Source of the DNA: Foetidibacter luteolus
GTDB lineage: Bacteria > Bacteroidota > Bacteroidia > Chitinophagales > Chitinophagaceae
NCBI RefSeq assembly: GCF_009650435.1
Contig: NZ_VVIP01000065.1
Coordinates: 62,001-126,000 of the forward strand
DNA: 64,000 nt
Direction of reading: 5' to 3'
Shown here: piece after piece, positions 1-64,000 of the stretch
Layout of the letters: the number at the start of each line of letters is the position of its first letter
Position numbering within the stretch: the first letter of the stretch is position 1
The notes under the pieces: model-generated
Databases searched by the model: none
The model's input: only the letters and a program-made list of their open reading frames with translations
What the model was told of the DNA's origin: nothing
Made by a program: the position numbers and the translations under genes

Positions 1-2
1 GG

Positions 3-2321
3 CTTGGCCTTGTTTCTAAAGACACAACTGAAGATGTAATAGAAGGCATTGTTGTAATGCGTAAAGGAGAAAATGCCGCCGAAGTGCTAAACCGCATACA
101 CGCCAAAGTAGATGAACTGAACAAACACATACTGCCTAAAGATGTTAAGCTGGATACCTTTTACGACCGTACAGACCTGATGGACTATGCAACGGAAACC
201 GTAATACACAACCTTATTGAGGGCATTGTGCTGGTAACCTGTATTGTGTTGCTGTTTATGGCCGACTGGCGCACCACCGTTACCGTGAGCATCATCATAC
301 CACTGGCTTTGCTGTTCGCCTTTATGTGTATGCGTTTAAAGGGAATGACGGCCAACCTGCTTTCCATGGGCGCCGTGGATTTTGGTATCATCATAGACGG
401 CGCTGTAGTAATGGTGGAAGGGTTGTTTGTTGCGCTTGACCACCGTGCCAAAGAAGTAGGGATGGAAAAGTTCAACAAACTGGCAAAGCTGGGGTTGTTT
501 AAACAGGTAGGCGCGGAAATGGGCAAAGCCATCTTCTTCTCCAAACTCATCATCATCACCTGTTTGATACCCATCTTCGCGTTTCAAAAAGTGGAAGGAA
601 AAATGTTTTCACCACTTGCCTGGACATTAGGTTTTGCGCTGCTGGGCGCTTTGATATTTACATTAACACTGGTGCCTGCATTATCAAGCATTTTGTTACG
701 CAAAAATGTAAGGGAAAAACATAATCCTGTAGTTCGATTTTTTGAAAAAAGTATTGGCGGGCTCTTTGCAAAGGCATACCGCTTTCCACGCACCAGCATG
801 CTGCTGGCGCTGGGTTTTATGGCCATCACTTTTTTTTCAGCCAGGTTTTTAGGCACAGAATTTTTGCCCGAGCTGGATGAAGGCGCTTTATGGGTAAAAT
901 CCCAGTTGCCGATGAGTGCATCACTTAACCAGTCAAAGGAAATATCTGATAAAATGACGGCAGAAATACGCCGCTTTCCTGAAGTGCGGCATACACTGGC
1001 GCAGATTGGCCGTACCAATGATGGTACCGACCCTAAAGGTTTCTTTAACGTGGAAATAGCGGTTGACCTGAAGCCAAAGAAGGAGTGGCGCAAAGGTCTT
1101 ACCACCGAGTTGCTGGTTGATAGTATTAACCAACAACTGAGTAAAATACCGGGGCTGCTGCTTAACTATTCTCAACCCATACGCGATAATGTGGAAGAAG
1201 CGGTTGCAGGCGTACCGGCATCGCTGGCGGTAAAAATTTTCGGACCAGATTTTTATACGCTTGATTCGCTGGCCAACAAAGTAAAAGCAACATTAGCCAA
1301 TGTGGAAGGCGTGGAAGACCTGGGTGTTTTAAGAAACCTGGGCCAGCCGGAATTCCGCATAGAATTAAACCAACAAAAGATGGCTATGTATGGCATCAGC
1401 ACAGCGGATGCGCAGGCTGTAATTGAAATGGCATTGGGTGGCAAAGCAGCTACCCAGTTATATGAAGGCGAAAGAAAGTTTGACATACGGATACGTTATC
1501 AAAAAGACTTTCGCGATACCCGCGAAAAAGTAGAGCGGCTGATGGTGCCAACGCAGGATGGCGCAAAAGTGCCCATCAAAGAAATAGCGGCCATTAAAAC
1601 GCTTACCGGGCCCGCTTTTGTTTACAGGGATAATAATGCCAGGTATATACCGGTTAAGTTTTCCATACGTGGCCGTGACCTTGGCAGTACCATACTGGAA
1701 GCGCAGCAAAAGGTAAGCGAAGCAGTTACCATTCCCGATGGCTACACGCTTACGTGGAACGGCGAATTTGAAAACCAGCAACGTGCATCTGCAACATTAA
1801 GCAATGTAGTGCCGCTTTGCCTGCTGGCTATTTTCCTGATACTTTTTGTGATGTTTGGCAATATTAAAGATGCCATACTCACCATTCTTAATGTGCCTTT
1901 TGCGCTAATCGGCGGCATTCTCGCTTTGCACTTGCGGGGCATGAATTTCAGCATAAGCGCAGGCATTGGTTTTATCGCATTGTTTGGCATCTGTATACAG
2001 AACGGCGTAATACTTATCAGTGTTTTCCGCAAAAACCTTGAAGCTAAGATGCCACTGGCTGAAGCATTGAGGACCGGGGTGATCAGCCGTGTGCGGCCGG
2101 TGGTGATGACGGCGTTGATGGCAGCGATTGGTTTGCTGCCGGCGGCCATATCCACCGGTGTTGGCAGTGAATCGCAAAAGCCACTGGCCACGGTGGTTAT
2201 AGGTGGGTTGGTAACATCAACCTTCCTAACCTTGCTGATATTGCCATTGATATATGCTGCAGTGTACAGGTTTATGCATAAACGCTCTAATATAAAGCAG
2301 TTGAAAAAACTGGGGGCTTAA
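3..2321 (+). CDS. czcA: Heavy-metal efflux RND transporter, CzcA/CusA family (5' partial)
   Basis: Inner-membrane pump subunit of a tripartite heavy-metal efflux system, driven by protons. The frame is open from base 3, before the first ATG at 57, so the N-terminus lies outside the window; about 772 residues are visible of a family length near 1,040. The visible part opens in the first porter region, then TM helices with the heavy-metal RND signature DFG-x3-DGAV in TM4 (near residue 120 of the visible part). The second half repeats the plan and ends in TM helices and a basic tail. Metal specificity (Cu/Ag versus Zn/Co/Cd) cannot be read from what is seen. The membrane-fusion and outer-membrane partners are presumably upstream, outside the window. 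Confidence 0.93.
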   Translation, partial: LGLVSKDTTEDVIEGIVVMRKGENAAEVLNRIHAKVDELNKHILPKDVKLDTFYDRTDLMDYATETVIHNLIEGIVLVTCIVLLFMADWRTTVTVSIIIPLALLFAFMCMRLKGMTANLLSMGAVDFGIIIDGAVVMVEGLFVALDHRAKEVGMEKFNKLAKLGLFKQVGAEMGKAIFFSKLIIITCLIPIFAFQKVEGKMFSPLAWTLGFALLGALIFTLTLVPALSSILLRKNVREKHNPVVRFFEKSIGGLFAKAYRFPRTSMLLALGFMAITFFSARFLGTEFLPELDEGALWVKSQLPMSASLNQSKEISDKMTAEIRRFPEVRHTLAQIGRTNDGTDPKGFFNVEIAVDLKPKKEWRKGLTTELLVDSINQQLSKIPGLLLNYSQPIRDNVEEAVAGVPASLAVKIFGPDFYTLDSLANKVKATLANVEGVEDLGVLRNLGQPEFRIELNQQKMAMYGISTADAQAVIEMALGGKAATQLYEGERKFDIRIRYQKDFRDTREKVERLMVPTQDGAKVPIKEIAAIKTLTGPAFVYRDNNARYIPVKFSIRGRDLGSTILEAQQKVSEAVTIPDGYTLTWNGEFENQQRASATLSNVVPLCLLAIFLILFVMFGNIKDAILTILNVPFALIGGILALHLRGMNFSISAGIGFIALFGICIQNGVILISVFRKNLEAKMPLAEALRTGVISRVRPVVMTALMAAIGLLPAAISTGVGSESQKPLATVVIGGLVTSTFLTLLILPLIYAAVYRFMHKRSNIKQLKKLGA

Positions 2322-2333
2322 ACAAGCAAAAAG

Positions 2334-2362
2334 TCCCCGTTAGTCCTGGCGGGGAATTTTTT
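2334..2362 (+). terminator. Rho-independent terminator after the RND pump gene
   Basis: A 6-bp stem TCCCCG/CGGGGA with a 10-nt loop is followed directly by AATTTTTT, 12 bases after the stop codon. Confidence 0.7.
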
Positions 2363-2462
2363 AGTAGTTTGCCTGCATAGTGCATAACCACACGTACTTT
2401 TTGCGGTTATGCACTGCATCGCCATAAAAATATATGTTAACCTATCATGTAAAAGCTATACC

Positions 2463-3530
2463 ATGAAATTGTTGCTAAAATGGACAACCATTATACCCAT
2501 AGCAGCCTGGGTGCTGTACTTCTCAGGTTTGATAACCGAAGGAAGCATTTACCAGGTAGCAGCCGCCGCCTTGCTTATTCTAAGTGTGATCGCGGCTGTT
2601 CATCATTCTGAAATTATTGCCCACCGCGTTGGGGAACCGTATGGTACCATCATACTGGCTGTGGCGGTTACTATTATTGAGGTTTCCATCATTATTTCCC
2701 TGATGGTGGCGGGCGGCCCGGAAGCTGAATCGCTGGCAAGGGATACCATTTTTTCTGCCATTATGCTTATCCTTAACGGTATTACAGGTCTCTGTCTTTT
2801 CCTGGGCGGGCTTAAGTATAAGGAGCAAAGCTTCTCGCAACATTCCGCCACAATAGCCCTTGTTTCGCTTGTAGCCATTATTATCCTTACTTTAATATTT
2901 CCCTCCTATACAACCAGTGTAAAAGGGCCATATTACTCTACTCCGCAGCTCATCTTTGTGGCAATTGCCTGCCTCACTATTTATTCTTTCTTTCTGCTGG
3001 CCCAAACAAAACGGCACCGTGAATATTTCTTATCCGGCGAGGATGACAGTGAAACCCATGCCATAAAGGTTTCCAACGCATCCCTGGTAAGCAGCCTGGT
3101 TTTTCTGCTGCTTGGCCTGGGCATAGTTGTATTGCTGGCAAAAACGCTGTCGCCTACCATTGAAAAAATAGTAATCAGCAACAACCTTCCAAAAACTTTG
3201 GTAGGCGTAATTATTGCTGCTGTAATTCTGTTGCCAGAAGGCATTGCGGCTATAATAGCCGCCAAAAACAATAAGCTGCAAACCAGCCTTAACCTGGCAC
3301 TGGGTTCGGCGCTGGCAAGCATTGGCCTTACAATTCCCTGTGTAGCGGTGGTAAGCAGCATGCTTAACATTAACGTTATTCTCGGGCTGGATGTTAAATC
3401 AACCATCCTCCTGGCACTTTCCGTTTTCACAGTAATGCTGTCCCTTGCCCGGGGCAGAACAAATATGGTGTATGGTGTAGTACTGTTGGTGAACCTGATG
3501 GCTTTTATTTTCCTTATTGTTTATCCCTAA
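2463..3530 (+). CDS. chaA: ChaA-type Ca2+(Na+,K+)/H+ antiporter
   Basis: Polytopic inner-membrane cation/proton exchanger of the CaCA superfamily, 355 residues, close to E. coli ChaA in length. Two inverted halves are visible, each with an acidic exchanger motif: HRVGEPYGT...TIIEV in the first half and a VILLPEGIAAI segment in the second, which matches the conserved Glu-containing alpha repeats. They are joined by a hydrophilic loop (HREYFLSGEDDSE). I place the start at 2463 (MKLLLKW) because an upstream in-frame ATG at 2409 adds only 18 residues that are not membrane-like. It stands alone after a terminator. Whether the ion is calcium or a monovalent cation is inferred from the family only. 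Confidence 0.88.
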   Translation: MKLLLKWTTIIPIAAWVLYFSGLITEGSIYQVAAAALLILSVIAAVHHSEIIAHRVGEPYGTIILAVAVTIIEVSIIISLMVAGGPEAESLARDTIFSAIMLILNGITGLCLFLGGLKYKEQSFSQHSATIALVSLVAIIILTLIFPSYTTSVKGPYYSTPQLIFVAIACLTIYSFFLLAQTKRHREYFLSGEDDSETHAIKVSNASLVSSLVFLLLGLGIVVLLAKTLSPTIEKIVISNNLPKTLVGVIIAAVILLPEGIAAIIAAKNNKLQTSLNLALGSALASIGLTIPCVAVVSSMLNINVILGLDVKSTILLALSVFTVMLSLARGRTNMVYGVVLLVNLMAFIFLIVYP

Positions 3531-3624
3531 CAGGCTTTGTTTTTGCTGGTGGTTATAACAATTATTTTATCTCAGCTTAAAGTATAGCTGCGGTTCATTA
3601 TTTTACTTTACAAAAATTATCAGT

Positions 3625-4311
3625 ATGCTATTAACCTATTATGGCCAGTCTTGCTTTTCAGTTACAGCAGGCGGCAAAAAAATCCTGTTCGATCCGTTTA
3701 TATCAGGCAACCCCTTAGCCAAACATATTGACATCAATACTATAGAAGCCGATTATATTTTTATATCCCACGGCCATACCGACCATACACTCGACCTGGT
3801 GGCCATAGCCAAAAGAACCGGCGCATTATGTATTGCCGCCGCGGAAATTGCTGACTGGCTTTCAGAAAAACAGGGCATTAAAAATGTGAGACCTATCAAT
3901 CATGGCGGCCCGGTTACATTTGATTTTGGCAAGGCACGTGGCGTAAATGCCATTCACTCCTCTTCTTTGCCAGACGGCAGCTATGCAGGCAACCCGCTGG
4001 GCTTCGTGTTTAATACAGGCGAAGGTGATTTTTATTTTGCCGGCGATACCGCCCTTACACTTGATATGCAACTGATACCCATGTGGGCTAAGCTAAACTT
4101 TGCCGTACTGCCTATAGGCGGCAACTTTACCATGGATGTTGCAGATGCCATACGTGCCGCCGATTTTGCCGAATGCGCAACCGTTGTGGGCGTGCACTAC
4201 AACACTTTTGGCCTTATTGAAATTGATACACAGCAAGCAGTTAAAGATTTTGAAGCCCAAGGCAAAAAATTACTGTTGCCCGGCATTGGCGAAACCATCG
4301 AAGTAGAGTAG
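3625..4311 (+). CDS. UPF0173-type metal-dependent hydrolase, MBL fold
   Basis: Metallo-beta-lactamase-fold protein of 228 residues, the usual UPF0173 (YtkL-like) length. The metal-binding motif HGHTDH lies near residue 52, followed by GDTA near 142 and a late VGVHYNTF histidine segment, so the metal centre looks complete. No signal peptide is present, so it should be cytoplasmic. The substrate of this family is not established. It appears monocistronic, with its own terminator 160 bases downstream beyond a dispersed repeat. Confidence 0.9.
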   Translation: MLLTYYGQSCFSVTAGGKKILFDPFISGNPLAKHIDINTIEADYIFISHGHTDHTLDLVAIAKRTGALCIAAAEIADWLSEKQGIKNVRPINHGGPVTFDFGKARGVNAIHSSSLPDGSYAGNPLGFVFNTGEGDFYFAGDTALTLDMQLIPMWAKLNFAVLPIGGNFTMDVADAIRAADFAECATVVGVHYNTFGLIEIDTQQAVKDFEAQGKKLLLPGIGETIEVE

Positions 4312-4328
4312 CGGGTGCAGAATATTTT

Positions 4329-4419
4329 GGAACCCGGCGTCCGGCGCTTTGTGGAGGCATCGTTGCGTCGCACTACGTTCATCGTTCTGTACATTGGGCA
4401 TCTTTTCAGCCCCGGATAG
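4329..4419. repeat. Dispersed repeat family 1, copy 1
   Basis: Divergent copy of the GATACCAGC...GCATCGTTGCGTCGCAATC...TTTCATC repeat seen throughout the window. It carries the full distal part ATTGGGCATCTTTTCAGCCCC. It fills most of the 320-base gap between the hydrolase gene and amt, with the palindrome at 4425 and the terminator at 4472; no gene is visible here. Confidence 0.7.
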
Positions 4420-4424
4420 GGTAT

Positions 4425-4452
4425 GTAGAGACGCGATGCATCGCGTCTCTAC
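4425..4452. repeat. Perfect 28-bp palindrome
   Basis: GTAGAGACGCGATG followed by its exact reverse complement with no loop. It directly follows the distal end of repeat family 1. A sister with 15-bp arms and related core (GAGATGCGAT) sits at 53467-53498. Confidence 0.85.
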
Positions 4453-4471
4453 CGGTATAGGTATAATACAA

Positions 4472-4508
4472 ACCGGCATGCGCATTACACGCATGCCGGT
4501 ATTTTTTT
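4472..4508 (+). terminator. Rho-independent terminator of the UPF0173 gene
   Basis: An 11-bp perfect stem ACCGGCATGCG/CGCATGCCGGT with a 7-nt loop (CATTACA) is followed by ATTTTTTT on the plus strand. There is no T-run on the minus side, so it serves the plus-strand gene. Confidence 0.85.
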
Positions 4509-4631
4509 CCCAAACTCCTTGGTCCATTAGCAACGGCGGGCAAAGGATACGGAGTTGGCAAACAGTGCTGTAAAAATCGAGAAGGCTTGTTAATTCCGAC
4601 TCTTGATTTGGATATACACAGTTAAAAATTC

Positions 4632-5951
4632 TTATAAAGATTCCCCATGCTGGGTAATGTCAAGACCAATAGCCTCTTCTTCGGCAGATACACGCAAAGG
4701 AATAATCATATCAACCAGCTTAAACAGTATGAAGCCCATAATCATTGCAAAAGCAACCACTATGGCGCAACCGGCAAGTTGCTTAAGAAAGAACTCAGTA
4801 CCTCCGTACAATAGTCCATCAGTACCGGCGGCATTTATTTTCTTACTGGAAAACACACCAGTTAATATCATACCTACTATACCACCAACACCATGGCAAG
4901 GGAACACATCAAGCGTATCATCAATAGTTGTTTTCCCCTTCCAGTAAACAGCCAGGTTAGAACAAACAGCGCCAAACATGCCAATGAAGATGCTTTGTGG
5001 CAGCCCAACAAAACCAGCGGCAGGCGTAATGGCCACAAGGCCAACTACGGCGCCGATACAAAAGCCCAATGCAGACGGTTTGCGGCCGCGCAGCGAATCG
5101 AAAAATATCCAACCGAGGCCTGCAGCGGCAGAAGCTGTATTGGTATTGGCAAAAGCGTTTACAGCCAGGCTTCCTGAGCCAACGGCAGAACCCGCATTAA
5201 AACCAAACCAGCCAAACCACAGTAAGCCGGTACCCAGCAGCACATAAGGAATGCGGGCAGGTTTTACTTCTTCTTTTTCAATATGCACCTTACGCCTTTT
5301 AAGTACAATGGCGCCCATTAGGGCTGCGCAACCAGCAGAAATGTGTACCACAGTACCACCGGCAAAGTCAAGAACGCCCATTTTAAACAGCAGGCCATCC
5401 GGGTGCCATGTCCAGTGCGCCAGCGGGGCATAAATAATCAGGCTGAAGAGCACCATGAAAAGTACATAGCCGGTAAAGCGTATACGTTCAGCAGTAGCGC
5501 CTACTACCAGCGCCGGAGTTATGATAGCGAATTTCATTTGAAACAAAGCGAACAATAACAGCGGTATAGTTGGCGCCAGGCTCCATGGGGCCATGCCATT
5601 AATACCCTTCATCATAAAGAGGCCGGCAGGGTTGCCAATAAAGCCGCCGATAGAGGGGCCAAAGGCAAGGCCAAACCCTACTACCAGCCACAGCACGCTT
5701 ATGAGGCCCGTGGCTATAAAGCTCTGGAACATGGTGGAGATCACATTCTTTTTACCCACCATACCGGCGTAGAAAAACGAAAGGCCGGGAGTCATTAATA
5801 AAACCAATGCAGTAGAAACAAGCAACCAGGCAATATCGCCGGTGTTGTACACCTGGGAACCATCAAAGTCCGTAACCAGGGGTGTAAAAATTCCAATGAG
5901 GGCAAAAATTGCCATCAGGATAAATGGTATGGGACTGGTAGAAGTCTTCAT
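4632..5951 (-). CDS. amt: Ammonium transporter (Amt/MEP/Rh family), first copy
   Basis: Inner-membrane ammonium channel/transporter of 439 residues, normal for Amt. The family landmarks are present: DIAWLLVSTALVLLMTPGLSFFY and GMVGKKN in the first helices, the first pore histidine in GGTVVHISAG, and the second in PCHGVGGIVG. The C-terminal tail (VSAEEEAIGLD) is the usual regulatory tail. It is about 65-70% identical by eye to the second amt at 7515, from which a porin gene separates it. No glnK/PII gene lies beside it. Confidence 0.95.
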   Translation of the reverse strand: MKTSTSPIPFILMAIFALIGIFTPLVTDFDGSQVYNTGDIAWLLVSTALVLLMTPGLSFFYAGMVGKKNVISTMFQSFIATGLISVLWLVVGFGLAFGPSIGGFIGNPAGLFMMKGINGMAPWSLAPTIPLLLFALFQMKFAIITPALVVGATAERIRFTGYVLFMVLFSLIIYAPLAHWTWHPDGLLFKMGVLDFAGGTVVHISAGCAALMGAIVLKRRKVHIEKEEVKPARIPYVLLGTGLLWFGWFGFNAGSAVGSGSLAVNAFANTNTASAAAGLGWIFFDSLRGRKPSALGFCIGAVVGLVAITPAAGFVGLPQSIFIGMFGAVCSNLAVYWKGKTTIDDTLDVFPCHGVGGIVGMILTGVFSSKKINAAGTDGLLYGGTEFFLKQLAGCAIVVAFAMIMGFILFKLVDMIIPLRVSAEEEAIGLDITQHGESL

Positions 5952-6083
5952 AAACTATTATTTGGGGTGATAGTAATATAGCAGAGAGTAGCAGCAGTAG
6001 TTGTTTGGTTGCGGGCCCCTGTTTCACAACAACCTGACAGGCTTTTGGGTGTGTTTGGCACCGTACGGCCTGCCAGGTTCAGC

Positions 6084-6095
6084 GTGTGAATGACT
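6084..6095. promoter_or_regulatory. 12-mer GTGTGAATGACT shared by both amt upstream regions
   Basis: GTGTGAATGACT lies 133 bases upstream of the first amt and recurs at 8959-8970, 41 bases upstream of the second amt, in the same orientation. Both copies are followed by a GTAA. It may be a shared control site; no palindrome is obvious. Confidence 0.35.
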
Positions 6096-6109
6096 ATTTT
6101 GTAAGGCAG

Positions 6110-7204
6110 TTAGAAGCGGTAAGTAGCAGCCAGTAATGCTGTAAATGCACTCTTGGTACCTTCGCCGCCGGACTTTTCAAATATTTCTTCGTTGGCGCTA
6201 TCTAACCTTAATTCCGGTATGATAGTAAGGTTACCTGCTTTGATGTTGCCAGATAGCGTTGTTGCAAAAACAGAGCTGTTAAAATAACCAAGAACATCTT
6301 TCTTGTCATCTACATATTCCGTACGCAGTGTTAAGCCAAATGTGCTTACCGGATCAAAGTTGAAATAGAGGGCAGAACCCCACCAGCTATCGCTTGAGCC
6401 GCCAGCAGGTTTGCGTGACTGTACAGTACCGTTGTAACCAATGCTGAATTTATCTGATACCGCGCCGGTAACAACAAGGTCTACCTGGTTTAACGTAGAG
6501 CCAATGTTGTATTTACCGCCCTGGTAGTTCAGGAATGCTTTTAACTTACCGTTAGAAGTGCCGGTGCTAAACTGTGCAATAACGAATTTAGCTGTACTGG
6601 GGAAGGGCATTGCAGAAAAGTCTGTGGGGTTAGAAACACCAACCATCAATGCGCTGGTACCACCCAAAGATATATCAGCTTTTAAGCCTGTGTGAAAGAA
6701 GGGGCCGTAAGAGAACATGTAGCTCATGCTATAGTTCCTGTTTAAGTAAGCATCTACCAGTTCGTAACCAACGTGTGTGGCAAATTTACCCATCGTTAAT
6801 TTAAACTTGTCAGAAACGGCGTAGCTCAAATAAGCCTGTTTAACGTTAGCAAGTGAAAAGAAGCCATTCTTATCAGAGCTGGCCTCGCCATCGGTGTATG
6901 AAAACTCTTCAGCCCTTCTGCCAAAACCAAGATCAATGGTTGCACTGGCCTTACCGAAGCTGTGATCTGCCCTTATACTGGCCATACCCAACTCAAACGA
7001 ATTTTGAGAATTGGTGAAACTTGTCCAGTTATTAAAACTGCCAGATTTAGGGTCCTGAAAATTATACCTGTAATACACATCCAAAGAGCCGGTAATAGTG
7101 GGCTTTGGGGGTTCGGCGGCAGTTGCTGAATCCTGGGCGTTAGCCGCGACAAATGAAGACATAGCGAAGCATGCAGTGAAAATTTTTCGTAACATTGCAG
7201 TCAA
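6110..7204 (-). CDS. Outer-membrane beta-barrel porin, BBP2/OmpL-like
   Basis: Predicted outer-membrane porin of 364 residues. It has a signal peptide ending at AANAQ (near residue 24), then alternating amphipathic strands, a GSLDVYYRYNFQDP opening typical of BBP2 barrels, and a C-terminal strand ending in aromatic plus basic residues (AATYRF). It lies between two ammonium transporter genes on the same strand, which suggests it admits ammonium or another small nitrogen source; that role is inference from position. An alternative start is the internal Met at residue 4. Confidence 0.8.
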   Translation of the reverse strand: MTAMLRKIFTACFAMSSFVAANAQDSATAAEPPKPTITGSLDVYYRYNFQDPKSGSFNNWTSFTNSQNSFELGMASIRADHSFGKASATIDLGFGRRAEEFSYTDGEASSDKNGFFSLANVKQAYLSYAVSDKFKLTMGKFATHVGYELVDAYLNRNYSMSYMFSYGPFFHTGLKADISLGGTSALMVGVSNPTDFSAMPFPSTAKFVIAQFSTGTSNGKLKAFLNYQGGKYNIGSTLNQVDLVVTGAVSDKFSIGYNGTVQSRKPAGGSSDSWWGSALYFNFDPVSTFGLTLRTEYVDDKKDVLGYFNSSVFATTLSGNIKAGNLTIIPELRLDSANEEIFEKSGGEGTKSAFTALLAATYRF

Positions 7205-7514
7205 GTTTTAAGTGTTAAATTGAAAGGGTATAGCTATCGCATTCCGAACTTTGTCCAGAAGTTCAGATTCAATGCAAGCTGTACCTTTTCTTTTTCCTTT
7301 AAGTGTTGTGTTTCCTTTATTAGTTTTATTTTCTCAAGCCATTCTTTAGAAGCATAATGCGCACCGGCCTTTTTCAAACAAGAGATATCTGAAAATTACC
7401 CTTAACATGTCCAGTTGTCGCCGGGCTAACCGGCCAATGCGCATTATTGTAGCCAGAACGTTTTAACAGAGAAGAGCATTGAATGGCAGCCCTCTCTGCC
7501 TGTACGTCGTTTGT
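7205..7514. other. Gap between amt-2 and the porin gene
   Basis: Contains no convincing gene. A 53-codon open stretch on the minus strand ending at 7234 is rich in Lys and Glu but has no ATG before its end, and I do not call it. The promoter of the porin gene presumably lies here. Confidence 0.5.
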
Positions 7515-8918
7515 TTAAACAAATTGTACCTTTTCGGCTTCTGTTTCAGTGTATGCGCCGTTGGTTTTATTCTGCACCAGTAAAGTGCCCTGTAAGTATT
7601 TCTCGTTGTGCTGTGTAGCATCCAGGCCAAGCTCTTCTTCTTCAGAAGTTACGCGTAATGGCAAGATGAAATTGATGAATTTGAATATGCCGTAAGAAAC
7701 CGCGAAACTGTAAGCCACTACTATACCCAGGGCTTTTACCTGTGTAAAGAAGAATGCGGCATTGCCATAGAAAAGGCCATCGTTACCGGCACTGTTTACG
7801 GTTTTTGTTGCAAAAATACCTGTAAGCAACATACCCACCATACCACCTATACCGTGGCATGGGAATACGTCCAGTGTATCATCCAGCGTAGATTTTTGTT
7901 TGTAGTAAACAGCTACGTTAGATATGATTGCGGCTATAACGCCGATGAAGATACTTTGAGGGATAGCCACGAAACCTGCTGCAGGCGTTATGGCAACCAG
8001 GCCAACTACCGCACCGATACAAAAGCCAAGCACAGAAGGTTTTTTTCCTTTCATTACATCAAAAAACATCCAGGAAAGACCTGCTGCCGCAGCGGCTGTA
8101 TTGGTAGTAGCGAAAGCTGATACTGAAAGTGAGTTGGCGCCCAACGCAGAACCGGCGTTAAAGCCAAACCAGCCAAACCACAGTAAACCGGTACCTATCA
8201 GTACGTAAGGCACGTTAGCGGGAGGTATCTCCTGGTGGTCAAGGTGCGCTTTTCTTCTTTTAAGCACCATTGCGCCTGCCAGGGCTGCGCAACCGGCAGA
8301 AATATGCACTACAGTACCACCGGCAAAATCAAGGGCGCCCATTTTAAACAGGAACCCATCAGGATGCCAGGACCAATGTGCCAAAGGCGCATATACCAAC
8401 AGGCCAAACAATACTATAAATAACACATAGGAAGTAAAGCGGATGCGCTCTGCCACGGCACCTACTACAAGACCTGGTGTGATAATAGCGAACATTAATT
8501 GAAATACAGAAAACAGCAACAAGGGGATGGTTGGTGCGCCGGGCCACGGTGCGCCGGAAACCACATCTTTAAAGAAAAGAAAAGTGGAAGGGTCTCCAAT
8601 TACACCGCCGATGGATTTACCAAAGGCAAGGCTGAAACCTACTACCACCCATAAAACGCTTACAACACCCGCTGCAACAACGCTTTTGATCATGGTAGAG
8701 ATAACGTTTTTACGGTGTACCATGCCGCCGTAAAAAAATGCGAGGCCGGGGGTCATTAAAAAAACAAGCGCAGCAGCCACGATAATCCAGGCTATATCTG
8801 CACTGTTGTACTCTTTGGCGCCGTCATAGGCTGGCAATGAAGGAATGAAAATTGCCGCGATAGCCACCAGGATGAGAATGAGAAAAGGGGCTACCTGTTT
8901 GGTTGTTAGTTTGCTCAT
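7515..8918 (-). CDS. amt: Ammonium transporter (Amt/MEP/Rh family), second copy
   Basis: Inner-membrane ammonium transporter of 467 residues, a close paralogue of the copy at 4632. It has the same pore histidine motifs (GGTVVHISAG and PCHGIGGMVG) and the GMVHRKN loop. It differs mainly by a longer hydrophilic C-terminal tail (about 30 residues after the conserved EEEELGLDATQH), a region through which PII proteins act in related transporters. Order on the minus strand is gltB, gltD, amt-2, porin, amt-1, consistent with a nitrogen-assimilation block. Confidence 0.95.
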   Translation of the reverse strand: MSKLTTKQVAPFLILILVAIAAIFIPSLPAYDGAKEYNSADIAWIIVAAALVFLMTPGLAFFYGGMVHRKNVISTMIKSVVAAGVVSVLWVVVGFSLAFGKSIGGVIGDPSTFLFFKDVVSGAPWPGAPTIPLLLFSVFQLMFAIITPGLVVGAVAERIRFTSYVLFIVLFGLLVYAPLAHWSWHPDGFLFKMGALDFAGGTVVHISAGCAALAGAMVLKRRKAHLDHQEIPPANVPYVLIGTGLLWFGWFGFNAGSALGANSLSVSAFATTNTAAAAAGLSWMFFDVMKGKKPSVLGFCIGAVVGLVAITPAAGFVAIPQSIFIGVIAAIISNVAVYYKQKSTLDDTLDVFPCHGIGGMVGMLLTGIFATKTVNSAGNDGLFYGNAAFFFTQVKALGIVVAYSFAVSYGIFKFINFILPLRVTSEEEELGLDATQHNEKYLQGTLLVQNKTNGAYTETEAEKVQFV

Positions 8919-9283
8919 GCTGTTAAGATTTGCATTTTGACATTAAAAAATTTTCAATGTGTGAATGACTTTCGTAAAAATAATTCAAAAAATGATTAAA
9001 ATGTAAAATAATTTTATATATAATAATTTATAATGTGTATATTCAAAAGAAAACCCTGTATAAGTTTCATCCTATACAGGGTTTTTTATTTTAATTTGTT
9101 GAAAATGAATTGTGGTTTTCCGAAAAACTATCCACCAGAACAATTTGACACTAAGATTGTTAGGAGCCTTTTTACCAGTGCCGGGTTATATTCCTGTCGT
9201 ACAAGAGTGCGACGCAACGGAAGTTTAATAGTAGTTTGTACAGCCGGGCTCATAATTCCTGCCTTTTTAATTACAATATATTA
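8919..9283. other. Regulatory gap between gltD and amt-2
   Basis: AT-rich region upstream of amt-2 that contains the shared 12-mer (8959-8970), the gltD terminator hairpin (9049-9087), and a weak fragment resembling repeat family 1 (GCGACGCAACGG near 9209). An 84-codon plus-strand reading frame here has no family features. Confidence 0.5.
9049..9087 (-). terminator. Terminator downstream of gltD
   Basis: Long stem AAAACCCTGTATA(A)G/C(C)TATACAGGGTTTT with a small loop and T-rich sequence on both sides, so it could work in either direction. On the minus strand it lies about 200 bases after the gltD stop. Confidence 0.65.
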
Positions 9284-10786
9284 CTAAATTTTTGTAACCC
9301 ATGCCGCATCTTTACTTTCCAGTAAAGAATACCCCATCAAAAACTCGTCTACTTTCCTGGCGCATTCCCGGCCCTCGCTGATGGCCCATACTACAAGGGA
9401 TTGTCCCCGGCGCATATCGCCACAGGTGAATATCCTGGAAATGTTGGTTTGATACTCTTTTTCAGTTGCTTTTACGTTGCCCCTGTCGTCCAGTTCTACG
9501 TCCAAATCATTCAGCATACCCTCTTTTTGTGGGTACACAAAGCCCATAGCAAGCAACGCCAGCTCGCAGGGAATGGTTCTTTCGCTGCCCGCAATTTCCT
9601 GGAACTGCGCCGGCCGGCCGTCTTCACTCACCTTCCACTCCAGGTCGGCTATTTTCAATGCTTTAAGGTTACCCTTTTCGTCGCCAATAAATTCCTTGGT
9701 GGTAATAGCCCAGTGCCTGTTGGCCCCCTCTTCATGCGATGAGGATGTTTTAAGCACCATTGGGTAAGTTGGCCAGGGCATAAAAGTGGTACGGCTGGCA
9801 GGAGGCTGGGGCATTAACTCAAACTGTGTTACAGATGTAGCGCCATGCCTGTTGGATGTACCCACGCAATCGCTGCCGGTATCGCCTCCGCCAATTACTA
9901 CAACATTCTTACCATCGGCCCTAAGCTCTTCAAACCAAATATTGCTTTCTATATGGGCATTGCTAAGGGGGTCTTTACCTGCAACTCTCTTATTTTGTTG
10001 TTTCAGAAACTGCATAGCATAATAAACACCTTTCAGGTTGCGGCCTGGAATATCCAGGTTGCGGGGTACGGTAGAACCGCCAGCCAGCACAACCGCATGG
10101 TACTCCCGCAGTATATCATTCAGCGGCACATTTACACCCACGTTGGCATTGCACTTAAATACTACGCCTTCTTCTTCCATTACAGCCACCCGTCTGTCTA
10201 TCACCCATTTTTCCAGCTTAAAATCGGGTATGCCGTAACGCAGCAGACCACCCGGTGCATCATCCCGCTCAAAAACGGTAACAGAATGCCCGGCATAATT
10301 AAGCTGCGCAGCGGCAGCCAGGCCCGCAGGACCAGAACCTACCACAGCTATTTTTTTGCCTGTGCGTACATTGGGTTTTTTGGCTTTTACCAGCCCGTTT
10401 TCAAAAGCTATTTCTATAATATGCCTTTCTATTTCTTCAATAGCAACGGGCGGCTGGTTTATGCCCAGTACACAGGCGCTTTCGCAAGGCGCAGGACAAA
10501 TACGGCCTGTAAACTCAGGAAAATTGTTGGTAGAGCTTAAAATATCGTAAGCCTCTTTCCAGTTTTTACGGTAGATGGCATCATTAAACTCCGGAATTAC
10601 ATTACCCAGCGGGCAACCGCTGTGGCAGAATGGTATGCCGCAATTCATGCAACGGGCGGCCTGCTGGTTAAGTTTATCGGAAGAATACTTTTCTATAAAC
10701 TCGTTGTAATCGTTCAGGCGTTCCTGTACGGGGCGTTTGGCCGGCAATTCTCTTGTAAACTCAATAAACCCGGTTGGTTTACCCAT
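9284..10786 (-). CDS. gltD: Glutamate synthase, small (beta) subunit
   Basis: NAD(P)H-oxidising, FAD-containing subunit that passes electrons to GltB for making glutamate from glutamine and 2-oxoglutarate. Its 500 residues match the family. The N-terminal Fe-S cysteine clusters (CMNCGIPFCHSGCP near 46-60 and CPAPCESAC near 97-105) are intact. A first dinucleotide fold (VVGSGPAGLAAA) and a second one (VIGGGDTGSDC) follow. It lies 223 bases downstream of gltB on the same strand, with a copy of repeat family 1 between them. Confidence 0.97.
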   Translation of the reverse strand: MGKPTGFIEFTRELPAKRPVQERLNDYNEFIEKYSSDKLNQQAARCMNCGIPFCHSGCPLGNVIPEFNDAIYRKNWKEAYDILSSTNNFPEFTGRICPAPCESACVLGINQPPVAIEEIERHIIEIAFENGLVKAKKPNVRTGKKIAVVGSGPAGLAAAAQLNYAGHSVTVFERDDAPGGLLRYGIPDFKLEKWVIDRRVAVMEEEGVVFKCNANVGVNVPLNDILREYHAVVLAGGSTVPRNLDIPGRNLKGVYYAMQFLKQQNKRVAGKDPLSNAHIESNIWFEELRADGKNVVVIGGGDTGSDCVGTSNRHGATSVTQFELMPQPPASRTTFMPWPTYPMVLKTSSSHEEGANRHWAITTKEFIGDEKGNLKALKIADLEWKVSEDGRPAQFQEIAGSERTIPCELALLAMGFVYPQKEGMLNDLDVELDDRGNVKATEKEYQTNISRIFTCGDMRRGQSLVVWAISEGRECARKVDEFLMGYSLLESKDAAWVTKI

Positions 10787-10879
10787 ATCTCAGTTTCTGA
10801 TTTGTTTTGATTAATCGGTTGTTAGGGATGATACCGGCCACAGCTACATGGCCATTTGTATGCTCCCTTTACTTTTTTA

Positions 10880-10937
10880 TGATACCAGCTAAAGCGCTTC
10901 GTGGCATCGCCTGTTGCGTCGCAATCCTTTCATCTGC
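10880..10937. repeat. Dispersed repeat family 1, copy in the gltB-gltD spacer
   Basis: Starts at GATACCAGC and runs through GTGGCATCGCC and TTGCGTCGCAATCCTTTCATC. It separates two genes that are usually tightly coupled. Confidence 0.75.
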
Positions 10938-11009
10938 AGTAACACTGGCATCAATCACCTGCGTAACATGAAATGATACAACACGCCTTGGGCATATTCC
11001 GCGAATGCA

Positions 11010-14000
11010 CTATTTGCTAAGCTCCATCTTATGCTTCTTCTCCAGCAATGCTTTCTTGTAATCCCGCGGGAACACTTTTACAAAATTCCTAAGCTGGTTT
11101 TCAAAATCATCCAGTACAAAACGGGCCACGGTGCTGGCAGTATATTCGTAATGCTTACTTATCATATCCTGCAGCAGTTTAGCATCTTCTTCGCCTACGG
11201 GGTCAAGGTCAACCATTTCCATGTTGCACATGGAGGCGAATTTACCCTGCACATCGTATACATAAGCAATCCCGCCACTCATGCCCGCGGCAAAGTTGCG
11301 GCCCGTAGCACCCAGGATGATGGCTGTGCCACCGGTCATATATTCACAACCATGGTCGCCCACGCCCTCAACCACTACTTTGGCGCCGGAGTTACGTACA
11401 CAAAAGCGTTCCCCGGCTTTACCCCGTATAAACGCCTCGCCGGATGTGGCGCCATAGAAAGCCACATTGCCGATAATGCTGTTTTCTTCCGGTACAAAAG
11501 TAGCCTGCTTAGGTGGGTATATTACCAGCCTTGCGCCGCTTAAGCCTTTACCGAAATAGTCATTGGCATCGCCTTCCAGTTCAAAGGTTACCCCCTTAGT
11601 ATTAAAAGCGGCAAAGCTTTGGCCAGCGGTACCGGTAAGTTTGTAATGTATGGTATCATCCGGCAGGCCATCCGCTTTGTAAATCTTGCTGATCTCGTTG
11701 GAAAGAATGGTACCGGCAGTCCTGTCTGTATTAATGATGGTAAATTCCCCGGTTACTTTTTCCTTGTTTTTCAAGGCTGGTTCCGCGGCTTTCAGCAGCT
11801 TCCAGTCCAGCACGTTGGCTAGGCCATGATCCTGCTCTTCCTGGTTGTACAGGCCAACATATTCTGTTGCCGGCTCTTTGTACAGGATGGCGGATATATC
11901 CAGCTTGCTGTATTTCCAATGCGTTATGTTTTCCCTTGGCTCCAGCGTATCTACCTGGCCAATCATTTCGTTCACTGTCCTAAAGCCCAGTTCCGCCATT
12001 ATTTCCCTTAGCTCCTGGGTAATAAACTTAAAGAAGTTTACCACATGGTCGGCATTGCCGGTAAAGCGTTTGCGCAGTTCCGGGTCTTGTGTGGCAACAC
12101 CCACGGGGCAGGTATTCAAATGGCATTTACGCATCATAATGCAACCTTCAACTACCAGTGCAGCCGTTGCAATACCCCACTCTTCGGCCCCCAGCAACGC
12201 AGCAATAGCAACGTCCCGGCCTGTTTTTAACTGGCCGTCTGTTTGTACCACTACCCTGCTGCGCAATTTGTTGCGTACCAGTGTTTGGTGTGTTTCGGCC
12301 AAACCAAGCTCCCACGGCAAACCCGCATGTTTAATGGAACTTATTGGCGATGCCCCGGTACCACCATCGTTACCGGCAATCAATATAACATCGGCCTTGG
12401 CTTTTGCAACACCCGCGGCAATAGTGCCCACACCGGCTTTGGAAACCAGCTTAACATTTATACGGGCTGCCCGGTTGGCATTCTTCAGGTCAAATATCAA
12501 CTGCGCCAAATCTTCAATGGAATAAATATCGTGGTGCGGCGGCGGAGAAATCAAGCCTACGCCAGGTGTGGAGTGCCTTGTACGCCCAATCCAGTCGTCT
12601 ACCTTATGGCCGGGCAACTGGCCACCCTCGCCCGGTTTAGCACCCTGGGCCATTTTAATCTGTAATTCATCAGCTTCAGTAAGGTAATAGCTGGTTACCC
12701 CAAAACGTGCGGATGCTACCTGCTTAATGGCAGAACGCATAGAATCGCCATTGGGCAGTTTTGTATAGCGCACTTCATCTTCGCCACCTTCACCGGTATT
12801 GCTTTTACCGCCCAGGCGGTTCATGGCAATGGCCAGCGTGGTATGCGCCTCCCAGGAAATAGAGCCAAAACTCATTGCGCCGGTAGCGAAACGCTTGTAA
12901 ATATTTTCCGCTGCTTCCACCTCTTCGATGGGCACTGCAGGCCTGTTTTTCTTAAACTTGAAGAGGCTGCGCAGTGTAGCGGCTTTTTCGCCCTGGTCGT
13001 TTACCAGTTTGGTGTATTTCTTAAAAATACTGTAGTCATTCATCCTGGTGGAATACTGCAACAGGTGAATGGTTTGCGGGTTAAACAGGTGAAACTCGCC
13101 TTTACGCTTCCACTGGTACAAACCACCCACAGGCAGGCGGTCAACAGGAATATCCTTTCTGCTAAAGCCAAGAAAATGCTTGCTCAGGGTTTCTTTGGCG
13201 ATTTCATCCAGGCCCATGCCCTGTATGCGGGATGTGGCGCCGGTGAAGTAAGTATCTACTACAGATTTATTAATACCGATTATCTCAAATATCTGCGCAC
13301 CCTGGTAGCTCTGGAAAGTGGAAATACCCATTTTCGAGAATACTTTCAAAAGGCCGTCACAAACGGCTTTCACATAGTTCTTCTTCAGTTGCTCGGGGTC
13401 AAGCTGCGTTTCCAGCTTGTTATTCAGCCGCATATCCCTTATGGAAGACAGTGCCAGGTAAGGGTTTATGGCAGTGGCGCCAAAACCTATCAAACAGGCA
13501 AAATGGTGTACTTCCCAAACGTCGCCGGCCTCAACCACCAGGCCAACCTGGCCACGCAGCCCTTTGCGGATAAGGTGATGGTGCACGGCTGAAAGCGCCA
13601 GCAGGGATGGTATGGGCGCATGATCGCTGTCTATGGCCCTGTCTGATAAAATCAGCACTTCAAAACCATCGTTGGCAGCATCTACCGCATAGCGGCAAAG
13701 CCTGTCAAGACCGGCTTTTAAAGAACCCGGCTTACCATCTGCCCTAAAGTAGGTTTGCAGCGTTTTAGCCTGGAAGATGCCGGTATCTATGCTGCGGAGC
13801 TTTTCCAGCTCGTGGTTATTTAAAACCGGTTGCTTAAGCGCTACACAGTGGCAGCTTAGCGGGTCTTCTATTAAAAGGTTACCGTTGTTGCCTACAAAAG
13901 TAGCCAGTGACATTACCATCCTTTCCCGGATGGGGTCAATAGGTGGGTTGGTTACCTGGGCAAACAACTGTTTAAAGTAGCTGCTCAGGTGTTGCGGCTG

Positions 14001-15542
14001 GTCGCTTAGTACAGCTAGCGGCACATCCGTACCCATGGAGCCTACAGGCTCTTTACCATCAATGGCCATTGGGGCAATAATGGTTTCAAGGTCCTCGGTG
14101 GAGTAACCAAATGCTTTCTGGTATTTAAATATCTGGTCAGTTTCCAGGTGTGTAAACAGCACCCTCGGCTCTGGCAATTCTTCCAGCCTTATTTTATATT
14201 TATTCAGCCATTCCGCATAAGGTTTGGATGAACAGATATCGTGTTTTAATTCTTCGTCACTGATGATACGGCCCTGCTCCATATCCACCACGAACATTTT
14301 GCCGGGTTGCAGGCGGCCCTTTTCTTTAATGGTGGCAGGGTCAACAGGTAATGCGCCGGTTTCTGAAGCCATTATTACACGGTCATCAGTTGTTACGCAG
14401 TAGCGGGAAGGGCGAAGGCCATTCCTGTCTAGCGTGGCGCCAATTATTTTGCCATCCGTAAAAGAAATAGAAGCCGGGCCATCCCAGGGCTCCATCAAGG
14501 CTGCATGGTATTCGTAAAAGGCCTTTTTAATGGGGTTCATGTGCTCGTTGCCATCCCAGGCTTCGGGTATCAGCATCATCATTACATGTGCCAGCGGGCG
14601 GCCGCTAAGCGTTAGCATTTCCACCATATTATCCAGGCAGGCGCTATCGCTTTGGTTAGATGACACGATGGGCAACAGCAAATCCATCTCTTCTTTGGTA
14701 AAGAGTGGTGTTTCAAAACCCTTCTCACTGGTTTTTAACCAGTTAAGATTACCCTGCAAGGTATTTATCTCACCATTGTGGGCTATAAAACGGAAAGGTT
14801 GTGCCAGCTTCCAGCTAGGGAAAGTATTGGTGGCAAAACGGGAGTGTACCAGCCCGAATGCGCTAACCAGGCGCTTATTATTTAAATCAGGAAAATAAGG
14901 ACGTACCTGGCTGCTGATTAGCTGGCCTTTATATACTACAGTTTTATAAGAGAGAGAGGCTATGTAAAAGCCAATCTCATCTTTACGTACCGTATTATTT
15001 ACAGTGTGGGAAGCATAATTGCGCAGCACAAATAACTTTCGCTCAAACTCCTGCGGGTTGCTGATATGGTCTGGGCAGGCTATAAAAACCTGTTCCATCT
15101 CCGGCTCTACTGAAAGCGCCGTTGGGCCAATATCGGTTTGGTTAACCGGAACACGGCGGTAGGCCAGCACTTCCAGCCCAAGTTTTTCTGCGCAGCGGTT
15201 AAATATGTCACGGCATTCTTCCCTCAGTCGTATTTCTTTGGGAAAGAACATTACACCCACGCCATACTTACCAAAAGCCGGCAGGTGCACACCCAGCTTA
15301 AGGCATTCATCGAAGAAGAATTCATGTGGTGTCTGTATCATAATGCCGGCGCCATCACCGGAATTATTCTCACATCCACAAGCGCCGCGGTGCTCCATAT
15401 TTTCCAACACGGTTAACGCGTCAGAAATAATCTGGTGAGATTTGTTGCCTCTAATGTTGGCTACAAAACCAATTCCACAGGCGTCACGCTCAAAGGAGGG
15501 GTCATACAATCCCTCATGTCTGTTTTGTACAGGCATAGGCAA
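11010..15542 (-). CDS. gltB: Glutamate synthase, large (alpha) subunit
   Basis: FMN/3Fe-4S enzyme that releases ammonia from glutamine, channels it to 2-oxoglutarate and forms glutamate. At 1,510 residues it has full family length. The class II amidotransferase domain begins after a 21-residue propeptide, with the nucleophile Cys22 in the context DACGIGF. The central and FMN barrel domains follow. The 3Fe-4S cysteines are in [15 protein letters not shown], and the C-terminal glycine-rich GXGXG domain is complete ([13 protein letters not shown]). It pairs with gltD downstream. Confidence 0.98.
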
Positions 15543-15725
15543 ACGATGATTTTGTTTGGATAAAAATTATGGCAGGCGAATAAAATTACGAAAATTTAAT
15601 AAAATAGGCGCTAAATATTTTTTAAGGGAAGCTTTATAACCTTGAATTTATTGCAAAGAACCCTGCAAAAAGATAAAAATAATCTAACAGCAAAATATAA
15701 CCGGCTGTATTTCAGTGTTTAGATT

Positions 15726-16550
15726 TTAAAGAACAACTACAATATAGTGCCCGGGGAACAGAAATGCCTGGTTAAAACCAAAGGGAAAAATGCCGAAAAC
15801 AGTACTGCCGCTACCCGTCATAGATGCATACACAGCCCCGGACTTATATAGAATTTCTTTAATGTCAGCAATTTCAGGATGCAAAGCAGCCACCCCGGCT
15901 TCAAAATCGTTTTTCAACAGGTTTCGCCAGGTTGCTACTGGCTGGCTTACCACTTCCCTTACGTTAACAGAAGGTTTTCCGGGCTTTACAGCCGCAAAAG
16001 CTTCAGATGTTTTTACATGAATGCCTGGGTTTACGAGCACAAACCTGTAGCCGGACAAATCTAACGGCAATGGCTGCAACAGATCACCCCGCCCCTCCGC
16101 ATAAGCCGGCCGGTTGTTGATGAAGAATGGGCAATCGCTGCCCAGTTGCAACGCATATGCCATAAGCTTTTCTTCAGAAAGGCCGAGTTTAAACTTATCA
16201 TTCAACAGTTTTAATACAAAAGCCCCATCGGCGCTGCCCCCACCCAGGCCTGCGCCCATAGGTATATTCTTGTGCAGGTGCATTTTTATCTTAGGCAGCC
16301 CGGGAAAATCCTTCTTTATTATAGTATATGCCCTAATGCAAAGGTTATCACTTTCACCGCCGCGTATGGCCAACCCGGAAGTTGTAAATTCCACATCCTT
16401 TTCCGGCGGTGCATCGGCTGACCTAATTATCTCTACCGCATCTTTCAGGGGCAATGGATAAAAAACCGTTTCCAGGTTATGGTAACCATCGTTACGTTTA
16501 CTTATTATATTAAGGCCGAGATTGATTTTGCAGCCGGGGAAATAAATCAA
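15726..16550 (-). CDS. ispE: 4-diphosphocytidyl-2-C-methyl-D-erythritol kinase
   Basis: Cytoplasmic GHMP kinase of the MEP isoprenoid pathway, phosphorylating CDP-methylerythritol with ATP. It has 274 residues. The N-terminal CKINLGLNI motif and the ATP-binding glycine loop PMGAGLGGGSADGA (residues 97-110) are intact, and GSDCPFF and MTGSGSTVFG follow in the expected order. It starts immediately at the family's usual N-terminus, with no signal peptide. It stands between gltB and a repeat-containing gap and looks monocistronic. Confidence 0.96.
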   Translation of the reverse strand: MIYFPGCKINLGLNIISKRNDGYHNLETVFYPLPLKDAVEIIRSADAPPEKDVEFTTSGLAIRGGESDNLCIRAYTIIKKDFPGLPKIKMHLHKNIPMGAGLGGGSADGAFVLKLLNDKFKLGLSEEKLMAYALQLGSDCPFFINNRPAYAEGRGDLLQPLPLDLSGYRFVLVNPGIHVKTSEAFAAVKPGKPSVNVREVVSQPVATWRNLLKNDFEAGVAALHPEIADIKEILYKSGAVYASMTGSGSTVFGIFPFGFNQAFLFPGHYIVVVL

Positions 16551-16606
16551 AAGATTTCGGTTGTATGGTTGTATAAATATTGGAACGATAGTTTGGGCGC
16601 CTGCTA

Positions 16607-16702
16607 AAGCACCGGGCTATCCGTTACTACTCCGCCACAGCCCCTTGCGGCATGAGCCTCAGCGGGGTATCCACTCCTATCCCTGGCGCGGACGGGCAGC
16701 AC
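16607..16702 (-). repeat. Dispersed repeat family 2, divergent copy
   Basis: Recognisable from CTACTCCGCCACA, GCCTC-GCGGGGTATCCACTCC and TCCCT segments in the same order as the better copies at 48803 and 55754. Together with the family 1 copy at 16770-16851 and a GTGAGTAGTGAGTGG microrepeat it fills the 361-base gap upstream of ispE; no gene is visible there. Confidence 0.55.
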
Positions 16703-16769
16703 CAAACCCACTCATCAAAGAATCTTTATTGAACCGGCAACCCGGAAAACCAGCTTACTGCCTGCACCG

Positions 16770-16851
16770 GAAACGGGACGATGCCCATTGATTTGAAGAT
16801 GAAGTGCTTGCGACGCAAGGGACGATGCCATGAAAGCCGAAGCTGGTATCG
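16770..16851 (-). repeat. Dispersed repeat family 1, inverted copy
   Basis: Reads GAAGTGCTTGCGACGCAAGG...GATGCCATGAAAGCC...AGCTGGTATC, the reverse complement of the family consensus. Confidence 0.75.
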
Positions 16852-16911
16852 AGATGGTGAGTAGTGAGTGGTGAATGGTGAATTACTGCAACGTCTCACA
16901 TCTTTTCCGTT

Positions 16912-17505
16912 TTACTTTCGTTTGTTAATTTCATCCCTTATAGCAATGGCGCGGATGTAGTCTTCCTGGTCCAGCACATCGTTAAGCAGGGTATTCAGCT
17001 CGTCAAGGCTAAGTTTTGAAAGGTCTTCCCGGCCGGAGGAACTTACCGGCGATTCGCTGCTGACAGGCACTTCGGTTTTTTTCTTTTTACCCGTGTCTTC
17101 CATAAGAATACCTGCACTTTCCAGGATATGGTCGTAGGTAAAAATGGGGCAACCGAAACGTACCGCCAACGCAAGTGCGTCGCTGGTGCGGCTATCTATT
17201 TCAATGGTATCGTGCTCGCTGATGCAAACCAGTTTGGAGTAGAAAATACCTTCCTGCAGGTCGTTGATTATAATTTCCATCAACTCTACATTAAAGGCAT
17301 TCATAAAGTTTTTCATCAGGTCGTGGGTAAGCGGCCTGCTGGGCTGCATACGCTCCAGGGCCACTGCAATGGCCTGCGCCTCAAAACCGCCGATAACAAT
17401 TGGCAGGCGACGAAGACCGTTCACTTCTCCCAAAACAACCGCATAAGAATGCGTTTGCGTAATACTATGCGACAACGCAACTATTTCCAGTTCTATTTTC
17501 TTCAT
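16912..17505 (-). CDS. Bifunctional nuclease domain (DUF151) protein with C-terminal UVR motif
   Basis: A 197-residue protein with a BFN/DUF151 domain (about 1-135; conserved LPIVIGGFEAQAIAVALE and RTSDALALAVRFGCPIF), a Ser/Lys-rich linker (136-160) and a UvrB/UvrC-type helical motif at the end (LSLDELNTLLNDVLDQEDYI). This fusion is a common Bacteroidota form. DNase/RNase activity is reported for some plant and thermophile members; the role in this group is unclear. No signal peptide. Confidence 0.88.
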   Translation of the reverse strand: MKKIELEIVALSHSITQTHSYAVVLGEVNGLRRLPIVIGGFEAQAIAVALERMQPSRPLTHDLMKNFMNAFNVELMEIIINDLQEGIFYSKLVCISEHDTIEIDSRTSDALALAVRFGCPIFTYDHILESAGILMEDTGKKKKTEVPVSSESPVSSSGREDLSKLSLDELNTLLNDVLDQEDYIRAIAIRDEINKRK

Positions 17506-17948
17506 AACCTTTTTTGAGACGGGTATTCAGTTATCGGGCAAAAATAAAGATTTAATAGGTTTTAGCGTAGGTGACAGGAAATTAGTTTGCACACAAAACC
17601 CAGCATGAAAAAACGATACGGAAAGGAGGATCTGCCGAAGAGATACCGATTTATGACCGATGCAATTATTATTATGCAGTTGAAACCAGTGAGATTTTAC
17701 GCATTTATAACATGGCTTCGTTTTACAAAAACGGAAGCTAACAATTGAATAATATGTTGGATAAATTTGTTAGTTCTACAAAAAAATAAAAAACTTTCAT
17801 AATTTTTTTAAAAAGTTAATTATCTTAACACCCGAATTACAGCATAACCCTGAAGAATTTACACCTCCTCTGGCTTATGTGATGTTATTCTCCAATCATC
17901 CAAGGCTTAACCGGCTATTTATCAATTTTCAAACTTAAACAAACTGCT
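17506..17948. other. Upstream region of the SusC gene
   Basis: 443 bases, strongly AT-rich towards the SusC gene, with no dispersed repeat. A 47-codon open frame at 17605-17748 (plus strand) is very basic and shows no family features; I do not call it. The promoter of the 17.9 kb locus must lie here, but I could not pick out a clear TTTG/TANNTTTG pair. Confidence 0.5.
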
Positions 17949-20900
17949 ATGAAGAAAACAAAAGGCTTAATGCTTCTTCTGCTATTATGCATTGGAAGCA
18001 TATTTGCATTTGGGCAAGGCAAAAGAACTGTATTAGGAGCTGTAAGAGACAGCACTGGTAATGGCGTTCCGGGCGTAACCATTACCGTAAAAGGAACCAA
18101 GGTTTCAGGCACATCAGACGGGCAAGGCAATTTTAAGATTGTAGCCCCGCTTTCTAACCCGGTATTGGTTTTCTCCAGCATCGGTTTCCAGGCACAGGAA
18201 GTAGAAGTAAACTCAGATGATTTTCTGGCAGTAACGCTTGTTGGTTCTACAACAGAACTAAATGAAGTTGTGGTTACTGGTTTTGGCGCCAGAAAAAGTA
18301 CCAGGAAAATTACTTACGCGGTTACAGAAGTGAAAGGAGAAGACCTTTCAAGAACAAACACCCCAAACATAGTTAATGCATTGCAGGGCAAGGTTGCCGG
18401 TGTAATGATTAACCAGGGCGCTGGTGGTCCTTCTTCAAGTTCCAGGATAAGGATTAGAGGTAATACTTCCATTATTTCTAATAACACGCAGCCGCTTTTT
18501 GTAATAGATGGCGTTTTGATAAGGCCAGGCGTTTCCGGTGCAGATTCCTGGGGTGATGCGAGAGACTTTGGTAACGAGCTGAAAAATTTAAACCCCGATG
18601 ATTACGAAAGCTTGACCGTTTTAAAAGGCTCTGCAGCAACAGCACTTTATGGCTCTGATGGTCAATATGGCGTTGTATTAATTACTACCAAAAAGGGTAA
18701 AGTTCGTAAGGGTGTTGGTGTTACTTTTTCTCATTCACAAACTTTTGAAAAAGCTTACAGGCTTCCAGACTTTCAGAATGAATATGGCGGTGGCTATGAC
18801 CCATTTTTTGTAAAAGGCGCTGATGGCATGAATGAAGTGGAGCCTTCACTCGGACCCTATTACAGCTTTGGGCCAAAATTCGATGGAAGCACTGTTCGTG
18901 ACGCGGATGGCAGGTTAATACCCTGGAAAGCCAATAACCTGTTGGATCTTTTCCAGACCGGCAAGTTTTATAATACCAATGTAGCAGTAGAAGGCGGCAG
19001 TGAAAGGACTACTTTCCGCTTTGCCTATACCAACACAAAGAATAACAGCGTAATGCCGAATAACTCGTTTAAGAGAGACGTCTTCACGTTAAGGGCAACA
19101 CAAAAACTAAGTAGTTTTCTAAACCTTGATGCCTCTGCATCTTACGCTACTTCCTACTCGTTAAACCCAATATTGCAAGGCGGTAATTCAAATCCCCTGT
19201 TTAGATTGGCATATTCAAACTCCCGCCACTACGATATTGGATACAACAGCACAAATTACATTGATACAATAAATGGTGGCAGATGGGGCACAACGGTTGC
19301 CAACCCCAGCCCTTATTTAAGAGGCTCTATGACAGGTGTTTTTTGGAGCTATTATCAAAACAATGTGTCGCGCAGAGAAGATAATTTAAGGGCCAACCTT
19401 GACATTACAGCAACTATTACCCCATGGTTAAGTTTGTTGGTTAGAGGTAACGTAAACACCATTAACACTACTGATGAAACAAAAAACAGGGGTGATGGAA
19501 GAGCGTTTCGTGTTGGCGGCTATTACCGGTTAGCGCAAAGCAGCTCAAAAACAGGAAGGTTGCAAGCAGTATTATCTGCAAGTAAAGAAATTACAAATGA
19601 TATAGATGGCAGCCTTTCTATCGGAGGTGAGACCAACCGCAACCTGGGAGGATACTATTCCAACTCTAACACTAATGGCGGTTTTAAGATAGCAGATATC
19701 TATGCTATTTCCAACTCTGTTAATGCTGCTTCCGGCGATGCAGGCAGAAATGCTGTTAGCCGCCTGGACGCGGTTTACATGTATGGCGACGCCACTTGGA
19801 GAGACCTTGTTACTATGAGCTTTAGCCTTCGTAATGACTGGAACTCTAATCTTGTTTACCCTGATGGCCATGGAGATTTTAGCTATATCTATCCATCAGT
19901 TGGTTTGTCTTACATATTCAGTGAAAGCCTTAAGAAGTCTTCAGCTTTTGGTTTTCTTTCTTATGGTAAACTTCGCGGTAGCCTGGGATACACCGGAAGC
20001 GGCCCCGATATTTATAAAACGAGCGATGGCTTTGGTTATACACTAAATGGCAACTACACAAATCCTGATGGTTCGTTGGTTCCCCGGTATGGATTGAGCA
20101 GCCTTAACCTTGGTAACCAAAACTTAAAACCACAAAGAACAAGAGAGCTTGAATTCGGCGCTGAAATGAAATTCCTGAACAACAGGCTGGGCATTGATAT
20201 TGCCTGGTATAAGAAGAACACTTTCAACCAGGTAATTGGCCTTCCTGCTCCCTCAGAAAGCGGTTTAAGCAGTATCGTTTTGAATGCGGGCAATATCCAA
20301 AATCAAGGCATTGAAATCAGCTTAACCGGCAGCCCGGTGAGGTCAAAGAATTTCCAGTGGAACACCACTGTTAACTTTACCAGGAACAGGAATAAAATTA
20401 TTGATATTGGAAAGGAATATGGGGTAAATACTTACACACTTGATCTTGCATTTGGTGCAGATGTACAATCTCAAGCTATTGTAGGCAAAGATTATGGTAC
20501 AATTGTGAGTGGTTATGCTTATGCTCTAGTACAGGACAAAGGTTCTCCTAATTACGGCAAGAAACTTCTTAAACAAAATGGTGTATTCTGGAGGTCTCAG
20601 GATATTGGCCAGGGCCAGAGAGAAATCGGCAGCATGATGGAAAAATTCCTGATGACAAATATTCATGAATTTCGCTACAAAGACTTTAGCTTATTTGTAC
20701 AAGCAGACGCCAAAGTTGGCGGCATGATGGCTTCAGCCACACACCAATATGGTTCTCAGTATGGCAGCTTTAAAAGCACATTATTTGGCAGGGATGCAGC
20801 ACACGGCGGTGTTGAATGGGTAGATGATGAAGGAAGGACCCGTAACGATGGCATCATACCTGACGGTGTTTTCTCTGATGGTATTCAATTAAACGGCGTT

Positions 20901-21272
20901 GACGTAAGCGGCATGAGCTATGCCGAAGCCGTATCCAAAGGTTTAACAAAACCTATGTCCGCAGCAGCTTACTATGATGGTATTGCAAGCTGGGGTACAG
21001 GTATCCGGGAATACTCTGTTTTCGAAAACTCATGGGTATCATTGAGGGAAGTTTCTGTTGGCTATAATTTGCCCAAAAAGTTCACTTCAAAAATTAAGTT
21101 TTCGAGTTTAAGGGTTAGCCTGGTTGGCCGCAACCTTGTTTACCTGTACAACAATGCGAAAGACAACATCAACCCCGAAAGCATATTCAGCAGCAGGGCA
21201 GGCGCATTTGCGGAATACGGTGGTCTTCCGTTTATCAGAAGCTATGGCTTTACAGTAAATGCCGGATTCTAA
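17949..21272 (+). CDS. SusC/RagA-type TonB-linked outer-membrane transporter
   Basis: Outer-membrane TonB-dependent importer of 1,107 residues, full length for SusC. It has a signal peptide (to about residue 22), an N-terminal carboxypeptidase-regulatory-like domain (about 27-110), the ELNEVVVTGFGA segment that precedes the plug, a plug (LQGKVAGV...RIRGNTSI...PLFVIDGV) and a 22-strand barrel ending in an aromatic residue (TVNAGF). It lacks an STN domain, so it should not signal through an anti-sigma factor. It is paired with the SusD-like gene 25 bases downstream. The substrate is unknown; there is no glycan hydrolase in the locus. Confidence 0.96.
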   Translation: MKKTKGLMLLLLLCIGSIFAFGQGKRTVLGAVRDSTGNGVPGVTITVKGTKVSGTSDGQGNFKIVAPLSNPVLVFSSIGFQAQEVEVNSDDFLAVTLVGSTTELNEVVVTGFGARKSTRKITYAVTEVKGEDLSRTNTPNIVNALQGKVAGVMINQGAGGPSSSSRIRIRGNTSIISNNTQPLFVIDGVLIRPGVSGADSWGDARDFGNELKNLNPDDYESLTVLKGSAATALYGSDGQYGVVLITTKKGKVRKGVGVTFSHSQTFEKAYRLPDFQNEYGGGYDPFFVKGADGMNEVEPSLGPYYSFGPKFDGSTVRDADGRLIPWKANNLLDLFQTGKFYNTNVAVEGGSERTTFRFAYTNTKNNSVMPNNSFKRDVFTLRATQKLSSFLNLDASASYATSYSLNPILQGGNSNPLFRLAYSNSRHYDIGYNSTNYIDTINGGRWGTTVANPSPYLRGSMTGVFWSYYQNNVSRREDNLRANLDITATITPWLSLLVRGNVNTINTTDETKNRGDGRAFRVGGYYRLAQSSSKTGRLQAVLSASKEITNDIDGSLSIGGETNRNLGGYYSNSNTNGGFKIADIYAISNSVNAASGDAGRNAVSRLDAVYMYGDATWRDLVTMSFSLRNDWNSNLVYPDGHGDFSYIYPSVGLSYIFSESLKKSSAFGFLSYGKLRGSLGYTGSGPDIYKTSDGFGYTLNGNYTNPDGSLVPRYGLSSLNLGNQNLKPQRTRELEFGAEMKFLNNRLGIDIAWYKKNTFNQVIGLPAPSESGLSSIVLNAGNIQNQGIEISLTGSPVRSKNFQWNTTVNFTRNRNKIIDIGKEYGVNTYTLDLAFGADVQSQAIVGKDYGTIVSGYAYALVQDKGSPNYGKKLLKQNGVFWRSQDIGQGQREIGSMMEKFLMTNIHEFRYKDFSLFVQADAKVGGMMASATHQYGSQYGSFKSTLFGRDAAHGGVEWVDDEGRTRNDGIIPDGVFSDGIQLNGVDVSGMSYAEAVSKGLTKPMSAAAYYDGIASWGTGIREYSVFENSWVSLREVSVGYNLPKKFTSKIKFSSLRVSLVGRNLVYLYNNAKDNINPESIFSSRAGAFAEYGGLPFIRSYGFTVNAGF

Positions 21273-21297
21273 TTACTTACCTATTTAACTGATTTGC

Positions 21298-22959
21298 ATG
21301 AAAAAGAAAAAATATCTCATATATGGTGCAATGTTCCTGCTACTTGGGAACAGTTGTAAAAAAGCTGATTTTGTAGAGGACAATACTAATCCTAACATAT
21401 TGTACGGAATAGAGCCACAGGAACAGTTTTTAAATACGGCTATCCAGATACACGGCCAAGACTTCGAGGCTTTCTATGATTCCTACCGCAGAATAATGCC
21501 GTGGATGCAAATGAACACTGCTCAAAACGGAAATGCCAAAACCTTTCTAAATGATGTAGGTAACTTTAATTCCCGTTATGGTATCTTCTACCCTACCTTG
21601 GGAGCGCAAATAGCAGACTTAAATGCACTCATCGCTCTAAAGCCTGAATCTGAACGTCCTGCTTATGTTCACATGGCAGCAATTGCGGAAATAGTAAAAA
21701 GCTACTATGGGTTTTACGTTTCTGACATAAACGGTAGCCTGGCTTACAGCGAAGCTTTCCAGGGCCGCTACGGAGGAACACTCACTCCAAAATACGAATC
21801 GCAACAGGAGCTTTTCCAAATTTTTGAAACCAAGTTAAAAGAATCCATTGCAACACTAAAGGCCACTCAGCCGGTAACGCAGGTATCACTTGGTAATAAC
21901 GACCTCTGGTTTAAGGGTGAGGCTGTAAAATGGGTGCGGGTTGCCAATGCCCTTCGCTTAAGAATCGCCATGCGACTGTTAAAAAGGGATGAAGCAACAG
22001 CTAAAGCAATCTTCGCTGATGTTCTGGCTGATGGCGAACAGATGGCCAGCAATGCAGATGGTTGGGTGTTGTATGCTGATGAAACGTTTACGTCCGGCGG
22101 TAACTGGGACATAACTACGTTCAGGGCTCCCAAGCCGACAGTTGATTTTATGCTAAAAAATAGCGACCCAAGGGTTAGGCTCTATTACCAGCCTAATAAC
22201 TATTCCGAAGAAAACTTTGAAATAGCCAAAGACTCTGGCCTTTATCCGGCAAACGCTGTCTGGAATCCTAACCAATATGTCGGTGCTCCCATTAGCCCGG
22301 ATGATGCCACAGGAGCTTATCAATCCTGGTTTACTGTAAAAAGAGTTTCTGCCAGCCTTAGCCTTGATACGCTTTCTTTTTTAAATTACCGCATGTGGCA
22401 ACCGGCTAATAATGGCGGGGATGGTGTAGTTACACTTCCTTTGATTACCTATGCAGATTATTGCTTTATGAGAGCAGAAATTGCGGCCCGGGGCTTAGCC
22501 TCAGGCAATGCCGAAGAATGGTATAATAAGGGTATTGAAGCCTCCATCACTTTTTTCGATAATGCAGGCTCTATAGCAAAGTTGGCAAATTACCGGCAGT
22601 TAAGCGCCGACGAAATTGACAACTACAAAAATGCGGCCGACGTAAAATTTAATGCTGCCAAGGCTGTTGAACAAATAGCTATTCAACAGTACATTAATTT
22701 TTACAAGCAACCTAACGAAGCATGGGCTTTGTTTAAACGTACTGGCATACCCAACAAAAACACAGCTTTGGCCAATGTTGACCTGATTATAGATGCAAGC
22801 GTAAGGCAAATACCCCGCCGTGCAGCTCTTTCTATCCCTGCAGCTACGGATCTTAATGCCGCCAACAAACAGGCAGCTTTAGACGCTATGGCGCAGGATG
22901 CCGACTTTGGCTCTGGCCCAACAGACCTCTTCGGCCGTGTTTGGTGGGATAAAAAATAA
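21298..22959 (+). CDS. SusD/RagB-family outer-membrane lipoprotein (SusD-like_2 type)
   Basis: Surface lipoprotein that caps the SusC barrel and binds substrate. It has 553 residues and a lipobox LLLGNSC with lipidation Cys20. The C-terminal half has the tetratricopeptide-like helices (YADYCFMRAEIAARG; AIQQYINFYKQPNEAWALFKRTG) typical of the SusD-like_2 subgroup. It follows SusC directly and a strong terminator follows it, so SusCD can be transcribed alone. Confidence 0.94.
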   Translation: MKKKKYLIYGAMFLLLGNSCKKADFVEDNTNPNILYGIEPQEQFLNTAIQIHGQDFEAFYDSYRRIMPWMQMNTAQNGNAKTFLNDVGNFNSRYGIFYPTLGAQIADLNALIALKPESERPAYVHMAAIAEIVKSYYGFYVSDINGSLAYSEAFQGRYGGTLTPKYESQQELFQIFETKLKESIATLKATQPVTQVSLGNNDLWFKGEAVKWVRVANALRLRIAMRLLKRDEATAKAIFADVLADGEQMASNADGWVLYADETFTSGGNWDITTFRAPKPTVDFMLKNSDPRVRLYYQPNNYSEENFEIAKDSGLYPANAVWNPNQYVGAPISPDDATGAYQSWFTVKRVSASLSLDTLSFLNYRMWQPANNGGDGVVTLPLITYADYCFMRAEIAARGLASGNAEEWYNKGIEASITFFDNAGSIAKLANYRQLSADEIDNYKNAADVKFNAAKAVEQIAIQQYINFYKQPNEAWALFKRTGIPNKNTALANVDLIIDASVRQIPRRAALSIPAATDLNAANKQAALDAMAQDADFGSGPTDLFGRVWWDKK

Positions 22960-22978
22960 TCTCTTGTTTCTTCTTCAT

Positions 22979-23015
22979 AAACTCCAGGCTGCCTTTAGCC
23001 TGGAGTTTATTTTTT
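22979..23015 (+). terminator. Rho-independent terminator after SusD
   Basis: A 12-bp perfect stem AAACTCCAGGCT/AGCCTGGAGTTT with a 6-nt loop, followed by ATTTTTT, about 20 bases after the stop. It separates SusCD from the enzyme genes. Confidence 0.9.
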
Positions 23016-23023
23016 CATAACTT

Positions 23024-23644
23024 ATGCGATATTTGAAACCGAACATGTGCTGTAAAAAAAGTTATATTATCCTTTTTCTTTTAACGCTTATCCAAACGGT
23101 GTCCCCGGCACAGAACGATTCTGTTTTTAATACCAAAACCATATCCGCTGTTACTCTCATCAACACCAGCCCGCAAAAAAACATCCAACTTCAAAACGCA
23201 TTTTCTACCCCCTTAACATTATTCTTTTTTCTTTCGCCTGAGTGCCCTTTATGCAAGGATTACTCTGCAACTATGAACAGTCTGCAACAACAGTATGGCG
23301 ATAAAATGACAGTATATGGCATTGTTCCTGGCAAGGCTTATTCAGCCGCTGAGGTAAAAGCATTTGCAGAACAATACCATTTTAGCTTTCCCCTGCTTAT
23401 TGATAAGCAACAACAGCTATCAAAATATCTAAACGCTTCAGTTACACCTGAAGCCATCCTGCTCAACAATCACCAACAGCTCGTATATAAAGGCGCGATA
23501 GATAACCTGCTTGAAGGCCTTGGCAAACGCCGGGTTAAAGCAACAGCAAACTATCTGCAAAATGCTATTTCCCAAACACTCAGCCACCAACCGGTGGCTA
23601 TTAAAAGAACCAAGGCCACCGGCTGCAAAATAAACAACTACTAA
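23024..23644 (+). CDS. Exported redoxin-domain protein
   Basis: A 206-residue thioredoxin-fold protein with a signal peptide (hydrophobic run near 14-29) and the active-site-like motif CPLC in FFFLSPECPLCKDYS. The tail has a TKATGCKI motif which, as I recall, marks redoxins that accompany PHM-like monooxygenases. It ends one base before the next gene, so the two are translationally coupled. It probably acts in the periplasm, perhaps supplying electrons or maturing the cytochrome/copper site of its neighbour; that is inference. An ATG at residue 8 (23045) is an alternative start that gives a tidier signal peptide. Confidence 0.8.
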   Translation: MRYLKPNMCCKKSYIILFLLTLIQTVSPAQNDSVFNTKTISAVTLINTSPQKNIQLQNAFSTPLTLFFFLSPECPLCKDYSATMNSLQQQYGDKMTVYGIVPGKAYSAAEVKAFAEQYHFSFPLLIDKQQQLSKYLNASVTPEAILLNNHQQLVYKGAIDNLLEGLGKRRVKATANYLQNAISQTLSHQPVAIKRTKATGCKINNY

Positions 23645-23645
23645 A

Positions 23646-24959
23646 ATGAAGAAACTACTTGTAATAAGTTTTTTGCTGGTTTGTGCGACAAGTATTTTGG
23701 CGCAGGAGGTTACTTATTACAAAGATGTACAGCCCATTATTGCAGGGAAATGTGCCCCCTGCCACCGCCCGGGCGAAGCAGGCCCTTTTTCGCTTCTTAC
23801 GTATGACGATGTTGCCAGGCGGGCTTCCTTTATCAAGGATGTTGTTCAAAGCCGCTACATGCCACCTTGGCGTGCCGATAACAAGTATGTTCATTTTGCC
23901 AATGACCGCTCTTTATCGCAAAAAGAAATTGATGTAATTGTGAAATGGGTGAATAATAAAGCACCAGAAGGCAAGCAAGTTGCTAAGCCTGCAGTATCAA
24001 AACCTATGCTGGAAGGAACCCAGTACAGCCGGCAGCCCGATATGGTTCTTAAAATGACTGACAGTTTTTTGGTAAAAGGTGATGGTGGTGAAAGGTTCAT
24101 CGTATTCAAAATTCCTTTTGAATTGGCGGATACTGCCAATGTAGAAGCCATAGAATTTTTAAGCAACAACCGCAAACTGGTACATCATGTTAACTACGCG
24201 GTGCATGCTGTGCCCGATACGGCTGTTGACCTGTACAAAACCGACGCCTTCATTAATCTCACAGATGATGACCGGAAAAAATTTGACCAATACCAACCTT
24301 ACCGGAAAACAATCACGTACTATGGCGGATGGATACCAGGTACCACTTACGAATCATATCCTAAGGACTTTGGCTGGGTTATGCCCAAGCGTGGTGTTAT
24401 TTTAATGACTGTTCACTTTGCGCCAGGCACCGTAGACCAAAACAGTCTTAACGGCATAAACCTTTTCTTCAAAAAAACACCCATTGCCCGCAAGGTTAAG
24501 GTTATCAGCTTTGGCTCTGGCGGCATTGGCGAAAAAGATATCACGCCAACTTTTTTTATTAAGGCCAATGAAAAGAAAAGTTTCTCGCTGGATGTTATGA
24601 ACCCCAGTGAAGATTTTTCCATCATGTACGTGTGGCCGCACATGCATTATATAGGCAAAGAATATAAGGCGTATATCATCAAGCCCGGCGGCGATACGGT
24701 TAGGTTGGTGCATATACCAGACTGGGATTTTCGCTGGCAGGAAATCTACCGTTTTCCAAAACTGGTAAGGGCGCCCAAAGGCTCGGTTATTCATATTGAA
24801 GGTTTGTACGACAATACTGCGTCCAACCCATTCAATCCGCATAACCCGCCGCAAACAGTATGGTCGTTTGGCGATATGCAGTCAACCAACGAAATGCTAA
24901 CGTTAATGATGGTGTTTTTGCCATACAAACAGGGGGATGAGAAAGTAAGCCTGGAATAG
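23646..24959 (+). CDS. Cytochrome c-like / PHM-type copper monooxygenase fusion
   Basis: Exported protein of 437 residues. After a signal peptide (to about 19) comes a small haem-binding region with CAPCH (Cys36, Cys39, His40) and the candidate axial ligand in YMPPW (Met72). The rest follows the type II copper ascorbate-dependent monooxygenase plan: His180-His181 and His257 for the first copper, His332-x-His334 and Met417 (in TNEML) for the second. All ligands that I can match to peptidylglycine monooxygenase are present. The reaction should be C-H hydroxylation with O2; the substrate is unknown. It is coupled to the redoxin upstream. Confidence 0.82.
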   Translation: MKKLLVISFLLVCATSILAQEVTYYKDVQPIIAGKCAPCHRPGEAGPFSLLTYDDVARRASFIKDVVQSRYMPPWRADNKYVHFANDRSLSQKEIDVIVKWVNNKAPEGKQVAKPAVSKPMLEGTQYSRQPDMVLKMTDSFLVKGDGGERFIVFKIPFELADTANVEAIEFLSNNRKLVHHVNYAVHAVPDTAVDLYKTDAFINLTDDDRKKFDQYQPYRKTITYYGGWIPGTTYESYPKDFGWVMPKRGVILMTVHFAPGTVDQNSLNGINLFFKKTPIARKVKVISFGSGGIGEKDITPTFFIKANEKKSFSLDVMNPSEDFSIMYVWPHMHYIGKEYKAYIIKPGGDTVRLVHIPDWDFRWQEIYRFPKLVRAPKGSVIHIEGLYDNTASNPFNPHNPPQTVWSFGDMQSTNEMLTLMMVFLPYKQGDEKVSLE

Positions 24960-24965
24960 TTTTTT

Positions 24966-25214
24966 TGATACGGGCTTTATCTTTCATGGCATCGTTCCTT
25001 GCGTCGCAAGCACTTCATCGTTTGGTTAGTATGGCATCTGCAGTTCGCTGCACAAGCCTTATCCTGTTGTTCTAAGCTCTTGCTATAAAAAAGCATACAA
25101 GAACAACGGGCTGCCAAAAAAGGATGCGGAACGATGCCCATTGATATACAGATGAATCCCGAAGTTTCGGGACGACGCAAGGAACGATGCTACGAAGGCC
25201 ATAGCTGGCATCAG
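24966..25214. repeat. Repeat family 1, two copies in inverted orientation
   Basis: Left copy 24966-25020 (GATACGGGC...CATGGCATCGTTCCTTGCGTCGCAAGCACTTCATC) and right copy 25129-25214, its inverse, ending AGCTGGCATCAG. The two bracket about 110 bases without a gene, like the ends of a small non-autonomous element. The right copy contains an extra hairpin CCCGAAGTTTCGGG. Confidence 0.8.
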
Positions 25215-25260
25215 AAAGTCAACCAAAGCCCTTCAACAAACTTAAACCCCAATAACACGA

Positions 25261-28200
25261 ATGATTAAAACAGCCTTTAGCTTATTAGCCTGCTTTATTG
25301 CTGTGCTTGTAACAGCTCAAAAAACGGCGCCGCTTTTTACTTTAATGGAAGAAAAGCAAACCGGAGTTGTGTTTTTAAATGAAATTAAAGAAGACGACTC
25401 GCTGCACGTAATGCGTTATGAGTACCTCTACAACGGCGCGGGTGTGGGCATTGCAGATTTTAATAACGACGGGTGGAATGATATCTTTTTTTCGGGCACT
25501 ACTACGCCTAATAAGCTTTTCTTAAATAAACAGAATTTTCAGTTTACAGATGTTACAAAACAAGCCGAGGTTGCAGGCAATGGCACCTGGGCAACCGGCG
25601 TAAGCATTGCCGATGTTAACGGAGATGGTTTATGGGACATTTATGTTTGCCACTCCGGCTATTACCATAACCCGCAACAATTAAGCAACGAGTTATATAT
25701 TAACCAGGGCGTACAAAACAATGTGCCTGTATTTAAGGAAATGGCTGCCGCTTATGGATTAGATGCTCCAGGTACACAATCTACGCAGGCAGCTTTTTTT
25801 GATTACGATAATGATGGCGACCTGGATATGTTTTTGCTAAACCATTCTAATCACTCTATTGACCCTTTTCTTAACACGCGGAAAATAAGGGCAACTCCCA
25901 ATTTCAATTTCGGAAACAGGCTCTTTCGTAATGACAGGGACGCTAATGGAAACATGCATTTTACCGATGTTACTTTGGCGGCGGGCATTATCAACAATGC
26001 CATCAACTTTGGCCTTAGCGTTACTATAAGCGATGTTAACCGGGATGGCTGGCCGGATATTTACACCACCAGCGATTATACGGAAAGAGATTGCTTTTAC
26101 ATTAATAACCGCAACGGAACTTTTACTGAATCATTAAGCAAATCTTTCACCCATATTTCAAAGTATTCCATGGGCGCCGATATAGCGGACTATAACAACG
26201 ACGGCAGGCCGGATGTATTTACACTGGATATGCTGCCGGAGGATAACCACCGCCAGAAGTTATTGAAGGGCCCTGATGAATACGATAAATATCACCTGCT
26301 GCTGGATAGTGGTTATTACCATCAGCAAATGCGTAACATGCTGCAATTGAACGAAGGGCAGGATATGATGGGCAATACCCGGTTTAGTGAGATTGGCCAA
26401 TTGGCTGGCGTATCTAACACAGACTGGAGCTGGGCGGGTTTGTTTGCTGATTTTGACAACGATGGCTGGAAAGACCTGTTTATAAGCAACGGTTACCTGC
26501 GGGATTTTACAGATATGGATTTTTTAAAGTACACCGTAGCCGATGCAAAGATTGCCGCTGCGAAAGAAGGCCATCAAAACTTCCAGACTTTTGACCTGGT
26601 AAGAAAGATGCCCTCGAACAAATTGAACAATTATATTTTTCAGAATAACCACCAACTTGGTTTTAGCAATATGACCAGGGAATGGGGCTTTGAAAAACCC
26701 AGTGTTTCGAATGCCGCGGCCTATGCAGACCTGGACAATGATGGTGACCTTGACCTTGTAATTTGTAATAACAATGAACCAGCTTTACTCTATCGCAATA
26801 ACACGAATACTTCGAGGCCTGTACACTTTGTTAAACTGCGCCTTAGTGGCGAAGGAGCTAACGCAAAAGCCTTTGGCGCAACAGTAACCATAACAACATC
26901 AGATGGCAAAACACAATACCAGGAATTGTACCCGGTACGTGGTTATCAGTCAACCGTTGCACCGGAACTGTTATTTGGTTTAAGCAACCAGCAAACCCTG
27001 CAGCAAATAAAGATTGTATGGTCCGGCAAAAAGGAAACGCTGCTAACCAACATTAAAGTTGATACGATTCTTAACATACAGCAAACAACGGCTTCAATAA
27101 CAACTTCAACAGCCCGGGCCAGCCAGCCGTTTTTTCAGGATGTAACGTCAGCATCCGGCCTGCATTTCAGGCATACTGAAAACGATTTTGTTGATTTTAA
27201 AGATGAGGTATTGCTGCCATACCAGCTATCCAAACAAGGCCCTGCAATGGCCAAGGCAGACGTTAACGGGGATGGCCTGGAAGACCTGTTTTTTGGCGGC
27301 GCCATCAATCAGCCGGGTATGCTTTTCCTGCAAAACGAGGGTGGCGATTTTCGTATAGCTGCATCTAACCCGTGGCTAATTGATTCGGCGAACGAGGATG
27401 TAAATGCTTTATTCTTCGATGCGGATAAAGATGGTGACCAGGACCTTTATGTGGTGAGTGGCGGAAACGAATATGGCGATGGCTCGCCGGAATATGCCGA
27501 CCGGCTTTATCTTAACGATGGCAAAGGGAATTTTCAAAAGGCAAATACCGCATTGCCCGATATGTTAAGCAGCAAGAAAGCTGTAGCAGCCGGTGATTTT
27601 GACAATGACGGCGACCTTGACTTATTTGTAGGGGGCCAAAGTATACCAGGCTCGTTTCCACTGGCGGCCAAAAGCTATCTGCTGCGCAACGACAGTAAAG
27701 ACGGCAACGTAACTTTTACTGATGTAACCACTGATATAACCAATAACCTGCGTGAAGCAGGCATGGTTAATATAGCTCAGTGGGTTGACCTTGATAATGA
27801 CAACTATCCAGAACTGCTGATCGGCGGCGACTGGATGAACATCTTGCTTTTTAAGAATACTAAAGGCAGGTTAGAAGATATTTCTAAAAAGGCCGGCATT
27901 GAACATTTGAGCGGCATGTGGTCTGCCATTAAAGCAACGGATATAGACGGAGACGGCGATACGGATTTTATTTTGGGCAACTGTGGCTACAACAACCAGT
28001 TTAAAGCAAGTAAAGAGCAGCCTGTTACTTTATATGCTTATGACTTTGATGATAATGGTACAATAGACCCCATCATGTGTTACTACATACAAGGCAAGAG
28101 TTATCCAATGGCGTCAAGGGACGAATTGCTGGACCAGGTAGTTCCTTTAAAAAAGAAGTTTGTGAAGTATAAAGATTATGCTGATGCAACGATAGAAAAG

Positions 28201-28623
28201 ATTTTTCCTTCAACTAAAATAAGCGATGCCCGTCAATACAAATGCAACGAACTGGCTTCAGGGATTTTGTACAATAACGGCAACCTGCAGTTTAGTTTTA
28301 CAGCTTTACCTATTGAAGCCCAGTTTTCCCGGGTGTATGGTGCTGTTGCTGATGATTTTGACAAAGACGGCATAAAAGACATTTTAATCAGCGGTAACTT
28401 TTTTCCTTACCGTGTGCAACTCGGCCGCTGTGATGCAGGCCTTGGCATGTTGCTCAAGGGTAATAGAGACAAAACTTTTACCGCAGTTGACCCAACCCTG
28501 AGCGGCTGTTATGCAGATGGCGACATAAGAGCTATGGATACATTGAAAAATAAATCCGGAGATACATTGATTATTATAGGTAAGAATGATGCTGCCGTTC
28601 AGGTTTTAAAACTAACTAAATGA
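25261..28623 (+). CDS. Large exported FG-GAP/VCBS repeat protein with ASPIC/UnbV domain (CRTAC1 type)
   Basis: A 1,120-residue secreted protein with a signal peptide (to about 19). Two blocks of FG-GAP/VCBS repeats, rich in calcium-type DxNxDGxxD loops (first near residue 65; then many such as DNDGDLD and DVNGDG), flank an ASPIC/UnbV domain whose GYQSTVAPELLFGL motif lies near 560. The expected fold is two beta-propellers. No enzyme residues are visible; surface binding or assembly is the likely job. Its stop overlaps the start of the haloperoxidase gene (ATGA), so the two are coupled. Confidence 0.88.
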   Translation: MIKTAFSLLACFIAVLVTAQKTAPLFTLMEEKQTGVVFLNEIKEDDSLHVMRYEYLYNGAGVGIADFNNDGWNDIFFSGTTTPNKLFLNKQNFQFTDVTKQAEVAGNGTWATGVSIADVNGDGLWDIYVCHSGYYHNPQQLSNELYINQGVQNNVPVFKEMAAAYGLDAPGTQSTQAAFFDYDNDGDLDMFLLNHSNHSIDPFLNTRKIRATPNFNFGNRLFRNDRDANGNMHFTDVTLAAGIINNAINFGLSVTISDVNRDGWPDIYTTSDYTERDCFYINNRNGTFTESLSKSFTHISKYSMGADIADYNNDGRPDVFTLDMLPEDNHRQKLLKGPDEYDKYHLLLDSGYYHQQMRNMLQLNEGQDMMGNTRFSEIGQLAGVSNTDWSWAGLFADFDNDGWKDLFISNGYLRDFTDMDFLKYTVADAKIAAAKEGHQNFQTFDLVRKMPSNKLNNYIFQNNHQLGFSNMTREWGFEKPSVSNAAAYADLDNDGDLDLVICNNNEPALLYRNNTNTSRPVHFVKLRLSGEGANAKAFGATVTITTSDGKTQYQELYPVRGYQSTVAPELLFGLSNQQTLQQIKIVWSGKKETLLTNIKVDTILNIQQTTASITTSTARASQPFFQDVTSASGLHFRHTENDFVDFKDEVLLPYQLSKQGPAMAKADVNGDGLEDLFFGGAINQPGMLFLQNEGGDFRIAASNPWLIDSANEDVNALFFDADKDGDQDLYVVSGGNEYGDGSPEYADRLYLNDGKGNFQKANTALPDMLSSKKAVAAGDFDNDGDLDLFVGGQSIPGSFPLAAKSYLLRNDSKDGNVTFTDVTTDITNNLREAGMVNIAQWVDLDNDNYPELLIGGDWMNILLFKNTKGRLEDISKKAGIEHLSGMWSAIKATDIDGDGDTDFILGNCGYNNQFKASKEQPVTLYAYDFDDNGTIDPIMCYYIQGKSYPMASRDELLDQVVPLKKKFVKYKDYADATIEKIFPSTKISDARQYKCNELASGILYNNGNLQFSFTALPIEAQFSRVYGAVADDFDKDGIKDILISGNFFPYRVQLGRCDAGLGMLLKGNRDKTFTAVDPTLSGCYADGDIRAMDTLKNKSGDTLIIIGKNDAAVQVLKLTK

Positions 28624-29945
28624 GGAAAAGATTTCTATTAATCGCGGTGGTCTTGTGTAACATCATTTTGTGCCAGGGACAAAACAATAATTTATCTGAT
28701 GAAGATGCCACAGCCCTGCACCGCTCCCAAAAAGCATTAACCGACGTGATCATCCACGATATTTTTTCCCCGCCCGTAGCTTCAAGAATTTATGTCTACG
28801 CGAATATTGCAGCTTATGAAGTGCTGGTACAGCAGTCTTCTTCCTATAAATCACTGCACGGCTTACTGAAAGATATGCCACAAACCCCGGCGCCGGTTAA
28901 GCCAGTATCTTCTTCTCTCGCCGCTGTATATGCTTTTATGATAACCGGGAAGCGGCTGGTATTTTCAGAGCCACTGCTGGAAGATTCGCTGCAAAACATA
29001 TTAGCGTATTTTAAAACGAAAGGGCTGAGTGAAACTGTGTACAGTGCCTCCCTTGCCTATGGACAACAGGTAGCAGATACCATTATGAGCTGGGTAATGA
29101 AAGACCAGTACAGGGAAACACGAAAACTGCGCCGCTACCGTTACAGTAAGCAGGAAGGCAAATGGATACCCACTCCCCCAGGCTATATTGACGCCGTAGA
29201 GCCTTACTGGAATAAAATAAGAACGCTGGTAATGGACTCCTGCAACCAGTTTCGCCCGGTGGCTGCATTAACATTCAGCAAGGAAAAAGGATCTGATTTT
29301 TACAACCAGGCGTACGAAGTATACGAAGCTGGTAATAAACTAACGGAAGAACAGAAGGCCGTGGCAAATTTCTGGGATTGTAACCCTTTCTTTCTGAATA
29401 CGGAAGGCCACCTGAATTTTGCTACCAAGAAAATCTCTCCCGGCGGGCATTGGATGTCCATCGCAGGCATCGTATCCCAAAACGTACATGCCGGTATTAT
29501 GAAGGCGTCTGCGGCCTACACGTTTACTGCAATCGCTTTGTTCGATGGCTTTATCAGTTGCTGGGATGAAAAATACCGCAGCAATGTGATAAGGCCGGAG
29601 ACTTACATCAACGCGTACATAGATGAATCCTGGCGGCCCATTTTACAAACTCCCCCTTTCCCGGAATATACCAGCGGGCATAGTGTGGTATCTACGGCGG
29701 CTTCAAAAGCACTTATTTTTCTGTACGGCGATAACATCGCCTTTGATGATTATACAGAAGTGGAGTTTGGCCTTCCGTCTAAACATTTCAATTCATTTTC
29801 ACAGGCTTGTAATGAAGCTGCTATTTCCAGGTTATACGGAGGTATTCATTACCGTGCCGCTATAGAAAATGGACAAAAACAAGGCGCACAAATCGGCAAT
29901 TATATTGTTCAACAAGTTTTACATAAAGCAATCATTCAGCATTAA
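28620..29945 (+). CDS. Vanadium-dependent haloperoxidase-like PAP2-superfamily enzyme
   Basis: Exported protein of 441 residues (signal peptide to about 20). The vanadate-binding set of the family is complete: Lys318-x6-Arg325-Pro326, then Ser352-Gly353-His354 in PEYTSGHSV, then Arg404 and His410 in SRLYGGIHYR. His410 would bind vanadium and His354 act as the acid/base. The family uses peroxide to oxidise halides, but related PAP2 proteins are phosphatases, so the halide reaction is not proven. The start overlaps the preceding gene by four bases and it is followed after 9 bases by a serine hydrolase gene. Confidence 0.88.
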   Translation: MRKRFLLIAVVLCNIILCQGQNNNLSDEDATALHRSQKALTDVIIHDIFSPPVASRIYVYANIAAYEVLVQQSSSYKSLHGLLKDMPQTPAPVKPVSSSLAAVYAFMITGKRLVFSEPLLEDSLQNILAYFKTKGLSETVYSASLAYGQQVADTIMSWVMKDQYRETRKLRRYRYSKQEGKWIPTPPGYIDAVEPYWNKIRTLVMDSCNQFRPVAALTFSKEKGSDFYNQAYEVYEAGNKLTEEQKAVANFWDCNPFFLNTEGHLNFATKKISPGGHWMSIAGIVSQNVHAGIMKASAAYTFTAIALFDGFISCWDEKYRSNVIRPETYINAYIDESWRPILQTPPFPEYTSGHSVVSTAASKALIFLYGDNIAFDDYTEVEFGLPSKHFNSFSQACNEAAISRLYGGIHYRAAIENGQKQGAQIGNYIVQQVLHKAIIQH

Positions 29946-29954
29946 AGCAAACCT

Positions 29955-32450
29955 ATGCGCAAAAACAAATTGTTACTGGCATCATTAGTTTTTACCGGGC
30001 TCCACTCCTATGCCCAATCTACCCACCATTTTACAGAAGGGTTGCTCATCAGTTCCGGCAGCCGCTATGGCCGTGAAGCTATTTATACAGATGTGCTGGC
30101 GTGGAAACTGTACAACAACAATATTAGCAAACCAACCGAAGGCGCTATTCTGGATATTACCGATAAAGGCGACACGCTTTCCTGGCAGCCTATTAAGGCA
30201 GACAGTGCTAACCGTTTTCTTACCCGGCGCTGGCAGGCACTTGCCAGGGGCAATACTTTCGGCAATCCTAACCGGGTTGACAGGGGCACTGGCTATATCT
30301 ATTTTACCTACAACTCATCCAAAGAACAGCCTGCCATACTGAATGTAAAAGGCAACAGCGGTATTTACTTCAATGGGGTTCCGCACATGGGCGATCCTTA
30401 CAGTTCCGGCTACATGTATGTTCCGGTTAAACTAAAAAAGGGGCTGAATGAATTATATGTGCGTGGTACAAACATTACAGCCGACCTGATTTTTAATGAT
30501 AAGCCTGTGCTGTTAAGCACAGACGACCTCACCTTACCAACCATTGTAACCGGCCAGCCGAACAGCAACATGCAAGGGGCTATCGTAGTAATCAACACTT
30601 CCGCAAAAGAATTGAAGAACGTGCAGTTTAAAACCAGCCTTGGTGGTAAGGAATTAACAACAGCAGTGCCGGCGATACCTGCCATGTCAACCAGGAAAGT
30701 AAGGTTTGATTTTGATGGCAGCAGCGTTACTGCAAAAGGCTGGAATAATTGTTTGGTTACTTTGCTTAACCAGCAAAAGGTTGCCGATACAGCTACCATA
30801 AAAATTGAATCTACAGAACCATCAGATAAATACGCTGTTACTTTTACCAGCAATATTGACGGCAGCCTCCAGTATTATGCCGTAACACCACAACTGCCTG
30901 CCGGTAACAGTTCAGGCAATGCCCTGTTTCTTTCTGTGCATGGCGCTGGTGTTGAAGCATTAGGCCAGGCAAGGGCTTACCAGTCTAAAGATTGGGGCAC
31001 ACTGGTAGCCGCCACCAATCGCCGCCCCCGTGGTTTTAATTGGGAGGATTGGGGAAGGCTTGATGCATTGGAAGTACTTTCACTTGCCAAAGCAAAATTT
31101 CAGCCGCATCCGCAGCACATCTATCTTACCGGTCACTCTATGGGCGGTCACGGCACCTGGTTTCTCGGCGCAACTTATCCTGATAAATGGGCAGCCATCG
31201 CACCTTGTGCAGGCTATCCTACTTTAAAAGGTTATGGCTCTGCCGATGGTGTGATACCCGACAGCAGTAACTCAGTTACAGAACAAATGCTGCTCCGCTC
31301 CAGCAACCAGAGCGATGTGCCCAGGCTTGCCACCAATTACAAACAACTGGGCGTATATGTATTACACGGCGATGCGGACAGGGTGGTGCCGGTAACCTAT
31401 GCCCGCCAGATGAGAAAAGCACTGGCTGATTTTCATGGTGATTACAGCTACTACGAATACCCCGGCGGCGAACATTGGTTTGGCAATGAAAGCGTTGACT
31501 GGAAGTATATTTTCGATTACTTTAAATGGCATAAGCTTGCTGTTGATACCGCTGTGAACACCATTGATTTTATGACAGCGAGCCCCGGCATCTCCGCTTC
31601 TTACCGCTGGGCAAGCATATTGCAGCAACAACACCCGCTTGAGTATAGCCGCATCCAGCTAAAAAGAAACAACAGCGCCAAATCCATAACAGGCTCGGCT
31701 GATAATGTAAAGCTGCTTCAGTTTAACCTGAAGGAATTTGGCAGCAATGCTGCTGTTAAAATTACACTTGACAGCCAGGCATTGCAATACAATACCAACA
31801 GCGCAAATGACAGTATTATCCTCAAGAAAGAGAACGACAAATGGAGCATTGCTGATGCCCCCACACCGCAACAGAAAAACCCAACGCGTTATGGCACTTT
31901 TAAAGATGCGTTTAACTACAATATGATTTTTGTGTACGGCACTGCCGGTACCAAAGAAGAAAACGAATGGAGCTACAACAAAGCTGTTTACGATGCTGAA
32001 ACCTGGTATTACCGCGGTAACGGCGCCGTTGACATTGTTTCTGACAAGGTATTCGTTGCTGGACAGTACAAAGACCGTGGTGTTATCCTGTTCGGCAATG
32101 CGGAAACCAATAGTGCATGGCAACAACTGCTGGCAAATTGCCCCATACAGGTAAAAAGGAACAGCATTAATGCTGGCGAAAAAACATTTACAGGTGATGA
32201 CCTGGGTGCATATTTTGTTTGGCCGCTCACCAACTCCGGTTTTACCAGCGTAGGGGTTGTTGCCGGCACAGGGTTGAAAGGTATGAATGCTGCCAACGCC
32301 AACCAGTATTTTGCAGGCGCAAGCGGTTTTCCCGATTTCATGATTTACAGCCTGGATATGCTGAAAAAGGGCTCCTCAGAAATTAAGCTGGCAGGCTTTT
32401 TTGACAGCGACTGGAAGTTAAGCACCACAGATATGGCTGAAGGAAAGTAA
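29955..32450 (+). CDS. Exported alpha/beta-hydrolase, prolyl-oligopeptidase-like
   Basis: An 831-residue secreted protein (signal peptide to about 20). The N-terminal third is beta-rich and unassigned. An alpha/beta-hydrolase domain follows, with nucleophile Ser395 in GHSMGGHGTW, Asp475 in GDADRVVPV and His507 in GGEHWFG, forming a complete triad. The last 300 residues form another unassigned beta region. Peptidase versus esterase activity cannot be told from the sequence. It is last in the run with the CRTAC1-type and haloperoxidase genes. Confidence 0.85.
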   Translation: MRKNKLLLASLVFTGLHSYAQSTHHFTEGLLISSGSRYGREAIYTDVLAWKLYNNNISKPTEGAILDITDKGDTLSWQPIKADSANRFLTRRWQALARGNTFGNPNRVDRGTGYIYFTYNSSKEQPAILNVKGNSGIYFNGVPHMGDPYSSGYMYVPVKLKKGLNELYVRGTNITADLIFNDKPVLLSTDDLTLPTIVTGQPNSNMQGAIVVINTSAKELKNVQFKTSLGGKELTTAVPAIPAMSTRKVRFDFDGSSVTAKGWNNCLVTLLNQQKVADTATIKIESTEPSDKYAVTFTSNIDGSLQYYAVTPQLPAGNSSGNALFLSVHGAGVEALGQARAYQSKDWGTLVAATNRRPRGFNWEDWGRLDALEVLSLAKAKFQPHPQHIYLTGHSMGGHGTWFLGATYPDKWAAIAPCAGYPTLKGYGSADGVIPDSSNSVTEQMLLRSSNQSDVPRLATNYKQLGVYVLHGDADRVVPVTYARQMRKALADFHGDYSYYEYPGGEHWFGNESVDWKYIFDYFKWHKLAVDTAVNTIDFMTASPGISASYRWASILQQQHPLEYSRIQLKRNNSAKSITGSADNVKLLQFNLKEFGSNAAVKITLDSQALQYNTNSANDSIILKKENDKWSIADAPTPQQKNPTRYGTFKDAFNYNMIFVYGTAGTKEENEWSYNKAVYDAETWYYRGNGAVDIVSDKVFVAGQYKDRGVILFGNAETNSAWQQLLANCPIQVKRNSINAGEKTFTGDDLGAYFVWPLTNSGFTSVGVVAGTGLKGMNAANANQYFAGASGFPDFMIYSLDMLKKGSSEIKLAGFFDSDWKLSTTDMAEGK

Positions 32451-32470
32451 CCAGCAATTTGTTTTTTATC

Positions 32471-32506
32471 AACGGATGTCATTTTAAAAATGGCATCCGT
32501 TTTTTA
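32471..32506 (+). terminator. Rho-independent terminator closing the haloperoxidase operon
   Basis: Stem AACGGATGTCATTTT/AAAATGGCATCCGTT (one wobble) followed by TTTTTATT, 20 bases after the stop codon. Confidence 0.9.
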
Positions 32507-32518
32507 TTGGCTTTATTT

Positions 32519-32577
32519 GGATACCAGCGTCCGGTATTTCATGGCGACCTGGTTGCGTCGCAATCCTTTCATCTGCA
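32519..32577. repeat. Dispersed repeat family 1 copy
   Basis: GATACCAGC...TATTTCATGGCGACCTGGTTGCGTCGCAATCCTTTCATC, just after the terminator. The 761-base gap that follows holds this copy, a universal-stress-protein relic, a family 2 repeat and the rbp terminator. Confidence 0.75.
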
Positions 32578-32660
32578 TAGCAATGGGCAACAACTTATCC
32601 GGGAGCAGAACTGGCCCCTGTAACCAACACCATAGAATACTGTAGATACACAATGTTTGT

Positions 32661-32884
32661 TTATCTACCTATCACCCCATTATGCTCAACGGCAATAACC
32701 GGAATGCTGGATGTATAAGAGAGCAATTTTCGTGTTACCCTGTTCCACCAGCCTGGCAAAAAAGAAATCTTTGATAGGGTTGATCATGATAAGGTCTGCA
32801 TTTATTTTCTTCGAGAAATCCAGTGTTGCTTTTGCAAGGTTTTTCCCTCACGTAATTCCACCTTGCTAACCTGCATATCGCCCG
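32661..32884 (-). pseudogene. Relic of a universal stress protein (UspA) C-terminus
   Basis: Read on the minus strand through two single-base frameshifts (near 32841 in an A-run, and near 32725) this gives a continuous UspA-like end: DMQVSKVELREGKN, then LAKATLDFSKKINADLIM, then SYTSSIPVIAVEHNGVIG and a stop at 32661. The ADLIMI and IPVIAVE strands are typical of the family. The N-terminal half is missing and a family 2 repeat adjoins the broken end. The frameshifts could be sequencing errors, but the missing half could not. Confidence 0.6.
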
Positions 32885-32939
32885 GGGTTGCAATGGGCTA
32901 TAAACCCTGTCTGCGAAAACCGCAGCAGGCTGCACCTTA

Positions 32940-33043
32940 GGGTGAGGGATTGAAGCGGTTACCCCGCTGAAGGCTTTGTGCCGGGCTTTGTGGCGGAGTA
33001 ATAGCGGAAAGCCCGCCCCCTTGCGCAGCTTGGGGGCACCCCC
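32940..33043 (+). repeat. Dispersed repeat family 2, short form
   Basis: From GGGTGAGGGATTGAAGCGG to TTGCGCAGCTTGGGGGCACC; lacks the internal 45-base hairpin segment of the long form. It abuts the stress-protein relic. Confidence 0.8.
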
Positions 33044-33154
33044 TGATAAATTATAACTACACAATACATCCCCTGGGATAACAAAGTTAGCAGGTAAAGT
33101 AGGTTCTGTTTTTTAGGATGGGCCAGCCACGGCTGTTGTATTGGATGGGGCCCG

Positions 33155-33183
33155 AAACAAAAAAGTCTGGCAAGCCAGACTTT
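33155..33183 (-). terminator. Terminator of the RRM protein gene
   Basis: A 10-bp perfect stem AAAGTCTGGC/GCCAGACTTT with a 2-nt spacer, followed on the minus strand by TTTTTTGTTT, about 30 bases after the stop. Confidence 0.85.
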
Positions 33184-33211
33184 ACAATATTTTGTATGGA
33201 AAAGTGATGAA

Positions 33212-33622
33212 TTAGTACCTGTTGTATCCACCGCCGCCTTCGCCACGGTTACGGTTGTAGCCGCCACCACCGCCACCGCGGTTGTAACCACCACCTCCGC
33301 CGCCACCACGGTTGTAGCCACCGCCACCTCCGCCGCCGAAGCTTTTCTTCTTGAAGCCGCCGCCACCGCCATTGTCTTGCTTAGGCGCAGATTCGTTTAC
33401 AACGATTTTGCGGCCTGAAATTTCGGTTTCGTGCAGTTCACTAATTGCCTGTTTAGCAGCGGTATCATCCCCCATTTCAACAAAACCAAAGCCTTTGCTG
33501 CGGTTGTTATTGAATTTGTCGGTAATGATTTTTGCGGAAACAACTTCTCCGTAAGGGGAGAATAAATTGTACAAATCATCACTGGTCATGTTCCAGTTCA
33601 GGTTTCCAACGTAAATGTTCAT
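33212..33622 (-). CDS. Glycine-rich RNA-binding protein (single RRM)
   Basis: A 136-residue cytoplasmic protein. Residues 1-80 form one RRM with RNP2 (IYVGNL, at 3-8) and RNP1 (KGFGFVEM, near 43-50). The tail from about 85 is a Gly-rich, RGG/GYNR low-complexity region. The layout matches the Rbp family of cyanobacteria and Bacteroidota, which bind RNA and are often cold-induced. It has its own terminator and a 231-base upstream region without other genes. Confidence 0.92.
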   Translation of the reverse strand: MNIYVGNLNWNMTSDDLYNLFSPYGEVVSAKIITDKFNNNRSKGFGFVEMGDDTAAKQAISELHETEISGRKIVVNESAPKQDNGGGGGFKKKSFGGGGGGGYNRGGGGGGGYNRGGGGGGYNRNRGEGGGGYNRY

Positions 33623-33853
33623 GTCAAAAGATTAAATAAACAATAAGAACCTATAGAAAACCAGTAACCAAAAAACCATAAACATTTACGCTTAAACGTT
33701 AAGGAAAAATGGAAGAACTGCCTCTTAGGAAGAACAAAATAAGTAAAATTCTGTAATTGCGTAGAATTATTTTTATTTTATGTACAGTAGCTTAAACACG
33801 TAAAAGCAGGGTTTTACAATTAGCCTGCCTGCAAAAGCTGTTACAACTACGAT

Positions 33854-34654
33854 TTACATATCGCTTAATATTTTACGGTAGCTGGTAACTATGCCTTTTA
33901 TGAGGGAGGAACTAAAACCCTGGTGCTCCATCTCGTTAAGCCCGGCGATGGTGCAGCCTTTGGGCGTGGTTACTTTGTCAATCTCCTGCTCCGGGTGGGT
34001 ATGTTTGGTAAGCAATAACTCCGCAGCGCCTTTTACCGTTTGCGCGGCAATTAAAGAAGCTGTGGCAGCATCGAAACCTATTTCAATACCACCTTGTATG
34101 TTAGCACGGATGTAACGCATGGCATAGGCAGTACCACAGGCACCGAGAACGGTGGCTGCATCCATCAGTTTTTCTTCTATAAAAACGGTTTTACCCAACT
34201 GGTTAAAGGCGTCGGCAACATATTGGGTTTGCTCTTCACTGGCTTTGTATTTGCAAATGCAGGTAATACTTTGCTGTATGGCAATTGCGGTGTTGGGCAT
34301 GGCACGAAACAAAGTAAAGTTGTCACCAATTACACTTTGAATGTCTTTTATCCAGATGCCTGTAATAACGCTGATAAGGGCATGGCGCTGCGCATCAAGA
34401 TGGGGCAACAGGTTTTCCAGGATATCTTTTACCTGGAAAGGTTTTACTGCGAGTATAACCCAGTCGGCGAATTTTACCGCCTCCGTATTATCGTTGCTGA
34501 TAAGGACGCCTTTTTCTTCCAGCGGCTTAAGCGTGGCAATATTTCTTTTGGTAATAATGATGTGCTGGGGTAATACAAACCCGCTGTTAATTAACCCTTC
34601 CGCTATGGCAGTTCCTAAGTTTCCACCGCCGATGATGGCTATTTTTTTTGACAT
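33854..34654 (-). CDS. proC: Pyrroline-5-carboxylate reductase
   Basis: Last step of proline synthesis, reducing pyrroline-5-carboxylate with NAD(P)H in the cytoplasm. From the chosen start at 34654 (MSKKIAIIGGGNLGTAIAEG) the protein has 266 residues, the normal length; an upstream in-frame ATG at 34708 adds 18 residues outside the family fold. The GGGNLG dinucleotide motif, the VILAVKPFQV strand, and the C-terminal signature region (GGIEIGFDAATASLIAAQTVKGAAEL..., then KVTTPKGCTIAGL) are intact. Confidence 0.95.
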   Translation of the reverse strand: MSKKIAIIGGGNLGTAIAEGLINSGFVLPQHIIITKRNIATLKPLEEKGVLISNDNTEAVKFADWVILAVKPFQVKDILENLLPHLDAQRHALISVITGIWIKDIQSVIGDNFTLFRAMPNTAIAIQQSITCICKYKASEEQTQYVADAFNQLGKTVFIEEKLMDAATVLGACGTAYAMRYIRANIQGGIEIGFDAATASLIAAQTVKGAAELLLTKHTHPEQEIDKVTTPKGCTIAGLNEMEHQGFSSSLIKGIVTSYRKILSDM

Positions 34655-34727
34655 TATGTGCTGGTATTCTGATGAAATCAAATTATTGTTGAGTGAAGAT
34701 TTAACCACTCAACAATCTCTTCAAACT

Positions 34728-35054
34728 TTAATTCTCCCATAGATATCCGATGAGGAAATCGTAAATAACATCAGTTTCTTCATTAATTGTATAGTTACTG
34801 TTTTCGAGTAATGCTTCACAAAGAAGAAAGGCGGTTCTTTTATTTCCGTCAATAAATGGGTGATTGAGGATGACACTTTCCGCTATTGCCGCTGCTTTTT
34901 CAAAGCAGCCGGGGTATAAATCTTCACCGCCAAAAGTTTGCCATGGACGGTGCAAAGCGGCATCAAGCAAGCCATAATCTCTTATTCCCCTGGAGCCGCC
35001 GTAAAGTTCAATTGCTTTGTCATGGTACAGGATTACATCTTCAAGACTAAACAT
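34728..35054 (-). CDS. Doc/Fic-family toxin (death-on-curing)
   Basis: A 108-residue Fic-fold toxin with the Doc-type active loop HPFIDGNKRTAF; the Lys in GNKR replaces the second Gly of AMP-transferring Fic enzymes, pointing to Doc-type kinase activity on EF-Tu. Length and the opening (ILYHDKAIELYGGSRGIRD) fit the family. Its ATG overlaps the antitoxin stop by one base (TGATG arrangement), the classic order for such pairs. Confidence 0.9.
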   Translation of the reverse strand: MFSLEDVILYHDKAIELYGGSRGIRDYGLLDAALHRPWQTFGGEDLYPGCFEKAAAIAESVILNHPFIDGNKRTAFLLCEALLENSNYTINEETDVIYDFLIGYLWEN

Positions 35055-35242
35055 CAGGCAAGCTTTTTCATTAACTCATCATATTTTTCAAAAATTCCTG
35101 GCGCAAATTTGCCAAGGTCAAGCTTTTTATTTTCAGCGTTTTCAATGGCATCAACAATCTTAGGAAATGCTTTTTCAAAAACATCATCGGAAAGTGTATC
35201 CACTTTCAGTTTTATCATTTCTTTCATTTCAGCTACACTCAT
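35054..35242 (-). CDS. Predicted antitoxin of the Doc-type toxin
   Basis: A 62-residue, charged, mostly helical protein with no recognised DNA-binding fold. It overlaps the Doc-type gene by one base, so the partner role is inferred from position and size. It starts 19 bases after the hldD stop, so the pair may be read through from hldD. Confidence 0.65.
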   Translation of the reverse strand: MSVAEMKEMIKLKVDTLSDDVFEKAFPKIVDAIENAENKKLDLGKFAPGIFEKYDELMKKLA

Positions 35243-35261
35243 ACTTCAAATTTTTCCAAAT

Positions 35262-36305
35262 TTACCAAATTTTTCCTCCGCCCAGGTAGTTGCGTACATA
35301 GTCGTCAACACCTTCTTCCAGTGAATAGAATGGCTCTTCATAACCGGCCTCTTTTAGCTTATGCATGTTAGCCTCAGTAAAGTATTGGTATTTGTCGCGG
35401 ATATCCTCCGGCATGTCAATGTATTCAATGCGTGGCTGCAGGTCAAGGCCATGAAAAGTTGCCTTTACCAGGTCGTTAAAGCTTCTGGCTGAACCCGTAC
35501 CCAGGTTATAAATGCCGCATGGCAATGCCCGGGTATAAGATGTAAAAATGCCGGCGCCAGTAGGATGCTTTTTTTCTGTTTCTTTCTCGCTTTCCAGCAT
35601 CATCCAGTAAACTATTTTTACTACATCCTTTACGTAAATAAAATCACGTAACTGCTCCCCATCTTTGAATTCTTTCTTATGGCTTCTGAATAATTTCACA
35701 AAACCATCTTTTTTAATCTGGTTGACGGAATGAAATATCACACTGGCCATACGCCCCTTGTGGTATTCATTGGGCCCATATACGTTAAAGAATTTAAGGC
35801 CGGCCCAGTAGGGCGGCGTATAAACCTGGTGCAACGCAATTTTGTCAAACTCGTTTTTGCTAACGCCATAGGGATTTAGCGGGTGCAGCTTGTCAACAAT
35901 GTTATGGTCATCATCATAGCCCAATTCACCGGCGCCATAGGTTGCTGCTGATGATGCATAAATTAAAGGCACCTGCCTGGCGGTACAATACCTCCAAAGG
36001 CTTTTTGAATATTCTACATTCAGCTCTTCGTGTATGGCATAATTAAATTCTGTAGTATCGGTTCTTGCACCCATGTGAATTACGTAATCCACTTTCGGGT
36101 CATTTGCCTCCAGCCAGTCGAACAGGTTGTAGCGTTCTACAATCTGCGAGAATTTTTTGCTTTCCCAGTTAACACGTTTGGATTCTTCACCAAAATCATC
36201 TACTAATATCAAATTTTCAAAACCTTTCTCATTCAGGTATTGCACCATGCAGCTACCGATAAAGCCGGCTGCGCCAGTTACAATAATGGAAGATGTATTG
36301 TTCAT
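35262..36305 (-). CDS. hldD: ADP-L-glycero-D-manno-heptose 6-epimerase
   Basis: SDR-type epimerase that makes the heptose precursor for lipopolysaccharide inner core. It has 347 residues. The NAD-binding GAAGFIG motif (12-18), VDDFG at the end of strand 2, the YASSAATYG catalytic segment and the YGVSK motif are all present. It starts one base after the stop of a PIN toxin gene and ends 19 bases before a second toxin-antitoxin pair, so an LPS gene is enclosed by two such modules. Confidence 0.93.
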   Translation of the reverse strand: MNNTSSIIVTGAAGFIGSCMVQYLNEKGFENLILVDDFGEESKRVNWESKKFSQIVERYNLFDWLEANDPKVDYVIHMGARTDTTEFNYAIHEELNVEYSKSLWRYCTARQVPLIYASSAATYGAGELGYDDDHNIVDKLHPLNPYGVSKNEFDKIALHQVYTPPYWAGLKFFNVYGPNEYHKGRMASVIFHSVNQIKKDGFVKLFRSHKKEFKDGEQLRDFIYVKDVVKIVYWMMLESEKETEKKHPTGAGIFTSYTRALPCGIYNLGTGSARSFNDLVKATFHGLDLQPRIEYIDMPEDIRDKYQYFTEANMHKLKEAGYEEPFYSLEEGVDDYVRNYLGGGKIW

Positions 36306-36306
36306 G

Positions 36307-36747
36307 TTATAAAGTTATGATTTCAAAACCCTCGTTAAGGGCAAAGGAAAAATCAGACGGGTTATTGGTGAAAATAGATTTGATGTTATTAGCTGCCGCT
36401 ACTGCAACAATATTGGCATCGTGGATTTTTTTTGCTTTTAGCTGGTAACGATACACGTAATCCGACAATAACTGAACACTTTGGCCAGAAGGGTAATAAA
36501 GTGGGAATTGACTCTTAATATAATCAACATCGGCCTGAAGTTGGTTGTAATCAACCTTATTGTAAATCTTCTGAAGATTGGACTGTGTTACCAGGAACTC
36601 TCTTAAAATCTGTTCTGTAACACAAACTGAACAGCCATTTTCCATCAAATCCCTAATCCGTTCAATTGCTTTATCAGTATATCCAGGCGTATTGTTACGC
36701 AGATAAGAAACAATATTGGTATCAATAACAATTGCTTTATCTGCCAT
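36307..36747 (-). CDS. PIN-domain (VapC-like) toxin
   Basis: Predicted RNase of the PIN family, about 146 residues. The acidic set is visible: the first Asp in VIDTNIVSYL, a Glu in EQILREF, the Asp in KIHDANIVAVA and a late Asn/Asp in TNNPSDF. ATGs at 36756 and 36747 are both possible; I chose the one directly before ADKAIVIDTN. It overlaps the upstream antitoxin gene, and hldD starts one base after its stop. Confidence 0.85.
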   Translation of the reverse strand: MADKAIVIDTNIVSYLRNNTPGYTDKAIERIRDLMENGCSVCVTEQILREFLVTQSNLQKIYNKVDYNQLQADVDYIKSQFPLYYPSGQSVQLLSDYVYRYQLKAKKIHDANIVAVAAANNIKSIFTNNPSDFSFALNEGFEIITL

Positions 36748-36970
36748 CATCGCCATACATATCTTCTCTTCTGAATGTTGGTGCGGAGTCCAGTTTTAAA
36801 CCGGTCTTATGCCATTCTTCCAAGCTTTTTAAAAAAACATCTTTTTTTTCAACCTCAGTTTCTATTTCAAGCTTCACTTCATACTCTCCCTTTGGAAGGT
36901 TGGCAGGCAAATCAATACTGACTTGCTGATTATCTTCTACAATCTTTATTTTCTTGTTTATCGTAATCAT
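36737..36970 (-). CDS. Predicted antitoxin of the PIN toxin
   Basis: A 77-residue acidic protein with an N-terminal beta-rich part (about 1-40, ending VKLEIETEVE) and a helical C-terminal part with EEWHKTGLKLD. It overlaps the PIN gene by 11 bases. This resembles small antitoxins whose tail wraps the PIN toxin; the family is not identified. Confidence 0.65.
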   Translation of the reverse strand: MITINKKIKIVEDNQQVSIDLPANLPKGEYEVKLEIETEVEKKDVFLKSLEEWHKTGLKLDSAPTFRREDMYGDDGR

Positions 36971-37155
36971 AAAGCCCTTTTTCCAAAGTTACCAAGATTT
37001 TTTGCAAGTAATTGGTTTCACGCGAAGGATCAGAAACGCCAAATAAAAGCTGTTTCATGTTGCCGCGTAGCGAACAAGGCGTACAAGTGAGTGACACAAC
37101 GAATGCTCAATAGTAGCCCCGGACGTCCGGGATAGCTAATTACCAAAACACAGCT

Positions 37156-39372
37156 TTAGTTAGCGGAGATAATTTTCTCAATAGCCGTATCATATTTCTC
37201 CTTCCATGCTTCAATGCTGCCCCAGTCTGTGCCATTTACTTTTATAGACCCGTTACTTACACTGCCAAGTATTGTAGCAGGAATACCAGCAGCAGCAGCT
37301 TTGTGTTGCAACTCTTCCGCTTTGTCTTTTGAAACGGTAACTACCACACGGCTCTGCGCTTCGCCAAACCAATATGCATCGGTCCTAATATCAGAATCAG
37401 CCTTTACTTCAAAACCGAGATTGCGGTTAAAGCCTTTCTCTAGTAACGTAACCAACAGTCCACCTTCACTAATATCATGTGCACTTTTTACCAGCTTGTC
37501 TTTAATGATGGAAGCAACGAATTTTTGTACCCCAAATTCTTCATCAATATCAAAATGCGGAGCAGGTGAATATTCCACACCTTTTACCTTATGCAGGTAC
37601 TCGCTGGAAGCAATATCATCCTGTTGCTCACCGATCAATACAATTACGTCACCTGCTTCTTTGTAATCCATGGTCATGCGGTTGGTAAACTCGTCAATTA
37701 CACCCACCATACCAATGGTTGGTGTAGGATACACAGGGCCATCGGGATTTTGGTTATAGAAGCTAACATTCCCGCCGGTTACAGGCGTATTGAATTTACG
37801 GCAGGCATCACCCATACCGGTAACCGCTTTTACAAACTGGTAGTAAACTTCCGGATCGTAAGGATTTCCAAAGTTGAGGCAGTTGGTAACGCCTAAAGGT
37901 TCGCCGCCACTGCAAACAATGTTGCGGGCAGCTTCTGCAACGGCAATCATGCCACCGGTATAAGGTTCTGCATGCACATAGCGGCTGTTGCAATCCACCG
38001 TTACAGTCAAAGCTTTACCGGTACCTTTGGCCAGTATCACGGCCGCATCACTTGGTGCATTGGTGCTGGTATTGGCCGCCCCCACCATGCTATCGTACTG
38101 AACATATACCCAACGCTTGCTGGCGATATTCGGTATCTGAATAATCTGTTCTGCAACGCCTTTTAAATCGGCGGCATCAATATCTTTTATGCTGTTAGCA
38201 TCAAAGGCTTTAATTTTTTCCAGGTAGGCCGGCTCTTTATACTCACGGGTATATTGCGGGGCGCCGCCCCCCAGCACCAGTTCATATGCAGGAATTTCAG
38301 CTTCCAGTTCCCCATGCATATAAAATTTCAACAGACCATCACCGGTAACTTCACCAATGTTGCTGGCGGAGAGGTCCCACTTCTCAAACACTTTCAACAC
38401 GGCCTCTTCTTTGCCTTTTTCCACCACGATCAGCATGCGTTCCTGGCTTTCACTTAACAGCAGCTCCCACGCTTTCATGTTTTGCTGGCGGGTAGGTACC
38501 TTGTCAAGATCAATGCGCATACCCACACCACCTTTTGCGCTCATTTCTGCGGTAGAGCAAATAATGCCCGCCGCACCCATATCCTGCATGCCTACTACGG
38601 CGCCGGTATCAATTACTTCCAAACAAGCTTCCAGTAACTTCTTTTCCTGGAAGGGGTCGCCTACCTGAACGGCTGGCAATTCTTCCGTACTTTCTTCGGT
38701 AATATTTGCTGATGCAAACGAAGCGCCGCCTATACCGTCTTTACCCGTTGCACTGCCCACAAAGAACACCGGGTTGCCAATGCCCTCTGCTGTAGCGCTG
38801 ATGGTTTTGCCCACTTTTACAATACCAACACTCATGGCGTTTACCAATGGGTTGGTATGGTAACAATCTTCAAAATATACTTCACCGCCAACGGTTGGTA
38901 CGCCAAAGCAGTTGCCATAATGGCCAATGCCATGCACCACACCGGCCAGCAGGCGTTGTGTTTTTTTATCTTTCAGGTTGCCAAAACGCAGGCTGTTGAG
39001 TGAAGCGATTGGCCTGGCGCCCATGGTAAAAATATCACGCTGAATACCACCCACACCCGTTGCCGCACCCTGGAAGGGTTCAATTGCGCTGGGGTGGTTA
39101 TGGCTCTCAATTTTAAAAACTACACCGTAACCGTTACCCATATCCATCAGGCCCGCATTTTCTTCTCCGGCGGCTACCAGCATGCGGCCACCTTCCCGGG
39201 GCAGCGTCTTCAGCCATTTGATGGAATTTTTGTAGCTGCAATGTTCGCTCCACATGGCGCTGAAACTGCACAGCTCGGTAAAATTGGGTGTGCGGCCCAG
39301 TTTCTGTTTAATCAGTTCAAACTCTTCTTCTGTAAGGCGTAACTCTTTCGCGGTTTGTGCGGTAATTTCCAT
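37156..39372 (-). CDS. purL: Phosphoribosylformylglycinamidine synthase subunit PurL (small type)
   Basis: Fourth step of purine synthesis: converts FGAR to FGAM with ATP and ammonia supplied by PurQ. At 738 residues it is the short Bacillus-type PurL, which needs separate PurS and PurQ; neither is in this window. The signature MWSEHCSYKNS lies near 44-54, with GESHNHPS-type GDSHNHP variant (KIESHNHPSAIEPFQGA) near 88, and GGVGGIQRD and DMGAAGI motifs. It appears monocistronic. Confidence 0.96.
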   Translation of the reverse strand: MEITAQTAKELRLTEEEFELIKQKLGRTPNFTELCSFSAMWSEHCSYKNSIKWLKTLPREGGRMLVAAGEENAGLMDMGNGYGVVFKIESHNHPSAIEPFQGAATGVGGIQRDIFTMGARPIASLNSLRFGNLKDKKTQRLLAGVVHGIGHYGNCFGVPTVGGEVYFEDCYHTNPLVNAMSVGIVKVGKTISATAEGIGNPVFFVGSATGKDGIGGASFASANITEESTEELPAVQVGDPFQEKKLLEACLEVIDTGAVVGMQDMGAAGIICSTAEMSAKGGVGMRIDLDKVPTRQQNMKAWELLLSESQERMLIVVEKGKEEAVLKVFEKWDLSASNIGEVTGDGLLKFYMHGELEAEIPAYELVLGGGAPQYTREYKEPAYLEKIKAFDANSIKDIDAADLKGVAEQIIQIPNIASKRWVYVQYDSMVGAANTSTNAPSDAAVILAKGTGKALTVTVDCNSRYVHAEPYTGGMIAVAEAARNIVCSGGEPLGVTNCLNFGNPYDPEVYYQFVKAVTGMGDACRKFNTPVTGGNVSFYNQNPDGPVYPTPTIGMVGVIDEFTNRMTMDYKEAGDVIVLIGEQQDDIASSEYLHKVKGVEYSPAPHFDIDEEFGVQKFVASIIKDKLVKSAHDISEGGLLVTLLEKGFNRNLGFEVKADSDIRTDAYWFGEAQSRVVVTVSKDKAEELQHKAAAAGIPATILGSVSNGSIKVNGTDWGSIEAWKEKYDTAIEKIISAN

Positions 39373-39395
39373 TGACTTGCGTTGTATATTTTTTT

Positions 39396-39750
39396 GGATA
39401 CCAGCTTCAGTATTTTATGGAATCGTCCCTTGCGTCGCAATCCTTTCATCTGCAGAACATGAATGAAGCCAGCCCACCTAATGTTAATTTTCGCCGCAAA
39501 GGTAGGGAAGTGCAGGGAGGGTGCAAGGGGGGATTTTCTTTGGTGAGTGGCGAGTAGTGAGTGGTGAATGGTGAATAGTGAGTAGGGGGCATCCAACGTT
39601 CATCATTCCTTGTTTCTTGTTCAATATTCTTTCTCCTGGTGCGTGTCTCAACGCACCAGTTCTACCCGGGGCTGAAAAGTCGCACAAAGAACTGGACGAT
39701 GAAGTGATTGCGACGCAACGAAGTCGCCACAGGGATATATAGCTGGTAAC
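39396..39750. repeat. Repeat family 1, inverted pair with hairpin and microrepeats
   Basis: Left copy 39396-39452 (GATACCAGC...CGTCCCTTGCGTCGCAATCCTTTCATCTGC). Right copy 39669-39750 in inverse orientation, from GGCTGAAAAG to AGCTGGTAAC. Next to the right copy is a 9-bp-arm hairpin CTGGTGCGT/ACGCACCAG (39636-39659). GTGAGTGGTGAATGG-type microrepeats are at about 39541-39587. The 484-base gap upstream of purL holds no gene. Confidence 0.8.
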
Positions 39751-39791
39751 CAAATTGTGAATAGTCAATGGTGGATGGTGAATAAAACCAA

Positions 39792-39828
39792 AATGCCGGT
39801 TCCCTACTATGTTTAGGAAACCGGCATT
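39792..39828 (-). terminator. Terminator of the DUF4249/TonB receptor operon
   Basis: A 10-bp stem AATGCCGGTT/AACCGGCATT, extended by CCTA/TAGG, followed on the minus strand by TTGGTTTTATT. It lies 29 bases after the DUF4249 stop. Confidence 0.85.
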
Positions 39829-39856
39829 AATCTACTTAACAATGCGATATTACAAG

Positions 39857-40684
39857 CTAAGGTACTTTGATGGTTTTTGTCTGGTACGTATGGGCACTGA
39901 AATAACCCAAAGCACCCCCACGTATATTGGTAACCGGGTTAGCGGGTGTGGCATTCTGGTTTTCGCCGGTGGAGGCATTGAGCAGGCTGAACCAGTAGGT
40001 AAACATGGGATATTCTATACACATCATATCAACCCGCAATGTATCGCCGCTCCTTATTTTATTTTTCTTTTCTCCGTTTTCATCTTCTTCATCATCGTCA
40101 TCAAAAATCAGCAACTCGGTATTAATCGTCCTGCCATCGGTAAGCTCATCATTTTCTACAAAAATTGTTTTTTCCCTTTTTCCATTCAGGTATTGCACAT
40201 AGCGGTAAGCATTTCCTTTTCCCGGTGGGTCTTTAAACTGCACCGTAGCCACTTTTTCCTTACCATCAAATAACTGGGTTTCTGTAACGTATAAACTATC
40301 ATAGCTTACCAGCAAAGGCATAGTGGACGAAGCAGTGAATTCTTCGCCTTCAATTTTTACAGATAGCTTATATGTTTTTCCCTGCTGTGCCTGGAAGGAT
40401 GCGGTGCGGTAAGTTCCCGGATTTGTTTCCTGTAATGTGGTTACAGTACCGGCTTCATCTGTTACTGTAACTGTGGCGCCGCTTACAGAAGGAACATTGT
40501 TATCGTCGCTGAAATTAACCGTTTTACTGATGAGCACTTTACAGGAATCCTGCTGGTTGGTAATAATGCCTTCGATGACATATTTGGGATCGGCGGAGTT
40601 GAGGTCAATATCAATTACTTTTCTGCACGAGGCGGCGGTAACCAGTAAGATGAGGAGGAACGATATATTTTGTATGATTCGCAT
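39857..40684 (-). CDS. DUF4249 lipoprotein
   Basis: A 275-residue exported lipoprotein: hydrophobic leader and lipobox ending LVTAASC near residue 20. The immunoglobulin-like beta-rich start (SGATVTVTDEAG) and acidic loop (FDDDDEEDENGEKK) agree with DUF4249, a family almost always found directly after a TonB receptor in Bacteroidota. It starts 3 bases after the receptor stop. The role is probably an accessory surface subunit of the receptor, by analogy only. Confidence 0.88.
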   Translation of the reverse strand: MRIIQNISFLLILLVTAASCRKVIDIDLNSADPKYVIEGIITNQQDSCKVLISKTVNFSDDNNVPSVSGATVTVTDEAGTVTTLQETNPGTYRTASFQAQQGKTYKLSVKIEGEEFTASSTMPLLVSYDSLYVTETQLFDGKEKVATVQFKDPPGKGNAYRYVQYLNGKREKTIFVENDELTDGRTINTELLIFDDDDEEDENGEKKNKIRSGDTLRVDMMCIEYPMFTYWFSLLNASTGENQNATPANPVTNIRGGALGYFSAHTYQTKTIKVP

Positions 40685-40687
40685 AAG

Positions 40688-43021
40688 TTAGAATTTGAAG
40701 TTGTAAGAAACCGATGGAATGAATTTGAACAATGCTGTGCGTACAGCTTCAGTTTTGTTAGGATTGTCTTTGCTATTCCTAAACTCTATGATATAGGCGT
40801 TCTCTCTGCCGTAAGCGTTATACAAGCTGAAAGCCAGCTCCGATGAAAATTTCTTTTTCTTTTTAAGCTGTAACACCGCGCCAAGATCAAGCCGGTGGTA
40901 GTTAGGCATGCGATAGCCGTTTCTTTCGGTATAATAATAAACCATGCGGTCATCAAGCCTGTATTTACCACTGGGGAAACTAACGGCATCGCCGGTATAG
41001 AATATCCAGTTGGCAGACAGCGTCCACTTTTTATTAAGCTGGTAAGTGGCAACAATGGCGATATCGTGGGTTCTGTCCTGACGGGCGTTATACCATTCGT
41101 TGTTGTTTATTCCATTGATCTTACGCTCAGTTTTTGACAGGGTATAGCTAACCCAGCCGGAAAGCCTGCCCACTTTCTTTTTCATGAGCCATTCAATACC
41201 ATAAGCCCTGCCCTTACCAAACAGCAACTGGGATTCTATTACATCGTTGCTGAATACATCAGCACCATCGCGATAGTCAATCTGGTTCTGCATGGTTTTG
41301 TAATAAGCTTCTACGGTTAACTCATACTTGTTGCCAGCCAAATTTTTATAATAGCCAACAGAAACCTGGTCTGATATTTCAGGTTTGATGATGTTTGTGC
41401 TGGCTATCCATTTATCCGTAGGCGTAGAAGTTGTGGAGTTGGATATCAGGTGAAGGTTTTGCACGTTACGAACGTAAGAAGCTTTTACCGAAGACGAATT
41501 ATTAAGCGTATAACTGGCCGATACACGTGGCTCTATATTTACATAAGTTTTAACCACTTCACCTTTTTTGTAACTGGTGGTATCAATTACTTTTCCGTCG
41601 GTATCAAGCGTATAAAAATCTCCTTGACCTAGTATGCTGAACGCTGATAACCTTGCACCATAAGAAAGGTTGAAGTTGTCTGAGAGTTTCCAGTTGTTGG
41701 CTGCATAAACAGCATTCTCCAGCGAGTAGCGTTTCTGTAAAGCTTTGTCATTAAAGCTGGAACTGTCAGATGAAGAAATTTCACCCGGCCGCATGGTATG
41801 GTGGATGGCGTTTACCCCAAACCTGATATTGTTACGGGAACTCAGGAACCATTGAAACTCCTGCTTAAGGTTCCAGTCCTTTATTTGCGAGAAAACTTTA
41901 AAATCGTTGGCAGCGCTCTTAATTGTTATTTTATAATCGTAATTGCTGTATATAAGAGAAGTATTAGAGAACAACTTATCACTAAAAATATGGTTCCAGC
42001 GTAAGGTACCTGTAGCATTGCCCCAGTTAAGTTTGAAGGTCTCTCCTACCCCCAACTGGTCACGCCCGAAATAACCGGAAAGAAAGAGCCTGTCTTTTTT
42101 ACCTAACTGGTAATTTAGCTTGGCATTAAGATCGTAGAAATAAAGAGAGTTATTATTGATGGTACTATCGCTGGATAATTTTAAGAATGCATCCACATAG
42201 GTTCTTCTGCCAGATACCAGGAAGGATGATTTATCTTTTTGTATAGGGCCCTCTACATTCAGCTTGGCTGATATAGCGCCTATGCCGCCACTAACCGCAT
42301 AATCCTGGTTATTGCCATCATTCATTTTTATGTCAAGTACAGATGATAACCTGCCACCGTATTGTGCCGGCATACCACCTTTATATATCATTACATCTTT
42401 AATAGCGTCAGAGTTGAAAGTAGAAAAGAAACCCAACAGGTGTGATGCGTTATACACGGGTGCTTCATCCAGCAATATCAGGTTTTGATCCGCGGCCCCG
42501 CCACGTACAAAAAAGCCGCTGTTACCATCTCCTGCTGATTTAATGCCCGGCAGCAACTGGATGGTTTTAAGCACATCTCTTTCGCCAAACAACACAGGGA
42601 TAGTTTTTGTTTCATTTATGGTAAGCCGCTCAGCACCCATTTGAGGGCTGCTAAGGCTTCTGCCTTTTGCAGATGAGGTTACCGTTACATCTTCCAGTTC
42701 TTTAATCTCTTCTTCCAGTAATATGTTCAGCGTAATGTTTTTGTCCAGTTGCAGTTCTATCGTTTGCGGTTCAAGGCCTACCGCAGAAGCAAGTAAAGTG
42801 TACTTACCTGCCGGCAGGCTAATAGAGTAAAATCCATAATCGTTACTGGTTACGCCTGCACCTTTACCCTGCACGGTGATTGATGCACCAATCAAGCTTT
42901 CTCCGGATTTTTTTGAACGTACAGAGCCGCTGATTGTATATCGTGTTTGCGCTGTTGCCTGCTGCACCGTGACGCCCAGCAGCAATAAAAAGAATAGCCA
43001 TGTTTTAACCGTGTTGCTCAT
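40688..43021 (-). CDS. TonB-dependent receptor with carboxypeptidase-like N-terminal domain
   Basis: A 777-residue outer-membrane receptor, shorter than SusC. It has a signal peptide (to about 24), a CarboxypepD_reg-like domain (about 27-105), the LEDVTVTS segment, a plug (LLPGIKSAGDGNSGFFVRGG, then LILLDEAPVYNASHLLGFFS) and a barrel ending VSYNFKF. There is no STN domain of its own; the STN domain of this operon is on a separate protein (44667). The ligand is unknown; Fe-siderophore or peptide are both possible. Confidence 0.93.
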   Translation of the reverse strand: MSNTVKTWLFFLLLLGVTVQQATAQTRYTISGSVRSKKSGESLIGASITVQGKGAGVTSNDYGFYSISLPAGKYTLLASAVGLEPQTIELQLDKNITLNILLEEEIKELEDVTVTSSAKGRSLSSPQMGAERLTINETKTIPVLFGERDVLKTIQLLPGIKSAGDGNSGFFVRGGAADQNLILLDEAPVYNASHLLGFFSTFNSDAIKDVMIYKGGMPAQYGGRLSSVLDIKMNDGNNQDYAVSGGIGAISAKLNVEGPIQKDKSSFLVSGRRTYVDAFLKLSSDSTINNNSLYFYDLNAKLNYQLGKKDRLFLSGYFGRDQLGVGETFKLNWGNATGTLRWNHIFSDKLFSNTSLIYSNYDYKITIKSAANDFKVFSQIKDWNLKQEFQWFLSSRNNIRFGVNAIHHTMRPGEISSSDSSSFNDKALQKRYSLENAVYAANNWKLSDNFNLSYGARLSAFSILGQGDFYTLDTDGKVIDTTSYKKGEVVKTYVNIEPRVSASYTLNNSSSVKASYVRNVQNLHLISNSTTSTPTDKWIASTNIIKPEISDQVSVGYYKNLAGNKYELTVEAYYKTMQNQIDYRDGADVFSNDVIESQLLFGKGRAYGIEWLMKKKVGRLSGWVSYTLSKTERKINGINNNEWYNARQDRTHDIAIVATYQLNKKWTLSANWIFYTGDAVSFPSGKYRLDDRMVYYYTERNGYRMPNYHRLDLGAVLQLKKKKKFSSELAFSLYNAYGRENAYIIEFRNSKDNPNKTEAVRTALFKFIPSVSYNFKF

Positions 43022-43037
43022 AATAGTTTTGTAATTG

Positions 43038-44144
43038 TTATTTAGCAGAAGTGTTTTTTGTTCCCTTAAGGTTTACCTGTATGCCGCCTGTAAAGCCGAA
43101 ATACAGGCCGTAGAAATTGTTGCCGCTTGTTTTATCCCATACGTAGTGTTTGGTAAGGTTGTTGGCTTTGCCTTCGCTAATGTTTACATAATTAAATGTA
43201 GGCCCGGCAAACAACTCTATCGCACCCATCTTAACAGCGGGCATAATGCGCAATGAACCTCTGAAGTAATCGCCATCCTTAAAATCATCCAGGTGCATGC
43301 CGGTTAGCTCCGTATTTATACGCAATTGTTTTGAAAACCTGAAATGTGCGCCAATACCCATTTCCAACGCATACAAATGTTGTTTGCTGTAGTTAAGGTT
43401 ATACCCTATGCCCAATATGCCATACATTTTCTTACTGCCCGACCTGAACGACACCAATGTGGTTAAGGTTTCATCAACACTTATGCTGATAGTTTGTTCG
43501 CCGTTTTTGATGATATTAATGATACCGATAGGATACTCGCTGCTGTCTGCAATATTCATAAAACCCGACACCTGCACTCCCCTCACTTTTTTGGCAATGT
43601 TTAAAAAGCCGACAATTTGTGTGTTTACATTTGCCGATTTATTCAAAAAACCTGCAATCTGCAAACTGCCGGCATTGCCTTTAACGATGTTGGCAAACCC
43701 CGCTGATTGTACGCCTGTTGCACTGCCGCTGATGTTAAGATAGCCTGCCCCCTGGAAACCCTGCACATTGTTCTTAACATGGTTAAAGAAACCAGCCAGT
43801 TGCACCCCGCGGGAAGCATTGCGTATATGGTTACTAAAACCTGCTGCCTGAAAACCTTTGGCACTGTCTTTAATTATATTGGAAAAACCTGCAAGCGCTA
43901 CGCCGGTTTCGTTTTTTGAAAGCCCTGCTATAGCGTGTAAGGAAAACTTGTTGGTATACTCTCCGGCTTTGGAGCCATTGCTGCTGATAGGATAGATAAA
44001 GCCAATATGCACATTGCTCTTTTTGGTGTCCTGCGCCATACTGGCAAGATTAAAACAGCAGGCTAAAAGCAATATGCTAAATTTTGCCAGCGGTTTTATA
44101 GCTTGATTAATTGAATAGCGTTTGATTAATTCTCTTTTACACAT
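43038..44144 (-). CDS. Exported protein with 16-residue GVQLAGFxN surface repeats, no STN domain
   Basis: A 368-residue exported protein (hydrophobic leader to about 38). Residues 80-202 form eight repeats of about 16 residues with the pattern xGVQLAGFxNxxxxxx, ending in an IADSS...PIGIINII cap. The C-terminal 150 residues alternate like beta-barrel strands (GIGAHFRFS, LFAGPTFNYV). The repeats and the C-terminal part are homologous to the STN protein at 44667, so this looks like a duplicate that lacks the signalling half. The repeats recall GVQ/GLQIGxxN surface repeats (LA_2272 type), from memory. It ends 16 bases before the TonB receptor gene. Confidence 0.75.
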   Translation of the reverse strand: MCKRELIKRYSINQAIKPLAKFSILLLACCFNLASMAQDTKKSNVHIGFIYPISSNGSKAGEYTNKFSLHAIAGLSKNETGVALAGFSNIIKDSAKGFQAAGFSNHIRNASRGVQLAGFFNHVKNNVQGFQGAGYLNISGSATGVQSAGFANIVKGNAGSLQIAGFLNKSANVNTQIVGFLNIAKKVRGVQVSGFMNIADSSEYPIGIINIIKNGEQTISISVDETLTTLVSFRSGSKKMYGILGIGYNLNYSKQHLYALEMGIGAHFRFSKQLRINTELTGMHLDDFKDGDYFRGSLRIMPAVKMGAIELFAGPTFNYVNISEGKANNLTKHYVWDKTSGNNFYGLYFGFTGGIQVNLKGTKNTSAK

Positions 44145-44165
44145 GATCTGATTTTTTTATTTTTT

Positions 44166-44219
44166 GGTACCGGCGACATTATTTCATGGCATCATCGTTG
44201 CGTCGCAATCCTTTCATCT
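44166..44219. repeat. Dispersed repeat family 1 copy upstream of the repeat-protein gene
   Basis: GGTACCGGC...TTTCATGGCATCATCGTTGCGTCGCAATCCTTTCATC. It lies between the predicted ECF promoter (44449) and the gene it would drive (start 44144). The inverse copy is at 44539-44670, so the pair brackets the promoter. Confidence 0.75.
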
Positions 44220-44278
44220 TTTTGTTCTTTGGGCGGCTGTTCCCACCAGGTAGTTTTGCATGCAGGCTTGCAGGCGCA

Positions 44279-44431
44279 TTACCATTTATTGATTGATTTT
44301 ATCCCTATGATTGTTGCATGCCATACATGTACAATAACCAGCATCGCAGCGTATTTAATGCGGGCTGCCAAAGCCGATGAATAAAGCAGCGTGTGGCGCT
44401 TGATATGGGTATTCTTTAAGCTCTTGCTCAT
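44279..44431 (-). CDS. Possible small basic membrane peptide (50 residues)
   Basis: An ATG 18 bases after the -10 element of the predicted ECF promoter opens a 50-codon frame. The product is basic at the start (MSKSLKNTHIKRH) with a hydrophobic stretch (YAAMLVIVHVWHATIIGI). No family is recognised. The position makes it a candidate leader peptide, but codon evidence is too short to be firm; it could equally be untranslated leader. Confidence 0.3.
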   Translation of the reverse strand: MSKSLKNTHIKRHTLLYSSALAARIKYAAMLVIVHVWHATIIGIKSINKW

Positions 44432-44448
44432 AATTAGTTTTTACAATA

Positions 44449-44475
44449 GACAATGCACGGAATGTTTACCCCTAT
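44449..44475 (-). promoter_or_regulatory. Predicted ECF-sigma promoter, target genes
   Basis: On the minus strand: ATAGGGGT, then 15 bases, then TGTC (GACA at 44449-44452; ACCCCTAT at 44468-44475). The identical layout precedes the sigma gene itself at 48151-48177. It would drive the repeat protein, TonB receptor and DUF4249 genes, with a leader of about 300 bases. Confidence 0.6.
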
Positions 44476-44538
44476 CCGCCGCGTACTTTTTTAAATTATT
44501 TTATAATATCAGATTGAAGAGATAATGCAATACTACAA

Positions 44539-44670
44539 GGGCTGAAAAGTTGCCATGAAAAACGGGACGATGAAGTGATTGATTATTAAATGCTCTTTCA
44601 CTGAAAGACCATTTAATAACAAAATCATATTTGCAACGAAGATGCCACAGGGCTATGTAGCTGGTATCAG
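44539..44670 (-). repeat. Repeat family 1, inverse copy interrupted by a palindrome
   Basis: Runs GGCTGAAAAGTTGCC...GGGACGATGAAGTGATT, then about 50 foreign bases, then TTGCAACGAAGATGCCACAGGG...AGCTGGTATCAG. The foreign part splits the normally continuous GATTGCGACGCAACG of the family. Confidence 0.8.
44583..44619. repeat. 37-bp palindrome inserted in repeat family 1
   Basis: TTATTAAATGCTCTTTCA, one spacer base, then TGAAAGACCATTTAATAA: 18-bp arms with a single mismatch. It is the core of the insertion in the copy at 44539. Confidence 0.85.
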
Positions 44671-46427
44671 AAAAAATTAATGCCGGCATGCCAGCCAAAC
44701 CAGCCACGTGCATCTGCACCAATGTTAAAGCCGGGATAACCTACTGCGGGGGCCGCTTTGTATCCCGCCACTGTATGCTTTTGCGTTGAATGAAAGATGG
44801 AAAAAGTCGGCCCCCCAAAGAATGCAGCCTTTTTGCTTATTCTAATATTCAGCGCCGGCTGCACACGGTATAGGTCAGGCAGGGTATTCCAGTCGCCCAA
44901 ATGCAGGTTTTGGCTGGTAAGCTCTGTTGTAATGCTGATACGGGGGCTGATGATTGACTCATTGCCGATACCATAGCCAAAGGTATAGGCTTTGTTACCG
45001 GCAGAAATATTCATGCCCGCTAACAATATGCTATACAATTTTCTGTTGCCGGATTTGTAAGCGAGGTTAAAATTGGTAACCTCATTGGCATATACAGAAA
45101 GCTTTTGATACCCTTTTTTTACAATGTTTATCAACCCGATACTGTAACCGGAAGAGGTATCTGCTATGTTGATCAGCGCAATCTGCACCCCTTTGGAGTG
45201 CTTTGTGTAATTGAACAAGCCTGCAATCTGTACACCACGCATCTCATCGCGGCTAATATTGCCAATGCCGGCCAGTTGCACGCCGCTTGCTTTATCTTTA
45301 ACCAGGTTAACCGTACTTGTACCCTGTACACCATTTAAACTGCCCCATATCACATTGTAACTGCCACTTAACTGCACACCTTTTACAGCACCTTTTACAA
45401 GGTTGCTAAAGCCAGACAACTGCACCCCGCTTAAAGAATCAAAGACATTGTTATGAATGCCGGCCAATTGCACACCACCAACCTTGCCACCCACAATATT
45501 AAATACGCCACCCATTTGTACACCGTTTACCCTACCCTTATCTATGTTAAATATGCCTGCTATTTCAAGGCCGTTAGCGCCAGCCGCATAGCCGCCCAAT
45601 ATGTTGATGGAAAGTTTATTAATAACCTGCGTATTTAACCCATGCGATGCCAGCCCAGGCACCAGCGATACCTGGAAGGGTTTATCCGCGAAAAACCTGC
45701 CGATATTAAGGCTTTGCCTTTTTTGCCGCAATGGCACAAAAAGCCTGCCCAGCCAGGTGCGTTCTACCTTTGTGGAAACCAATACCGGCGCCAACTCTGT
45801 ATTGGTGGGGGTTATGGCTACGGATAGCTGCTGATCGTAGCCGGGCTGGATAGTTACAGAAGTATCTGCATACGCCACTTTACTTACACTAAGCGCAAAA
45901 GCAGGGTGCCTGTCTCTTAACCTTAACCTGAAAAAACCATCTTCGTTTGTAAACGTGGATATAAGCTGGCTTTTTTCATACACACTGGCATCACCTATTT
46001 TTTCTCCGGTTCGTTTATCAACTACATAGCCGCTAATGGTATAATAGTTATTTACCTGCCCCCGCTGTATAATGATGTAGTTGCCGGTTTCTTTATATTG
46101 ATAGCCCTGGCCAAGCAAGTTATCCAGCACTTCCCTAACCGTTTTGGCTGACAGGTTAATGCTCACCACGCTATCGCCTTTTAAGATATGGCTGCTATAA
46201 GAAAAGTAAAATTTACCCTGGGCAGAAACAGACTGCAATATCTCTTTTACCGCTTTATTTTCTTCCCTGACTGTAACAAGCAGGTTTAATTTGTTTTGGG
46301 CAAAACTGCGGTTGTATGTTAATAAAAGGCATAGTCCGGTTACCGCTGCTTTTATCAACAGCCTGCTGTTGTCCTCCGTTATGGTGGCAATAATATTTTT
46401 GAACTTTTCAAACGTTGTTAACCGCAT
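44667..46427 (-). CDS. STN-domain surface protein with carboxypeptidase-like domain and 16-residue repeats
   Basis: A 586-residue exported protein with a long leader (to about 44). Domains: STN (about 45-122, including FYFSYSSHILKG and REVLDNLLGQG), CarboxypepD_reg-like (about 128-212), a linker, then seven repeats of exactly 16 residues (285-396; NGVQMGGVFNIVGGKV type), two more irregular ones, and a C-terminal barrel-like region (about 430-586). STN domains normally sit on TonB-dependent transducers and contact the FecR-type anti-sigma; here no TonB plug or barrel follows. It lies directly after the sigma and fecR genes, so it is the likely signal input. The paralogue at 43038 has only the repeats and C-terminus. 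Confidence 0.8.
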   Translation of the reverse strand: MRLTTFEKFKNIIATITEDNSRLLIKAAVTGLCLLLTYNRSFAQNKLNLLVTVREENKAVKEILQSVSAQGKFYFSYSSHILKGDSVVSINLSAKTVREVLDNLLGQGYQYKETGNYIIIQRGQVNNYYTISGYVVDKRTGEKIGDASVYEKSQLISTFTNEDGFFRLRLRDRHPAFALSVSKVAYADTSVTIQPGYDQQLSVAITPTNTELAPVLVSTKVERTWLGRLFVPLRQKRQSLNIGRFFADKPFQVSLVPGLASHGLNTQVINKLSINILGGYAAGANGLEIAGIFNIDKGRVNGVQMGGVFNIVGGKVGGVQLAGIHNNVFDSLSGVQLSGFSNLVKGAVKGVQLSGSYNVIWGSLNGVQGTSTVNLVKDKASGVQLAGIGNISRDEMRGVQIAGLFNYTKHSKGVQIALINIADTSSGYSIGLINIVKKGYQKLSVYANEVTNFNLAYKSGNRKLYSILLAGMNISAGNKAYTFGYGIGNESIISPRISITTELTSQNLHLGDWNTLPDLYRVQPALNIRISKKAAFFGGPTFSIFHSTQKHTVAGYKAAPAVGYPGFNIGADARGWFGWHAGINFF

Positions 46428-46534
46428 AGAGTATTTGCCTTACAAAGGGCGCTAAGGTAACTGTAGTTTGAGGGTGTATATATGTTGCATTATTTGTCCG
46501 GCAATCAAAAAGGATGAAAAGCAATTACTCCTCC

Positions 46535-47518
46535 TTATTTTATCAGAATATGATTTCCCTGCTTCTCTATCCGTGCCTTTAAAGTTTCTGCTATCAGCTT
46601 TAACGCCTCTTCCAGGTTATAAGGCAGGGTTGTGTTTAACCTTTCTTTTTTCAATCTTTCACTGTCTATTACTACACGGCTGCCAAATACTTCGTTTAAT
46701 ACTTCAACAACCCTGGGCAACGGGGTATCATCGCATGTAAACATGCCTGTACGATAATAATTATACAATTCATCCGTGCTCTTTTGCTTTACCAGTTCTT
46801 CCGCAACATTAGGCACCACCACCTTTTCCTTTGGCTTAAGCCTTACCGCTTTTTGTTGCTTTGCTACTTCCACTATACCGGTTTCCACAATCACTTCAGT
46901 ATTGCTGCTATTGCTTTTTACGTTAAAAGATGTGCCTACTACAGTAACGGTAACGTTGTTTACGGCAATCACAAAAGGTTTGCTTTTATCCGGGGTTACA
47001 TTAAAAAATGCTTCCCCCTGCAACGTAACAGACCTGGTATCGCCCGTTAGTTTACTGTTATACGCCAGCGAAGAATTTTTATTAAGCGTTACCACCGAAC
47101 CATCCGGCAGGGTATCGTTAATAACACGGTTAAATGACTGCACCAAAACAGGTTGGCCGGCATCGCCTTTACCCAGGTAAAAATAGGCGGCCATGCCTGC
47201 CATGATAACTACAAAAACCGCAGCAGCCACACGCAGCCAGCCCAGTTTTTCAGGCCGCATTGGTACAACAGGTATTTCTTCTGCAGTTTGCCTAAGGCCA
47301 GCCTTAAACCTTTGCCAGGCTTCATTTTCATCTACTTTGCTTTCCGCGGCCAGCTTAAGGCTTTCCTGCCATATACGGCGCAACTGTTCAAAATATTTGG
47401 GGTTATCTCCACCCTCTGCCAGCCAGCTTTTAACCAGGCTTTGTTCATCGGCAGATGCCTCCTCCAGCAAGTACTTAACCAGCAGGTCATCATTCATATC
47501 GTGTATATGCTCTCTCAT
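46535..47518 (-). CDS. FecR-type anti-sigma factor
   Basis: A single-pass inner-membrane regulator of 327 residues: a cytoplasmic N-terminal part that binds sigma (1-92), a TM helix (about 94-115), a periplasmic FecR domain (LPDGSVVTLNKNSSLAYNSK..., with GEAFFNVTPDKSKPFVI) and a C-terminal DUF4974/STN-like domain (VVEVLNEVFGSRVVID). It starts 3 bases after the sigma stop, so synthesis is coupled. The C-terminal domain should meet the STN domain of the next gene product. Confidence 0.93.
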   Translation of the reverse strand: MREHIHDMNDDLLVKYLLEEASADEQSLVKSWLAEGGDNPKYFEQLRRIWQESLKLAAESKVDENEAWQRFKAGLRQTAEEIPVVPMRPEKLGWLRVAAAVFVVIMAGMAAYFYLGKGDAGQPVLVQSFNRVINDTLPDGSVVTLNKNSSLAYNSKLTGDTRSVTLQGEAFFNVTPDKSKPFVIAVNNVTVTVVGTSFNVKSNSSNTEVIVETGIVEVAKQQKAVRLKPKEKVVVPNVAEELVKQKSTDELYNYYRTGMFTCDDTPLPRVVEVLNEVFGSRVVIDSERLKKERLNTTLPYNLEEALKLIAETLKARIEKQGNHILIK

Positions 47519-47521
47519 GTG

Positions 47522-48121
47522 CTATAAGCGAAACAGTATTATCAATAATGGTAAAAATTCCACCAGCTTAAGCCGCATCAGCTTCAGGGCCTTGCCCATC
47601 TGGTTTTCTACCGTTTTAATTGAAATACCCAGCGCTTTGGCTATTTCATGGTATTTCAAATCTTCAAAACGGCTCATCTGGAAGATGGTCCTGCACTGCT
47701 CCGGCAATTCATTCAGCGCTTTGCGTATGTTACTCTCCAGCTCAGCTTGCCGCACTCGTGCCGAGGCGCTGTCTTCTTCATAATGTTTTGCCTGCTGCAT
47801 GGTATAAGATTGATGGCTGGCTTTTACCTGCTGGTGCGTAAGCTGGTTAAGGCACAGGTTATGCACAGAGCGGTACAAATAAGCCTTTACTGATACATGG
47901 ATGGTTAATTCGTCCTTTTTCTCCCATATCTTATAAAACACCTGTTGTACCATTTCCTCCGCGGCAGCTTCATTTTTCAGTATGGTGCATGCATAGGCAT
48001 GCAGGTTTTTAAAATTGGTTTTAAAAACCTGTTCAAATACCTGCTCATCACGCATAGATGACAGGTCAGCAGCGTACACATCGCCTTGTTTCATTGTGCC
48101 GGTTTCTGTAACAGTCGTCAA
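47522..48121 (-). CDS. ECF RNA polymerase sigma-70 factor, Bacteroidota FecI type
   Basis: A 199-residue extracytoplasmic-function sigma factor. Region 2 is in FKNLHAYACTILKNEAAAEEMVQQVFYKIW and region 4, with its helix-turn-helix, in LPEQCRTIFQMSRFEDLKYHEIAKALGISIKTVENQM. A hydrophobic tail (LPLLIILFRL) ends it. The start at 48121 is about 20 bases after the transcription start expected from the ATAGGGGT-N15-TGTC promoter at 48151-48177, which suggests it activates itself. Confidence 0.94.
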   Translation of the reverse strand: MTTVTETGTMKQGDVYAADLSSMRDEQVFEQVFKTNFKNLHAYACTILKNEAAAEEMVQQVFYKIWEKKDELTIHVSVKAYLYRSVHNLCLNQLTHQQVKASHQSYTMQQAKHYEEDSASARVRQAELESNIRKALNELPEQCRTIFQMSRFEDLKYHEIAKALGISIKTVENQMGKALKLMRLKLVEFLPLLIILFRL

Positions 48122-48150
48122 GGTAAATCTTTCGTCTTATGTATTGGTAT

Positions 48151-48177
48151 GACAGGTATGAAATACCAAACCCCTAT
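48151..48177 (-). promoter_or_regulatory. Predicted autoregulated ECF-sigma promoter
   Basis: Minus strand ATAGGGGT (48170-48177), 15 bases, TGTC (48151-48154). Same boxes and same spacing as the site at 44449-44475 in the target part of the operon. Confidence 0.6.
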
Positions 48178-48210
48178 GGATGATAAAAATTTTTTCAGAA
48201 AGGCTTTTTT

Positions 48211-48325
48211 TGATACCAGCGACATAACCTTGTGGGGACTTCGTTGCGTCGCAATCCTTTCGTCGTTTGGTTCATTGGGCATCTTTTCAGCCCGGGTAGT
48301 GTTGGTGCGTGAAGACACGCACCAA
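48211..48325. repeat. Repeat family 1 copy with terminal hairpin
   Basis: GATACCAGC...TCGTTGCGTCGCAATCCTTTCGTC...CATTGGGCATCTTTTCAGCCCGGG (48211-48296), followed by a hairpin with perfect 10-bp arms TTGGTGCGTG/CACGCACCAA (48302-48325). This is part of a 903-base region with no gene, upstream of the sigma factor, that also holds two other repeat types. Confidence 0.8.
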
Positions 48326-48470
48326 GGGGACGGGAGAAATAGCGAACAAGGAACAAGGAGTTTTGAATATTGAATGTGGCTCAACAATCAACAGACCGGT
48401 GACTTGTAACCAGCAACCGGTACCTGACTTTCGGGTAACCTTATAATTAATCTCCCGCCACCAATCGCAA

Positions 48471-48656
48471 AGCTCCGCAGGAGCGATGTGTTAGTAGCAG
48501 GCATTCAGTCACGGCCTGTTTGTAAAGCCTCGTAGAGGGGCATGTTAAGCAGCCTCTTACCATTACGCATAACCCTGCTTAACATATCGCACCTACGGCG
48601 CTCTTTGCAAATCGTCTTTTTCTTATCTACTAACATGTCGCCCCTATGGGGCTCTG
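48471..48656. repeat. Cluster of four hairpin repeats in + + - - order
   Basis: Units of about 28 bases built as a small GC hairpin followed by GAYATGTTAGTAG: at 48471-48500 (GCTCCGCAGGAGCGATG), 48524-48552 (GCCTCGTAGAGGGGCATG), then inverted at 48575-48605 (CATATCGCACCTACGGCGCTC) and 48625-48656 (CATGTCGCCCCTATGGGGCTC). The outer pair and the inner pair are arranged head to head. Confidence 0.65.
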
Positions 48657-48802
48657 GTTGTTCAATGTTCTTTTGTTCAAAGTTCAATGTTTGCTGCTCT
48701 GGCGCTCCTCGGTAACAGCGCTTCATCACTTCAAAGTAACTTCAACCAGTTACCCATCAACAGACCGGTGACCTGCAACTGGTAACTGGTAACCGTCTTT
48801 AG

Positions 48803-48960
48803 CGTGAGGGATTGAAGCGGATACCCCGGTGAGGCCATCGCAGCAGGGCCTCTGTGCCGGAGTAGCAGCACAAGCGAGGAAAAGCAACTGAATGTTGCTT
48901 TGACGAAGGTTGCGAACGCAGTTCTGCCCGACCCCTTGCGATAGCTTGGGGGCACGCCCT
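48803..48960 (+). repeat. Dispersed repeat family 2, long form
   Basis: GCGTGAGGGATTGAAGCGG to GATAGCTTGGGGGCACGCCC, with an internal 45-base segment containing the hairpin AAAGCAAC/GTTGCTTT (48881-48901). It is preceded by CAGACCGGTGACCTGCAACTGG, a tract also found at 48390 and beside the copy at 55754. Confidence 0.8.
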
Positions 48961-49011
48961 GCAACAAAATCACAAAAAAATTATATGCGGCTAAATTCTG
49001 CCCCGCTGCAT

Positions 49012-49019
49012 TATTTTTG
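49012..49019 (+). promoter_or_regulatory. -7 box TATTTTTG directly before the glycosyltransferase start
   Basis: TATTTTTG ends 5 bases before the ATG, so transcription would start at or next to the start codon (leaderless mRNA). No TTTG is visible at the expected upstream distance. Confidence 0.35.
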
Positions 49020-49024
49020 GCCAA

Positions 49025-50062
49025 ATGAATTTTTTGAGCCAGCCATCTGTAGCCATTGTTATTTTAAATTATAACGGAATTAATTACCTGAGGCAGTTTC
49101 TCCCTTCCGTGCTTAATTGCGGTTACGGCAACAAACGGGTTATTGTGGCTGATAATGCTTCTACCGATGGCTCGCTGGAACTGCTGCAAAATGAATTTAC
49201 TACAGTTGAACGCATACTGCTGCCACGCAATTACGGTTTTGCAGGCGGTTACAACATGGCTTTACAACAGGTGCAGGCGGACTATTTTATACTGCTAAAT
49301 TCTGACGTGGAAGTAACGCCGGGATGGATAGAACCGGTAATTGCACTGATGGAAACTGACCCGCTTATTGCCGCCTGCCAGCCAAAACTGTTGAGCTACC
49401 ACCAGAAAGAGTTATTTGAATATTCCGGTGGCGCCGGCGGCTGGATTGATTACCTGGGTTACCCTTTTTCCCGCGGCCGCATTTTTGAAGTGTGCGAGGC
49501 GGATAAGGGCCAGTATAACAACCCGGAGGCAGTTTTTTGGGCATCGGGGGCGGCCATGTTTGTAAGGCCTGCTGTTTTTAATGCATGCAACGGGTTTGAC
49601 GGCTGGTTTTTTGCCCACATGGAAGAGATTGACCTTTGCTGGCGCATGCAACTGCTGGGTTATAAGATTATGAGTTGTCCGGCATCTACCGTATATCATG
49701 TGGGTGGCGGCACTTTGCCCAAAGGCAATGAGCGTAAAGTGTACCTTAATTTCCGCAACAACCTGGTTATGCTGAGTAAGAACTTAACGGTACAGGAAAG
49801 GTTGTGGAAACTGCCTTTTCGTTTTTTGCTGGATGTACTGTTTGCTTTAAAAAATTTGTTTACAGGATACCCTAAATCGTTTACCGCGGTGCTGAAGGCT
49901 TACGTTAGCCTGGTGCTGTGGTGGCTGCGCAGAAAGAAAAAATATCCCTACAGACGCATGGGCATGAAAGCCTTAACCGGCGTGCATCAGCACTCTGTGG
50001 TATGGGCTTATTTTGCCGGAAAGAAGACTTTGTTTTCTGAAATTGTTGGAAAGAAGCGGTAA
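49025..50062 (+). CDS. Glycosyltransferase family 2
   Basis: A 345-residue GT-A fold enzyme, close to rhamnosyltransferase-type GT2 proteins. The nucleotide-sugar domain runs from about 9 to 240: AIVILNYNG start, ADNASTDGS, the metal-binding NSDVEV, WASGAAMFVR, and HMEEIDLCWRMQLLGYKI near the acceptor site. A basic, amphipathic C-terminal part (about 260-345) could sit on the inner membrane. It probably adds a sugar to a surface glycan; donor and acceptor are unknown. It is not linked to other glycan genes here. Confidence 0.92.
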   Translation: MNFLSQPSVAIVILNYNGINYLRQFLPSVLNCGYGNKRVIVADNASTDGSLELLQNEFTTVERILLPRNYGFAGGYNMALQQVQADYFILLNSDVEVTPGWIEPVIALMETDPLIAACQPKLLSYHQKELFEYSGGAGGWIDYLGYPFSRGRIFEVCEADKGQYNNPEAVFWASGAAMFVRPAVFNACNGFDGWFFAHMEEIDLCWRMQLLGYKIMSCPASTVYHVGGGTLPKGNERKVYLNFRNNLVMLSKNLTVQERLWKLPFRFLLDVLFALKNLFTGYPKSFTAVLKAYVSLVLWWLRRKKKYPYRRMGMKALTGVHQHSVVWAYFAGKKTLFSEIVGKKR

Positions 50063-50080
50063 TTATATATTTCATACCCT

Positions 50081-50088
50081 TATTTTTG
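50081..50088 (+). promoter_or_regulatory. -7 box TATTTTTG of the small membrane protein gene
   Basis: TATTTTTG followed by CAATCGC, 20 bases before the ATG at 50109. It suggests that the small gene has its own promoter. Confidence 0.45.
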
Positions 50089-50108
50089 CAATCGCAACAA
50101 CAGAAACT

Positions 50109-50321
50109 ATGACACAGGAAATACAAGAAACAGACAACCTGAAAGAAAAAGATTTCGGTTACGACTGGGTAAGTTCTTCCCGTTTTCTTTTTTATGTACA
50201 GGTATTTTGTATTGCAGCTTTTTTGTTTGGCGCATGTTACCGCCTGTTTCAGCAACGCTACAAAGGCAAGCCTGACGTTGAAATACAGGAAAGCACTTTG
50301 TACACGCCCAAGTACAAATAA
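50109..50321 (+). CDS. Small single-pass membrane protein
   Basis: A 70-residue protein: acidic N-terminal 25 residues (MTQEIQETDNLKEKDFGYDW), one TM helix (about 27-43, FLFYVQVFCIAAFLFGA), then a basic stretch and a short hydrophilic tail. No family is recognised. The start is chosen because it lies 20 bases after a TATTTTTG box; a longer reading from 50013 would overlap the glycosyltransferase. It ends about 85 bases before tRNA-Gly. Confidence 0.65.
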   Translation: MTQEIQETDNLKEKDFGYDWVSSSRFLFYVQVFCIAAFLFGACYRLFQQRYKGKPDVEIQESTLYTPKYK

Positions 50322-50337
50322 ATTTTTGGGTAAAAAT

Positions 50338-50367
50338 TTTGTGGTTTGCGCCGGATTACTATTTTTG
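50338..50367 (+). promoter_or_regulatory. Bacteroidota promoter of the tRNA pair
   Basis: -33 box TTTG (50338-50341), 18-base spacer, -7 box TATTTTTG (50360-50367), very near the TTTG-N19-TANNTTTG consensus. It lies 38 bases before tRNA-Gly. Confidence 0.7.
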
Positions 50368-50405
50368 CACTCCCAAAATAAAAACAACAAGTTCTTATAA
50401 ATAAT

Positions 50406-50478
<73 letters not shown>

Positions 50479-50485
50479 CAAAAAG

Positions 50486-50510
50486 ATGCCGCGTAAGCGG
50501 CATTTTTTTT
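50486..50510 (+). terminator. Terminator or attenuating hairpin between the tRNAs
   Basis: Stem ATGCCGC/GCGGCAT, loop GTAA, then eight Ts. Confidence 0.8.
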
Positions 50511-50536
50511 CGGTTGTTCCCGAAGCAAAAGAACAG

Positions 50537-50622
50537 GCCCTGGTGGTGGAACTGGTAGACACGCAGGACTTAAAATCCTGTGGTCAGCAATGGCCGTGCG
50601 GGTTCAACTCCCGCCTGGGGCA
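50537..50622 (+). tRNA. tRNA-Leu (TAA)
   Basis: An 86-base class II tRNA: acceptor GCCCTGG/CTGGGGC (two G-T pairs), anticodon stem CAGGA/TCCTG with loop CTTAAAA (anticodon TAA), long variable arm, T-arm GGGTTCAACTCCC. The CCA end is not encoded. Confidence 0.96.
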
Positions 50623-50647
50623 CATGGCGTAAAATCACGCATTTTTT

Positions 50648-50679
50648 AAAAGGTTGCTCAATTTTGAGTGACCTTTTTT
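50648..50679 (+). terminator. Terminator after tRNA-Leu
   Basis: Stem AAAAGGTTGCTCA/TGAGTGACCTTTT (one mismatched region) followed by a T-run. Confidence 0.6.
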
Positions 50680-50685
50680 ATTTGT

Positions 50686-50941
50686 AGCCTCTCGTACTTC
50701 ATCTACTATTAAGCTCCCCCGTAAGAAGTAAGGAATGTTTCTGGCCATGTAGAGGCAGCCGCCATTTGAGTTGGACGGTCAAAAGAAATATATCTTGCCG
50801 GCTGATTGTTATTCGTAAGTTCGGGCGAGAGATGTTGAACTAATGTACTTTTTCCTGCCTGGCTCCATTTAAAAATACATCAGGGCTTACTTTTAAAGCC
50901 TCCAATATTCGCAAAGTTATTTCACGTGATAAGGTTTTCAT
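50686..50941 (-). pseudogene. Relic of a DUF4143-type AAA ATPase (N-terminal part)
   Basis: Minus strand, three frames in series. First MKTLSREITLRILEALKV...FLNGAR. Then, after an apparent 4-base loss in a GGCAGGCA tract, QAGKSTLVQHL...ARYISFDRPTQMAAASTWPETFL. Then, after a slip in a G-run near 50717, LIVDEVREA. Together these give the Walker A (GARQAGKST) and Walker B (LIVDEV) of the P-loop ATPases that carry DUF4143. Only about 85 codons remain, ending against the tRNA-Leu terminator. Confidence 0.65.
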
Positions 50942-50977
50942 AACTTATTTGCAAAACTAAAGTTTACACAACAAGCA

Positions 50978-51703
50978 TTACTTCTTAAAACTATACAAAT
51001 ACGGCGCTTTGTTGGCGCTGCCGGAAAAATGTTTTCCATGCCTTTTTAATATGCCCAGGCTTAGCATTTTGCGCTGGAATGTGGTGCGGCGTATCGGCTC
51101 TCCCAGTATGGCTTCATATACCTGCTGCAATGCCTTCATAGTAAAGCGGGCCGGCAGAAGATTCATACCCACCAGCTTCCTGTCAAGGTTGGCCTGCAGG
51201 GTTTGTAATGCTTTGGTAACAATGTCTTTGTGGTCAAGCATCAGCGCAGGCAGATCATCTACATCGTACCAGGTGCAGGAGTCTGATAGGGCATCAGGTG
51301 TTGGTTTAACGTGCTCATAATTAATAAGCGCATAATAGGCTATGGTTATAAACCTGCCCAGCAGCCAGTGGTTATCCGGTACATTATGGCCATTGGCATA
51401 CAGAATGGTTTTCATCACTTCCGGTTTAAACCGGCTTACATCTCCAAATACATAACATTGTTCCAGGTAAATATTGTCAAGCCCGGTACGCTCCTTTAAA
51501 CCACGGCGTACCGCATCGTTTAAATTTTCTTCCTGCATCACAAAACCGCCCGGCAGTGCAAAAAAGCCAGTGTTATGGTATTCCATCAGCAATATCTTAA
51601 GCTTCTCCCCGCTAAAACCAAATACTACCGAGTCGTAAGCAATATGCGTAAGGTACCCATCCCCACTGGTATCTTCCGCCACATTCTTTTTTGTTGTAGC
51701 CAT
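50978..51703 (-). CDS. NUDIX-family transcriptional regulator (AraR/NrtR-like)
   Basis: About 241 residues: a Nudix domain (about 15-150 counted from the ATG at 51703) and a C-terminal winged helix (FTMKALQQVYEAILGEPIRRTTFQRKML). The Nudix box is degenerate (GFVMQEENLNDAVRRGLKERTG lacks the catalytic glutamates of REUXEE), so it should sense a ligand rather than hydrolyse one. It is transcribed away from the carboxylesterase gene, with a 25-bp palindrome between them. An ATG at 51724 is the alternative start. Confidence 0.85.
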   Translation of the reverse strand: MATTKKNVAEDTSGDGYLTHIAYDSVVFGFSGEKLKILLMEYHNTGFFALPGGFVMQEENLNDAVRRGLKERTGLDNIYLEQCYVFGDVSRFKPEVMKTILYANGHNVPDNHWLLGRFITIAYYALINYEHVKPTPDALSDSCTWYDVDDLPALMLDHKDIVTKALQTLQANLDRKLVGMNLLPARFTMKALQQVYEAILGEPIRRTTFQRKMLSLGILKRHGKHFSGSANKAPYLYSFKK

Positions 51704-51757
51704 GCCTGTTGTTTTCTGTTTCAAAAATAAAAAAGCAGGATTTAAAAAAAAGTTTTA

Positions 51758-51782
51758 TTATTGTCTCACTTTGAGACAATAA
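51758..51782. promoter_or_regulatory. Operator-like palindrome between NUDIX regulator and esterase
   Basis: TTATTGTCTCA, 3-base spacer CTT, TGAGACAATAA: perfect 11-bp arms. It lies 12 bases before the esterase ATG and 55 bases before the regulator ATG, so a bound regulator could block both. Confidence 0.7.
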
Positions 51783-51794
51783 ACACCACTGCAC

Positions 51795-53423
51795 ATGAAA
51801 AAGATTGCCATGCTACTCTGCGGACTATGCGCCGGCCTGATAGCCATAGCCCAAACTGACTATAATTTTCCCGTACAGGTAAAAATTGAAAACGGCATTA
51901 TTGAAGGCAACTACGATACCAAACAAAACCTGCGCCTGTTCTTTGGTATACCTTTCGCCAAACCACCTGTTGGCGATTTAAGATGGAAAGCCCCGCAGCC
52001 GGCAGACAACTGGACAGGTGTATTAGCTACAAAAAAATTTGCCCCACGCCCTATACAAAGCATTGTGTTTGGCGACATGAGTTCCCGCTCCGCAGGCCTT
52101 AGCGAAGATTGCCTGTACCTGAATGTATGGGCGCCTGCACGGCACGACGCTAAAAATCTTCCGGTGCTGGTATACTTTTATGGCGGCGGCTTTGTAGCAG
52201 GCGACGCATCCGAACCACGCTATGATGGCGCCAGCATGGCAAAAAAAGATATCGTGGTAGTTACCGTTAACTACCGGCTTAATATTTTTGGCTTTTTTGC
52301 GCATCCTGAACTTAGTAAAGAAGCTTCTTACAAAGGTTCGGGCAACTACGGCCTGTTAGACCAGCATGCAGCCCTTATATGGGTGCAAAAAAATATTGCA
52401 GCATTTGGAGGCGACCCGAAAAAAGTAACCATTGCCGGGGAATCCGCAGGCTCCATCTCGGTTAGTGCCCAAATGGCTTCCCCATTGTCCAAAGGGCTTA
52501 TTGCTGGCGCCATTGGCGAAAGCGGCGCAGGTATAAACCCTACGCTTTCACCTGTACCGCTGGCACAGGCAGAGAAAGAGGGGCTTGATTTTGCTACAAA
52601 AATCAATGCATCCACCCTGGCACAGCTTAGGACGATGACCACCCAGGAGATATATGAGTATTATACTGCTTCTAAACGCTTTGGCTTTCCTGCAGTAATA
52701 GATGGTTATTTCTACACCAAAACCATCCCCGAAACTTTTAAGGCTGGTGAACAGGCGCAGGTGCCATTGCTGTTGGGTTGGAACTCGGCAGAAATACCGG
52801 GCATGGCGTTTACACAGGGGCCCTATTCAGAAGAAGCATATACCAAAAAGGTTAAGGAAGCTTATCCCAAAGATTTTGAAGAAGTGTTTAAACTTTACCC
52901 CCACAGCAATGCTAAAGAAATTGAATTATCCGCAACGGCGCTTGCATCAGACAGGTTTATTGCTTACAGCACCTGGAAGTGGTTCGACCTTCAGCGGCAG
53001 CACAGCAGCCAGCCTGTGTATCGTTATCTCTACTCTAAACTAAGGCCACCACTTGCGGATAACAGCCTGGCACCCGGTCTTGCAGGGGGCACTGTAAAAA
53101 AGGAAGCCAACGCTATTAAAATGCCTGAGCCGGTAGGTGCACCGCACGCCTGTGAAATAGAATATTGCATGGGCAACCTGTACCTTGTTAAAGATTACGC
53201 CTGGACGGATGAGGACTACAAAGTTTCAGCCACCATGCAGGATTACTTTGCCAACTTTACTAAAACAGGCAACCCCAATGGCAAAAACCTGGCTGAGTGG
53301 CCTGCCGCGGCAAAAGGTGATGCCAGCCCCTATATAATGGTAATAGACACACAATCCAAAGCAGTAAAGGCTGCTAACGAAGCCCGCTATATTTTTCTTG
53401 ATAAAGCCTACGGGAATAATTAA
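51795..53423 (+). CDS. Exported type B carboxylesterase
   Basis: A 542-residue secreted esterase of the cholinesterase/type B family, with a signal peptide (to about 19). The family signatures are present: EDCLYLNVWAP, the oxyanion YGGGF, and the nucleophile Ser217 in GESAGS. The late triad His is in GAPHACEIEY. Substrate is unknown. A neighbouring NUDIX regulator and a shared palindrome suggest that it is induced by a small metabolite, possibly a sugar. Confidence 0.93.
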   Translation: MKKIAMLLCGLCAGLIAIAQTDYNFPVQVKIENGIIEGNYDTKQNLRLFFGIPFAKPPVGDLRWKAPQPADNWTGVLATKKFAPRPIQSIVFGDMSSRSAGLSEDCLYLNVWAPARHDAKNLPVLVYFYGGGFVAGDASEPRYDGASMAKKDIVVVTVNYRLNIFGFFAHPELSKEASYKGSGNYGLLDQHAALIWVQKNIAAFGGDPKKVTIAGESAGSISVSAQMASPLSKGLIAGAIGESGAGINPTLSPVPLAQAEKEGLDFATKINASTLAQLRTMTTQEIYEYYTASKRFGFPAVIDGYFYTKTIPETFKAGEQAQVPLLLGWNSAEIPGMAFTQGPYSEEAYTKKVKEAYPKDFEEVFKLYPHSNAKEIELSATALASDRFIAYSTWKWFDLQRQHSSQPVYRYLYSKLRPPLADNSLAPGLAGGTVKKEANAIKMPEPVGAPHACEIEYCMGNLYLVKDYAWTDEDYKVSATMQDYFANFTKTGNPNGKNLAEWPAAAKGDASPYIMVIDTQSKAVKAANEARYIFLDKAYGNN

Positions 53424-53466
53424 TGACAGTGATTTTGTAAGAAGTAAACTTCTAAACAACCATGAG

Positions 53467-53498
53467 GCAAAGAGATGCGATCCATCGCATCTCTTTGC
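53467..53498. repeat. Hairpin with 15-bp perfect arms
   Basis: GCAAAGAGATGCGAT, CC, ATCGCATCTCTTTGC, 43 bases after the esterase stop. Its core resembles the 28-bp palindrome at 4425. The rest of the 391-base gap holds a family 2 repeat (53547) and a GATGTACGATGT microrepeat tract (about 53690-53765). Confidence 0.8.
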
Positions 53499-53546
53499 AT
53501 TTAAACATACAACCAGCCTGCAAATAAAACAGCCTGTTTCACCTAA

Positions 53547-53651
53547 GGGTGAGGGATTGCAGCGGTTACCCCGGTGAGGCCTGGGCAGCCGGGCTTTGTG
53601 CCGGAGTAATAGCGGAAAGCCCGACCCCTTGCGCAGCTTGGGGGCACCCCC
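53547..53651 (+). repeat. Dispersed repeat family 2, short form
   Basis: GGGTGAGGGATTGCAGCGGTTACCC through GGAGTAATAGCGGAAAGCCCGACC to GCGCAGCTTGGGGGCACCCC. Confidence 0.8.
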
Positions 53652-53814
53652 AAGTACGAAGCAAGAAGTATGAAGCACTTAAATATGTTAGATGTACGAT
53701 GTGGGATGTACGATGTAAAGAAAATGTAAGATGTTTGATGTGTTATGTACAATGTAATTATGTGAGTTATACGATTTACCGTTATCAGGAAACACAGTGA
53801 CCGAACTTAGCGCC

Positions 53815-55521
53815 TTACACCATCATGCGCTGCAACTTTTTTGTAAGTAAGAACAATATCAGCGCCGCTATGCCGCACATGAATACAAACAGCATAAAGA
53901 AGTCGTACAGGTTTGCCATTTGATAGCCCAAAAAGTTGGTGGTTCTGCCATCGGGGTAAAGAGCGCTGAGAGAGCCTGCTACTTTATTGCCAAAAGCATT
54001 GGCAGTAAACCACACCGCCATTAACAGCGAAGCGAATTTTATGGGAGACAACTTATTGACCAGTGAAAGCCCGATGGGCGACAGGCATAACTCGCCACAG
54101 GTATGTAAGGCGTACAGAATAACCAGCCACATCATACTTGCTTTGCCGCCCGATGACCCGCTGCTTACGCCCCAGGCTATCCATAAATACCCCAGGCCAA
54201 CCACTAACAAGCCAATAGCCATTTTGGTGGGAGAAGATGGCTCATGCTTTTTTAACTGCAGCCAAAACCAGGCAAAGAAGGGAGCAAACAAAATAATAAA
54301 AGTAGAGTTGAGTGATTGAAACCAGCTTGTAGGCACTTCATACAGCAATACCTGGCTTTTACCGGTGGCATATAAGTAAATATTAGCACCTGCAAGAGAG
54401 GCTGCCAGCAAAAAAAGCAGGAAATATACAGTACCCCTTAGCTGGTTATGGTAGGCGGATGCAAGGCCTTTAGCGGTTTTTTTATATAGCGTAATGGTAT
54501 AGTAAACCAGCGCCGCAGACAGTGCAGTGATTAACCAGACAGGCACTTTTAAATCCAGCTTCCTGTCTGTTTGTTTATCGGCAAACAGGGTTAACGAAGC
54601 GCCTGTTTGTTCAAAGGCGCTCCAGAAGAAAATAACGAAAAAGCAAACGATGATAATTACAGCCACTTTACTTTTTTCGGGGCCGGTTAAAGATTTGTCT
54701 GTATAAATAATGGCAGGAATAATTACAAAACAGGCCAGCAACAGGTAAAACAGGTAGCTGAATACTTTGGCATCAATGTAAAACAGGCCGATGGTAACAA
54801 CAGAAAGGGCCAGCAGCCCGCCAATGGTTACCGCCGGCGACAGCGCCTGTTTGGGGCTGTTATCCGGTATCATACCCAGCACTTTATTTTCCGGGTTTAC
54901 CACGTATTTTTTGTGAAACACCACCTGCACAATTACGCTGATAATCATACCTATGCCCGCTGCCAGGAAAGCCCATTTAAAGTCAGCCGGGTTACCGGTA
55001 TCGCCCACCAGGCCGCAAACAAGCGGCCCCAATGCACCGCCGGTATTTATGCCCATGTAAAAAATGGTGTATGCCGCATCTTTCCTGTTATCGTGGGCCG
55101 GGTACAAATGGCCTACCATGGAAGATATATTGGGCTTAAAAAAACCATTGCCAGTAATCATTAGCCCCAGGCCGGTATAAAACAGCAAAGCAGAAACATC
55201 CGGCGCAGTTTGGTACAGGGAACCGCAGAAAAATAAAATAAACTCCGATATGGCCATTACAATACCACCCGCAATTATAGACCGCTGGCAGCCCCAGTAA
55301 CGGTCTGCCACGTACCCGCCCACCAGGCCCGAAAGATAGATAAGGCTGATATAACTGCCGTAGAGGTTAGAGGCGAAAACAGTATCGAACAGCAGGGCCT
55401 TGGTCATAAACAATATCAGTATGGCCCTCATGCCATAATAGTTAAACCGTTCCCACATTTCAGTCGCGAACAGTATATACAAACCTTTGGGATGGCCCTT
55501 TTGTACGGAGGCTTGGTTCAT
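53815..55521 (-). CDS. POT-family proton/peptide symporter
   Basis: A 568-residue inner-membrane transporter of di- and tripeptides. It has 14 predicted TM helices as in bacterial POT proteins, with the ExxERFxYY-like motif early (EMWERFNYYGMR), GGYVADRYWG after TM2 and the PTR2 signature FYMGINTGGALGPLVCG in TM5. These residues couple proton and peptide movement. It stands alone between two repeat-containing gaps. Confidence 0.94.
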   Translation of the reverse strand: MNQASVQKGHPKGLYILFATEMWERFNYYGMRAILILFMTKALLFDTVFASNLYGSYISLIYLSGLVGGYVADRYWGCQRSIIAGGIVMAISEFILFFCGSLYQTAPDVSALLFYTGLGLMITGNGFFKPNISSMVGHLYPAHDNRKDAAYTIFYMGINTGGALGPLVCGLVGDTGNPADFKWAFLAAGIGMIISVIVQVVFHKKYVVNPENKVLGMIPDNSPKQALSPAVTIGGLLALSVVTIGLFYIDAKVFSYLFYLLLACFVIIPAIIYTDKSLTGPEKSKVAVIIIVCFFVIFFWSAFEQTGASLTLFADKQTDRKLDLKVPVWLITALSAALVYYTITLYKKTAKGLASAYHNQLRGTVYFLLFLLAASLAGANIYLYATGKSQVLLYEVPTSWFQSLNSTFIILFAPFFAWFWLQLKKHEPSSPTKMAIGLLVVGLGYLWIAWGVSSGSSGGKASMMWLVILYALHTCGELCLSPIGLSLVNKLSPIKFASLLMAVWFTANAFGNKVAGSLSALYPDGRTTNFLGYQMANLYDFFMLFVFMCGIAALILFLLTKKLQRMMV

Positions 55522-56164
55522 GTACAGCAGATTTTCGTTTATAATTGGAGGTTATGCCTTTGCGGCGGCTGAAAATACAGAAATTATGGATATGGCAAAG
55601 AAAAGTAAGGAAGGTATGAAGTCTTTAGAGCAAGTGGTAAGGGTGTGGAGAGATAAAGTCAGTAAGGCATGGAGACATAAAGTCATCTAATGTCTGATAA
55701 ATAAAGGTTCTTGTTTACATCGTACATACCCCATCATACATCTGACATTTTTCAGGGGGTGCCCCTAAGCAGCGCAAGGGTCGGGCAGAACTGCGTTCGC
55801 AACCTTCGTCAAAGCAACATTCAGTTGCTTTTCCCCGCTTGTGCTACTACTCCGGCACAAGGCCCAACCACGATGGCCTCATCGGGGTAGCCTCTTCAAT
55901 CCCTCACCCGAAAGACGGCTGCAGATTTACAAGTTGCAGGTTACCGGTCTGCTGATATGTAAAAGACTGTATTTTGGCTACATCGTGGCTGGGCATTGCG
56001 TATTCAATGTTGCTTAGTTTAGAAACCAATGTTACGTTAAGCGTATAGAAACTTTTTTATTCCCTTTGCTTTTCATACATCCGCCTTCGATTCCAAAGTA
56101 CCGGAATTCAGGCTGACATCCTAAACTAAAACAACATTGATTCACACTTATCAGCCCCTGCTCA
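55522..56164. other. Repeat-containing gap between POT and GH51 genes
   Basis: Holds a low-complexity GGAGA-CATAAAGTCA tract (about 55650-55690) and the long inverse copy of repeat family 2 (55754-55910) with its ACCGGTCTGCTG flank. The remaining 200 bases before the GH51 stop show nothing recognisable. Confidence 0.5.
55754..55910 (-). repeat. Dispersed repeat family 2, long form, inverted
   Basis: Inverse of the copy at 48803, including the 45-base segment with the AAAGCAAC/GTTGCTTT hairpin and the flanking ACCGGTCTG tract. Confidence 0.8.
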
Positions 56165-58144
56165 CTACATCATTTTCACCCTTACAACGGTAAATGAATA
56201 GGGGGCGGATGCAATCTCTACCTTCTTTCCCTTTAAGTCAATAACAGATTCTTTAGGGGCTACACTCAAGGGTTCTGCAAAAGAATTGGATGCGGTCAGT
56301 TCAGCACCGCTTAATACGATAAGCGAAGCCTGTTTAGCCAGCTTTTTAATGCCGTCCAACTGAAGGGTATTGGTTTGTGCTTTGTCTGACGCATTTACAA
56401 TTTTTACAATCAACTCATTGCTGTTTTTATCAATGGCTGCTGAAGCGTAAAGGCTATCCTGCCCCGCAACCACTTCATTATTTAATGTAATGGGTACTGT
56501 ATGGGTGCCCTTGTTAAGAGAGTATAATTTCTGTACATAGTAACTCGGGGAGCCGTATATGTTCAGGTTGCTGGTCCAGATAAGGTCCGGTGTCCATTGC
56601 CAGGCATCAATATGGGCGAATAAGGGCGCATAAGAGGCCATGGTAACCACATCGGCATTGCGCTCCAGGCCAGTCATATAAGCAGCTTCAGCAATGGCGC
56701 CCTGCAGGTTGTTCCTTTTTTCGCCCCTGATGCTCCAGTCAACATGCGCAGCATACTCGCCGGCAAATACCTTTACATTGTTGCGGGGAAAAGTATCGTA
56801 ACGTTTAGCGTTGCTCAAAAACCAGGATGGCGGCCGGTAGTAATGCTCATCAATAATATCAGCGTTCATTTTACGCAGTTCATCATCCAGGTAATGGTAC
56901 CTCTCCGAATCAGGGTCAGTGCCGGAGCTGTTTACAATTTTAACGTCAGGATATTTAGCCTTAATGGCTTTGGTGAAAACCTGTAAACGTTCAATGTATT
57001 GAGGCCCCCAGTTTTCATTGCCAATGCCCATCATTTTAAGGTTAAACGGAGCAGGGTGGCCCATATCGGCACGTACTTTACCCCATTTGCTGGTTACGGG
57101 GCCATTGGCGAATTCTACCAGGTCCAGTGCATCCTGCACATAGGGGTCCAGTTCGCTGAGTTGCGCCACTTCACTGCTGTTAAACTGGCAGGCCATCCCG
57201 CAGTTCAATATCGGAACCGGCTCAGCTCCTATATCCTCACAAAGCTGAAAATATTCAAAGAAGCCCAGCCCGAAAGACTGAAAATAATCCGGGAAGGGGC
57301 GGTTAGCGTATTCATAATTCCAGCGGTTAATAATCAACTGGCGTTCTTCCAGCGGGCCAATGGTTTTTTTCCATTGATAGCGGGTTGCTAATTCAGAGCC
57401 CTCTACAATACAGCCGCCGGGAAAACGTACAAAACCCGGCTTCATATCGGCCAGCATTTGTACCATATCAGCACGCATGCCCCCGGGTCTGTTTTTCCAC
57501 GTATCGCCGGGAAAAAGGGAAATCATATCCAGGTCTATAACACCATTGCCTTCAAACCATATATTCAACTTGCCATTGGGTGCTGTTTCGTTAGCTGTAA
57601 AACTTACCTGCTGCTTGTGCCAGCCATTACCAGCTTCAGCAGGAGAAAGGGTAGCGCCCCCCAGGTTTTTGCCTGTTGAGTCAACCAACTCCACATGCAA
57701 CTGCAGCCCTGCGGATTGCTGGCGGTACATAACGGAAAAATCATAACGCAATCCTTTCTTTATACCCATACCCCTGAAGCCGGCATTGGTAAGCCCCAGA
57801 TCGCCTTTAGCAACTTTATCAGCCGTAACCCTTATAAACCGGGGATTGGCAGAATTCTCTTCTTTGCGGTTAAGCACCAGCACTACGCCTTCTTTAAATT
57901 TTTTGTGCTGTACCGTCCAGCCCATTAATGGTTTCGCGAATTCAAAAGAACGGTTCTTTATCATCTCCGCGTAAAGGCCACCGTCAGCGCCAAAATTGAT
58001 GTCTTCAAAAAATACACCCCACATGGTAGGCTGTATACCTGCTTTGGGCTCATTGGCTTTAACCGTTAATACTTTCTGCGCCATAGCGGACGAACAAAAC
58101 AAACCCGCTGCAAAAGCATAAGTAACAAGTGTGCTTTTCTTCAT
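56165..58144 (-). CDS. Exported alpha-L-arabinofuranosidase, GH51, with inserted CBM-like domain
   Basis: A 659-residue secreted glycosidase that removes terminal arabinofuranose. Signal peptide to about 22; the first barrel strand (GVFFEDINFGADGG) is followed by a carbohydrate-binding-like beta domain (about 85-212) and then the rest of the (beta/alpha)8 barrel. The acid/base is Glu377 in GIGNENWG and the nucleophile Glu463 in VFAGEYAAH. A C-terminal beta domain completes the GH51 plan. It is separated from the second GH51 gene by a family 2 repeat. Confidence 0.94.
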   Translation of the reverse strand: MKKSTLVTYAFAAGLFCSSAMAQKVLTVKANEPKAGIQPTMWGVFFEDINFGADGGLYAEMIKNRSFEFAKPLMGWTVQHKKFKEGVVLVLNRKEENSANPRFIRVTADKVAKGDLGLTNAGFRGMGIKKGLRYDFSVMYRQQSAGLQLHVELVDSTGKNLGGATLSPAEAGNGWHKQQVSFTANETAPNGKLNIWFEGNGVIDLDMISLFPGDTWKNRPGGMRADMVQMLADMKPGFVRFPGGCIVEGSELATRYQWKKTIGPLEERQLIINRWNYEYANRPFPDYFQSFGLGFFEYFQLCEDIGAEPVPILNCGMACQFNSSEVAQLSELDPYVQDALDLVEFANGPVTSKWGKVRADMGHPAPFNLKMMGIGNENWGPQYIERLQVFTKAIKAKYPDVKIVNSSGTDPDSERYHYLDDELRKMNADIIDEHYYRPPSWFLSNAKRYDTFPRNNVKVFAGEYAAHVDWSIRGEKRNNLQGAIAEAAYMTGLERNADVVTMASYAPLFAHIDAWQWTPDLIWTSNLNIYGSPSYYVQKLYSLNKGTHTVPITLNNEVVAGQDSLYASAAIDKNSNELIVKIVNASDKAQTNTLQLDGIKKLAKQASLIVLSGAELTASNSFAEPLSVAPKESVIDLKGKKVEIASAPYSFTVVRVKMM

Positions 58145-58279
58145 TGTTAGAGATATGTAAGGTCAATCAATCTAATTGCTGCTGCCTATTGGTTCAGTTT
58201 GAAACGCACATTCCTGTGCATCAGGCCAGTATTTTTAAACAGTGGCATGCCTGCGAAAAAAGTAACAGGTTACACCACC

Positions 58280-58385
58280 GGGTGAGGGATTGAAGCGGTT
58301 ACCCCGGTGAAGCCTTCGCAGCCGGGCGTTGTGCCGGAGTAATAGCGGAAAGCCCGACCCCTTGCGCAGCTTGGGGGCACCCCCA
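58280..58385 (+). repeat. Dispersed repeat family 2, short form
   Basis: GGGTGAGGGATTGAAGCGGTTACC to CTTGCGCAGCTTGGGGGCACC. It lies in the 317-base gap between the two GH51 genes, which has nothing else recognisable. Confidence 0.8.
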
Positions 58386-58461
58386 AAATAATGTAAGAAC
58401 ACAGACGCTGTAATACCTGTATGCGTATACAAATAATTTCAGGCCTAAAATTGTTGACGAA

Positions 58462-59994
58462 CTATTTCAGCGTAAGTACCACAACTGAAAAGGGCGGCAG
58501 TGTAACAGACAACGAATTGCCTTTAACGGAGGCGCCATCAAATGCCGCCGGTTGTACTTTGGAAGGATTATCGAAACTGTTGTAATCATTAATTTTTGGG
58601 GAACTGATGATCCTGCCTGAAGCGGAAGTAAAGTTTGCACCCGTAAGGTTTACTTCAATCTTCTGCTCTTTATGCAAATCAATATTTACCAGTGACACAT
58701 GCACTGTACCGGTTGAATCTTTTGAAGCAGAAGCGGACACAGCCGGCAGTTTGATGCCTTCGGATACATAATTATTAGTTTTCAGCTTCAGCGGTAACAG
58801 GGTAGCGTCCTGGTGCACATTGTACATTTCCATAACATGGTAAGTGGGCGTTAAAATCATTTGCGGACCGTCTGTAAGTATTACAGCCTGCAATACATTA
58901 ATAGCCTGTGCAAGGTTGGCCATGCGCACACGATTGGCATGGTTGTTAAAGATATTAAGTGTAACACCGGCAATCATCGCATCCCTCATGGTGTTTTGCT
59001 GGAAAAGAAAACCGGGGTTTGTGCCGGGCTCTACATCGTACCAGCCGCCCCATTCATCAACAACAAGAGCAACCCTGTTTTTGGGGTCGTATTTGTCCAT
59101 GATGGCTGAATGCTTAATAATCAAGGAATCCATCTGCAACGCGGCCTTCATGGATTTTACATAATGATCCTCCAGAAAATCAACCGAAGGGCCTTTTTTG
59201 CTCCAGTCAATAACTGTGTAGTGGTGCAGGGCTACACCACCCAGCAAGCCAAGCGGGATATTTTTCATTAGTGTTTCAGTCCATTTATAATCGTCAGAGC
59301 TGGCGCCAGAAGCTATACGCATCAGGTTGCCATTTGTCCAGTCGCTCATGAAGGTGCTGTACTTGCGGTACACATCAGCATAGTATTCGGGCCGCATATT
59401 GCCGCCACAGCCCCATGCTTCATTGCCCACACCCCAGAACTTCACGCCCCAGGATTTTTCGCGGCCATTGTTGCGGCGCAGGTCGCTCATAGGGCTTTTA
59501 CCATCAAAATTTACGTACTGCACCCAGTCGGCAAGCTCCTGCACGGTACCGCTGCCCACATTACCGGCCAGGTACGGTTCGGTGCCAATCAGCTCACACA
59601 TATTTAAAAAGTCGTGCGTTCCAAAGCTGTTATCTTCGGTAACGCCGCCCCACCAGCTGTTAACGATTGCCGGCCTTTTGTCTTTTGGCCCAATACCATC
59701 TTTCCAGTGGTAAGTATCGGCAAAGCAACCACCCGGCCAGCGCAGGTTGGGTACTTTCAATTTTTTCAACGCATCCACCACATCGTTGCGCACACCATTG
59801 GTATTAGGCACTTTGGAGGTATCGCCTACGTAAAAGCCACCATAAATACAGCGCCCCAGGTGTTCGGCAAAATGGCCGTAAATATGCCTGCTTATCTTAA
59901 CCGGTTTGGCGGGAGCCGCATTGAATGATGCTACATTCTGGCTGAAGCAGTTAACGCTGCAGAGCAACAAAAGAGAAAAGGCAAATTTTTGCAT
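58462..59994 (-). CDS. Exported alpha-L-arabinofuranosidase, GH51, single-barrel type
   Basis: A 510-residue secreted GH51 enzyme of the common bacterial size. Signal peptide to about 19; RHIYGHFAEHLGRCIYGG opens the barrel; acid/base Glu192 in GVGNEAWG; nucleophile Glu314 in VVDEWGGW; C-terminal beta domain to the end. It differs clearly from the 659-residue GH51 next door (no inserted binding domain), so the two probably act on different arabinan or arabinoxylan linkages. Confidence 0.95.
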   Translation of the reverse strand: MQKFAFSLLLLCSVNCFSQNVASFNAAPAKPVKISRHIYGHFAEHLGRCIYGGFYVGDTSKVPNTNGVRNDVVDALKKLKVPNLRWPGGCFADTYHWKDGIGPKDKRPAIVNSWWGGVTEDNSFGTHDFLNMCELIGTEPYLAGNVGSGTVQELADWVQYVNFDGKSPMSDLRRNNGREKSWGVKFWGVGNEAWGCGGNMRPEYYADVYRKYSTFMSDWTNGNLMRIASGASSDDYKWTETLMKNIPLGLLGGVALHHYTVIDWSKKGPSVDFLEDHYVKSMKAALQMDSLIIKHSAIMDKYDPKNRVALVVDEWGGWYDVEPGTNPGFLFQQNTMRDAMIAGVTLNIFNNHANRVRMANLAQAINVLQAVILTDGPQMILTPTYHVMEMYNVHQDATLLPLKLKTNNYVSEGIKLPAVSASASKDSTGTVHVSLVNIDLHKEQKIEVNLTGANFTSASGRIISSPKINDYNSFDNPSKVQPAAFDGASVKGNSLSVTLPPFSVVVLTLK

Positions 59995-60194
59995 AGCTGA
60001 TAGTTATAAAAGATAATATTCCGTTTAAGAACCCTTTGCCCGTAAGGCAAGGACTTTTTAATGGCAATTACTTAAAGCCCGGGGGCCGTGGAATTGTTAT
60101 GCAATCTCTGTTCACATGGCTGCAGCGTTTCTTCCAGGCGCAATCTTTTAACGGTTGCCCGTACCCCTGCTTTGAAGGCTATAAAAGTACTCTT

Positions 60195-60259
60195 TAATTG
60201 TCATAAAAACAATTATTAATTAAAAAGTTTTTCCATGCCGGGTAGCACTTATGCTACCC
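60195..60259. other. Inverted repeats between the GH51 gene and the NUDIX regulator
   Basis: Two structures: TAATTGT-N7-ACAATTA (60195-60215), in an AT-rich stretch upstream of the GH51 gene, and GGGTAGC-N6-GCTACCC (60240-60259), 9 bases after the regulator stop. The second could end the regulator transcript although no T-run touches it. Confidence 0.4.
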
Positions 60260-60267
60260 AGGGTATT

Positions 60268-60984
60268 CTATTGTTTAACGCTCTTTAAAGCATCTGGCTT
60301 TGGTACAAAATTGAGGAAGGCATTAAAATTGGCATTGTACTTTTTGGCATCCAGCTTAAAATAAAATGCCCCTTTTTTTGAGTTAAGCTTGTCTTTGTCT
60401 TTTTGTTTTACCAGCAGCCCGGTTGATAATACTTTCCTGCTGAAGTTACCTTTATCAAACACCACATCATATACGCTTTCGTACAGGCTTTGCAACTGCG
60501 GAATGGTAAACTTTACAGGCAATAATTCAAAAAGCAAGGGGTGCAGGGCCGCTTTGTAGCGCAGCTTTTCCTTGGCAAGTTCTACCATCCTGCTATGGTC
60601 GAAGATGAGATCTGGCAGGTGGTTGATGGGAAACCAAACAGGGTGATAATCATCACTTAACTGTTGCTTGTATTTTTGAATGTCTATTAAAGCTGAATAG
60701 GCGATGGAAACGGTGCGCTCTACAGTATCGCGGTCTTTTTCAGTAAAGGCATGCAATTGATCCATGTATACTCCATCAAGGCCGGTAAGTTTTTTCAATA
60801 CACGCTGGGCGGCTTCCTCCGCACTTTCTTCTTCCTGCACAAAACCACCCACCAGGCTCCACTGCCCTTTAAACGGTTCAAAACCCCTTTGAATTACCAG
60901 CAATTTTAATTCCTGCCCGTCAAAACCAAATATGATGCAATCCACCGCGAAAAGAAACCTGGTCTGATGCGTGTACCTTTTCAT
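60268..60984 (-). CDS. NUDIX-family regulator, AraR-like (L-arabinose)
   Basis: A 238-residue regulator with a Nudix domain (about 10-140) whose box has lost the catalytic glutamates (GFVQEEESAEEAAQRVLKKLTG) and a C-terminal winged helix (FTIPQLQSLYESVYDVVFDKGNFSRKVL). Nudix regulators of this form control arabinose use in Bacteroides (AraR). The neighbours here (GH51 enzymes, symporter, araA) fit that job. I chose the ATG at 60984 (MKRYTHQTRF); an in-frame ATG at 61035 adds 17 residues. Confidence 0.87.
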   Translation of the reverse strand: MKRYTHQTRFLFAVDCIIFGFDGQELKLLVIQRGFEPFKGQWSLVGGFVQEEESAEEAAQRVLKKLTGLDGVYMDQLHAFTEKDRDTVERTVSIAYSALIDIQKYKQQLSDDYHPVWFPINHLPDLIFDHSRMVELAKEKLRYKAALHPLLFELLPVKFTIPQLQSLYESVYDVVFDKGNFSRKVLSTGLLVKQKDKDKLNSKKGAFYFKLDAKKYNANFNAFLNFVPKPDALKSVKQ

Positions 60985-61216
60985 GTCGTCCGATATTAGT
61001 GATACCTTAAGTTGGGATTGCCTGCTCTCTATCATTTACTTAACCGGATTTGAAATGTTTAATTGTTTTATTCCGGGTACGTTTTGTTATGGCGCAAAAG
61101 CAATCTCTATAAATGTACAATTTACAAGTAATTTGCCTCACATACAAAGAAAAAGCAGTGGACGATGCCATAGTAACCCGGGCGCCTGCCACCAAAAAGC
61201 CAAACTCAGGACTACA

Positions 61217-62911
61217 CTACCAGAATTTAACGTACAATGCCGAAATAAGCAATAATGTAAGGACGATTAAGGCCATGGTAGAGGGCGCTACTTTAAACAT
61301 GGATTTATCCAGCTCGAACGCTTTTGGATTAATTTTTGGCCCGCCAAGGCTTATAACCACCATTAATAGTACAGTAAACATAAAGGACAGCCCCATGCAT
61401 ATATGGAAAGGTATAACATACACATCCTTACCATCTTTAAGGGTATGATAAGCAGTATACAGGAATGTTTCGTTACCGAAAAGCTGTGGTGCAAACTCAT
61501 TGAACAAAACGGAAAGCACAAACCCTGTAATAACACCCGCTACAGCCGCTGCACCGGTTGTTCTTTTCCAGAACATACCTAACAGGAACATGGCCAATAT
61601 ACCAGGACTTATGTAACCGGTGTACTGCTGTATAAACGTAAACCCACCTTTGCCACCGATGCCTAATATGTCGCTCCAGGTAAAAATAACCGCTACTATC
61701 AGCGATACGATTACTGTTATACGCCCGGTAATAACCTGTTTCTTTTCGGTAGCTTCTTTGCCAATATATTTTTTGTAAATATCCAGCGTAAAAATGGTGG
61801 AGATACTGTTTACTTTACCCGCCAGCGATGCAACAATGGCTGCCGTTAAAGCCGCTACAGAAAGCCCTTTGAGACCAGTGGGCAAAAATGTAAGCACGGC
61901 TGAATAAGCCCCGTCTTTACCGCCGATTAATTGTGGCAAATCTCCATGTGTGTACAACACAAAAGCGGCTATACCCGGCAGCATTACAATCAGCGGCATA
62001 AGCAGCTTTAGCAAACCGGCGAACAGGATGCCCGTACGTGCCGTGTGCAAATCTGCTCCCAGCGCCCTTTGTGTAATATACTGGTTGCAACCCCAGTAAT
62101 TTAAATTGATGATCCATATACCGGCCAGGTAAGATGCCAGGCCAGGGAAAGTGATGTATTTGTCAATATCGTTTTGTGTGGAAGCCGCATTGGGCTTGGG
62201 GATAATTACCTTGAAATGCTCAGGCGCATTTTGCATGAGGGCTTTAAAACCTGCGATTGCATTGGTACCCAAACCAAATTTTTCACTTACAACGGTAAGT
62301 GCGATATAAGTAGTTATTAAACCACCGATTATTAAAACAGCTACCTGTATAACATCGGTATAAGCCACCACTTTCATACCGCCCAGCGATATAAAGAGTG
62401 CAAAAACTGCCAGCCCCACCATGATAACATGCAAATATTCGCCACCCGAAATACCATTGATGGCTACCGCACCCAGGTATAAAATGGAAGTAAGGTTTAC
62501 AAACACATAAAGGAACAACCAGAATACCGCCATGATTAATGCCACAGTTTCGTTATACCTGGTTTTTAAGAATTGTGGCATGGTATATATCTTATTCTTG
62601 AGATACACCGGTATAAACCATACGGCCACAATAATCAGTGCAATGGCGGCTATCCATTCGTAAGCGGCAACGGCAACCCCCAGGAAAAAGCCTTCACCAC
62701 TCATACCTATAAACTGTTCAGCGGAAATATTCGAGGCGATTAAGGAAGCGCCTATAGCCCACCAGGTAAGGGTTCCTTCGGCTAAAAAGAAGGCTTTGGC
62801 ATCATGCTCATTCCTTTTTCGCTTGTGGTAGATAATGTACCCATAGCCCGCTACAATAATAAAGTAGAAGATAAAAACCGCGTAATCTGCAAAGGCAAGA
62901 TTCTTATTCAT
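61217..62911 (-). CDS. Sodium/solute symporter (SSS family), probably sugar
   Basis: A 564-residue inner-membrane symporter with about 14 TM helices. It opens DYAVFIFYFIIVAGYGYI, and has the SSS landmarks ASNISAEQFIGMSGEGF, and the Na+-site helix AALTAAIVASLAGKVNSIST. The start is the ATG at 62911; the longer reading begins at a TTG. Between the AraR-like regulator and araA, arabinose is the likely substrate. Confidence 0.93.
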   Translation of the reverse strand: MNKNLAFADYAVFIFYFIIVAGYGYIIYHKRKRNEHDAKAFFLAEGTLTWWAIGASLIASNISAEQFIGMSGEGFFLGVAVAAYEWIAAIALIIVAVWFIPVYLKNKIYTMPQFLKTRYNETVALIMAVFWLFLYVFVNLTSILYLGAVAINGISGGEYLHVIMVGLAVFALFISLGGMKVVAYTDVIQVAVLIIGGLITTYIALTVVSEKFGLGTNAIAGFKALMQNAPEHFKVIIPKPNAASTQNDIDKYITFPGLASYLAGIWIINLNYWGCNQYITQRALGADLHTARTGILFAGLLKLLMPLIVMLPGIAAFVLYTHGDLPQLIGGKDGAYSAVLTFLPTGLKGLSVAALTAAIVASLAGKVNSISTIFTLDIYKKYIGKEATEKKQVITGRITVIVSLIVAVIFTWSDILGIGGKGGFTFIQQYTGYISPGILAMFLLGMFWKRTTGAAAVAGVITGFVLSVLFNEFAPQLFGNETFLYTAYHTLKDGKDVYVIPFHICMGLSFMFTVLLMVVISLGGPKINPKAFELDKSMFKVAPSTMALIVLTLLLISALYVKFW

Positions 62912-62952
62912 AAGCAAGAAGGTTATATAACTTTTTAATGGGGATAACTGTG

Positions 62953-62980
62953 GTGAGTGGTGAATAGTGAATGGTGAACA
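62953..62980. repeat. GTGAGTGGTGAATAGTGAATGG microrepeat
   Basis: Short run of related 7-mers (GTGAATGG, GTGAATAG), also at about 16857-16883, 39541-39587 and 39764-39784, always between genes. Confidence 0.7.
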
Positions 62981-63024
62981 GGATACAATCTATCCCTCTA
63001 CCCACTCCCTATTTACCAGTCTTC

Positions 63025-64000
63025 TTATTTATAAGCTATTTCGCTCCACCTCAACTCATTCTTCAGTTGATAAAGATTGGTGTTTTTGCCTATCAGCACA
63101 AACTCAATCTTAGCGATATCGGCGAAGTCTTCCAGGTGTTCGGCCGTAAGGTTTTGGCTGTAGCCGGTATGGTGTGCGCCACCTGCCAATATCCATGCAG
63201 CCAGGGCCGTTTGCATATCGGGCAGTGGTTTCCACAATACCCTTGCCACAGGCAACCTGGGCAAATCATGCAGGGGCGCCACAGCTTCTACCTCGTTTAC
63301 CAGCAGGCGAAAACGGTTGCCCATATCAATAACTGAAGCGTTAATGGCAGGGCCGGCCGCTACATTAAACACCAGCCTTACCGGGTCCGCTTTGCCTCCA
63401 ATGCCCAGCGGGTGTATTTCGCAGGAAGGTTTGCCATCCGCTATGGATGGGCATATCTCCAGCATGTGCGAGCCCAGCACCAGGTTATTACCCGGCTCAA
63501 AATGATACGTATAATCTTCCATAAAAGAGTTGCCGCCCTGCAGGCCGCTGCCCATCACTTTCATGGCACGTACCAGGGCAGATGTTTTCCAGTCGCCCTC
63601 GCCGCCAAAGCCATAGCCATCGGCCATCAGCCGTTGGGTGGCAATGCCGGGCAGTTGCTTCATGCCATGCAGGTCTTCAAACGTATCGGTAAAACCTTTA
63701 AAGTTACCCTGTTCCAGAAAGTAGCGCAGGCCAAGCTCAATCCTTGCCGCATCTTTTAATGATTCATGTTGATCGCCGCCTTTTTTAAGGCTGGCCACCA
63801 GTTTGTATTGTTCGTCATAGTTGGCGCAAAGCTTGTCAACGTCAGCGTCTGTTACCTCGTTAATCACTTTTACCAGGTCGCCAATGCCATGGGTATTTAC
63901 GGAGTAGCCAAACTGCAGTTCAGCTTCTACCTTATCGCCTTCGGTTACAGCCACCTGGCGCATGTTATCGCCAAAGCGTACAAACCGGGCGCCCTGCCAG
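63025..64000 (-). CDS. araA: L-arabinose isomerase (5' partial)
   Basis: Converts L-arabinose to L-ribulose in the cytoplasm, needing Mn2+. The frame is open to the window edge, with residues [12 protein letters not shown] preceding the Met at 63963, so the N-terminus lies beyond; about 324 of some 500 residues are visible. Family landmarks: [39 protein letters not shown], and FMEDYTYHF with metal ligands, then [10 protein letters not shown] and the C-terminal GGAHHTGYS with ligand histidines. It is first in a minus-strand run with the symporter. Confidence 0.97.

Follow-up and report, generated by a model that had tools for sequence, protein, structure and literature searches.

The window analysed here, a stretch of 64,000 nucleotides of Foetidibacter luteolus DNA, harbors a locus that we read, with a probability of about one half, as a SusCD uptake system that includes an oxidative step of its own and most likely serves a glycan or glycoconjugate containing fucose. 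The analysis shows the gene content, the folds, the intact residues of the active sites, the lasting linkage of the genes and a redoxin-heme-copper fusion; we infer the periplasmic location, the electron flow, the glycan substrate and the order of the steps. The substrate may contain a peptide or glycopeptide component. In the proposed sequence of events, the SusCD pair would import partly trimmed substrate. In the periplasm, a copper monooxygenase of the PHM/DBH fold would hydroxylate a C-H bond of the substrate using O2, and its c-type heme domain together with the neighbouring redoxin would either donate electrons or maintain the copper site in a reduced, loaded state. In roughly half of the related loci an FG-GAP/ASPIC protein would bind the substrate or scaffold a vanadium haloperoxidase, which would carry out a second oxidation and consume H2O2. 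An esterase would complete the breakdown, in many homologous loci together with glycosidases (GH29, GH3, GH18, GH20, GH35, GH125), and a regulator of the sugar type (ROK or LacI) would control the breakdown genes. The parts belong to known families; it is their conserved combination that appears to be undescribed in the literature searched. No described pathway with this gene set was found there, in a search that covered mainly freely accessible papers, in line with what the original prediction had stated.

The locus comprises seven open reading frames, all on the plus strand, and their presence and coordinates were borne out by an ORF check. Family models (Pfam/NCBIfam) agree with the earlier assignments of SusC, SusD-like_2, redoxin, FG-GAP/ASPIC, PAP2/haloperoxidase and esterase. 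The features are:

17949..21272, plus strand: SusC/RagA-family TonB-dependent outer-membrane transporter (TIGR04056, E 3.9e-161)
21298..22959, plus strand: SusD-like lipoprotein lid, SusD-like_2 (PF12771, E 3.8e-50; lipobox by inspection)
22977..23010, plus strand: terminator-like hairpin with a T-rich tail in the susD/redoxin gap (15-pair stem)
23024..23644, plus strand: exported redoxin (AhpC/TSA-Redoxin by Pfam) with CPLC and a C-terminal GCxI motif
23646..24959, plus strand: predicted cytochrome c-fused copper type II (PHM/DBH-fold) monooxygenase (AlphaFold model, Z 19.9 to PHM, ligand residues)
24962..25217, no strand: interspersed inverted-repeat element in the monooxygenase/FG-GAP gap (45-nt inverted arms; 46 genome matches)
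25261..28623, plus strand: FG-GAP/UnbV-ASPIC protein (PF13517, E 3.5e-72; PF07593, E 1e-17)
28620..29945, plus strand: predicted vanadium-dependent haloperoxidase of the Zobellia iodoperoxidase type (4CIT, E 2.8e-139)
29955..32450, plus strand: exported serine hydrolase with a CE1/PHB-depolymerase-like esterase core, an accessory (Pfam/NCBIfam; triad residues 13/13)
32471..32501, plus strand: terminator-like hairpin closing the locus (14-pair stem, T tail)

The central enzyme is the monooxygenase, a protein of 437 amino acids that has no Pfam or NCBIfam match at E<=0.001. The Cu2_monoox_C model (PF03712) reaches 15.5 bits on the window protein, under the cut-off of 23, and is weakly detected in 19/19 close relatives. 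Sequence searches with the single protein and with a 19-member profile found no solved PHM relative, and fold comparison alone succeeded. The AlphaFold model (pLDDT 90.5) matches PHM with Z 19.9 (rmsd 3.2 A over 258 residues, 12% identity) and human dopamine beta-hydroxylase with Z 19.5, and the modelled fold is clearly that of these enzymes. PNGase F is the next fold; with Z 8.0 against 19.9 for PHM, and with the copper ligands intact, it was ruled out as the identity of the protein. The six copper ligands named in the original prediction (His180, His181, His257, His332, His334 and Met417) are unchanged in all 55 aligned relatives, as they are in 19/19 of a smaller alignment, and judged by this invariance and by the modelled fold the ligand assignment is very likely right. 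The CXXCH heme motif (Cys36, Cys39, His40) and Met72, a candidate axial heme ligand, are likewise invariant in 19/19 and in 55/55. Two monooxygenase copies per locus are seen in L140, L146, L173, L174, L175, L177, L178, L182 and L191, mostly Chitinophaga records, many with a LacI regulator and adjoining mutS.

The redoxin of the window matches the AhpC-TSA/Redoxin models and carries a CPLC motif. In genome G308 (L209:1256-3055, minus strand) a single polypeptide of 599 residues unites a redoxin domain with a CXXCH heme region and a PHM-like domain. Because of this fusion, and of the spacing of 1 bp between the redoxin and monooxygenase genes elsewhere, the redoxin likely serves the oxygenase directly. 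Its likely role would be that of an electron donor, or of a copper or thiol chaperone, for the oxygenase.

The association of these genes extends well beyond the window. We counted neighbours within 9 kb of the monooxygenase in the 78 best loci of a public-genome scan; these loci are phylogenetically non-independent and come from named organisms of four or more families (Chitinophagaceae, Sphingobacteriaceae, Spirosomataceae, Fulvivirgaceae). The susC gene is found in 76/78, susD in 73/78, the redoxin in 58/78, the FG-GAP gene in 41/78 (immediately 3' of the monooxygenase in 39/78) and the haloperoxidase in 38/78. The core order susC-susD-redoxin-monooxygenase recurs in all four named families. 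Across 196 genomes from the same family, most close relatives have the monooxygenase together with susCD and the redoxin, and G055, G064, G178, G193, G008 and G035 have the FG-GAP and haloperoxidase genes too, in unchanged order. The seven top-scoring haloperoxidase matches in these 196 genomes are exactly those close to a monooxygenase, while the next match scores lower and is unlinked. The outer flanks of homologous loci are housekeeping genes (rpoB, dapB, lepB, parB, mutS, bshC), which gives the linked set sharp boundaries. The neighbourhood search that the original prediction had called for finds the association kept across many genera, and the refuting outcome it had named, a lack of conserved co-occurrence in other genomes, did not arise; the co-occurrence is real and old, and far beyond chance.

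The neighbours of the homologous loci point to sugars. A ROK gene lies near the monooxygenase in 42 of the 78 best loci, against roughly 0.02 expected, and takes a position directly 5' of susC or directly 3' of the monooxygenase; LacI or ECF/FecR regulators are found in homologous loci of other lineages. GH29 is present within 9 kb in 22/78, where genome-wide counts give about 0.026 expected per 20 kb. The background amounts to about 80 GH29 and 52 ROK matches in eleven genomes, and the chance of meeting either in a random 20-kb stretch is a few percent or less. GH3 occurs within the same gene run in Pedobacter loci, and GH125, GH20, GH18, GH35 and CBM9 in some others. A block of 302, 241, 244 and 397 amino acids upstream of the Pedobacter loci was considered as sugar-catabolic genes and rejected; it encodes the housekeeping proteins ParB, DUF5683, DapB and signal peptidase.

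The serine hydrolase is a looser part of the locus. Its Ser-Asp-His triad, which had been described as complete, is intact, with S395, D473, D475 and H507 invariant in 13/13 relatives. Relatives of the esterase core include LC-Est1C and a thermostable esterase. The AlphaFold model is poor in the middle domain (pLDDT mostly <50 at 393-531), and its fold matches, at low confidence, hint at N-terminal GH2-like beta domains and a CE1-like core. The hydrolase is near the monooxygenase in 12 of the 78 best loci and is a loosely attached accessory; its relatives away from the monooxygenase stand beside GH29 in 8 of the 18 loci examined.

Several observations speak against a glycan or glycoconjugate as the substrate. 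In the window, neither a glycosidase nor a regulator or ROK gene lies next to the locus. Glycosidases are not obligatory in the homologues either, since 12 of the 78 best loci contain only susCD, the redoxin and the monooxygenase among the scored families. In the literature searched, we found no PHM-family enzyme that acts on sugars. The closest solved relative of the window SusC, whose gene is adjacent to that of SusD by family-model matches, is BT_2264 (5FQ6, E 6e-92). According to PMC7782687, which cites the original work, the BT_2264 crystal structure contained a bound oligopeptide. A peptide or glycopeptide substrate would be compatible with this, and the ligand of the window SusC may be a glycopeptide.

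One alternative is that the locus takes up glycopeptides, such as those derived from glycoproteins of plants or fungi, with glycosidases trimming the glycan and the PHM-like enzyme oxidising the peptide or the sugar-peptide junction. PHM itself acts on peptides, hydroxylating the C-terminal glycine next to the nitrogen. The mix of GH18, GH20, GH29, GH125, GH35 and GH3 among the neighbours could, as a hypothesis by analogy, recall N-glycan processing, and PMC9522356 describes gut Bacteroides loci that combine GH29, GH3 and SusCD and target plant N-glycans. However, no single homologous locus contains the full glycosidase set, neither GH92 nor PNGase adjoins the locus among the annotated neighbours, and glycosidase families alone cannot fix a substrate. 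We regard glycopeptide uptake as unlikely. A more specific form of it, in which the monooxygenase would oxidatively free the glycan at the sugar-peptide or amide-linked junction of imported glycopeptides by hydroxylating beside the nitrogen as PHM does, is a long shot by analogy. If it were true, such a junction-oxidising enzyme would be an O2-dependent alternative to release by PNGase or endoglycosidase, powered by redoxin and heme, in aerobic Bacteroidota.

The original prediction, drawn from the window copy, had a different substrate in mind: a polymer other than a sugar, or a small aromatic compound, that is attacked oxidatively and whose fragments are imported by SusCD. Copper monooxygenase and haloperoxidase are both real, and dopamine beta-hydroxylase, a close match to the modelled fold, uses an aromatic substrate; the 12 loci in which susCD and the redoxin are the only scored partners would also be compatible with this reading. 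The reading is weakened by the ROK and LacI regulators and the glycosidases (GH29, GH3, GH18, GH20, GH35, GH125) in many homologous loci. All proteins had been described as exported, and by inspection the leaders do fit Sec signal peptides and SusD carries a lipobox. No T9SS C-terminal sorting domain was matched by a model in the seven window proteins, and by a simple pattern the enzymes generally have no lipobox. The most likely place for the enzymes is thus the periplasm, where they would act on substrate already imported, and extracellular attack on a polymer is unlikely. Two distant monooxygenase relatives (L207:9150-11135 and L208:1141-2952, both on the minus strand) bear a T9SS secretion tail, and secretion is possible in other lineages. 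What stands of the earlier idea is an oxidative system tied to SusCD uptake, through the copper enzyme and the conserved linkage; a non-sugar substrate and extracellular attack are not supported, and we consider this alternative improbable.

The second oxidative enzyme is the haloperoxidase, and here we consider the more modest alternative that the window protein is a PAP2-type phosphatase, or performs other vanadate/phosphate chemistry, so that the locus would be left with a single oxidative enzyme. Pfam indeed puts the protein in PAP2. The vanadate residue set that had been named as complete (K318, R325, S352, G353, H354, R404, H410) is invariant in 29/29; the set is common to haloperoxidases and PAP2 phosphatases and alone does not separate them. 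A distinction is provided by two other features. Residues 31-433 align with the Zobellia vanadium haloperoxidase 4CIT (E 2.8e-139), and position 414, where the PAP2 motif SRx5Hx3D usually ends in Asp, is Ala in 28/29 linked proteins, as in 4CIT by alignment. Because of the near full-length homology to 4CIT and the Ala at position 414, we favour a haloperoxidase, predicted from its sequence to be a vanadium-dependent enzyme of the Zobellia iodoperoxidase type, and give the phosphatase little credence. For halide specificity, the closest precedent is an iodoperoxidase (Fournier et al. 2014, as cited in PMC11871015).

The protein encoded just upstream has 7 FG-GAP_3 stretches and, at 537-604, a single UnbV_ASPIC domain, so that its FG-GAP/ASPIC assignment is confirmed by Pfam. 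It is a probable ligand-binding or scaffold partner of the haloperoxidase. As a candidate PAL-like lyase partner for a peptide-amidating role it was rejected, since it shows FG-GAP and UnbV_ASPIC domains only. The source genome (G000) holds four more haloperoxidase paralogues, on C8, C25, C38 and C5 (L081-L084), three of them near an FG-GAP/ASPIC gene. L083, L091, L092 and L100 have two divergent haloperoxidase genes with a further pair of genes, of about 370 and 320 residues, between them.

It could finally be argued that SusCD, redoxin-monooxygenase, FG-GAP-haloperoxidase and hydrolase are independent transcription units that each act alone and have no more in common than an insertion hotspot. 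The terminator-like hairpin that follows susD, a gap of 301 bp between the monooxygenase and FG-GAP genes in this genome, rearranged gene orders and the hydrolase, which is mostly found elsewhere, would agree with this. The hairpin could partly uncouple expression, which also counts against our own reading of the locus. Hairpins with a stem of at least 9 pairs are present in most of 51 homologous susD-redoxin gaps, 29/51 with a T-rich tail, and their sequences differ. The hairpin is a probable attenuator or end of an abundant susCD mRNA, and its kept position would fit a conserved drop in expression downstream of susCD better than separate control. A sequence-variable hairpin after susD (gaps of L121-L198) is possibly a general attenuator of SusCD operons. 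The 301-bp gap was considered as an internal promoter region and rejected, since a dispersed inverted-repeat element fills it and the gap is short in relatives. This element has 46 matches across the genome, with another at ~16774-16850 of the window, and is not part of the conserved locus. The spacing in homologues is operon-like, with medians of 1 bp (redoxin-monooxygenase), 14 bp (monooxygenase-FG-GAP) and -4 bp (FG-GAP-haloperoxidase). The rearrangements in fact speak against independence. In Dyadobacter and Telluribacter the same genes stand in another order (monooxygenase-FG-GAP-haloperoxidase-susC-susD in Dyadobacter), and in L075-L077 they are divergent; the gene set survives rearrangement, and this reunion of the same genes argues for selection keeping the set together. 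In a tree of 57 haloperoxidases, with the unlinked set taken from one family, a branch supported at 100/99 sets all 37 linked proteins apart from the unlinked ones. With a single clade of linked haloperoxidases, linkage kept across families and spacing below 20 bp, we think it most doubtful that the units are independent.

If an uptake locus with an oxidative step is indeed what we see, aerobic soil and freshwater Bacteroidota would apply O2 chemistry to nutrient acquisition. SusCD systems have mostly been studied in oxygen-poor guts, where their partners are hydrolases. The locus would also place heme-fused PHM-like oxygenases and Bacteroidota iodoperoxidase-like proteins, two groups whose functions in bacteria are not well understood, in a likely physiological context. 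Cultured hosts (Pedobacter, Chitinophaga, Dyadobacter) permit direct testing of the locus.

The locus shares features with several known systems. The SusCD pair BT_2263/2264 of Bacteroides thetaiotaomicron includes the closest solved relative of the window SusC, and we know of no comparable oxidative enzymes in its neighbourhood. With the polysaccharide utilization loci of Bacteroidota, including those for plant N-glycans (PMC9522356), the locus has the SusCD pair and exported enzymes in common, and its homologues add the sugar-type regulator and glycosidases (GH29, GH3). It differs from them in the conserved copper monooxygenase, the redoxin and often the haloperoxidase, and the window copy in having no glycosidase or adjacent regulator. 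The vanadium iodoperoxidase of Zobellia galactanivorans (4CIT/4USZ) resembles the window haloperoxidase through near full-length homology and matching vanadate-site motifs, but the window type occurs in mostly non-marine hosts and is tightly coupled to the FG-GAP/ASPIC protein and the monooxygenase. The PNGase F family has a distantly related double jelly-roll fold; the window monooxygenase differs from it in its intact copper ligands and heme domain, and is far nearer to PHM. PHM and dopamine beta-hydroxylase (PF01082/PF03712) share with the window enzyme the modelled fold and the complete two-copper ligand set. In contrast to these, the window monooxygenase, at an identity of about 12%, is bacterial and SusCD-linked, carries an N-terminal c-type heme domain and has a redoxin as partner or fusion.

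Follow-up and report, generated by a model that had tools for sequence, protein, structure and literature searches.

An STN domain on a repeat and barrel protein next to FecR and an ECF sigma factor: a probable TonB-independent signaling switch of Bacteroidota

In textbook cell-surface signaling, sensing and TonB-driven import are joined in one protein. In PupB and PupR, the STN domain of the receptor binds the anti-sigma factor; the C-terminal part of the latter likewise resembles STN and depends on a juxta-membrane subdomain (PMC7186176). In the case of FoxA and FoxR, the signaling domain shields the anti-sigma factor from proteolysis until the signal comes (PMC11637429). An earlier note on the DNA described here took the STN domain of known systems to belong to a TonB-dependent receptor; however, a published exception exists in VreA from Pseudomonas aeruginosa, the partner of the anti-sigma factor VreR and the ECF sigma factor VreI (PUMA3), which holds an STN domain but neither a plug nor a TonB barrel, an architecture that its authors term unique (PMC2729926). 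VreA, which lacks a barrel and ends in a TolA/TonB-like domain, is largely a soluble periplasmic protein, and the targets of VreI are secretion and virulence genes rather than a neighboring TonB receptor (PMC2729926).

The stretch of DNA analyzed here (the window, 64,000 nucleotides) contains another STN protein of this kind. Its open reading frame and those of the sigma factor and FecR lie where the earlier note had placed them, all on the minus strand, and the order of genes is sigma factor, FecR, the gene of a 586-residue protein, a paralogue of the latter, a TonB-dependent receptor, and a DUF4249 protein:

48151-48176, minus strand: ECF promoter-like site TAGGGGT-N14-CTGTC before the sigma factor gene, putatively autoregulatory (15.9 bits with the family matrix)
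47522-48121, minus strand: ECF sigma factor of the Bacteroidota subfamily TIGR02985 (169.5 bits against a cut-off of 126.4)
46535-47518, minus strand: FecR anti-sigma factor (PF04773, and PF16344 or FecR_C, an STN-like C terminus)
44667-46427, minus strand: 586-residue protein with STN domain, carboxypeptidase-regulatory-like (CPL) domain, LA_2272 repeats, and barrel, the proposed non-TonB transducer (Pfam, NCBIfam, AlphaFold2)
44449-44474, minus strand: second promoter-like site, TAGGGGTA-N13-TTGTC, upstream of the paralogue, TonB receptor, and DUF4249 genes (27.4 bits)
43038-44144, minus strand: 368-residue paralogue with repeats and barrel, without STN or CPL domain (comparison and structure model)
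40688-43021, minus strand: TonB-dependent receptor with CPL domain and Plug, without STN, proposed target of the sigma factor (Pfam)
39857-40684, minus strand: DUF4249 protein, encoded at the end of the proposed second transcript (PF14054, 2.1e-27)

The likely start codon of the sigma factor, judged from the sequence, is the ATG at 48094. FecR has solved homologues in 4m0n and 4m0h (1.5e-25), and its FecR_C domain corresponds to the STN-like subdomain with which PupR, jointly with its juxta-membrane part, binds the receptor STN domain (PMC7186176). The paralogue is 37% identical to the 586-residue protein across residues 285-546 of the latter. An Rfam search of the region returned only two tRNAs.

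The 586-residue protein can be divided as follows, based on domain profiles and an AlphaFold2 model (61 aligned sequences, mean pLDDT 84.5):

46299-46427, minus strand: signal peptide region, residues ~1-43 (sequence; predicted helix at 21-38)
46062-46280, minus strand: STN domain, residues ~50-122 (PF07660 and structure model)
45810-46046, minus strand: CPL domain of transthyretin fold, residues 128-206 (PF13715, 1e-10)
45624-45809, minus strand: low-confidence, probably flexible linker, residues 207-268 (pLDDT)
45120-45620, minus strand: 16-residue LA_2272-type repeats with a solenoid-like strand pattern, residues 270-436 (NCBIfam, AlphaFold2, repeat count)
44670-45110, minus strand: predicted 8-strand outer-membrane beta-barrel with C-terminal Phe, residues 440-586 (AlphaFold2, Foldseek)

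PF07660 spans residues 75-122 with 28.2 bits in hmmscan, slightly below the cut-off of 28.4, and reaches 31.5 bits, above the cut-off, in the genome search; the STN scores of relatives exceed that of the window protein. The model likewise places an STN-like beta-alpha-beta region at ~50-122, so that the N-terminal part is what the earlier note had read from the letters. The CPL domain that it had placed after STN was recovered both as CarbopepD_reg_2 (PF13715, residues 131-215, 1e-10) and in the model (128-205). Neither Plug (PF07715) nor a TonB barrel was found in the Pfam scan of the protein, and the TonB receptor of the operon has CPL and Plug but lacks STN; here, too, the earlier reading stands. 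After a disordered stretch at 207-266 (pLDDT below 50 at 210-218, 234-250, and 253-266), strands of the repeats follow at 270-436, and the barrel-like end, ~147 residues long (440-586), is modeled as eight strands, which leaves the large barrel of a TonB receptor absent from the model. Foldseek matches of this C-terminal part are mostly small barrels, including NspA, OmpA, and designed transmembrane barrels (TMt at most 0.64). The chain ends in ...GINFF, and barrel strand alternation is clear in part only. The model of the paralogue matches the 8-strand barrel 6x9z with TMt 0.71, and its repeat strands are longer.

The repeat G-x-[QE]-x-x-[GST]-x-x-N occurs in eight copies at an exact spacing of 16 residues (starting at 286, 302, 318, 334, 350, 366, 382, and 398), flanked by degenerate copies, which corrects the seven in register at 285-396 counted before; at most one copy was seen in any of 1000 shuffles of the protein. 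The NCBIfam model LA_2272_repeat (NF047436) gives 25.0 bits, exactly its cut-off of 25. Each unit is modeled as one long and one short strand, making the suggested beta-solenoid plausible. However, no solved solenoid is among the fold matches of the segment, and the term therefore relies on the strand pattern and on conserved Gln/Asn ladders. In profile searches against solved structures, the CPL part matched only a chain of a SusC homologue (9hfj), and the repeats had no convincing match; the matches in a viral fold library were limited to CPL and barrel folds of a generic kind. In 8-strand outer-membrane barrels both termini are periplasmic. The repeats, which precede the barrel, are therefore more likely to be periplasmic than surface-exposed, contrary to the surface sensor envisaged in the earlier note.

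This architecture is a conserved family and not an oddity of the window. With each species represented by a single genome, the search yielded 480 confirmed relatives; the best 80 of these, kept as loci, come from Chitinophaga, Niastella, Terrimonas, Flavihumibacter, Taibaiella, Pedobacter, and others; in a sample of the phylum, the repeat/barrel half was matched in 72 of 396 genomes. All 61 aligned members hold PF13715 and match NF047436 at E<=0.01, and 55 hold PF07660. Plug was found in none of the relatives scanned (0/32 and 0/61, 93 entries). FecR and then an ECF sigma factor lie directly upstream in 67 of 74 judgeable loci by ORF calling, and tblastn recovered both genes in five of the seven exceptions, raising the count to 72/74. 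Among the loci with the STN protein, two from Chitinophaga (L159, L167) and L100 hold no nearby copy of the sigma/FecR pair. The pair is tied to the presence of STN: among 20 LA_2272 loci from across the phylum, it accompanies 12 of the 13 with STN and none of the seven without (Fisher p = 1e-4). Most STN proteins in the source genome and the phylum are frames of ~900-1200 residues, and in the phylum census nearly all STN frames outside the family have the size of TonB receptors (~900-1260 residues). The few non-TonB STN frames of ~640-680 residues in the phylum sample were rejected as members, at least one of them (L204, 666 residues) reading as a secretin and those of L200-L203 having no match to the family profiles. 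In 120 loci, the family STN profile matched no frame that lacks the repeat/barrel half, so that no TonB receptor of these operons has an STN domain.

Downstream genes are more variable. Among 66 loci, DUF2807 proteins were found in 37, a TonB receptor within 6.5 kb in 36, and a paralogue in 27, while 13 had none of the three. The idea that sensing and import are split between two proteins thus holds in the sense that they are separate proteins across hundreds of genomes, but a fixed split pair is too narrow, given the share of loci with a nearby receptor.

What joins these genes is a fixed-spacing motif, TAGGGGTA-N13-kTGTY, found before the sigma factor and before the next unit (a repeat/barrel paralogue, a TonB receptor, or a DUF2807 gene) and almost absent elsewhere in the loci. 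In an unbiased count of dyads upstream of the sigma factor, AGGGG-N14-GTTGT came out in 34 of 71 loci; the best dyad in shuffled sequence reached 4-5. TGTY follows TAGGGGTA at an offset of exactly 22 bases in 113 cases, and at any other offset in eight at most. Strict sites precede 55 sigma factor, 31 TonB receptor, 22 paralogue, and 5 DUF2807 genes, against two on the other strand and two in reversed sequence (1.29 Mb). The motif stands before the sigma factor in 56 of 74 loci, some trios having no recognizable copy, and in 41 of 72 a copy lies no more than 600 bp downstream of the STN gene; between the sigma factor and the end of the STN gene none was found in these 72 loci. It also recurs with the trio in other families (L102-L108, L111, L115) and is absent from all seven LA_2272 loci without STN. 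A site distant from the trio occurs in one genome (G015), where it stands 239 bp upstream of a TonB receptor of the type seen in the window. The window carries both sites, with 20 plus-strand shuffles of it scoring at most 9.3, and the eight other FecR loci of the source genome contain no matching site. The strict pattern occurs at three places in that genome, no more often than its backward control, and the loose pattern likewise does not exceed its control, so it is the position that counts and a single match alone means little. A dispersed repeat common to both promoter regions, AAAGGATTGCGACGCAACGA, was dismissed as a control element, as it has 93 copies genome-wide. Position and conservation suggest that the motif is read by the adjoining sigma factor. 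Since it precedes the second unit, and both sites are present in the window, the TonB receptor looks like, and is best seen as, a regulated output of the sigma factor and not its transducer; the promoter evidence supports this link between transducer and importer.

Taken as a whole, the observations are best explained by the 586-residue protein being the transducer of a TonB-independent switch of the FecI/FecR type, a reading that we hold to be probable. The model builds on the observed domain order, the absence of a plug, the co-conservation of the trio, and the common promoter motif. The C-terminal barrel would anchor the protein in the outer membrane, with the STN and CPL domains, and probably the repeats too, located in the periplasm, where STN may dock on the STN-like C-terminal part of the adjoining FecR and control its proteolysis. 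Upon a signal, FecR would be cleaved and the sigma factor freed to transcribe its own operon and the second unit from TAGGGGTA-N13-kTGTY promoters, the latter comprising the paralogue, TonB receptor, and DUF4249 genes in the window and TonB receptor and/or DUF2807 genes in relatives. The logic known from PupR and FoxR, set on a different outer-membrane body, would account for all of the observations.

A different division of labor is conceivable, where the STN protein itself binds no ligand and instead contacts the TonB receptor of the operon, relaying receptor occupancy to FecR. The presence of a receptor in the window operon and in over half of the loci, the CPL domain common to both proteins, and the sigma promoter motif at 31 receptor genes would fit such a relay, although a target of the sigma factor need not be its sensor, and 30 of the 66 loci hold no recognized TonB receptor within 6.5 kb (some may lie elsewhere). 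In addition, the window receptor is ~20% identical to most of the locus receptors and 70% to one, more divergence than would be expected of partners that a single conserved barrel has to bind, and we regard this relay as unlikely. The switch could also read outer-membrane protein assembly, or the abundance of the paralogue, instead of a nutrient. The paralogue holds the repeat/barrel half, lies directly downstream in many loci, and has its own sigma promoter (22 sites), which suggests feedback, and 13 of the 66 loci have a paralogue but no TonB receptor or DUF2807 gene nearby. On the other hand, 39 of the 66 lack the paralogue. The sensing of envelope state, in which the paralogue might compete with or cap the transducer, is likewise an unlikely alternative. 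Finally, STN could serve only as a structural or oligomerization module, as in secretins, which use it for assembly and of which the frame L204 appears to be an example, with the sigma/FecR operon a coincidence. However, the 586-residue protein has neither a secretin nor a plug domain, and no secretin C-terminal domain follows STN in the Pfam scans of it and its relatives. Coincidence is very unlikely in view of the 72/74 adjacency, the co-occurrence of STN and FecR at p = 1e-4, and the common promoter, and this last reading is hardly credible. The TonB-independent transducer remains the preferred reading.

With the signaling domain placed in a conserved three-gene switch that has a common promoter signature and spans a large group of Bacteroidota, sensing and import appear to be tasks of separate proteins in these bacteria. 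Automated annotation presumably labels such proteins after their STN and carboxypeptidase-like domains, so it is not the combination of domains that is new. A literature search returned no paper joining STN domain, FecR, and Bacteroidetes, its other matches being only classical systems and VreA, and none on the STN/CPL/repeat/barrel architecture, with subscription journals mostly outside the search. As far as we found, the functional grouping, spread, and promoter are new. There is about an even chance that these loci form a widespread, hitherto undescribed kind of Bacteroidota cell-surface signaling independent of TonB. In it, a dedicated outer-membrane barrel/repeat receptor, distinct from a transporter, would perceive a cue from outside or from the envelope by way of FecR and an ECF sigma factor, and a promoter code of its own would activate a decoy-like paralogue of the receptor as well as TonB receptors and DUF2807 proteins. 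A family separating sensing from import makes it possible to ask what STN reports without transport, and if TonB energy is required in the first place. Its promoter motif outlines a regulon that can be tested in hundreds of genomes, and type strains of Chitinophaga or Pedobacter with the operon are possible laboratory hosts.

Compared with the FecA, FpvA, PupB, and FoxA systems, the locus has in common the ECF sigma factor, the FecR-type anti-sigma factor with an STN-like C terminus, an STN domain on the partner, the order sigma-FecR-partner, and a promoter signature before the sigma factor. Unlike FecA-type transducers, the partner in the window has no TonB plug or TonB-receptor barrel and carries STN on a protein with repeats and a small barrel, while the TonB receptor is separate, without STN and apparently regulated, or absent. 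SusC-type receptors of ECF-controlled Bacteroidota loci also combine STN with PF13715 under sigma/FecR control, but there PF13715 precedes STN (PMC7782687), whereas in the 586-residue protein STN comes before PF13715 and neither plug nor SusC barrel is present. With the LA_2272 surface repeat-containing proteins (NF047436) it has in common the 16-residue repeats, at the family cut-off, the paralogue representing the same half; it adds STN, CPL, and a fixed sigma/FecR linkage that sampled members without STN do not have. The nearest published precedent is VreA, from which the protein differs in what follows STN: a CPL domain, repeats, and a predicted outer-membrane barrel in place of a TolA/TonB-like domain.

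The window's TonB receptor combines CPL and Plug domains and lacks STN; receptors of its type are preceded by sites matching the ECF promoter-like pattern (sigma motif) at the loci L226 (G015:C1) and L242 (G001:C27). In genome G015, this receptor-linked site and the trio of ECF sigma factor, FecR anti-sigma factor and STN/CPL/repeat protein are found on separate contigs, suggesting that the sigma-motif regulon acts in trans.

The STN/CPL/repeat protein itself can be present in several copies, as in genome G060, which encodes three (L206, L207). At L206 the protein comes with a sigma factor and FecR of its own; neither is found within 12.5 kb of the copy at L207. The two Chitinophaga loci L159 and L167 hold an STN/repeat protein with no adjacent sigma factor or FecR. 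A further STN frame seems to be the N-terminal part of a truncated receptor:

L205:4251-5048, STN frame of 265 aa, with FecR, a sigma factor and a complete STN-bearing TonB receptor beside it

In the window, both promoter regions lie near a dispersed repeat, of which the genome holds 93 copies with at most one mismatch allowed; two tRNA genes are also present in the window:

48244-48263 and 44199-44218, minus strand, dispersed repeat AAAGGATTGCGACGCAACGA
50406-50623, plus strand, tRNA-Gly(GCC) and tRNA-Leu(TAA) genes

The second promoter site and the STN-less paralogue have one AAAGGATTGCGACGCAACGA copy between them; the leader of the paralogue spans about 300 nt here versus about 50 nt in relatives. 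The intergenic region 5' of the sigma promoter (48380-48810, minus strand) also contains two copies of a 'GTTACnAGT...CACCGGTCTGTTGAT' element.

Among the receptor-bearing operons of L120-L199, 33 of 36 encode a DUF2807 (GIN domain) protein 3' of the TonB receptor, a possible partner of this receptor:

L135:12339-13055, example of the DUF2807 protein
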